DNA from: a virus
Length of the DNA stretch: 26,230 bases
IMG/VR virus record: IMGVR_UViG_3300010885_026127
Location: 1 to 26,230 of that record
Reading direction: 5' to 3' (one strand)
This document shows positions 1 to 26,230 of the stretch, piece by piece. The notes below the pieces were generated by a model. That model saw only the letters and a list, made by a program, of their open reading frames with translations. It searched no databases and was not told the origin of the DNA. Position 1 is the first letter of the stretch. Every line of letters starts with the position of its first letter. The translations under genes were made by a program, and so were the position numbers.

Positions 1-420
1 ATCAAACACTTCGCTGGGATCGCTGTAAACATTACGAATGATGTGAGTGTAACTGCGACTGTGAATAGTTTCACTGAATGTCCAAGTGGCAATCCAAGTT
101 TCTAATTCTGGCAATGTGGTCAATGGCAAGAAGCCAAGGCTGGGACTACGACCTTGCACTGAATCCAACAGGATTTGTCTTTTGAGATTTGAAGTAAAGA
201 TGTGCTGTTCATGTGGCGTTAGATCTTTAAAATCCTTTGCGTCACGCAATACATCTACTTCTTCAGGTCGCCAAAAAAATCCCAGTTGTTTATCGGTAAG
301 TTTGTCAAACTGTCGATACTTTAGTGTGTCATAACGTTGCATGCCAATACTGCCTTCGGGGTCAAGGAAGGCCAGGCTTGTGGTATGGTCACGATTCTTT
401 TTTAAGTTTAGTACGCTCAT
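1..420 (-). CDS. nrdB: Ribonucleotide reductase class Ia, small subunit NrdB (3' part outside window)
   Basis: This is the N-terminal 140 residues of the diiron/tyrosyl-radical subunit that makes the radical used by NrdA to convert ribonucleoside diphosphates to deoxy forms in the cytoplasm. I read the minus strand from an ATG at 418-420, and the frame stays open to the window edge. The sequence closely follows the E. coli type: [10 protein letters not shown] (48-57), [10 protein letters not shown] holding metal ligand D86, and [13 protein letters not shown] with ligands E117 and H120 and radical tyrosine Y124. The gene follows nrdA after a 9-base gap, so the two are surely co-transcribed. 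The upstream AAAGAAA is only a weak ribosome site. Identification is firm; the C-terminal half is not visible. Confidence 0.96.
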
Positions 421-429
421 TGTTTTTCT

Positions 430-2742
430 TTAAATTTTACATGTGTCACAATCCGCATCGTCTTGAATGGACATGTCCACGCTTTCGATGAGAATTTGCT
501 TTTGGTTCAAACGGTCTAGATCAATTTCTCCCGAGCCGTCATAGGTATTGAAGTAATACAATTGCTTGCCTCCATATTTGTAAAACATGATCATGTGCTT
601 GAGCATGTCACTCATTGGAATCTTTTCATCTTCATAGTGCTGAGGATTGTAACTGGTGTTTACGCTGATGCCTTGGTCTATGTATTTCTGTAGTACAGCC
701 ATGATTTTTAAATAGCCTTCGGGCGATTTTTGGTCCCACAGCAATTCATATTTGTTCTTGAGTCTGCGATACTCAGGAACCACTTGACGCAACACACCAT
801 CCTTGCTTTGTTTGATTGACACATAACTTCTAGGAGGTTCAACACCATTGGTTGAGTTGGAAATCTGTGCTGATGTTTCTGCTGGCATCAATGCCATTAG
901 TGTGCTATTGCGAATGCCTGTGGCCTTCAACTGTTCACGCAGGCCTGCCCAGTTTACTGCATCAGCATGTGGAACCAGTTCGTCAACTTCACGTTTGTAT
1001 GTGTCCACGGGCAAGATGCCATCGTGGTAACGAGTTTCGTTGCTCTTGGGACAGGCACCGAACTCGGTGGCTAGATCAGCACTGGCCTTGATCAAATAGT
1101 AACTCCAGTGTTGTGCCCAACGATCTACCACAGGCAATGATCTGGGATCACTGTAACTCAAATCATTCTTGGCCAACCAATAGGCCAAGTTGATGATGCC
1201 AACACCCAGGGGTCTGCGATTTTGTGTGGCCAATTCGGCTGCCAAGATTGGGTAGTGCTGATAACTCAGCAATGCATCTAGTCCACGCACAGCCAAGGTA
1301 CAAGCACGTTGCATGTCTTGTGGTTCTTTGAACACACCCCAGTTGATGGCACTGAGTGTACACAGCGCAATTTCACCATTGGGGTCATCTATATTTTTAA
1401 GTGGTTTTGTAGGCAAGTTGATTTCACAGCAGAGATTGCTTTGACGAATAGGTGCCAGTTCGGGTTTGAATGATCCGTGACCATTGGCATGATCCACGTT
1501 CATGAGATAGATGCGACCTGTGTCCTTGCGTTCTTGCATGAAACGTGTGAACAATTCCACAGCAGGAATGGTCTTTTTACGAATTTTAGCATTGCGCTCT
1601 GCACGTTCATACAGGTCACGGAACCGATCTACATCAACGTAAAATGCTTCGTACAGTTCTGGCACATCGTGCGGTGAGAACAAGGTGATATTACCATTGG
1701 TCAATAGTCGTTCATACATGACCTTGTTGAATTGTACGCCATAGTCCATATGTCGTACACGGTTGTCTTCTGTGCCTTTGTTGTTTTTGAGTACCAGCAG
1801 GTCTTCTACTTCAAGATGCCAAATTGGATAATACAAAGTGGCAGCACCATTACGCACACCACCTTGACTGCATGAGCGGGTGGCTGCTTGGAACAATTTG
1901 TAGAATGGAATCACGCCTGTGTGATATGCATCTCCTGAGCGGATGGGTGATCCAATGGCGCGGATGCGACTGGCTCCAATGCCAATGCCGGCTTTTTGAC
2001 TTACATATTTTACAATTGAACTTGTGGTTGCATTGATTGAATCCAGGCTGTCATCTGTTTCAATCAACACACATGATGAGAATTGTCGTTGTGGTGTTCT
2101 CACACCTGCCATCACAGGAGTGGGCAATGAGATTTGATGTGTGGAAATAGCATCGTAGTAATCTTTGATCCAGGTCATGCGAGTTTCACGTGGATAATTT
2201 GAAAACAATGTGGCAGCAATCAACGCATAGGTTATCTGTGGCGTTTCATAAATGTCCTTGGTCACACGATTCTGCACCAGATACTTGCCGCGAAATTGTT
2301 CCATGGCCGCATATGTTAAGTCATCATCACGTTCATGTCGAATGAATCCATTGATACGATCCCATTCATCCTGAGTATACGATGTTAATAATTCAGTATC
2401 ATAAAAGCCGGCTGTGACGTTTTGTTGCACCAACTTCAACACATGCCATGGGTCGTATTGACCATAAACTTGTTTGCGCAAATGATAGTTGATCAGTCGA
2501 CCTGCTACATATTGATAGTTTGGAGTTTCTTCAGAAATAAGATCGGCTGCGCTTTTGATCAGTGTTTCTTGTATGTCTGTGGTTTTGATTCCGTTGTAGA
2601 ATTGTATGTGACTTTTGATTTCAACTTCGCTGGCGCTGACGCCCGTGATACCTTGAGTTGCCCAAAAAACTACCTTGTGTAGTTTTTCAATGTCTAACGG
2701 CTCTCGACCGCCGCTTCTTTTTTGTACTTGTATTTGTGTCAT
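430..2742 (-). CDS. nrdA: Ribonucleotide reductase class Ia, large subunit NrdA
   Basis: This is the catalytic and allosteric subunit that reduces NDPs to dNDPs for phage DNA synthesis. Its 770 residues match the usual class Ia length. The N-terminal ~95 residues look like an ATP-cone. All catalytic residues are present at nearly E. coli numbering: C224 (FSSC), N436-x-C438-x-E440 (NLCCE), C461 (IALCTLS), and the radical-transfer tyrosines Y729 and Y730 (LYYFNT). The C-terminus ends CDTCKI, the redox cysteine tail re-reduced by thioredoxin or glutaredoxin; its cysteine spacing is shorter than the E. coli CESGACKI. The gene sits 9 bases before nrdB and 3 bases after a small unknown gene. No promoter is visible directly upstream, so it is probably read through from the tail-fibre unit or further up. 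Confidence 0.97.
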   Translation of the reverse strand: MTQIQVQKRSGGREPLDIEKLHKVVFWATQGITGVSASEVEIKSHIQFYNGIKTTDIQETLIKSAADLISEETPNYQYVAGRLINYHLRKQVYGQYDPWHVLKLVQQNVTAGFYDTELLTSYTQDEWDRINGFIRHERDDDLTYAAMEQFRGKYLVQNRVTKDIYETPQITYALIAATLFSNYPRETRMTWIKDYYDAISTHQISLPTPVMAGVRTPQRQFSSCVLIETDDSLDSINATTSSIVKYVSQKAGIGIGASRIRAIGSPIRSGDAYHTGVIPFYKLFQAATRSCSQGGVRNGAATLYYPIWHLEVEDLLVLKNNKGTEDNRVRHMDYGVQFNKVMYERLLTNGNITLFSPHDVPELYEAFYVDVDRFRDLYERAERNAKIRKKTIPAVELFTRFMQERKDTGRIYLMNVDHANGHGSFKPELAPIRQSNLCCEINLPTKPLKNIDDPNGEIALCTLSAINWGVFKEPQDMQRACTLAVRGLDALLSYQHYPILAAELATQNRRPLGVGIINLAYWLAKNDLSYSDPRSLPVVDRWAQHWSYYLIKASADLATEFGACPKSNETRYHDGILPVDTYKREVDELVPHADAVNWAGLREQLKATGIRNSTLMALMPAETSAQISNSTNGVEPPRSYVSIKQSKDGVLRQVVPEYRRLKNKYELLWDQKSPEGYLKIMAVLQKYIDQGISVNTSYNPQHYEDEKIPMSDMLKHMIMFYKYGGKQLYYFNTYDGSGEIDLDRLNQKQILIESVDMSIQDDADCDTCKI

Positions 2743-2745
2743 ATT

Positions 2746-3171
2746 TTAACCTAATAAATGAACTAGTTCACTGCTGTCGAGCGATTTTGTTATGGTGAAA
2801 TTTGTGGGCTCGATATTTAACAATCGATCTCTCTCCCAATTCAATATATATTTCCCCTGGTCAACTAGGACTAAATTGCCCTGATCGGTCTCAACTATTT
2901 GAATAGTATCTATGTCTTCTCTGTCTAGCATAAGCACAGTATACACTATTCCCAGCGCACGAGCAAGATCACAATAGGTATTGTCAGCCAAAAGTTGCCA
3001 AGGATCAGGCCATTTTTCATAGTCATCCATGTGCAAATAATAAGGTTTCCAGGGAGTTTGTGACCACCATTGATCAATGTTTTGTAAGCAGATACTTATG
3101 TCACAAGAGTCAGACTTCTTGCGAAGTTCACACCAGGCGTCAAGTCGGTCTTGATAAAGAGAAGGCCACAT
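2746..3171 (-). CDS. Conserved-looking phage protein of unknown function (141 aa)
   Basis: I do not recognise the family. The product is a soluble, acidic protein of about 141 residues, rich in Trp (WPSLYQDRLDAWCEL near the start; QWWSQTPWKP at about 34-43), with no signal peptide or membrane segment. I chose the ATG at 3169-3171, which forms a TGATG stop/start junction with the upstream tail-fibre gene; a TTG three bases earlier would add one residue. It ends 3 bases before nrdA. The position suggests either a tail-fibre partner or chaperone, or an unrelated small gene in the nrd unit. This is context only; nothing in the sequence names a function. Confidence 0.75.
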   Translation of the reverse strand: MWPSLYQDRLDAWCELRKKSDSCDISICLQNIDQWWSQTPWKPYYLHMDDYEKWPDPWQLLADNTYCDLARALGIVYTVLMLDREDIDTIQIVETDQGNLVLVDQGKYILNWERDRLLNIEPTNFTITKSLDSSELVHLLG

Positions 3172-4769
3172 CAAGCCAGGCTAGATATAGAATAAGTTAA
3201 AGTTCCGTTAGACCCCAACGCAGTTGCGGTGCATTTGACCTGAGTTGCTGATCCTGATTGGTCTACAAACATTGTGACTCCTATGTCGTTGTTTTCGATG
3301 TAATTGTCATCGTAGGCGGTAGAGCCTGTGCTGTCATCTGGTCCGGCCACCACAGTGAGTGTGCCTGTGCGAACAATGTTTTCTCGTGTGATAGTGTAGT
3401 ACATTTTGAATGCTTTGACATCATCGTTGTTGATTGTTACAATAGTTTGTGTTAGTCCATCTAGTATGGTATAGGTAAGACCATTTTGTATAGACAATCG
3501 ACCTAGTTGTAGTTGTGTGCCGCCTGTTACGGCTGTGGAACCAGTTATAGATATTCTTGGTTTAATATAACTGTCAGCAACAGATCTTTCAAACATGTCG
3601 CTAATGGATGCATTATTATCGTTGCCAAATGTGATTACAGCATAGGTAGGAGTTGATGATCCTATGCTGTATCCTACATTATAAAATATATTGTATGCTG
3701 ATGCATTCAGGCTGACATCGTCATAAACAATGCCTTCAGCATAGATTACGTCAAAGAAGTTTTGTACAGCACGAAAACCTGTGGGACCACCATTAACTGT
3801 TGCGCCAGTTCCAAGAACAATACCTTGCCATAGTGTATTAAATCTACTGTTACTGACTGTGATTCCTCGTATGTCTTGGCCGGTGTTGACCCCATAGGCT
3901 AATCCTAGAAATGCGCACTTATCAAATGTTATTTGAGTACACACCAATGTACTTGTGCTGGCAAATCGAACTCCGGCAATGTCGTCGGCACCGGCTGGGA
4001 GAAATCCTGGATCAGTAATGTCGCTTGAAGAAAAAGGTCCAACAAAATTCACACTGTCAAAATAACACTGTACAGCATCTTGTACAAGAAACACATCTGT
4101 GATTACCAAACTTTGAAACGTCATTGATGATATTTCAATGTTTTGCGGTGCTGTGGCACCGTTGTTGCCAATGTTCACACCTGTTTGTTGTAGGCTGTCA
4201 CCAAATCTTGCTACATATGCTGTCAAACTGCTGATGTCTACTGATTCTGCCAATTGTATAATTGTGCAATCTGCGCCTTCACCTACCAGTTTAGCGTAAG
4301 TGGGAATAATAATTGTTTCTGTAACCACATAGGTTCCAGCAGGAAAGTACAAAGTACGGCGTACCTGTGTGTTGGCTTCTCTGCAATACAACTGATACAG
4401 TGCTCTATTGATAGCGGCTGTATCATCTGCAACACCGTTGCCGAGTGCGCCAAAGTCTCTGACACTGGCAAAGTCATCTAGTTTTGCTTGTACTGTTCTT
4501 ACTACAGGATCACTGGGTGTAGGACCTGTTTGTGCGGCATATCCCACAACATCATCAGAATAGATATAGGGACTGGTGGCAACAATGTCTGAGAATTCGG
4601 TGAGAATCTCAGTGTTACCAATTACCGGGGCACCTTCTTCCAATGTTCCGTTGCCAATGAACAATCTTCGGCTATCAACAGCCCACCCTAATTCAGCACC
4701 AGCCAGTTGTGGAAGATTTTCTTGTAGACCTTTGCGGTTGGTTATTTGAGATACTTGTACTATAGCCAC
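3171..4769 (-). CDS. Tail fibre/tailspike-type protein with pectate-lyase-like beta-helix
   Basis: This is probably a virion adhesin or spike of 532 residues. The N-terminal ~65 residues (VSQITNRKGLQENLPQLAGA, then LGWAVDSRRLFIGNG) resemble the short virion-attachment module common at the start of phage fibre proteins. After a linker, VRDFGALGNGVADDTAAINRA (102-122) is the typical entry motif of pectate-lyase-superfamily beta-helix domains in tailspikes, followed by FPAGTYVV and repeated Ile/Val/Asn-rich strands consistent with a parallel beta-helix. The C-terminal ~100 residues look like a small beta domain. The start is GTG at 4767-4769 with AAGGAA 8-9 bases upstream, and a late-type CTAAATA lies at 4794-4800. 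An enzymatic role on host polysaccharide is possible, but no catalytic set was identified. Confidence 0.8.
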   Translation of the reverse strand: MAIVQVSQITNRKGLQENLPQLAGAELGWAVDSRRLFIGNGTLEEGAPVIGNTEILTEFSDIVATSPYIYSDDVVGYAAQTGPTPSDPVVRTVQAKLDDFASVRDFGALGNGVADDTAAINRALYQLYCREANTQVRRTLYFPAGTYVVTETIIIPTYAKLVGEGADCTIIQLAESVDISSLTAYVARFGDSLQQTGVNIGNNGATAPQNIEISSMTFQSLVITDVFLVQDAVQCYFDSVNFVGPFSSSDITDPGFLPAGADDIAGVRFASTSTLVCTQITFDKCAFLGLAYGVNTGQDIRGITVSNSRFNTLWQGIVLGTGATVNGGPTGFRAVQNFFDVIYAEGIVYDDVSLNASAYNIFYNVGYSIGSSTPTYAVITFGNDNNASISDMFERSVADSYIKPRISITGSTAVTGGTQLQLGRLSIQNGLTYTILDGLTQTIVTINNDDVKAFKMYYTITRENIVRTGTLTVVAGPDDSTGSTAYDDNYIENNDIGVTMFVDQSGSATQVKCTATALGSNGTLTYSISSLA

Positions 4770-4793
4770 GGGTGTATTCCTTGTTCGACCCTG

Positions 4794-4800
4794 TATTTAG
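4794..4800 (-). promoter_or_regulatory. T4-like late promoter motif (CTAAATA) before tail fibre gene
   Basis: CTAAATA reads on the minus strand 25 bases before the GTG start of the tail-fibre gene, with AAGGAA as ribosome site in between. It resembles the T4 late consensus TATAAATA and recurs before other virion-type genes here. It overlaps the TAA stop of the upstream exonuclease gene. Confidence 0.5.
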
Positions 4801-5507
4801 TTGGCTGCGTAATACTGTTCTACTCGCTTGAGCCACTCGTTGTGCCAGTGTGCAAATTCTTCCGATTCTACTGTGTATTCTGTGTATACTGGTTTGCTGT
4901 AACTGCCATCTTCCAGCAATTCAGGCTGTTGCGCCATTAAAATAACACCAGTATTAATGTGTGTGCCATGTGTGTTGTTGTGTGCGGCAGCATAGGCCGC
5001 AAGTTGAAGAAAATAATCTTCAATCCATTCACGTTTTTTGGGCTTGTTTGTTTGTTTAAAATCCATGATTGCCGGTTGGCCTTTCCATACACCCACACAA
5101 TCAGTGGTGCCTGCATATAACCCGCTGTAGTAAACAGGAACTTCTACACCCCAAAATTCATCCACATGACATAGACCTTCCAGTATGACCTGTGCTGCCA
5201 TGAACCACGAGGGATGTGCAAAGGGATTGCCAGGCAAGGGTTTCATGTCTTGTGTAAGCACATAGTGTTCCAGATAGGCATGCATACGTGTGCCACGATT
5301 GGCAGCCTCTGTGGTAATTTCTTGTGCTTTGGCTTCGCCTACCCTTTTCCTCCAATTGGCCAAGGCCTGGCGCTTTTCTTCAGGTTTGGTTCGGTCTAGG
5401 ATGGTAGTGACACTGGGGACTTGACTGCCATCAGGCAGACAATAATGCCTTTTGCCATCCACTGTTTCTCTATTGATTTTTGTGTAGTTGAATTTGGGAT
5501 TGTACAT
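4797..5507 (-). CDS. PD-(D/E)XK exonuclease, MGME1/YqaJ/Cas4-like fold
   Basis: This is a probable DNA exonuclease for phage replication or recombination. The 236-residue protein shows the motifs of this fold in order: a GTRMHAYLE helix with H76, VEVPV with E122, AGTTDCVG with D136, IMDFKQ with D149 and K151 (the D...DxK catalytic set), and the QLAAY motif (Q168, Y172). It lacks the four cysteines of Fe-S-containing Cas4/AddB enzymes. The start is ATG at 5505-5507. A strong extended -10 sigma70-like promoter lies just upstream (5532-5560), which fits early expression; there is no clear ribosome site. Nuclease class is well supported; exact substrate polarity is not. Confidence 0.82.
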   Translation of the reverse strand: MYNPKFNYTKINRETVDGKRHYCLPDGSQVPSVTTILDRTKPEEKRQALANWRKRVGEAKAQEITTEAANRGTRMHAYLEHYVLTQDMKPLPGNPFAHPSWFMAAQVILEGLCHVDEFWGVEVPVYYSGLYAGTTDCVGVWKGQPAIMDFKQTNKPKKREWIEDYFLQLAAYAAAHNNTHGTHINTGVILMAQQPELLEDGSYSKPVYTEYTVESEEFAHWHNEWLKRVEQYYAAN

Positions 5508-5531
5508 AGATTGACGTGTGTAGAATTAATA

Positions 5532-5560
5532 ATTATAGCACAAATCAATCAGCATGTCTA
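5532..5560 (-). promoter_or_regulatory. Sigma70-type promoter (extended -10) for the exonuclease gene
   Basis: On the minus strand, TAGACA (5555-5560) is followed by a 17-base spacer and TATAAT (5532-5537), preceded by TGC, which gives an extended -10. This is 5/6 plus 6/6 against the bacterial consensus at ideal spacing. Expected transcription start is near 5525, giving a leader of roughly 18 bases to the ATG at 5507. Confidence 0.75.
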
Positions 5561-6582
5561 ATGATACCGCGATTTGCATAACAGATATAATCTTGATAGG
5601 CTTCTATGTTTCTTTGGGCAATGCTGTTAAGATCTTGTATGCGTTGATCTTTATCTGCGCTTTGATATAACGCCAACAAACATTCTACAATTTTATTGAT
5701 TCTCTCCGTAGGAGTCTTGGCCAAATCATAACTTTCGTCGATCACCGAGTTGTATGTTTCAAATCCCATTTTTCTCAAATATGCCAGACTGCCTGTACCT
5801 GCCAGCAATAAAAAAGGTTTTCCAGTTGCCAGACATCTGGCTGTTTTTTCTGTAAACCACCAGTTGCTAAATGCATCAGTCTCAGACACTATTTCAATTT
5901 GAAATTTAGACCATATGTTTTTGTATGTCATCAGTGATTGGTTACGCCAATTACCAATGGCACCAGTTGGATTTGTGATCTCAACGTCTTGATCAAATTG
6001 TCTTGATTCAATGTGAGCAAATTCTTTGGCATATATGTCTCGAAAACCTTGCGCTTGCGGCAACCGTTGTATTTTACTTTGGAATATCACAAAACTATCA
6101 TTGATAAAGTGCTGGTCAAGTTCGTACACCAATCGCACCCGAGTAGGATTGAATCGACCTAAACATGTGCCTACAAATTTAGGGTTGTCAAGTTGATAAT
6201 CTTTTAGTGGGCCTAAATAATTATTGGTTTGTTCAAATATGCCCAGAAGCAATGGTTCAACATTGTATTTTGAGTGAAGATTTATATGATGGGTGAATAT
6301 TGTCACATCAGTTATGGGTATATTAAAAATTTCAACTAGGTAATCAACAAAATTCATAAACCCACTAAACTCAAGATTCTCACCATCAAATGTTTCTATT
6401 CTAATTTTTTGTCCGTGGTAATGATTAGCAAAGATATCAACAATGAATTCACGATGTGGTACTGCATGGTCTTTGTTTATAAATCTTACATCAATGACAA
6501 TTTCTATTTCGTTGACCGTGACTACTTGTGGATTATCCAGTTTGTTAGGCGGACGAATTTTATTCTGAATTGTTACATGCAT
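5545..6582 (-). CDS. Glycosyltransferase-like protein, GT10-like C-terminal motif (paralogue A)
   Basis: This 345-residue protein probably transfers a sugar. Its C-terminal part has ETDAFSNWWFTEKT (TEKT at 244-247), GKPFLLL, GFETY (273-277) and DESYD (282-286). The E-x(n)-TEK-x(n)-G-x-P layout resembles the donor-binding motif of GT10 fucosyltransferase-type GT-B enzymes. The N-terminal ~200 residues show no domain that I recognise. Two other genes here (16813-17880 and 22781-23824) share the same motif series at similar positions. The gene closes the unit that begins with the secreted protein and the Fe-S genes, 8 bases after the P-loop-like gene. It is AT-rich compared with replication genes. 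The acceptor could be host envelope, virion or DNA; the sequence does not say. Confidence 0.6.
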   Translation of the reverse strand: MHVTIQNKIRPPNKLDNPQVVTVNEIEIVIDVRFINKDHAVPHREFIVDIFANHYHGQKIRIETFDGENLEFSGFMNFVDYLVEIFNIPITDVTIFTHHINLHSKYNVEPLLLGIFEQTNNYLGPLKDYQLDNPKFVGTCLGRFNPTRVRLVYELDQHFINDSFVIFQSKIQRLPQAQGFRDIYAKEFAHIESRQFDQDVEITNPTGAIGNWRNQSLMTYKNIWSKFQIEIVSETDAFSNWWFTEKTARCLATGKPFLLLAGTGSLAYLRKMGFETYNSVIDESYDLAKTPTERINKIVECLLALYQSADKDQRIQDLNSIAQRNIEAYQDYICYANRGIIRHAD

Positions 6583-6590
6583 TTGTCTTT

Positions 6591-7298
6591 TTACCTGACA
6601 GTTGAAAAATTTCTTAATTTAATTTTAAGTATTGTATCATGCCAAATTTGATGAAGGGTACGAACATGTGTTTCATTAAAATCTGTTAGATTAAATTTGT
6701 TATATAGTAATTCAACTGCACGTACAGTTTGATCCGTGTCAAAATAACAAAAATTGTCAAATTGTATTAGTCTATTAGAATCACCTAGATGGCCAATGGT
6801 TGATTCCATAAGTTCAATATTGCGCTCTTGTGACACTCCAATTTTCCACTCGCCAACTCGGTAAAAAATCCATTCTTTTTCATTTATGAATTGTATCACT
6901 GTGGCCTTTTTCCATACCGCTAAATGATTTTTTATAGCAGATGGAGTGTGTGCCACTAAAAAAAATAAATTGTCACTTTTACTTAATTTTTCTAATGTAG
7001 GACTAAAAGAATAGTTGTTTATAATTTGATCCACTGATATTTCTTCAATGACTGCTGGGTTCATTATATCTAACAGTTCACTACACCCCATTCCACAATC
7101 ATTCCAAAAATAAGTATTACTAGAAATTAAAGAATACAATAAATCAAATTTTTGTTGGCTGTTTTCAAATTTATTTAATAATTGACAATGTTGTAATTCT
7201 GCCTGCATACTTAACGCCAAACAGTTAATTAAAAATTTTCCACCAGCGTTTGGTGCGTAAGACACTAATACTACCCGATCCGTATCAAAGTCTATCAT
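6591..7298 (-). CDS. P-loop/sulfotransferase-like phage protein (tentative)
   Basis: The 235-residue protein starts with a beta strand and a glycine-rich turn, VLVSYAPNAGGKFLINCL (about 10-27), resembling a nucleotide- or PAPS-binding loop (AGGKF). It ends with an Asp/Phe-rich segment (FDNFCYFDTDQ, then VELLYNKFNL) like the C-terminal part of sulfotransferase-type folds. There is no signal peptide or membrane segment. Its ATG overlaps the iscA stop as ATGA, so translation is probably coupled, and the glycosyltransferase-like gene follows 8 bases later. A role in modifying a glycan or other small acceptor together with that neighbour is inference. Kinase or another P-loop function is equally possible. 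Confidence 0.45.
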   Translation of the reverse strand: MIDFDTDRVVLVSYAPNAGGKFLINCLALSMQAELQHCQLLNKFENSQQKFDLLYSLISSNTYFWNDCGMGCSELLDIMNPAVIEEISVDQIINNYSFSPTLEKLSKSDNLFFLVAHTPSAIKNHLAVWKKATVIQFINEKEWIFYRVGEWKIGVSQERNIELMESTIGHLGDSNRLIQFDNFCYFDTDQTVRAVELLYNKFNLTDFNETHVRTLHQIWHDTILKIKLRNFSTVR

Positions 7299-7615
7299 AT
7301 TCTAAAACTTTCGCCACAACCACAACGGTCACGTTCATTGGGATTGCGAAATTCAAAACCCTCATTAAGACCTTGACGAACATAATCAACTGTTATGCCT
7401 TGCAAATACGCATATGATTTGGGATCTACAAATACTTTGCAGTTGGAGCAGTCAAAGCATTGATCCTCTACTTGCGGTTGGTCAACATATTCTAACACAT
7501 AAGCAAGTCCAGAGCAACCAGTTGTTCTTACACCAATTCTAATGCCCTCACCGTGACCACGACGAGTTATAGTTTGTTGTATCTTTCGTGCCGCTGCCTC
7601 AGTTAACAAGATCAT
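7295..7615 (-). CDS. iscA: A-type Fe-S carrier protein IscA (HesB/SufA/ErpA family)
   Basis: This protein carries Fe-S clusters from the scaffold to target enzymes in the cytoplasm. From the ATG at 7613-7615 it has 106 residues, the usual family length, with the three invariant cysteines: C34 in TTGCSGLAY, and C98 and C100 in the C-terminal CGCGESF (E. coli IscA numbering is 35, 99, 101). Extra cysteines C53, C56 and C59 in the middle are unusual. GGAG sits 6 bases upstream of this ATG; a GTG four codons earlier is possible but less family-like. It overlaps the upstream radical SAM gene by 17 bases and the next gene by 4. Identification is firm. Whether it best matches IscA, SufA or ErpA is open. 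Confidence 0.95.
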   Translation of the reverse strand: MILLTEAAARKIQQTITRRGHGEGIRIGVRTTGCSGLAYVLEYVDQPQVEDQCFDCSNCKVFVDPKSYAYLQGITVDYVRQGLNEGFEFRNPNERDRCGCGESFRI

Positions 7616-8585
7616 TTTTTGCTCCACACACTTGTTGGCACACAGCCGGTTGGGTTTTCTCTTCAGCCCAGGATTGTTGTAGGTCTTGGAACCAAGTCCT
7701 GCTTAGATCAATGCTAGTAATGTCACCTAACAATGTTTCCAATTCTTTATCTTGATACAATGGGCCTGTTCGTGGTCTAGTTGGTTTAGACAAGTCAATC
7801 CAACAACAAGGAGTAACAGTACCAGTTGCACCGATGTATATTGATTTTTCTTGACGGGCTTGGCAAACAATTTTGGCATTGTTGCCTTTGTTGTATTTTA
7901 AGTTATACAATTTTATTTTATCAACATCCACTTGATCAGGTAGACCCATTGGATTTTGTGTGCCAATGGCTGCAATTTTGGTTCCGCTACGATTGTAAAT
8001 AGGGCCGTCGGCTCTTGTGTTTAAGCGGCGACGAAATTGAACAAACCCTAATTCTTTAGCAAGAATTTTTGCCTCTGCAACCTGGTGTTTGTTGTGTGGA
8101 AATTCTGTGTACATCCATACTGCTTGTCCTCCAGCCTGGATAAAATGTGCGGCATTGTTGAGTATGGTTTGATAATCAGTGTCTTGTCGATAAATGCCAT
8201 GAGTATCTGCCAACCCATCTATACAAAAATCAACAGTTATCCCTAATGCACCTAGATCCTGCCAGAATTTTTTATTTCTGGCAGATCCATTTGTACTAGC
8301 ATTAATTTTAATTTGTGAATTGCACTTGAGTATATAAGAAATAATATTCACGCTGTGATGATTCATTATGAAATCACCATGATTGCCGTTGATGTAGATT
8401 ATTTCTATATTCTGCAATAACTCAGGTGTCACAAGTTTTTGAAAATCTCTAAGAGAAAGATCAACTTCTTCGTAACCGTTGTTGTAGGGATACCCATAAT
8501 AGTTTCTAGGGCATCGTGGGCACCTAGCGTTACAGCGAGAACTCAACTCTAAGTGTATGTGTCTAACATCATTGAATGTCAGCAT
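7599..8585 (-). CDS. Radical SAM enzyme with C-terminal SPASM-like cysteines (RS-2)
   Basis: This 328-residue enzyme should bind a [4Fe-4S] cluster and S-adenosylmethionine to make a 5'-deoxyadenosyl radical. The CX3CX2C motif is C18, C22, C25 (SSRCNARCPRCPR). The usual GGEP stretch is replaced by INGNHGDF (65-72), and DFCIDGLADTHGIYR (119-133) and TEFPHNKHQ (160-168) follow. C-terminal cysteines C241, C260/C261, C316 and C320 suggest an auxiliary cluster of twitch/SPASM type. The substrate is unknown. The variant resembles radical SAM proteins I recall from other marine and freshwater phages, also without known function. It lies between iscU (17-base overlap) and iscA (17-base overlap), which indicates tight co-expression with the Fe-S supply genes. 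Confidence 0.9.
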   Translation of the reverse strand: MLTFNDVRHIHLELSSRCNARCPRCPRNYYGYPYNNGYEEVDLSLRDFQKLVTPELLQNIEIIYINGNHGDFIMNHHSVNIISYILKCNSQIKINASTNGSARNKKFWQDLGALGITVDFCIDGLADTHGIYRQDTDYQTILNNAAHFIQAGGQAVWMYTEFPHNKHQVAEAKILAKELGFVQFRRRLNTRADGPIYNRSGTKIAAIGTQNPMGLPDQVDVDKIKLYNLKYNKGNNAKIVCQARQEKSIYIGATGTVTPCCWIDLSKPTRPRTGPLYQDKELETLLGDITSIDLSRTWFQDLQQSWAEEKTQPAVCQQVCGAKNDLVN

Positions 8586-8973
8586 TGGTTACACTGTGTT
8601 TCTTTCTGTAGTCTTCAACTGCGGCCTTGATAGCATCCTCCGCAAGTATTGAGCAATGTATTTTTACAGGAGGCAGTGCTAGTTCTTCGGCAATTTCGCT
8701 ATTTTTGAGTTGACTGGCTTGATCGATGTGCATGCCTTTGACCCATTCTGTAACAAGGCTCGAGCTCGCAATAGCCGATCCGCAGCCATACGTTTTAAAT
8801 TTTGCATCTGTAATAATACCTGTATCATTATCAACCTTTATCTGTAATTTCATTACATCGCCGCAAGCAGGTGCGCCAACCATACCAGTACCAATACCAG
8901 TATCAGTCTTGTCAAAAGATCCGACATTCCGGGGATTTTCATAGTGATCTACAACTTTGTGTGAGTATGCCAT
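8569..8973 (-). CDS. iscU: Fe-S cluster assembly scaffold IscU
   Basis: This is the scaffold on which [2Fe-2S] clusters are built from cysteine-derived sulfur and iron. Its 134 residues match full-length bacterial IscU. Present are C37 and D39 (GAPACGDVMKLQI), C63 (YGCGSAIASSS), H106 and C107 (KIHCSILAEDAI), and the chaperone-binding motif LPPVK (100-104) recognised by HscA. All residues needed for function are intact. AAGGT lies upstream of the ATG at 8971-8973. No IscS, HscA, HscB or ferredoxin gene is in the window, so the host would have to supply those. It is placed between two radical SAM genes. Identification is firm. Confidence 0.97.
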   Translation of the reverse strand: MAYSHKVVDHYENPRNVGSFDKTDTGIGTGMVGAPACGDVMKLQIKVDNDTGIITDAKFKTYGCGSAIASSSLVTEWVKGMHIDQASQLKNSEIAEELALPPVKIHCSILAEDAIKAAVEDYRKKHSVTNADIQ

Positions 8974-8985
8974 ATTTTACCTTTT

Positions 8986-9882
8986 TTATTCGTTAACGTC
9001 TGTACTTATCTTCCAGGATTTTTTTCTGTTTGAGAATTCAATAGGACCATAGGTGTACGATTCAGGACAAAATTTACACTGTGGGACTACATTGTCAATA
9101 TTGGATAAAAACTCTGTGCCACGAGAATCAAACTCATCAACACCTAGTCCTTGGTAACCATGTAAAATTTCTCTATCTTGATCTGTAATATCAAATTGAT
9201 GCTGGTCATCAAATTCTGGCATTAATGCAGTTGGTCCACACTTGTAAATTTTACCACGAATCCAGTGATAGTTTTTAAAACGTGCAAATGAACAATTATC
9301 ATGTGCCTTAACTGGATCGCTGTTGTACAATCCAAATCTTCCATTGGGCTGTTCTATAATATTGCTTTGCACAAACTTGTCGGTGATCCAACAATGCACA
9401 TATTTTCCATTGGCATCATAAAACTGATAGTCTGATCCAACAGGATGATTGGGATTTTGTGTTTCTCTTATGGGGTGAACCATGTAATTACGTATGCGTT
9501 GGAAAATTTCTTCCCGATCTTCTTGACTGTGTATGCTGATGCCTATCCAATTGCTTTCGTCCATGACATCATATAGCCCACGCACACGATCAATTCTTGT
9601 ACCGTTGCTTTGTATTTGTACCCCCGATAATCGTGGCCAGAATCGACGCAGGCCTGACACCCATTGTGTGATGGTAGGATTTAGTAAAGGTTCACCACCA
9701 AGTATAACCAAGTGTCGAATTTCAATTTTTTCTGACCACTTTTTAAGATCTGCTTCCCAATCATTCCAGTCTTGCCATCCTTTGAAGTGATAGTTGTTGT
9801 AACGATTACAGCCACCGCACGTTAGATTGCAAACATTAGTAACATAAAACTCAAGTCGATCTATTAGAATTCGTTTTGGCAT
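8986..9882 (-). CDS. Radical SAM enzyme with C-terminal auxiliary-cluster cysteines (RS-1)
   Basis: From ATG 9880-9882 the protein has 298 residues. The CX3CX2C motif is C18, C22, C25 (TNVCNLTCGGC), at the same positions as in the second radical SAM gene. It keeps a canonical LGGEPLLNP (61-69) and has late cysteine pairs (DNCSFA, then YKCGPTALM, and PQCKFCPE) that could hold an auxiliary Fe-S cluster. The open frame extends 26 codons further upstream, but that would overlap the end of the secreted-protein gene by 70 bases. The radical SAM fold begins cleanly at the shorter start, 8 bases after that gene's stop. Peptide or sugar modification are possible roles; the substrate is not determined by sequence. 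Confidence 0.9.
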   Translation of the reverse strand: MPKRILIDRLEFYVTNVCNLTCGGCNRYNNYHFKGWQDWNDWEADLKKWSEKIEIRHLVILGGEPLLNPTITQWVSGLRRFWPRLSGVQIQSNGTRIDRVRGLYDVMDESNWIGISIHSQEDREEIFQRIRNYMVHPIRETQNPNHPVGSDYQFYDANGKYVHCWITDKFVQSNIIEQPNGRFGLYNSDPVKAHDNCSFARFKNYHWIRGKIYKCGPTALMPEFDDQHQFDITDQDREILHGYQGLGVDEFDSRGTEFLSNIDNVVPQCKFCPESYTYGPIEFSNRKKSWKISTDVNE

Positions 9883-9890
9883 TGATGTCT

Positions 9891-10217
9891 TTATTGAGCG
9901 CAGGTTCTTTCGCGATAGATTTTGCCATCGGAGGTATGGATCTCTTTCCAGGGTGTGCAATTTTCTTGTTGAACAATCACAGGCTGTTGTTGAACAATCA
10001 CAGTTTCCGTTTGTGTTGTCAAGGGTCGATTGGCAATGACAGCGCCAACTACCCCACCAATGATTAGGGGTGCAACCCAGCCACCCCCACCATAGTACAT
10101 TGGATGACCGTGATGTCTATTTTGATATGGTCCAAGATGTGAGCCATGGTAACCATGTGGGCCTGCTACCACAGCACTGGATACTGTGAGCAATAATACT
10201 GCTAGAAACTTTTTCAT
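9891..10217 (-). CDS. Small secreted Gly/His-rich protein with signal peptide
   Basis: The protein has 108 residues. Residues 1-18 (MKKFLAVLLLTVSSAVVA) form a classic Sec signal peptide with cleavage expected after VVA. The mature part is rich in Gly, His and Tyr (HHGHPMYYGGGG), followed by a hydrophobic glycine-zipper-like stretch (APLIIGGVVGAVIA, about 49-62) and a Val/Gln segment. The C-terminal domain has two cysteines (ENCTPWKEI ... YRERTC) that probably form a disulfide. It looks like a host-derived envelope or periplasmic protein. It is the first gene after a strong sigma70-like promoter and has a strong ribosome site (AAGGAG at 10225-10230). Metal binding by the His-rich part, or being a substrate of the following radical SAM enzyme, are only ideas. 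Confidence 0.82.
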   Translation of the reverse strand: MKKFLAVLLLTVSSAVVAGPHGYHGSHLGPYQNRHHGHPMYYGGGGWVAPLIIGGVVGAVIANRPLTTQTETVIVQQQPVIVQQENCTPWKEIHTSDGKIYRERTCAQ

Positions 10218-10247
10218 GATTTATCTCCTTGATAACAGCGAAGTTAT

Positions 10248-10276
10248 ATTTTACTGTGTTTTATCAAAAAAGTCAA
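10248..10276 (-). promoter_or_regulatory. Sigma70-type promoter for the secreted-protein / Fe-S / radical SAM unit
   Basis: On the minus strand TTGACT (10271-10276) and TAAAAT (10248-10253) are separated by exactly 17 bases. The expected start is near 10241, giving a leader of about 24 bases that ends in AAGGAG (10225-10230), 7 bases before the ATG. A 5-bp inverted repeat (ATAAC...GTTAT, 10232-10247) overlaps the expected start point and could be an operator or leader hairpin. All genes from 10217 down to 5545 follow with gaps of 12 bases or less. Confidence 0.75.
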
Positions 10277-10280
10277 CCAA

Positions 10281-10628
10281 TTAGAGTCGTTTGTTGGTTG
10301 CTCTTTTGGCCATTCGATCCACAGTGGCTCTGGCTTGATCCACACTCATATCAGTTGGTGCAACTTCTTCACCTTTGAAGATCACTTGCCCTGTTTGATC
10401 ATCACCTTGCACATCTGCAACAAGGTTGTTGAGAGGGGCTTGCTTTGCCAGCTCTCTCAACCGATCGCCTGTGAGGCTGATACCTTGTGCTTGCGCCAGA
10501 CCCAAAAAGGTCTTTATTGAAATGGTTTTTTTAGAATTGGTATCTTGCGCACGAGCCAGCAGAAACTGACTCAGTGCGGCAAGTTTTTGCACATCTGGAT
10601 TGACTGATTCAATCTCATCAAGACGCAT
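10281..10628 (-). CDS. Small helical phage protein of unknown function (115 aa)
   Basis: I do not recognise a named family. The 115-residue protein is mostly helical and soluble (LAALSQFLLARAQ at 16-28, then LGLAQAQGISLTGDRLRELA), with a basic C-terminal tail (MAKRATNKRL). No signal peptide or membrane segment is present. Its ATG overlaps the stop of the upstream 285-aa gene by one base (TAATG), which indicates coupled translation. The neighbourhood is a run of likely late or virion genes ending here, since the following sigma70-like promoter starts a new unit. A head or assembly accessory role is a guess from position. Confidence 0.72.
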   Translation of the reverse strand: MRLDEIESVNPDVQKLAALSQFLLARAQDTNSKKTISIKTFLGLAQAQGISLTGDRLRELAKQAPLNNLVADVQGDDQTGQVIFKGEEVAPTDMSVDQARATVDRMAKRATNKRL

Positions 10629-11485
10629 TATCGACGTTCGCGACCAAGAGAGGCAGCAGGTGGCAATGCACCTTCTTCATCATCTGCTGGTAAGTTGGCA
10701 TCTAGCTCAAGATCAGCATCTACATCAACATCAGCACCCATGTCGGCTGCCGGTGCACCTGTGTCCACACCTGGCACCATTGGTGCTTGTCCTGTAAGTA
10801 CGCCTTGTGCGCCTTCTAAACCCATCTTGCCTTGTTGAACAGCAGCCAACAACTGTGTCAGTGCTGTGGCAGCCTGACTTTGATATTGAGTAGCGTTGTC
10901 TGCGCCAAGGTTGGGATCATTCTTGATTGAGTCTGTCAGGGCAGGCAAATCTTTAAACTGCATTTCGCTGATTTGTTCCATCATTTTTTGCAATTGGTCG
11001 ATCATGTCCTGGGCAGCCAAAACCACTTGGGCCTGTTGCACTTCGCTCTCATGTACCATGCGTCTAGGCACAGCAGATTCTTTCTTGGGCATGCTGGCAA
11101 TGGCTGTTATGGTCTTTTGCTCTTCAGGATTCAAAGTCTGACCGGCCTGAGCTTTCTTCATGACAGCAATTGTTTTGGGATCTTTGAGGTCAATTGCAAC
11201 AATGCCGCCTGGCTTGCCTGCGGCACCCATCATGTCCATTTCTTTGATCACATCAACTAGACCCTGCTCCATCATTACCAGTTTCATGTAATCAGGATTA
11301 CGTTCACTGTAATGGAAACTAGGGCTAGACCTATGTTCTTTCACTAGACTGCGAACACGCTGTAGCATGCTGTGAGCTTGTTTGTGTGTCAAGCGGTCAA
11401 AATCAACGCGAGTACCAAGATGGCTCTCGAAAATTTTAGCGACTTGTTCTTTGCGACGTTGTGCGTCCAGTTCGTACAGTTTCAT
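10628..11485 (-). CDS. Probable virion/assembly protein with acidic C-terminal tail (285 aa)
   Basis: Function is unknown. The N-terminal third is basic and helical (MKLYELDAQRRKEQVAKIF) and includes a conserved-looking ERNPDYMKLVMMEQGL (about 61-76). The middle is Gln/Met-rich and probably coiled (about 145-170). The last ~50 residues are very acidic and low-complexity, with alternating Asp/Val/Ala (DVDVDADLELDANLP). An acidic tail of this kind is common in scaffold-like or DNA-mimicking proteins, but that is inference. The ATG at 11483-11485 has GAGGA upstream and a late-type CTAAATA at 11509-11515. It overlaps its upstream neighbour by 50 bases and the downstream gene by one. Confidence 0.75.
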   Translation of the reverse strand: MKLYELDAQRRKEQVAKIFESHLGTRVDFDRLTHKQAHSMLQRVRSLVKEHRSSPSFHYSERNPDYMKLVMMEQGLVDVIKEMDMMGAAGKPGGIVAIDLKDPKTIAVMKKAQAGQTLNPEEQKTITAIASMPKKESAVPRRMVHESEVQQAQVVLAAQDMIDQLQKMMEQISEMQFKDLPALTDSIKNDPNLGADNATQYQSQAATALTQLLAAVQQGKMGLEGAQGVLTGQAPMVPGVDTGAPAADMGADVDVDADLELDANLPADDEEGALPPAASLGRERR

Positions 11486-11945
11486 TGTTGAATCCTCGTA
11501 TTTGCCAGTATTTAGCCAAATTTATACATTTGGATAATTCGTTGTCCAGTAGTTTTAACCGGTCTTTGCGGGTTCGCAATTTTAGTTCTACTATGGTCCG
11601 ATGTTCGGAATTTTTAAATTTGCCTACTAGATTAGACCTAACATCAAGATCTGCCAGGCACACAAGACGTTTGGTTTCCAGTGTTAATATTCTGTCGCTG
11701 AGATTGTATTGTTTGTATTTTTCTGCAATACACCAACTCAGAGCAGATTTCATGCTGGTAAATTCACCACAGAAATTGTTGTATTTTTCCACTGTGAATG
11801 TGTGTGCATCTCGAGCACGTATGGTCCATTGTCCAAACACATCGTAACTGCCATCTTCATTGGGTATGATAGAATTCTTTTCAAGTGCAGGCAAATCTGG
11901 AGCGACCAGATACATCAATCGATCAACTGCTCGGTTGATATTCAT
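11436..11945 (-). CDS. Conserved-looking phage protein of unknown function (169 aa)
   Basis: No family is recognised. The 169-residue protein has an N-terminal segment (MNINRAVDRLMYLVAPD), a beta-rich part (DGSYDVFGQWTIRARD) and a basic, helical C-terminal half (RTRKDRLKLLDNELSKCI), ending in an Arg/Thr-rich tail. The ATG at 11943-11945 directly abuts the stop of the membrane-protein gene. Its 3' end overlaps the 285-aa gene by 50 bases, and that gene's late-type promoter motif lies inside it. Its place in a run of late genes suggests a virion or assembly role. A plus-strand frame of 128 codons runs opposite but lacks any support. Confidence 0.72.
   Translation of the reverse strand: MNINRAVDRLMYLVAPDLPALEKNSIIPNEDGSYDVFGQWTIRARDAHTFTVEKYNNFCGEFTSMKSALSWCIAEKYKQYNLSDRILTLETKRLVCLADLDVRSNLVGKFKNSEHRTIVELKLRTRKDRLKLLDNELSKCINLAKYWQIRGFNNETVRTGRTTSQRTSR
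11509..11515 (-). promoter_or_regulatory. T4-like late promoter motif (CTAAATA) before the 285-aa gene
   Basis: CTAAATA on the minus strand lies 24 bases before the ATG at 11485, with GAGGA as ribosome site between them. It lies inside the 3' part of the upstream 169-aa gene. Confidence 0.45.
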
Positions 11946-12206
11946 TTATTTCAATACAAAAGTAGCCAGAAGATAGCCCACTGTGCCCAGTAGAAATCCA
12001 ATGATTCCTATGCCCCAGCCTATCAACTGATCACTGCGTTTTGCGGCCATTGTCTGCACCATGGCATGAACTTCCCCAATCATATGTTTAAGGGAACTCA
12101 TGTTAGACTCCACTGTTTCCAGTTTGAGTTCTAGTAGTTTGTAGCGTTCGGCACACAGTTCAACGTGAGCTTCGAGACTTTTCTTTTCAATTTCAGTGGT
12201 ATCCAT
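11946..12206 (-). CDS. Small membrane protein: coiled coil plus one C-terminal membrane segment (XhlA-like layout)
   Basis: From the ATG at 12204-12206 the protein has 86 residues: a charged coiled coil (about 5-62, with heptad-like Leu/Met spacing in YKLLELKLETVESNMSSL), then one strong membrane segment (LIGWGIGIIGFLLGTVGYLL) ending in FVLK. This is the layout of XhlA-type lysis accessory proteins, though I cannot show homology. A TTG at 12231-12233 would add nine residues and overlap the upstream gene by 23 bases. I prefer the ATG because it lies 4 bases after that gene's stop, but no good ribosome site is visible for either. Holin or lysis function is inference. Confidence 0.68.
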   Translation of the reverse strand: MDTTEIEKKSLEAHVELCAERYKLLELKLETVESNMSSLKHMIGEVHAMVQTMAAKRSDQLIGWGIGIIGFLLGTVGYLLATFVLK

Positions 12207-12210
12207 GACT

Positions 12211-12639
12211 TTATTTATGGGCAATTGTTTCAAATCGAATATTGACTCCGGGAATCAGCATGCCATCTTGATCAGGATCTTCATCTAGTCCTGTCAACAT
12301 GGGAACACCGTTGCAGTCCTGAGCCAGTAGTCCTACTGGATCTCCACTGGATTCAATTGATGCGGGCTGTTCTACGGAAAACTCAAATGTCCACCAGGCT
12401 TGATCTGCTGTGTTAATTTTGCGAGATACAGTTATGTTTTCTGGCAGTGTTCTCAACGAAATCACCTGATTGATTGTTTCCCAGTTGCGTTGTTGATTGC
12501 GGGCACGATTCCAGGCATGGGTGTCATTTATTAATTTGGTCGTGGCATCATGAAAAGGCAGTCGACTGCGGCTGAAGTTGTTGCGAACTTCGGTCACAGT
12601 GATGTCAAATCTTGTGGTGCACTGAACCTGTAGTGTCAT
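12211..12639 (-). CDS. Phage protein of unknown function, possibly virion-associated (142 aa)
   Basis: No named family is recognised. The 142-residue protein starts with a beta-type segment (MTLQVQCTTRFDITVTEVR), followed by a Trp/Asn/Arg-rich helix (AWNRARNQQRNWETINQVIS, about 42-61) and a beta-rich acidic C-terminal half with DEDPDQDG (about 120-127), which could bind a cation. There is no signal peptide or membrane segment. The start overlaps the stop of the 2OG oxygenase gene as ATGA. The run of tightly overlapping genes from 13286 to 10281 suggests one late unit. Confidence 0.72.
   Translation of the reverse strand: MTLQVQCTTRFDITVTEVRNNFSRSRLPFHDATTKLINDTHAWNRARNQQRNWETINQVISLRTLPENITVSRKINTADQAWWTFEFSVEQPASIESSGDPVGLLAQDCNGVPMLTGLDEDPDQDGMLIPGVNIRFETIAHK
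12212..12219 (-). promoter_or_regulatory. T4-like late promoter motif (CATAAATA) before the membrane-protein gene
   Basis: CATAAATA reads on the minus strand only 5 bases before the ATG at 12206 and overlaps the stop codon of the upstream gene. If active like a T4 late promoter, the RNA would begin at or next to the start codon. It may be chance in AT-rich DNA. Confidence 0.3.
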
Positions 12640-13286
12640 GTGGTTAACGTAACTGTTGACATGTTGGCCAATGATACTTTGCTGTTGACTGAAATAACAT
12701 AGCGTTCTTTTTCACCACGATATGTTAGCGCATTGTGTTGTATAAAACTGGGAAAAACTATCAACATGCCTTCTTGAGCAGTGATGTCAATACTGGTGTT
12801 TCGAGAAGTCCAGGCAGTTCCTGCGTCGATGTACATGTTGTTGTAAGGGCAAAAAAATCTATTGAGACCGTTCTTGCTGGCAGCATCCATGTCACCGGTG
12901 TCTAGGTAATAGATTGCAGACCATGAACTACCTGGATGAGTGTGCATGTCGTGGTAACCACCGTCTCTGGTGATGTGACACCAGGATTCGTGTATCTCAA
13001 TGTTGATGTTGGCACCTGCTGGCCAATATTCTCTATTGGCATTGGCAGCAGATTTAAACAAACAGTCTTTGATCCAGTGGCTCAGTGCTACTACTGCTGG
13101 ATCAGGAACAGTGACAAAATCAAATCCGCTTTCATACAGTCCTCGTTTGGCACTGGGTGCTACATTGCTTTGACTGTTTTTGCTTTCAAGATCTTGACAA
13201 ACTTGTTTGAGTTGTTGTTTGTACTTTTGGTGTTGGGCCCACTGGAAGTCGTACATGATCACTGGCCATACATTGATTGGTTGCAT
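12636..13286 (-). CDS. 2-oxoglutarate/Fe(II)-dependent oxygenase (TIGR02466 / PF13759-like)
   Basis: This is a probable non-haem iron oxygenase using 2-oxoglutarate and O2; the substrate is unknown. The 216-residue protein has a central double-stranded beta-helix signature: GGYHDMHTHPGSSWSAIYYL (109-128) with candidate iron ligands at H112/D113, H115 and H117, then VFPSFIQHNALTYRG with H184, and KERYVISVN with R195 in place to bind 2-oxoglutarate. This pattern is typical of the small family found in many T4-like marine phages. The start is ATG 13284-13286, preceded by TTAAATA (13295-13301) and, further up, the terminator of the 155-aa gene, so it probably starts a new transcript. Confidence 0.85.
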   Translation of the reverse strand: MQPINVWPVIMYDFQWAQHQKYKQQLKQVCQDLESKNSQSNVAPSAKRGLYESGFDFVTVPDPAVVALSHWIKDCLFKSAANANREYWPAGANINIEIHESWCHITRDGGYHDMHTHPGSSWSAIYYLDTGDMDAASKNGLNRFFCPYNNMYIDAGTAWTSRNTSIDITAQEGMLIVFPSFIQHNALTYRGEKERYVISVNSKVSLANMSTVTLTT

Positions 13287-13294
13287 AATACATG

Positions 13295-13301
13295 TATTTA
13301 A
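13295..13301 (-). promoter_or_regulatory. Weak late-promoter-like motif (TTAAATA) before the oxygenase gene
   Basis: TTAAATA on the minus strand lies 8 bases before the ATG at 13286. It is one base off CTAAATA and lies directly after the terminator of the upstream gene, where a new promoter is expected. A 12-base palindrome (AATACATGTATT, 13287-13298) overlaps it. Confidence 0.3.
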
Positions 13302-13308
13302 TGGCCAA

Positions 13309-13335
13309 GAAAAACCCCGGAATAAATCCGGGGTT
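13309..13335 (-). terminator. Rho-independent terminator after the 155-aa virion-type gene
   Basis: On the minus strand AACCCCGG (13328-13335) pairs perfectly with CCGGGGTT (13313-13320) around a 7-base loop, followed directly by a T-rich run (TTTTTCTT in all). It lies about 24 bases after the TAA at 13359. This is the only clear intrinsic terminator seen in the window. Confidence 0.9.
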
Positions 13336-13358
13336 GTTGTCTTTAGTTAAAAAACTAA

Positions 13359-13826
13359 TTAAGACAAAGCCAGTTTGAAACCAACGTCAGTTGCTGTAGT
13401 ACCAGCCACGTTCAAGCCAGTCACTACGCCATTGCTGGCTGTGATCTGGATGTTGCCCAGGCCTTGGATGGTCTGTTGCAATGTGGTTGCTGTGTAAGCG
13501 CCACTTGGATAGATCGCATAAGAGATCTGACCAGATGAAGTGGCTTCAACTTGATACATAGCAATGGTAGCGGTACGCTGAATTGCTTGGTTGATTTGAA
13601 CAACAGCACCAGGTGTAAACACACCAGATGTGATGTTACCAAGTTGGTTGGTCAAGTCTTGTGCTTGTGTGCCTGCATTTTTAACGATGATAGCAAAGAA
13701 GTCAAGTTTTGGACCTGCCATCTGCACCAAGGCAGGGGATGAGATGTCACCAGTTTGTGAACCATTGTTGATGTCTAACGCGAATACCGGTTGTGCATCA
13801 CCATTTGCGGGTGGAAAATATGCCAT
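13359..13826 (-). CDS. Probable abundant virion protein (155 aa)
   Basis: The 155-residue protein has low charge and is rich in Gly, Ala, Thr, Gln and Asn with beta-type patterning (GPKLDFFAIIVKNAG at 38-52; IQITASNGVVTGLNVAG near the end), as in capsid decoration or tail-associated proteins. I do not recognise the exact family. The expression signals are the best in the window: a late-type CTAAATA (13870-13876), a leader with a 5-bp hairpin (13849-13863), a perfect AAGGAG (13835-13840) 8 bases before the ATG, and an intrinsic terminator behind the gene. It therefore looks like a single-gene, high-level late transcript, fitting a high-copy structural protein. Confidence 0.78.
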   Translation of the reverse strand: MAYFPPANGDAQPVFALDINNGSQTGDISSPALVQMAGPKLDFFAIIVKNAGTQAQDLTNQLGNITSGVFTPGAVVQINQAIQRTATIAMYQVEATSSGQISYAIYPSGAYTATTLQQTIQGLGNIQITASNGVVTGLNVAGTTATDVGFKLALS

Positions 13827-13834
13827 TTTAAAGT

Positions 13835-13876
13835 CTCCTTAAGTTTGTGGGTTTGACTAACCCTGCACTTATTTAG
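13835..13876 (-). promoter_or_regulatory. Late promoter, leader hairpin and strong ribosome site of the 155-aa gene
   Basis: CTAAATA (13870-13876) is followed by a 5-bp hairpin, GGGTT/AACCC with a 5-base loop (13849-13863), and AAGGAG (13835-13840). A 5' hairpin like this can protect an mRNA from decay. Confidence 0.55.
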
Positions 13877-13891
13877 TCTTTTGGCAAAAAA

Positions 13892-15823
13892 TTATGCCGG
13901 AGTGGGATTGTTTCTGGCACGATTTTGTGCGGCAAATGCATCTGAACCAAAGCGGCCCACTGCTTTGCTGTAGCCAGCAGGAGTGGCCATGACCCAGCCT
14001 TCTTGACCTGGATGTTGTGCATCTAGTTGACCACGTATGTTTTCTTTGATATCATGCAAGAGTAAAAATGCTTCAAACGCTGCCTGCATGCCGGCCTTGC
14101 GAGCAGGATCATTCACATAGTTGGCAATGTTGTTGTACTTGGGCACCGTTACCTTGCTCTGCAACCAAGTGCCAAATCCAGGCAGCAGTGTTTGTGGATC
14201 CAGTCTCTGACCCACCTTGGAGTTCACATAATCCACACACAGTCTGGCCAGGTCAGCAATTTTGGCATCACGCATGGCAGCAGGATCAAACAATGCATTG
14301 ATGTTTTGACCCTGTGTTTGAATAATGTTTTGTAACTGTTTGACTTTGGCCGCATCTGGTACAATAGAACTTGGCACACTGGTTGCAGGGTCTACCAACA
14401 ACAGGCCTGGCACAGGATTAAATTCAACACCTGTGAGTGGTTGTCGTGGTGCATCACGGTCAGCATACATTGTGTGCATGGCAACACCAACTTGACTGGC
14501 ACCAATGCGTTGTCCCAAGGGACTCTTTACTGGAATTTGATATGTAACTGTATTGGGCGTAAACACATAGCGGCCATCTTTAACAGGCGGTGTGTTCATG
14601 TACAAGAGATCACCTTTGACATAACCACGGAAATCTCTAGGCAAGGCTGCATTCAGCATGGGCCACAGACGAGTATAGATAGGTGCCAGTTCTTTCACAC
14701 GATTGGCTGAGCCACCTTTGGCCACTGCATTGGCATCACGCTGTGCCATGTTTCGAGTAATGGCGTCAGGGCTGGTAAACAATCCGTCATAGCCTTTGGC
14801 ATCAAACCCCGATCCGTCTGTGAGCACAAACTCACCTGTTGAGGGTTTGCGTCCAAATATAACTGCTGGCTTACCGTCCCACTTTACTGTGGTTGTTTTG
14901 CCAGGTGCGGCTGCGGCCTGACGCACAATGTCCAAGGCCTGTTGTATGCCTGCTGTGCCACTGCGAAATACCATGTCTTCCAGGTGTTCAATGCCCTTGG
15001 CCTTGCCGCCAACTCCGGCTTGTTCTGCTTCAACCAAGGCAACATAACCTTGGTTCACAATACGATCACGCAGGCGGGCCAAGAAACTGACTTCCGTGAA
15101 TTCTTCATACACAGATTCCTGCACTTGTCCAGGTTCTTTCAATCCTTCACGTGCCAGGTATTCACGGAAGTCCGCTAGTTTGGCATCACGATTGGGGTCA
15201 CCTGCCAGAGCTTGATAGATTGTTTCAACATTCTTAAGACTTTCTCGACCATGGCCTTTGCCCAGCAACACACTGGCCACATAGTCAGGATCCATGCCGC
15301 CATCTACCAGTTGATTTGTACTACGATCAAACATACCATTGGCACCTACTTTGAGGCCTTGTTGTTTGGCAATTGAGCTCATTAGAATGTTTCTGTACAC
15401 TCCTTTGTAGGCGCTGTCGGTGCCACCTGCATAAAAGAATGTGCCCCAGTCCAGATTGGGGAAAAACATAAAGTCTGTTTGCACATAGCCATTTTTGGGA
15501 TTGCCGGCAATGGGTGTTTTAAAGTGTACTTCGCCTTTTTTAACCACCCATTCACGTGGGTCTTGTCCTTGGCTTTGAATATACTGTGAGAGCGTGGCAG
15601 CAACTTGATCTTTGTTGATGTTGTTTAGGTCAACTGCCATGTCTAGGTCGCCCGAACTGGCGGCTCGGCCAGTTGATCCCAGCCAACGGTCTTGCGGAAA
15701 CTCAATGCCTGTTATTTTTTCTAACCAAGCCACTGTGGCAGGTACATCGGCCCGGTTGATACGCTGTGTCAGGGGTTGTCCTTGGGCATCTTTAAAAACA
15801 TTGCCGCCTTCATTGATCTGCAT
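13892..15823 (-). CDS. Fusion of nucleotidyltransferase-like domain and DUF6267-type ligase-like domain (643 aa)
   Basis: Two catalytic-looking modules lie in one chain. The N-terminal part has the nucleotidyltransferase-fold signature G49-S50 ... D59-x-D61 (WLGSTGRAASSGDLDMAVD) and a third acidic residue D117 (YVQTDFMF). The second part starts with GIEHLEDMVF (277-286) and holds K314-W-D316-G317 (TTVKWDGKPAVIFG), the KxDG motif of covalent nucleotidyltransferases (ligases and capping enzymes), followed by YVKGDLLYM (401-409). I recall this second part as the phage family DUF6267, of unknown function. A Lys/Asp-rich link (about 200-275) joins them, and the C-terminal ~150 residues are helical. 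Functions could be nucleic-acid end modification or a virion role. The start is ATG 15821-15823, inside the 86-aa gene by 14 bases. Confidence 0.78.
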   Translation of the reverse strand: MQINEGGNVFKDAQGQPLTQRINRADVPATVAWLEKITGIEFPQDRWLGSTGRAASSGDLDMAVDLNNINKDQVAATLSQYIQSQGQDPREWVVKKGEVHFKTPIAGNPKNGYVQTDFMFFPNLDWGTFFYAGGTDSAYKGVYRNILMSSIAKQQGLKVGANGMFDRSTNQLVDGGMDPDYVASVLLGKGHGRESLKNVETIYQALAGDPNRDAKLADFREYLAREGLKEPGQVQESVYEEFTEVSFLARLRDRIVNQGYVALVEAEQAGVGGKAKGIEHLEDMVFRSGTAGIQQALDIVRQAAAAPGKTTTVKWDGKPAVIFGRKPSTGEFVLTDGSGFDAKGYDGLFTSPDAITRNMAQRDANAVAKGGSANRVKELAPIYTRLWPMLNAALPRDFRGYVKGDLLYMNTPPVKDGRYVFTPNTVTYQIPVKSPLGQRIGASQVGVAMHTMYADRDAPRQPLTGVEFNPVPGLLLVDPATSVPSSIVPDAAKVKQLQNIIQTQGQNINALFDPAAMRDAKIADLARLCVDYVNSKVGQRLDPQTLLPGFGTWLQSKVTVPKYNNIANYVNDPARKAGMQAAFEAFLLLHDIKENIRGQLDAQHPGQEGWVMATPAGYSKAVGRFGSDAFAAQNRARNNPTPA

Positions 15824-16070
15824 CTGTACGTCTCACTGTTCGTGTAAATTTTCCTGCATCCTTGGTACGAATAGCATTGAGCAATTTGCGCACTAGATTA
15901 TCTGCTTGTTCAGTGCTGTAACTGCCTTCAATCTGTTCTACCAGTCTGATGGCGCTGGCAATCACATTGCTGGCACGACTTTCGATGATGTAACGGCGAT
16001 CACGATCAGCCTGTTTTTCAGTGTATATCGCATCTAATTCTTCTAGTATACTGCGGGTGCGTTTTTGCAT
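15810..16070 (-). CDS. Small helical phage protein of unknown function (86 aa)
   Basis: This is an 86-residue, highly charged, all-helical protein (MQKRTRSILEELDAIYTEKQ at the start; QADNLVRKLLNAIRTKDAGK in the second half), without signal or membrane segments. I do not recognise the family. The start is ATG 16068-16070, with no clear ribosome site; a late-type CTAAATA lies 7 bases upstream (16078-16084). Its 3' end overlaps the large fusion gene by 14 bases, so the two are probably translated together. It could be a small partner of that protein. Confidence 0.7.
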   Translation of the reverse strand: MQKRTRSILEELDAIYTEKQADRDRRYIIESRASNVIASAIRLVEQIEGSYSTEQADNLVRKLLNAIRTKDAGKFTRTVRRTDADQ

Positions 16071-16077
16071 AGTGTAA

Positions 16078-16084
16078 TATTTAG
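16078..16084 (-). promoter_or_regulatory. T4-like late promoter motif (CTAAATA) before the 86-aa gene
   Basis: CTAAATA on the minus strand lies 7 bases before the ATG at 16070, giving a very short or absent leader. The rest of the intergenic stretch up to 16170 is AT-rich and holds no other recognised element apart from TATAAC (16159-16164) on the plus strand before the next gene, for which no convincing -35 was found. Confidence 0.45.
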
Positions 16085-16170
16085 CAATCAGGGTTGGTCA
16101 TCTATATCAAACGATTTTGTGTTGTGAGTTTATTTTTAACTTGAGTTTTTAAAGAATATATAACACTATA

Positions 16171-16809
16171 ATGAAAACTACTATTTTTACTTCTGGCAGC
16201 ACAAGGAAACCAAAACAGGTAACACACAATGATATGTTGACTCATATCAAACGATCAGTTGACGAAATTGGGCTCAAAAGTGATGACATAGTATTAGATG
16301 TGTTTCCTTCAAATGTTATTGCTCATTATACGGTAACTGCACAACCTGCTATCCATGCCGGTGCTCATTTGATAGCCAGTTCTTTTGATCCTTATCAATA
16401 CATCAGATTATTTAATGAGTTTAAACCCACATACATATCTCTCATTCCACGACACATTGAAGTACTGAACAAAGTCAAAGGATGGGACGAGCTTGACATG
16501 AGTTCTGTAAGATACATGGTCACTGGCAGTCAGACTGTGACTCAAGAGATAATCAATCAATTGAGAGCCAAAGGCGTACAAACAGTGGCCAACTGGTATG
16601 GTATGACTGAAATGCCACCGCCGGTATTTGTTGGATATAATTCAGAATCATTTGATTTTACTCCCAAACCAGGATATGTTGTTGAGTTTGATAATGAGGG
16701 CGAGTGTATTATTAATGGAGTACGCACTGGTGATATTTTTGATCTTGATACCAAAAAGTTTGTTTGTAGGAAATCTAGCCTAGTGAGTAACACCTGGAAA
16801 ACTCAATAG
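16171..16809 (+). CDS. Miniature adenylate-forming (ANL/AMP-binding) enzyme core
   Basis: The ANL superfamily activates carboxylic acids as acyl-AMP. This 212-residue protein starts almost at the ATP-binding A3 motif (FTSGSTRKPKQ, 6-16; the usual second Gly is Arg) and keeps FKPTYISLIPRH (85-96), VTGSQTV (117-123), the A5 motif NWYGMTE (141-147) and A7 TGD (186-188). It stops at about the A8 hinge (FVCRK, 197-201). Thus the first ~150 residues and the whole C-terminal lid with the A10 lysine are missing. The reading frame is clean, so it is not an obvious pseudogene. It is one of only two plus-strand genes, convergent with the glycosyltransferase-like gene 3 bases away. Activity, substrate and partner are unknown; a non-catalytic acyl/adenylate binder is possible. 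Confidence 0.78.
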   Translation: MKTTIFTSGSTRKPKQVTHNDMLTHIKRSVDEIGLKSDDIVLDVFPSNVIAHYTVTAQPAIHAGAHLIASSFDPYQYIRLFNEFKPTYISLIPRHIEVLNKVKGWDELDMSSVRYMVTGSQTVTQEIINQLRAKGVQTVANWYGMTEMPPPVFVGYNSESFDFTPKPGYVVEFDNEGECIINGVRTGDIFDLDTKKFVCRKSSLVSNTWKTQ

Positions 16810-16812
16810 AGA

Positions 16813-17880
16813 CTAAAGCCATGTGTTTACCTGCCATATTTTTTTGATATATGGTATCCAGATCTGTTTGAGAATATCAGGAAACTTTTCAAGTTCATCA
16901 AGACAATATCTTTGTAAACGACCCGAAAGTAATAATTCTCTATTTTGTAACAATCTATCAGCGTGTTGATTTCTTAAATTTCTCATATTGTTAAGATTTT
17001 GAAGAAGGTGCAGATTGTCGGCTATAGCATGATAGCATCTTTCAATTAGCGTGTTGTGCCATTGGTAAGAATGATTTATTACATCATCAAATGTGTCAAA
17101 CCCAATGTTTTTCCAGGCATGTGCTTGACCTTTGCCACCTATCCAAATTGGAAAAGTCAGAGCCAACACAGAATAATGCGTTTTTTCAGTAAACACAGCA
17201 CCATATTGAGAATCTACAGATTCGCCGATTACACTTACCCCACTGCAAAAAAATACATTGTCCACTCCCGAGTTCCACACTTGAGCCATAGATCCTGGTG
17301 CATTAATAAAGTTTTGTTTTTTTTCACCTGATCTTTTATTGTTTGCACCAATTACGTCAACCCATTGAGGATTTAACTTTATGGGTGATGTTAAAAATCT
17401 TCGAAGTAAATCATAATCCTGTTGCTGTGATTCCGTTAACGAATTAAATTCATTTAAAATATCTGAAATATCTCTAATGTAGCCTGCACCGCTCCAGGTG
17501 TATCTAGCATTCTCTACTAATTGAAACCATTCTACTAGTTTTAATAAAATAAATCGGTTTAGTGTTGGCTTGTTGATAATAAAATTAAAACAATAATCAG
17601 TTTTTAGATCTTCTAGGTTTGGAATTATCAATGAAGGTAACATATCCGTCAGCAGGTTAGAAGTTGCCATAGGCAAACAATAGATTTTTAATTCTGATGA
17701 CAGATGTGATGTTAGAAGATCACTAACAATATAACCAGGGTGACCCCTGGTGTCTAACACATGAGTCAACTCTTTATCTAAAAAATTATCTGAAATATAC
17801 AAAATATCAGTTGAGTCAATGGTGCGGACTTGTTCAACAGGAGTTGCTAAACCATTAGAATTCAATACAATCATACCCAT
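16813..17880 (-). CDS. Glycosyltransferase-like protein, diverged GT10-like motif (paralogue C)
   Basis: The 355-residue protein shares with the genes at 5545 and 22781 a C-terminal series: a Glu-Ser segment (VIGESV), VFTEKT (TEKT at 231-234), GFDTF (260-264) and NHSYQ (269-273, in place of DESYD). It is the most diverged of the three and has lost the acidic DE pair, so its activity is less certain. The N-terminal half has CFNFIINKPTLNRF (97-110) and WFQLVENARYTWSG, as in phage proteins of this type. It follows the helicase gene after 5 bases; ATG 17878-17880 has AGGG upstream, and a second ATG is two codons in. It is AT-rich compared with the helicase. Confidence 0.55.
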   Translation of the reverse strand: MGMIVLNSNGLATPVEQVRTIDSTDILYISDNFLDKELTHVLDTRGHPGYIVSDLLTSHLSSELKIYCLPMATSNLLTDMLPSLIIPNLEDLKTDYCFNFIINKPTLNRFILLKLVEWFQLVENARYTWSGAGYIRDISDILNEFNSLTESQQQDYDLLRRFLTSPIKLNPQWVDVIGANNKRSGEKKQNFINAPGSMAQVWNSGVDNVFFCSGVSVIGESVDSQYGAVFTEKTHYSVLALTFPIWIGGKGQAHAWKNIGFDTFDDVINHSYQWHNTLIERCYHAIADNLHLLQNLNNMRNLRNQHADRLLQNRELLLSGRLQRYCLDELEKFPDILKQIWIPYIKKIWQVNTWL

Positions 17881-17885
17881 ACAAA

Positions 17886-19325
17886 TTACCCTTGTTTGAT
17901 TTGTCCTAACAATTGTTTGAGCTTGTTGCTTTGCACATCTGCTGAAACTTTAGGTGCCAGCGGATCGTGCCCTTCCTTGGGCTTGCCTCGTTCCCAAGGA
18001 GCAGGAGGATTTTCAAGATCGTCTGCTGCCTTGGCCACTGCCTTGGCTTTGATACTTTCCATTATGGAACTTTGAGGTCGGGTGTAACCATTATCGTCAC
18101 CGCCAGCATCTGTGATTCGCATGGTTTCAATATTGTATTCCAAATCAATCTTTTGGCCAACGCCTGTTGAACTGCGTGATTTCATACATTGTATCTGATA
18201 CTTGCCACGCTCTTTCATTGCACGGCTGGTAAAGATACCAAACACATTGTCTGCTGTGTTGATCTTGGAAATGCCGCCCGAAATGTGCGAGTGATCAAAC
18301 TCTACTTCTTCCACTGCTGATCGATTCAACTGTGAAGCGGTAACCATCAAAATGCTCAGCTCTTTGGCCAAGTTGCGCAGTTCTTCCGAAACATACTTGT
18401 CTTTTACAAACAAGTCGTTGGGACTGACTTTAGCACTTACCGGCATCAACAAGTCCAAATAGTCGATCATTACAAAGTCAACTCGTTTGCCTGTTTGAAT
18501 TTGATATTCTTTTAGATAAGCACGAATGTCGTTAATGTTGCTTTGTGCTGGCAAACCTTTGACCTGATAGTTGCCTGACTTCTTGGCCACCAATTTGACT
18601 TTGAGTTCAGTGGTGTCAACGTCCTTGCGAATGTCCTTGGTACTCATGTTAGTCAGCATAGCATCTGTACGCAAACTTGTGAGTTCCTCTGACAGCTCTA
18701 GTGTGATATATACACCACTGAGTCCTTGTTGCAACCAGTTGAGTGCAATGTTCATCATGACCAAAGATTTACCTGAACCTGATCCACCTGCAAAGATGTT
18801 TAGTTCACCGCGACTGAATCCACCATACAATAACCTGTCCATCTGCGACCAGCCTGTGCTTACTTGTCCACCTGAATTAAAATACTTGTTGATACGGGCC
18901 GCAGGATCGGCAAAGTAATCTGTGCCCATGTCTTTAGTTAAACTAATTTGCACAGCATCTTTGATCAATTTCTCCACTGGTTCAAACTCGCCCTTTTCCA
19001 ACAAGTCTGCTGATTTTAAAATAGCACGTTCAAGTTCTTGGCGTCGAGTAAATGCTTCAAATTCTTCCATGAACCAGTCATAGTGTCCCTCGTTTAAATC
19101 AGGAACTGACGCTAGTTTTATACCTGTTGTGGCTGAAATTTGATTGCGGTCAGGTAATGTTTTGTGCTTGTCGCTGTGCTCTTTGATAAACTGTGCCGCT
19201 GGACGAATACTCCTATCAAAGTTTTCTGGGTTATAGATGTTTTGAACACGCACATAACTTTGTGCATCCTCTAGCATCATTTCTAAAAATAGTCGTTGGA
19301 CATCAAGTCCATATTCTTTTAACAA
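17886..19325 (-). CDS. Replicative DNA helicase, DnaB/T4 gp41 type
   Basis: This is the hexameric replicative helicase that unwinds DNA at the fork, working with the primase encoded just upstream. Its 479 residues are near T4 gp41 length. The RecA-like domain begins at about 155 (TGWSQMDRLLYGG). Walker A is GGSGSGKS (180-187, K186), Walker B is VMIDYLDLL with D288, and ASQLNR (Q332) is the sensor motif of the DnaB family, followed by KSRSSTGVGQ. The start is TTG at 19323-19325 with GAGGA 8 bases upstream; the first ATG would remove 15 residues. It overlaps the SGNH gene by 7 bases. Confidence 0.93.
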   Translation of the reverse strand: MLKEYGLDVQRLFLEMMLEDAQSYVRVQNIYNPENFDRSIRPAAQFIKEHSDKHKTLPDRNQISATTGIKLASVPDLNEGHYDWFMEEFEAFTRRQELERAILKSADLLEKGEFEPVEKLIKDAVQISLTKDMGTDYFADPAARINKYFNSGGQVSTGWSQMDRLLYGGFSRGELNIFAGGSGSGKSLVMMNIALNWLQQGLSGVYITLELSEELTSLRTDAMLTNMSTKDIRKDVDTTELKVKLVAKKSGNYQVKGLPAQSNINDIRAYLKEYQIQTGKRVDFVMIDYLDLLMPVSAKVSPNDLFVKDKYVSEELRNLAKELSILMVTASQLNRSAVEEVEFDHSHISGGISKINTADNVFGIFTSRAMKERGKYQIQCMKSRSSTGVGQKIDLEYNIETMRITDAGGDDNGYTRPQSSIMESIKAKAVAKAADDLENPPAPWERGKPKEGHDPLAPKVSADVQSNKLKQLLGQIKQG

Positions 19326-20044
19326 AGTTTGTTCCTCTGCAAGGTTGGTAATACTGATTTTTCAAAAAAATGTTTGTTTCCTGGTGGGCCGTGATGTCCG
19401 TTCCATCCGTAACGATCATAGTCCGCTGGTTTGTGAATGTTAAAATTTATACTGTAATATGTATTGTCAAATAATACACAACGAGAATGATTTTTGCAAT
19501 ATGGCAATGTTTCAACATCAAATCCACGTGCATTTTCTGTACTCAATGTATGGCTTAAATTGACTATCAAATAGTTGGCTTTTTTAGAGTCCAGCCAATG
19601 TGTCAAAAAATATATATTTCTTAATGCTTGAGATTCGGTCCAGTCTCGATTGTTGTACAATACCAATCCACGATTTTCTTTAAAATTTTGAAAAGATCGC
19701 AGTCCATAATGGCAATCAATTTGAAACTTGGATTCGTCCCATTTTTCATTGTAATTATGTCCGTAAAAAATTTTATCTTCATTGTCGACCATGGTGACTC
19801 TTTCTAAAATAGGAAGTCCTATTAAAAATAAGTCATGATCCCAATCGTACTCGCGTTGCATATTCACTATCAAGTGTGATACACTGTCAAATCCCGACTG
19901 TGGTCGTGAACAGTTTGTGATTTTATTAACACCAACATGTTGTGCAGTAAGTCCCCAAAAACTGTCTTGCGGATCAAGATTGCACACATGGGGAGTACTG
20001 TAACTATCACCAAACACCCAAAGTCTATTGTATTCTTTTTTCAA
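19319..20044 (-). CDS. SGNH/GDSL-type hydrolase-like protein
   Basis: This is a probable esterase or acylhydrolase. The 241-residue protein begins with a strand and the nucleophile motif WVFGDSYS (G12-D13-S14), followed by a Gly/Asn-containing block (NCSRPQSGFDS), an Asp/Leu strand (DLFLIGLPILERVT), and a C-terminal GHHGPPGNKHF that fits the catalytic His block. No signal peptide is present, so it would act inside the cell or in the virion. The start is TTG at 20042-20044 with AAGGA a few bases upstream; the gene overlaps primase by 20 and helicase by 7 bases. An esterase gene between primase and helicase is unexpected. Confidence 0.72.
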   Translation of the reverse strand: MKKEYNRLWVFGDSYSTPHVCNLDPQDSFWGLTAQHVGVNKITNCSRPQSGFDSVSHLIVNMQREYDWDHDLFLIGLPILERVTMVDNEDKIFYGHNYNEKWDESKFQIDCHYGLRSFQNFKENRGLVLYNNRDWTESQALRNIYFLTHWLDSKKANYLIVNLSHTLSTENARGFDVETLPYCKNHSRCVLFDNTYYSINFNIHKPADYDRYGWNGHHGPPGNKHFFEKSVLPTLQRNKLC

Positions 20045-21020
20045 GGTGTTTCCTTTTTAATTCAATCTTGATACGACTGGTCTCCTTAGACTGCATTATA
20101 GTTAGCAAGGTCCCGAGTCTGCCCATCTGTATCACAGCATCATTGACATCTTTGACCCCAAGTGGCCATTCAGGCATGCTTACAGCCCAGCCTAGTTCTA
20201 CTGCACGATCAATTAATTCTAGTCCTGCTTGGTCCTGATCTGGCACTACTGTGATTTCTTTGCCTAGACTACGAATCAATCTGACCTGTGCATCGCTGAT
20301 GGTATTGTGCATCACAGCAAGTCCCCCAATGCTGAGTGCATCAAATATGCCTTCTACCACAATGGCCTGTGTCCATGTGGGCTGTTGTAGATCTGTGCCA
20401 AACACATATCCGGGCGGTGTTTGATTGATGTATCTGGGTGTACGGTTATCTAAAAATCTTTGTGTGAATCCCACTACAGAATTATTATAAGTGAATGGCA
20501 CAATTACATATGGTCTCAGTGGTGCTCCTACACCAATGGATCCTTTTTCATTGTTATTAATCATAAAAGGGTAGTCCACAGGTGCTGATCTATTTCTAAG
20601 ATATTGCCATGTGTCAGTATGCACAGGTGTGCATACTTCAGAAAATGCAGGCAGTTCAAATTCTGGAAAAGAGACACCAGCCAATGTATCAAATGTTTGT
20701 TGCCGTTCTTGCAGTATACCGTTGATACTGCGATGACGCATGCTCTCTAAATTTGCACGTTCAATTTCTGATTCAGGCACACCCAGCCAAGTCAAGAGCC
20801 TACGGGCCTTGAAAGAAAGATTCCGCCCAATAATAAAACTAGCGGTGTATCCGCAGTTGAAGCAATGATAACTCCATCCTTGTTCAACTGCCTTGAGACC
20901 ACCACGTCCACGTTTGTCTTGACTGGCTCCATTGTGGTGGCAACACACAGCATTGAAACTGATCCAGCCACTGGGAGTCTGCTTTTTTTTGGCAGGCAGA
21001 TAAGAAACAATATCAATCAT
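20025..21020 (-). CDS. DNA primase, T4 gp61/DnaG type with TOPRIM domain
   Basis: This enzyme makes RNA primers for lagging-strand synthesis. The 331-residue protein has an N-terminal zinc-binding module (CCHH at 26-29; YHCFNCGY with C53 and C56) and a TOPRIM domain with E223 (VVEGIFDALS) and the D261/D263 pair (VVPDQDQAG), then KDVNDAV. It heads the primase-SGNH-helicase unit. A sigma70-like promoter lies directly upstream, and the ATG (21018-21020) is where transcription should start, with no ribosome site in front. This length and layout are common in T4-like phages. Confidence 0.92.
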   Translation of the reverse strand: MIDIVSYLPAKKKQTPSGWISFNAVCCHHNGASQDKRGRGGLKAVEQGWSYHCFNCGYTASFIIGRNLSFKARRLLTWLGVPESEIERANLESMRHRSINGILQERQQTFDTLAGVSFPEFELPAFSEVCTPVHTDTWQYLRNRSAPVDYPFMINNNEKGSIGVGAPLRPYVIVPFTYNNSVVGFTQRFLDNRTPRYINQTPPGYVFGTDLQQPTWTQAIVVEGIFDALSIGGLAVMHNTISDAQVRLIRSLGKEITVVPDQDQAGLELIDRAVELGWAVSMPEWPLGVKDVNDAVIQMGRLGTLLTIMQSKETSRIKIELKRKHLEKRIQ

Positions 21021-21026
21021 CTGTTA

Positions 21027-21055
21027 AGTATAACAGACTTTTGCAGGAAGATCAA
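21027..21055 (-). promoter_or_regulatory. Sigma70-type promoter (extended -10) giving a near-leaderless primase mRNA
   Basis: On the minus strand TTGATC (21050-21055), a 17-base spacer and TATACT (21027-21032) with TGT before it (extended -10). Only 6 bases (TAACAG) separate the -10 from the ATG, so the RNA would start at or next to the start codon. The -35 overlaps the stop of the upstream virion-type gene. Confidence 0.65.
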
Positions 21056-21846
21056 CGGTATTGGATAAGATCCACATTGCCACTATTCACCTGTACCTGT
21101 AGTCGCAGATAAGGATGGTAGCCTTCCACATTGAATCCAATACGTTCGGTTGAAGTTGTAAAGGTCACGTTGCTGACAACATTGCCTGTTTTGAGATCTT
21201 CGAATGGTACATCATACCATTCGACTGTTTGTGAAACTGCATCTGTTGCACCTTGCACAGCCAAATTACCAGTTAAATTACCACAGTCCATTTGGAATGT
21301 GGTTAGGTTAAATCCATCTGTGGTCACTGTGCTGGTATAGTACACGTTGTTTTGTGGAGCCTGACCTGTGGGGATTGTGAGCACCTGACTGGCAACAAAT
21401 GCAGGAAACACGGAATTCACAATGTCAATGTCGCCGCGAGCACCTGAATAGTCGTCTGTGAACACTGCTTGGTTTAACACACCCGATGATACTTCTAAAC
21501 TCCAACTTGCAGGCTGTGGTTGAAAATACACATTGTCCGCAGATGGTATGGTTACCTTGGCACGGCCTGTTGCAGAGTTAAGTGCAACCAGTTCCCTGGC
21601 GTAAAGCAGATTCTGTCCGTCTTGACTGATAACTCTAAATGTAAAGGTAGCACCCGATATGTTTACGGGTTTTTGGTCTTGGTTTAGGAACTGGAACAAA
21701 ATTACGTTGTCCACTCCTAGATTAAGTTTTAATGATTTTGCGTACACAGGTTGCCATCTCCGATCAAAAGTCTCACCCACTCCCGAAATGTCTATCATTA
21801 ATACTTGCTGAATTTGTTGATATAAATAGGCTGGGGTTGAATACAT
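21052..21846 (-). CDS. Probable virion protein with BppU-like N-terminal beta domain (264 aa)
   Basis: The protein is beta-rich and has few charged residues. After ~30 residues (MYSTPAYLYQQIQQVLMIDI) comes SLKLNLGVDNVILFQFLNQD, then KPVNISGATFTFRVISQDGQ, resembling the N-terminal domain of baseplate/fibre upper proteins (BppU-type). The C-terminal part has repeated Thr/Val/Asn strands (VEWYDVPFEDLKTGNVVS). I chose ATG 21844-21846, which has GGAG upstream; the frame could extend to a TTG five codons earlier. It has a CATAAATA late motif upstream. A fibre, baseplate or neck role is inferred. It is isolated among replication genes, between the primase unit and the plus-strand gene. Confidence 0.72.
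   Translation of the reverse strand: MYSTPAYLYQQIQQVLMIDISGVGETFDRRWQPVYAKSLKLNLGVDNVILFQFLNQDQKPVNISGATFTFRVISQDGQNLLYARELVALNSATGRAKVTIPSADNVYFQPQPASWSLEVSSGVLNQAVFTDDYSGARGDIDIVNSVFPAFVASQVLTIPTGQAPQNNVYYTSTVTTDGFNLTTFQMDCGNLTGNLAVQGATDAVSQTVEWYDVPFEDLKTGNVVSNVTFTTSTERIGFNVEGYHPYLRLQVQVNSGNVDLIQYR
21821..21828 (+). promoter_or_regulatory. T4-consensus late promoter (TATAAATA), plus strand
   Basis: A perfect TATAAATA lies 38 bases before the ATG of the plus-strand gene at 21867. It is inside the first codons of the opposite virion-type gene. Confidence 0.6.
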
Positions 21847-21861
21847 AGGAATCTCCAACAA

Positions 21862-21869
21862 TATTTATG
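21862..21869 (-). promoter_or_regulatory. T4-like late promoter (CATAAATA), minus strand
   Basis: CATAAATA on the minus strand lies 15 bases before the ATG at 21846, with GGAG between. It covers the start codon of the divergent plus-strand gene. Confidence 0.5.
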
Positions 21870-22244
21870 GGTGACAACATCTTTCAAAAACTTAGCGCCA
21901 AATATCCATTTATCACACTGTGCATATATGCAGGCGTGGAATATGTGGGTATAATACAAAACAAAGACGATGCAATCACTACCATCTATGACTTTGGCAA
22001 TATCAAAGATCCTGCACTCAAACTTCAGTTTATCGAACTAGCAAATACCTGGTGGTGGGAATCAAATCGTAGCATACCTATCAATATTTTCCTCAAAGGA
22101 GAATGGGAACCGTTCCGTGTTTACCTGCGCACATTCAGCAATAAAGACTTAGAAATTGTACACGGACCTGTGTGTAGTCTCAGCGATATTGGTCGCAAAA
22201 AGTCCAAAAGAAAATCAATTACTCTGGTCAGGCGTGTTGATTAA
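21867..22244 (+). CDS. Conserved T4-like phage protein of unknown function (125 aa)
   Basis: This 125-residue protein resembles a family that I recall from T4-like marine phages, without assigned function. Distinctive segments are KYPFITLCIYAGVEYVGIIQ (12-31), LANTWWWESNRSIPINIF (about 58-75) and a Lys/Arg-rich end (DIGRKKSKRKSITLVRRVD). The Trp-rich WWWESNR core and basic tail could suit nucleic-acid or protein binding. It is one of two plus-strand genes, behind a perfect TATAAATA, so it should be expressed late. Its 3' end overlaps the opposite DnaE-like gene by 30 bases. No good ribosome site is seen at the ATG. Confidence 0.8.
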   Translation: MGDNIFQKLSAKYPFITLCIYAGVEYVGIIQNKDDAITTIYDFGNIKDPALKLQFIELANTWWWESNRSIPINIFLKGEWEPFRVYLRTFSNKDLEIVHGPVCSLSDIGRKKSKRKSITLVRRVD

Positions 22245-22784
22245 ATTCATATGCAAAGCCACCAAGGCTGCATAACTTATGGCATGGGCTTTCTTAAATG
22301 TGTAACCTTGACTACTGTTCCCATCCCATACTGTGGCAAACACGTCTGACCAAGATTTATTTTGTAAATGTGCTTTGCCTGGCCTAATAATTGAAATAAA
22401 TGCTGCCATTTGTGGTATGGTGTTGGGACGCATGTTCTTCAACAAGTCTGTGTAATTGCCCACATGCACCAGATGTTGCGCCCATTCTGTATCTTGCCAC
22501 AACATATCCCAGGGTGGCACGGAATCTAACATTTCTTGATAGTGCTCAGGGCTCTTGATCAACTGATACACACTCATATTCAAAAAGTCTATTTTAAAAT
22601 AACCACGCTGTTCTGCTGTTTCGTAATCAATAGCAGAGCAGTTGTTTACAGTATCCTGCGGTATGTCAGTTACATACACACCCGAGTTATGCTTTTTACC
22701 ATTACTTTGTCGTGCAGGAATGTGTTGAATCAACTTTAGTAAATGATTTCTGTCAGCAAAATCTATGTCAATATCTGCACTCAT
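22215..22784 (-). CDS. Miniature Pol III alpha (DnaE)-like protein
   Basis: This 189-residue protein follows the order of DnaE catalytic-core motifs in very condensed form. ADIDIDFADR (3-12) corresponds to PDFDVDF with its catalytic aspartates; KKHNSGVYVTDIPQD (30-44) to the KHAGGVVIAP region; AEQRGYFKIDFLNM (57-70) to LVKFDFLGL with the third aspartate (D66); MRPNTIPQMAAFISIIRPG to the QPDCFEDMIALVALFRPG region; and YTFKKAHAISYAAL to YGFNKSHSAAYAL. Full DnaE is about 1,100 residues, so PHP, fingers, beta-binding and OB parts are missing. Stand-alone polymerase activity is doubtful. It overlaps the glycosyltransferase-like gene as ATGA and is the last gene of the gp62-containing unit. Confidence 0.8.
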   Translation of the reverse strand: MSADIDIDFADRNHLLKLIQHIPARQSNGKKHNSGVYVTDIPQDTVNNCSAIDYETAEQRGYFKIDFLNMSVYQLIKSPEHYQEMLDSVPPWDMLWQDTEWAQHLVHVGNYTDLLKNMRPNTIPQMAAFISIIRPGKAHLQNKSWSDVFATVWDGNSSQGYTFKKAHAISYAALVALHMNLINTPDQSN

Positions 22785-23824
22785 ATTATTTTTTTTAAAA
22801 TATTTTCAAATTGTATAAAATTTTTTTCAACATGTCGATTCAAATTGAAAAAATTGTGTGTATTTTTTAATGCAATTTCTTCTAGTTGTTTAAGATTACA
22901 CTGCCAATTGAATTTTTCTAAGTCATTACATAGTTGTACAATTTTTTCTACACGTAATGAAAAATTTTCAATCTTATCATATGATTCGTCCCATAATTGA
23001 TTATATGTATGAAACCCTAATTCACGTAAATGTTGTAAAAAATAAGGAGTAGATACAACCACAAATGGCATGCCAGTAATAAGAGATTTTATAGTTTTTT
23101 CAGTTAGAAAAAACTCATGAGCACCATCTAAATCGCTTTCAACCACTAGATTGAAATGTCCTTTATTATACATGTCAGTTGGAAGACTTTGACTGATGTT
23201 ATGATAATATTGATCAAATATTACAGTGTATGGATCAAAATTTCCACTATCAATAGATACCACGTCGTGTAAATATTCTATTCCTAAGTTTTGTCCACTG
23301 TACCTAACAATAAAATTTTTATAATTTAAATTTTTAAGTAATTGATCTATTAGATAATCTCGTTGAGGCCTAACATTCCCAATTGTACTAATAAACACGC
23401 AAGGTTTGATTGCTTCAAATTGATATGACTTGTTAATGTAAAAACAAAATCTATTAGGACTAAAATACGCATCTGCCATTTCACATAAGAAAAAATTATG
23501 GTACACTAATTCATATTCAATAGGCAATTTTATTTTTGTCTGATCCCACCAACCGTTAGAGAATATTAAATATTGTGGTCCAAGACGATATTGTTCAAAA
23601 AAATTACGATAATGTAAACCTTCAGTTAAACAATCAATTGCTATCATTGAATGAGTCGATGCATTTATAGATTCAATATCTTGTGCAAGAAAACAAGGAA
23701 TGCCAGCACTGTCTTGTTGCGCTCGTGTGCGTATTTTATTATGATAAAAATTTTGATAATCGCACCAAATATTGTAATTGGTTAGATATCTTGACACAAG
23801 ATTTTCAGAATTAATTAACAACAT
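22781..23824 (-). CDS. Glycosyltransferase-like protein, GT10-like C-terminal motif (paralogue B)
   Basis: This 347-residue protein is the second clear member of the family. VVESDLDGAHEFFLTEKT (TEKT at 241-244), GMPFVVV, GFHTY (270-274) and DESYD (279-283) match paralogue A nearly position for position. FISTIGNVRPQRDYL (144-158) fits the start of a GT-B C-terminal Rossmann domain. It is very AT-rich, unlike the zinc-finger and clamp-loader genes before it, which suggests insertion into the replication unit. It starts one base after the zinc-finger gene's stop and overlaps the DnaE-like gene. Acceptor unknown. Confidence 0.62.
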   Translation of the reverse strand: MLLINSENLVSRYLTNYNIWCDYQNFYHNKIRTRAQQDSAGIPCFLAQDIESINASTHSMIAIDCLTEGLHYRNFFEQYRLGPQYLIFSNGWWDQTKIKLPIEYELVYHNFFLCEMADAYFSPNRFCFYINKSYQFEAIKPCVFISTIGNVRPQRDYLIDQLLKNLNYKNFIVRYSGQNLGIEYLHDVVSIDSGNFDPYTVIFDQYYHNISQSLPTDMYNKGHFNLVVESDLDGAHEFFLTEKTIKSLITGMPFVVVSTPYFLQHLRELGFHTYNQLWDESYDKIENFSLRVEKIVQLCNDLEKFNWQCNLKQLEEIALKNTHNFFNLNRHVEKNFIQFENILKKII

Positions 23825-23825
23825 T

Positions 23826-24524
23826 TTACCATCCAGCCTTGGTTAAAATTTCGCGAGCATATTCAGTATCGGCCACATAGTCGCGAAATTTTGAACTCCA
23901 AAAATCTGAATCAATCATGGGCCATATCATTGCTACTTGTTCTTGATTGATCCTGGTCAGAAATTCCATGCCTGACGCTGAATTGTATAGAACCCATGCA
24001 CTAACCCTGCCTGTGTTCACAGCATGACAGATTGCATTCTCATTGCCATAGCGTAGATAGTCATGTGGAGGATTTCCTGTTTTCTCTTGCCAGTCCAAAC
24101 TTTGTTCTACTGCACGAGCCAAAGCGTCTGACACATTTTCATCCCGGACATACTGCACAAGATATTCTGTATACACACTGTCTTTACACCAGTGATCAAT
24201 TTTTTTATTTTGACGTACCACCCAATCAATAAATCGTGGCACATTGACTGCTCTAATGCCTTGACAATATCTACCAAATTTCACAAATGCCTTGTAATAA
24301 GGACTCTTAGCAAAGTCATCAAATGATTTTAATCGTGATGATCCTTGTGTAATTTCATAAAAACGCAAGTATGCCTGTAATCCTATTTGTACGCCTGTTT
24401 CGTTTTGCTCTTGGTACCTGCGCCTAGGTTCACACAAATGCACAGCCAGACTTGATTCACGCTGGAACGCTCTATCACAATACCGGCATTTGTTTTCAGT
24501 CTTTGTCTGAGTTTCCGTACTCAC
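23826..24524 (-). CDS. Phage protein with N-terminal C2HC/C2H2-type zinc finger (232 aa)
   Basis: The N-terminus carries CRYCDRAFQRESSLAVHLCE: C13, C16 and H29 with C31 could bind one zinc, as in a short C2H2-type finger. The rest (about 45-232) is helical and Trp/Tyr-rich (LQAYLRFYEITQGSSRLKS; FVKFGRYCQGIRAVN), resembling a family that I recall from T4-like marine phages, without known function. It lies between the gp62-like gene (28-base overlap) and the glycosyltransferase-like gene, so a DNA-binding role in replication or transcription is plausible but unproven. Confidence 0.8.
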   Translation of the reverse strand: MSTETQTKTENKCRYCDRAFQRESSLAVHLCEPRRRYQEQNETGVQIGLQAYLRFYEITQGSSRLKSFDDFAKSPYYKAFVKFGRYCQGIRAVNVPRFIDWVVRQNKKIDHWCKDSVYTEYLVQYVRDENVSDALARAVEQSLDWQEKTGNPPHDYLRYGNENAICHAVNTGRVSAWVLYNSASGMEFLTRINQEQVAMIWPMIDSDFWSSKFRDYVADTEYAREILTKAGW

Positions 24525-24942
24525 GTAGTAATTCCTTTAACTCTTTTTTGTCAGTAATGGCAGCCAAAGTTTCTATGTCTGTCATTTTGGCTGTGGGCAT
24601 AATTTCCATCAAGATTCGCTTGACTTCATTTGTGCCGCCATCTTTTTTCTTTGGAGTAATCCATTGATGTCGATGTGTGCCCATTCCTGGGCTCACTGTG
24701 GTAGCACACAACCATTGCAGTTTTGGATGCCGATTGATGGCAAAGAAGTGCTTGTTCAGTCGCTCATTGGTGGCAATTACATAAAACTCTTGAAGTTCTC
24801 TGCTGCCTTGCACACAAGATCCCCAGCGTATCATAAGATAGTTTGAAAACTTCTTGCGCTCTTCATCAGTAAGGCTGTTATAAAAGTCTCGATCTTTACG
24901 ATCAAAACATGCCATTTCATTTTGAATAGAGAGTTTATCCAT
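24496..24942 (-). CDS. Clamp-loader small subunit, T4 gp62-like (probable)
   Basis: In T4, gp62 with gp44 loads the gp45 sliding clamp on DNA. This 148-residue protein resembles the gp62-type proteins of marine T4-like phages as I remember them: FSNYLMIRWGSCVQGSRELQ (32-51), TNERLNKHFFAINRHPKLQW (58-77), and a C-terminal IETLAAITDKKELKELLREYG. It is shorter than T4 gp62 (187 aa), and similarity to T4 itself is weak. gp44 and gp45 are not in the window, so the call rests on sequence memory and on the replication neighbourhood. Confidence 0.6.
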   Translation of the reverse strand: MDKLSIQNEMACFDRKDRDFYNSLTDEERKKFSNYLMIRWGSCVQGSRELQEFYVIATNERLNKHFFAINRHPKLQWLCATTVSPGMGTHRHQWITPKKKDGGTNEVKRILMEIMPTAKMTDIETLAAITDKKELKELLREYGNSDKD

Positions 24943-25129
24943 TATTGATCTTGTTAATTATTGTGGCATAAGAATCCATCTTGCGTTTTATCCTAACAAT
25001 TTCTTTTTTAAGATATGCAATTTGTTCGCCTTGGTCTTTTATTAACTGCTCAAGTTGGACAATATCCTGGGCAGTGTTATTCACTGCAATACGTTCTTGC
25101 TTGGGGCCGCTTTTTTCGTACTGTTCCAT
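24935..25129 (-). CDS. Small coiled-coil protein (64 aa)
   Basis: From the ATG at 25127-25129 this is a 64-residue charged protein, nearly all coiled coil (VQLEQLIKDQGEQIAYLKKE, then VRIKRKMD). The ATG overlaps the upstream stop as TAATG; a GTG two codons earlier is possible. It overlaps the gp62-like gene by 8 bases. It may be a small dimerising partner of a replication protein; no family is recognised. Confidence 0.7.
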   Translation of the reverse strand: MEQYEKSGPKQERIAVNNTAQDIVQLEQLIKDQGEQIAYLKKEIVRIKRKMDSYATIINKINNG

Positions 25130-25629
25130 TACCACGCCTTGTTATAATCCACAATCTCACAGTTCCTGCTGACATCTTTTACAAAGTAAACACAGTCAGG
25201 TTTGTATCCCTGGTTGATTGGCACTGACAGCATTTGACCGTTTTTGAGTTTGGGTGCGTACCAGGCCACTTCGTGATACACATCAATGATCTCAATGTCG
25301 GGAAAACTGGGTCTAAAACTAGTCAATGGATTGAATTGAAATGCTTTGAATCCTCGGTCATTGATACTGGTTAGTGGTAGCATTTCTAGGTCTCCTACGT
25401 CAGGTTCGCCAATTAAAATTTGCCAATCCACAGGCATGCGCACAGTATCTTCTCCTATGCGTAGTACCAGGGCAGGTGCATTAAAACTTTCTAAAAAGAT
25501 CAATGGTATGTAATGATAGTCAGGATTGGCAGGGTCCGAGTTGTCAAGGATAGCAAAACGCATATCATCAACTTCCTCAGGCAGCGTGTCTAAATCATAA
25601 GGGACGTTGTCAAGTGTTAAAATTTTCAT
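25129..25629 (-). CDS. Conserved-looking phage protein of unknown function (166 aa)
   Basis: This is a soluble, acidic, beta-rich protein (MKILTLDNVPYDLDTLPEEV at the start; ALVLRIGEDTVRMPVDWQIL in the middle; CVYFVKDVSRNCEIVDYNKAW at the end, with two cysteines). No family is recognised. The start at 25627-25629 has no ribosome site, but a near-consensus promoter ends 7 bases before it. An internal ATG at codon 23 has GAGGAAG upstream, so two starts are possible. It is the first gene of the gp62/zinc-finger/DnaE-like unit and comes directly after UvsW. Confidence 0.75.
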   Translation of the reverse strand: MKILTLDNVPYDLDTLPEEVDDMRFAILDNSDPANPDYHYIPLIFLESFNAPALVLRIGEDTVRMPVDWQILIGEPDVGDLEMLPLTSINDRGFKAFQFNPLTSFRPSFPDIEIIDVYHEVAWYAPKLKNGQMLSVPINQGYKPDCVYFVKDVSRNCEIVDYNKAW

Positions 25630-25636
25630 ATTTTTT

Positions 25637-25665
25637 AGTATACTGTTTTACTGGTCAAAGGTCAA
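25637..25665 (-). promoter_or_regulatory. Sigma70-type promoter giving a near-leaderless mRNA
   Basis: On the minus strand TTGACC (25660-25665), 17-base spacer, TATACT (25637-25642): 5/6 and 5/6 against consensus at ideal spacing. Seven bases (AAAAAAT) then lead to the ATG at 25629. The -35 adjoins the uvsW stop codon. Confidence 0.7.
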
Positions 25666-25666
25666 G

Positions 25667-26230
25667 TCATTTAACCTTCATCCACTCAAGTTTTTCTTGA
25701 GTGAAAGGATAACGTGCTTCTTTGTAGAATTGTTTGCGTTTGGTTAGATGACGTTTGGCAAACTTGCAAGTTGATGTTATGTCCCAGATCTGAACATGGT
25801 CTTTATCTTCCGCTTTACGTATGCCGCGACCGATTGACTGAATAACTCTAACAAAACTTTTACCGGGTTCAACAAGCACCAAATTAAATATACGGGGAAT
25901 ATTAATACCAACAGCAGCCACTCCATAAGTTGCCACAATGATTTTGCCTGTTGCATCAGCCACTTCATCATATTCATCCTGACGGTCTTTTGTTTTGGTT
26001 GCACCCGACACAAACACTGATTTGTCCCCAAGTCTCTGTACCAGTTGCCTGCCACACTCTGTTCTATCTACCAGCACCAGTGTGTTGCCTGTTTCATTTA
26101 CTTGTTGGATGACTTTGGCCATAGTGTCCAAGCGTCCAGACTCTTCCAGCAAGTATTTAAGCTCGCTTTGGTAGTTAGAGTACTCCACGTGATCTACCAA
26201 CTGCACAATGTTCACATGACACTGTGCCAG
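25667..26230 (-). CDS. uvsW: UvsW-type DNA/RNA helicase, C-terminal part (5' part outside window)
   Basis: In T4, UvsW is a superfamily 2 helicase that unwinds branched DNA and R-loops and helps switch from origin to recombination-driven replication. The open frame runs to the window edge (the residues before the first GTG are LAQCH), so this is the C-terminal ~187 residues. It shows the second RecA-like domain: TLVLVDRTECGRQLVQRL (motif IV region), FVSGAT, TYGVAAVGINIP (motif V) and QSIGRGIRKAED (motif VI with its arginine fingers). It ends MKVK at the -35 of the next promoter. Confidence 0.88.
   Translation of the reverse strand: MAQCHVNIVQLVDHVEYSNYQSELKYLLEESGRLDTMAKVIQQVNETGNTLVLVDRTECGRQLVQRLGDKSVFVSGATKTKDRQDEYDEVADATGKIIVATYGVAAVGINIPRIFNLVLVEPGKSFVRVIQSIGRGIRKAEDKDHVQIWDITSTCKFAKRHLTKRKQFYKEARYPFTQEKLEWMKVK

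Follow-up and report, generated by a model that had tools for sequence, protein, structure and literature searches.

A viral DNA stretch of 26,230 nucleotides (hereafter the window) encodes a 212-residue protein, here called mini-A, which is a compact adenylate-forming (ANL) core under purifying selection, with fixed nucleotide-site residues and no detectable first lobe (lobe 1) or C-terminal lid, and whose family is paired with a GNAT-fold protein. ANL enzymes work with two domains, the lid changing its position from one half-reaction to the next, and the A10 lysine of the lid is important for adenylation. The same cut in every copy, together with a single GNAT-fold protein in each long contig examined, suggests a compact two-protein machine that attaches an acid to an amine.

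The mini-A gene and its motifs

The mini-A gene and its recognizable motifs are located in the window as follows.

16150–16152, + strand: in-frame stop TAA, six codons 5′ of the mini-A ATG
16171–16809, + strand: mini-A gene, ATG to TAG, 212 residues, minimal ANL protein with A3–A8 only
16189–16215, + strand: A3 P-loop, T7–K15 (TSGSTRKPK); T7, S8, G9, T11, P14 and K15 invariant
16285–16347, + strand: A4-like stretch, D39–P59 (DIVLDVFPSNVIAHYTVTAQP); D39, P46, N48, A51 and P59 invariant; aligns with the ANL acyl-site region
16591–16623, + strand: A5 NWYGMTE (141–147) followed by a family-specific xPP, together 141–151; N141, W142, Y143, G144, T146, E147, P150 and P151 invariant
16699–16734, + strand: A6 and, almost without a gap, A7 (GECIINGVRTGD, 177–188); T186 and D188 invariant
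16768–16800, + strand: A8 arginine R200 and C-terminal TWK (208–210); R200, T208, W209 and K210 invariant

The reading frame contains no internal stop, as the initial annotation had described, and the TAA at 16150–16152 makes an N-terminal extension or an in-frame lobe 1 impossible. The Pfam AMP-binding profile (PF00501) matched mini-A with 70.2 bits (E = 1.9e-19; cut-off 29.9), residues 5–154 corresponding to profile positions 168–330 of 384. The NCBIfam matches were acyl-CoA ligase models, all far under their full-length cut-offs (best 72.7 bits versus 476 for NF004837). The late start of the PF00501 match, the upstream TAA and the TWK terminus bear out the earlier description of an adenylate-forming core devoid of the first lobe and the lid.

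Residue invariance was scored over 61 distinct mini-A sequences. The A3, A5 and A7 motifs and the A8 arginine that had been read from the window alone are all present with their key positions invariant among these relatives; little or no variation is seen at the nucleotide-site motif residues of the lobe, and the window copy has lost none of the invariant residues. Specifically, A7 is represented by TGD (residues 186–188), with D188 at the position of the ribose-binding aspartate, and D39–P59 is a putative acyl-pocket stretch, judging from its alignment. The initial annotation placed the end of the protein at the A8 hinge; R200 is indeed there, but the chain runs slightly past it and stops two residues beyond TWK, without a lid. 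The A6-A7 stretch is shortened (GECIING-xx-TGD), and the barrel is thus trimmed as well; the structural alignment, with 202–204 aligned residues over about 250 of the target, puts this internal trimming at about 40–50 residues. A search of the intergenic gap before the window gene for a sigma-70 promoter found none. In one relative (L004:5986–6642), A7 reads NDIFD in place of TGDIFD, changing G187, which is the sole departure at that glycine in an alignment of 25 rows.

Mini-A is a conserved gene family

Scans of IMG/VR for relatives of mini-A gave 43 and then 101 sequences, of which 80 were kept, so that 81 members were analysed with the window copy. They come from many separate metagenomes and belong to uncultured aquatic phages. 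All 81 proteins are 210–225 residues long, begin shortly ahead of the P-loop and terminate in TWK, and an in-frame stop lies within 20 codons upstream in 73 of the 81. The median dN/dS is 0.19 (289 pairs). Mini-A genes form a conserved family, maintained by purifying selection.

The initial annotation had also considered what would undo its reading, namely a length not kept in relatives, as in a decaying gene, or flanks removed by an assembly error. The truncation of both ends, and the isolation of the window copy on the strand opposite to its neighbours, would fit a decaying fragment or an assembly artefact. Against this stand the identical ends and TWK in 81 members, the recurrence of the truncation across many separate metagenomes, the low dN/dS and the frequent upstream stop, which together rule this origin out as a working candidate and leave it extremely improbable.

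Predicted fold of mini-A

We modelled mini-A by AlphaFold2 with the family alignment, which gave a compact fold with a pLDDT of 89.8 and a pTM of 0.86. Foldseek matched the model to hundreds of ANL chains, and VIA overlaid its residues 1–206 on the A3–A8 part of ANL enzymes with Z up to 18.8, including 5ie2 (164–415; Z 18.8), BasE (191–438; Z 18.1), the 4-coumarate:CoA ligase 5bsw (183–440; Z 18.0) and EntE. As indicated by the model, mini-A corresponds to the ANL segment running from the P-loop to the hinge, internally trimmed. We take the retained segment to be the part that holds most ATP and acyl contacts in 4-coumarate:CoA ligase (4CL) and luciferase, and the lost parts are the first lobe and the lid that bears the A10 lysine.

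The closest comparison is with the acyl/aryl-CoA ligases 4CL, feruloyl-CoA synthetase and FadD13, which are the nearest solved sequences to mini-A and share with it the fold, the A3, A4-like, A5, A6, A7 and A8 motifs and their order (Z 17–19 over 198–205 residues). Mini-A differs from these enzymes in having neither lobe 1, about 140–190 residues at the N terminus, nor any of the C-terminal lid, in its shortened A6-A7 stretch, and in its length of 212 versus about 500 residues.

A GNAT-fold protein accompanies mini-A

In most loci the gene after mini-A encodes a protein of about 190 residues, usually with overlapping ends (the commonest overlap is 29 bp), which matched no family in Pfam, PHROGs or NCBIfam. 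Its AlphaFold2 model adopts a GNAT fold (pLDDT 88.2; Foldseek E 8e-7), with a best VIA Z of 13.1 and an r.m.s.d. of 3.3 over 164 residues. The GNAT acetyltransferases PA3270, Ard1/Naa10 and 2r7h resemble the partner in predicted fold (Z 12–13) at only 8–17% identity. The pyrophosphate loop of GNATs has the consensus Q/R-x-x-G-x-G/A. Directly after strand 4, the partner carries Q-L-P-G-Y-[T/A], which resembles this loop; Q-x-x-G is kept in most sequences, and the final consensus position is occupied by T, A or another residue.

A scan seeded with the partner recovered 57 loci, and mini-A is present in every one of them. Additionally, each of the 20 long viral records with mini-A (31–356 kb) contains exactly one GNAT relative, even G004, G012 and G016, in which several kb separate the two genes. 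The pairing is therefore one-to-one in these 20 contigs, although such co-occurrence could partly reflect the shared descent of related phages. The link to the GNAT is the tightest in the cassette, since a halogenase accompanies only 44 of the 57 GNAT loci. A profile search of the window found no homologues of the GNAT, halogenase, 2OG oxygenase or tail-fibre protein of the cassette, and the GNAT partner of the window copy could be encoded beyond the ends of the 26-kb fragment.

The missing lobe and lid

A second gene supplying the missing halves had been raised as a possibility at the outset; within the 20 long records, no such gene was found except for one full-length enzyme. PF00501 exceeded its cut-off in all 20 records, once per record apart from L053/G020, where the additional match is the following gene.

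L053:5648–7054, + strand: full-length phage ANL, 468 residues, sharing its locus with a mini-A

This enzyme has lobe 1 and a lid, unlike mini-A, to which it is 32% identical over A3-A5, and both contain an E-x-PP-V stretch after A5. It was found in one contig only, and it may resemble the ancestor of mini-A. A gene of 309 residues sits between the two. The lid family PF13193 is absent from the 20 long records, a result that is weak alone because the profile also misses the L053 lid, and very divergent lids are possible in mini-A phages for the same reason. When the lid and lobe-1 sequences of L053 were used as queries against the 20 records, L053 itself was the sole match.

Genomic neighbourhood

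Mini-A and the GNAT usually follow a tail-fibre gene (Mtd_N domain), in some loci with a 2OG oxygenase and one further enzyme in between. The extra enzyme has an SGNH-like appearance by eye and no family match. After mini-A and the GNAT, the opposite strand encodes a tryptophan halogenase (PF04820, E = 2.6e-72), together with several 2OG oxygenases that resemble Asp/Asn hydroxylases. In two records, L191 (G001:20700–40000) and L192 (G009:23000–42000), an island of more than 15 kb in similar order lies beside the cassette. It encodes AspH-type 2OG oxygenases, beta-propeller-like proteins, a product resembling UDP-sugar dehydrogenases and numerous radical SAM/SPASM proteins, seven of which Pfam confirmed in L191. 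A MoxR-like ATPase adjoining the cassette is nearest to those of jumbo Pseudomonas phages. Two further candidates were rejected: a carrier protein as the general partner of mini-A, given that acyl carrier protein (PP-binding) domains occur in just 2 of the 20 long records, and a cyanophage origin, given that a psbA-type gene occurs in none of them.

The halogenase beside mini-A/GNAT is a compact tryptophan halogenase of about 370–415 residues in most loci (L036:7143–8303 on the − strand, and equivalents). Its identity to cyanophage halogenases is only about 30%, and freshwater loci carry longer versions of about 509 residues.

In the window, mini-A stands alone on the + strand with its neighbours on the opposite strand, among them the following genes.

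7599–8585, − strand: radical SAM gene with a SPASM domain
8986–9960, − strand: radical SAM gene
12636–13286, − strand: 2OG-Fe(II) oxygenase (PF13759, phrog_81)
16813–17880, − strand: gene of 355 residues, its stop 3 bp from the mini-A stop

The solitary position noted in the initial annotation thus holds for the window but not for the family, which usually travels with one GNAT-fold protein and an island of tailoring enzymes; the window copy is the sole isolated one. The 355-residue neighbour had been called glycosyltransferase-like, a label that found no support in Pfam above its cut-off, PHROGs or NCBIfam.

Proposed function of mini-A and its partner

We tentatively propose, at somewhat less than an even chance, that mini-A is an ANL module of one lobe and no lid, which would bind ATP and a carboxylic acid and make or hold the acyl-adenylate, and that the GNAT-fold partner would carry the acyl group onward to an amine (or hydroxyl) acceptor, in the setting of a phage tailoring-enzyme island that often adjoins a tail-fibre gene. 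We infer these steps, from ATP and acyl binding through acyl-AMP formation and GNAT transfer to the acceptor, by analogy with two precedents. Without its lid, the N-domain of firefly luciferase (NFLuc) still has every known substrate-binding residue as well as residual adenylation and catalysis; its affinity for luciferyl-AMP exceeds that of the whole enzyme, per fitted or mutant values, and its adenylation is far slower than that of the reconstituted enzyme (PMC4757408). Like mini-A, NFLuc is an ANL without the lid; unlike mini-A, it is engineered and retains lobe 1. ClxA/NatL2 form an amide directly from an ANL acyl-adenylate, with the active-site lysine coming from the partner chain, and the sites of ClxA-type ligases are completed by a C-terminal extension exchanged between chains (PMC12519233). 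The amide ligases ClxA, NatL2 and AjiA1 have a lid with an extension, comprise about 400 residues or more and have no GNAT partner (PMC12519233), whereas mini-A has no lid.

The AMP-binding match, the motifs, the overlay on the A3–A8 fold, the uniform extent and the dN/dS value support this hand-over of an acyl group, as do the GNAT fold of the partner with its loop-like motif, the pairing in all 57 loci and 20 long records, the usually overlapping genes, the lack of a second AMP-binding domain outside L053 and the failure to detect lobe-1 or lid relatives in those records. On the other side, the A10 lysine is absent and no replacement for it was found, the slow adenylation of NFLuc was seen in a protein that still has lobe 1, which mini-A does not, and the window lacks GNAT, halogenase and tail-fibre neighbours. 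GNATs, moreover, normally use acyl-CoA rather than acyl-AMP. A bolder form of the proposal, in which the pair would be phage-specific and amide-forming, appears unlikely: mini-A would be the smallest natural adenylate-forming enzyme known, and the GNAT would replace the lid, take the acyl-adenylate and acylate an amine directly, on a phage structure or a small molecule.

Mini-A might instead be non-catalytic: as a binder of ATP, AMP or an acyl-adenylate, it would regulate the GNAT or make it more stable, or it would keep an acyl-adenylate of the host sequestered. Such a role would agree with the loss of the lid and its lysine, for which nothing was found as a substitute, with the obligate pairing, and with the behaviour of lid-less luciferase, which holds luciferyl-AMP tightly and reacts very slowly (PMC4757408). 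We regard it as possible but doubtful, as the phosphate-loop, A5, A7 and A8 residues are all fixed, which is more than the binding of ribose or base alone needs, and the acyl-site stretch is conserved too. The kinship to CoA ligases, which are the nearest solved sequences, raises the thought of a stripped acyl-CoA ligase, in which mini-A would make acyl-AMP, CoA would attack it and the GNAT would use the resulting acyl-CoA in the ordinary way. An ANL and a GNAT form a natural activation/transfer pair, and the GNAT carries a motif like the pyrophosphate loop; nevertheless, the lid that rotates to form the site of the thioester half-reaction is missing and acyl carrier protein domains are rare in the long records, which makes this explanation distinctly unlikely.

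Lastly, another chain could provide lobe and lid in trans, whether a host ANL enzyme, a phage protein that escaped recognition or, in a dimer, a second copy of mini-A. The removal of lobe 1 would be expected to expose a surface in need of a partner, and ClxA-type ligases do exchange their C-terminal extension between chains (PMC12519233). Yet no relatives of lobe 1 or the lid were detected in the 20 long records, L053's own aside, a search that divergent lids could escape, and mini-A is predicted to fold well alone; we consider such a composite enzyme quite improbable.

If the acyl hand-over by mini-A and its GNAT is true, a widespread natural ANL protein without lid or first lobe would show how little of the fold suffices, and the pair would constitute a compact module for amide bonds. 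Such a pair would also hint at acylation reactions not yet known, encoded in uncultured aquatic phages alongside genes for tail fibres, halogenases, 2OG oxygenases and radical SAM enzymes.

Distribution and known relatives

Species genomes of bacteria and archaea, 84,980 in all, yielded no relatives of mini-A or the GNAT in scans with conserved peptide patterns, which need a short conserved match and may miss distant relatives. Similarly, no relative of either protein was detected in 50,697 isolate phage records. The literature on lid-less or phage ANL proteins and on phage biosynthetic clusters yielded nothing relevant, and no account of the truncated family or its GNAT partner was found.

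The initial annotation had supposed that such a protein would be new for a phage. This does not hold in that form, for BFVD already contains full-length phage ANLs together with one 214-residue member of the mini-A family. The latter, UniProt A0A6J5L770 from an uncultured Caudovirales phage, is 60% identical to mini-A (TM 0.92) and was named automatically "AMP-dependent synthetase/ligase"; no description of a partner, function or family was found for it. What is new here is the ANL core without lobe 1 and lid as a family, plus its strict GNAT partner, individual members being already in databases. With mini-A as the query, the isolate-phage records gave canonical ANL matches only, at 21–29% identity. 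These matches (H1–H15) include several that look like carry-over from bacterial chromosomes, for example unannotated Staphylococcus, Listeria and Salmonella records of 6–22 kb.
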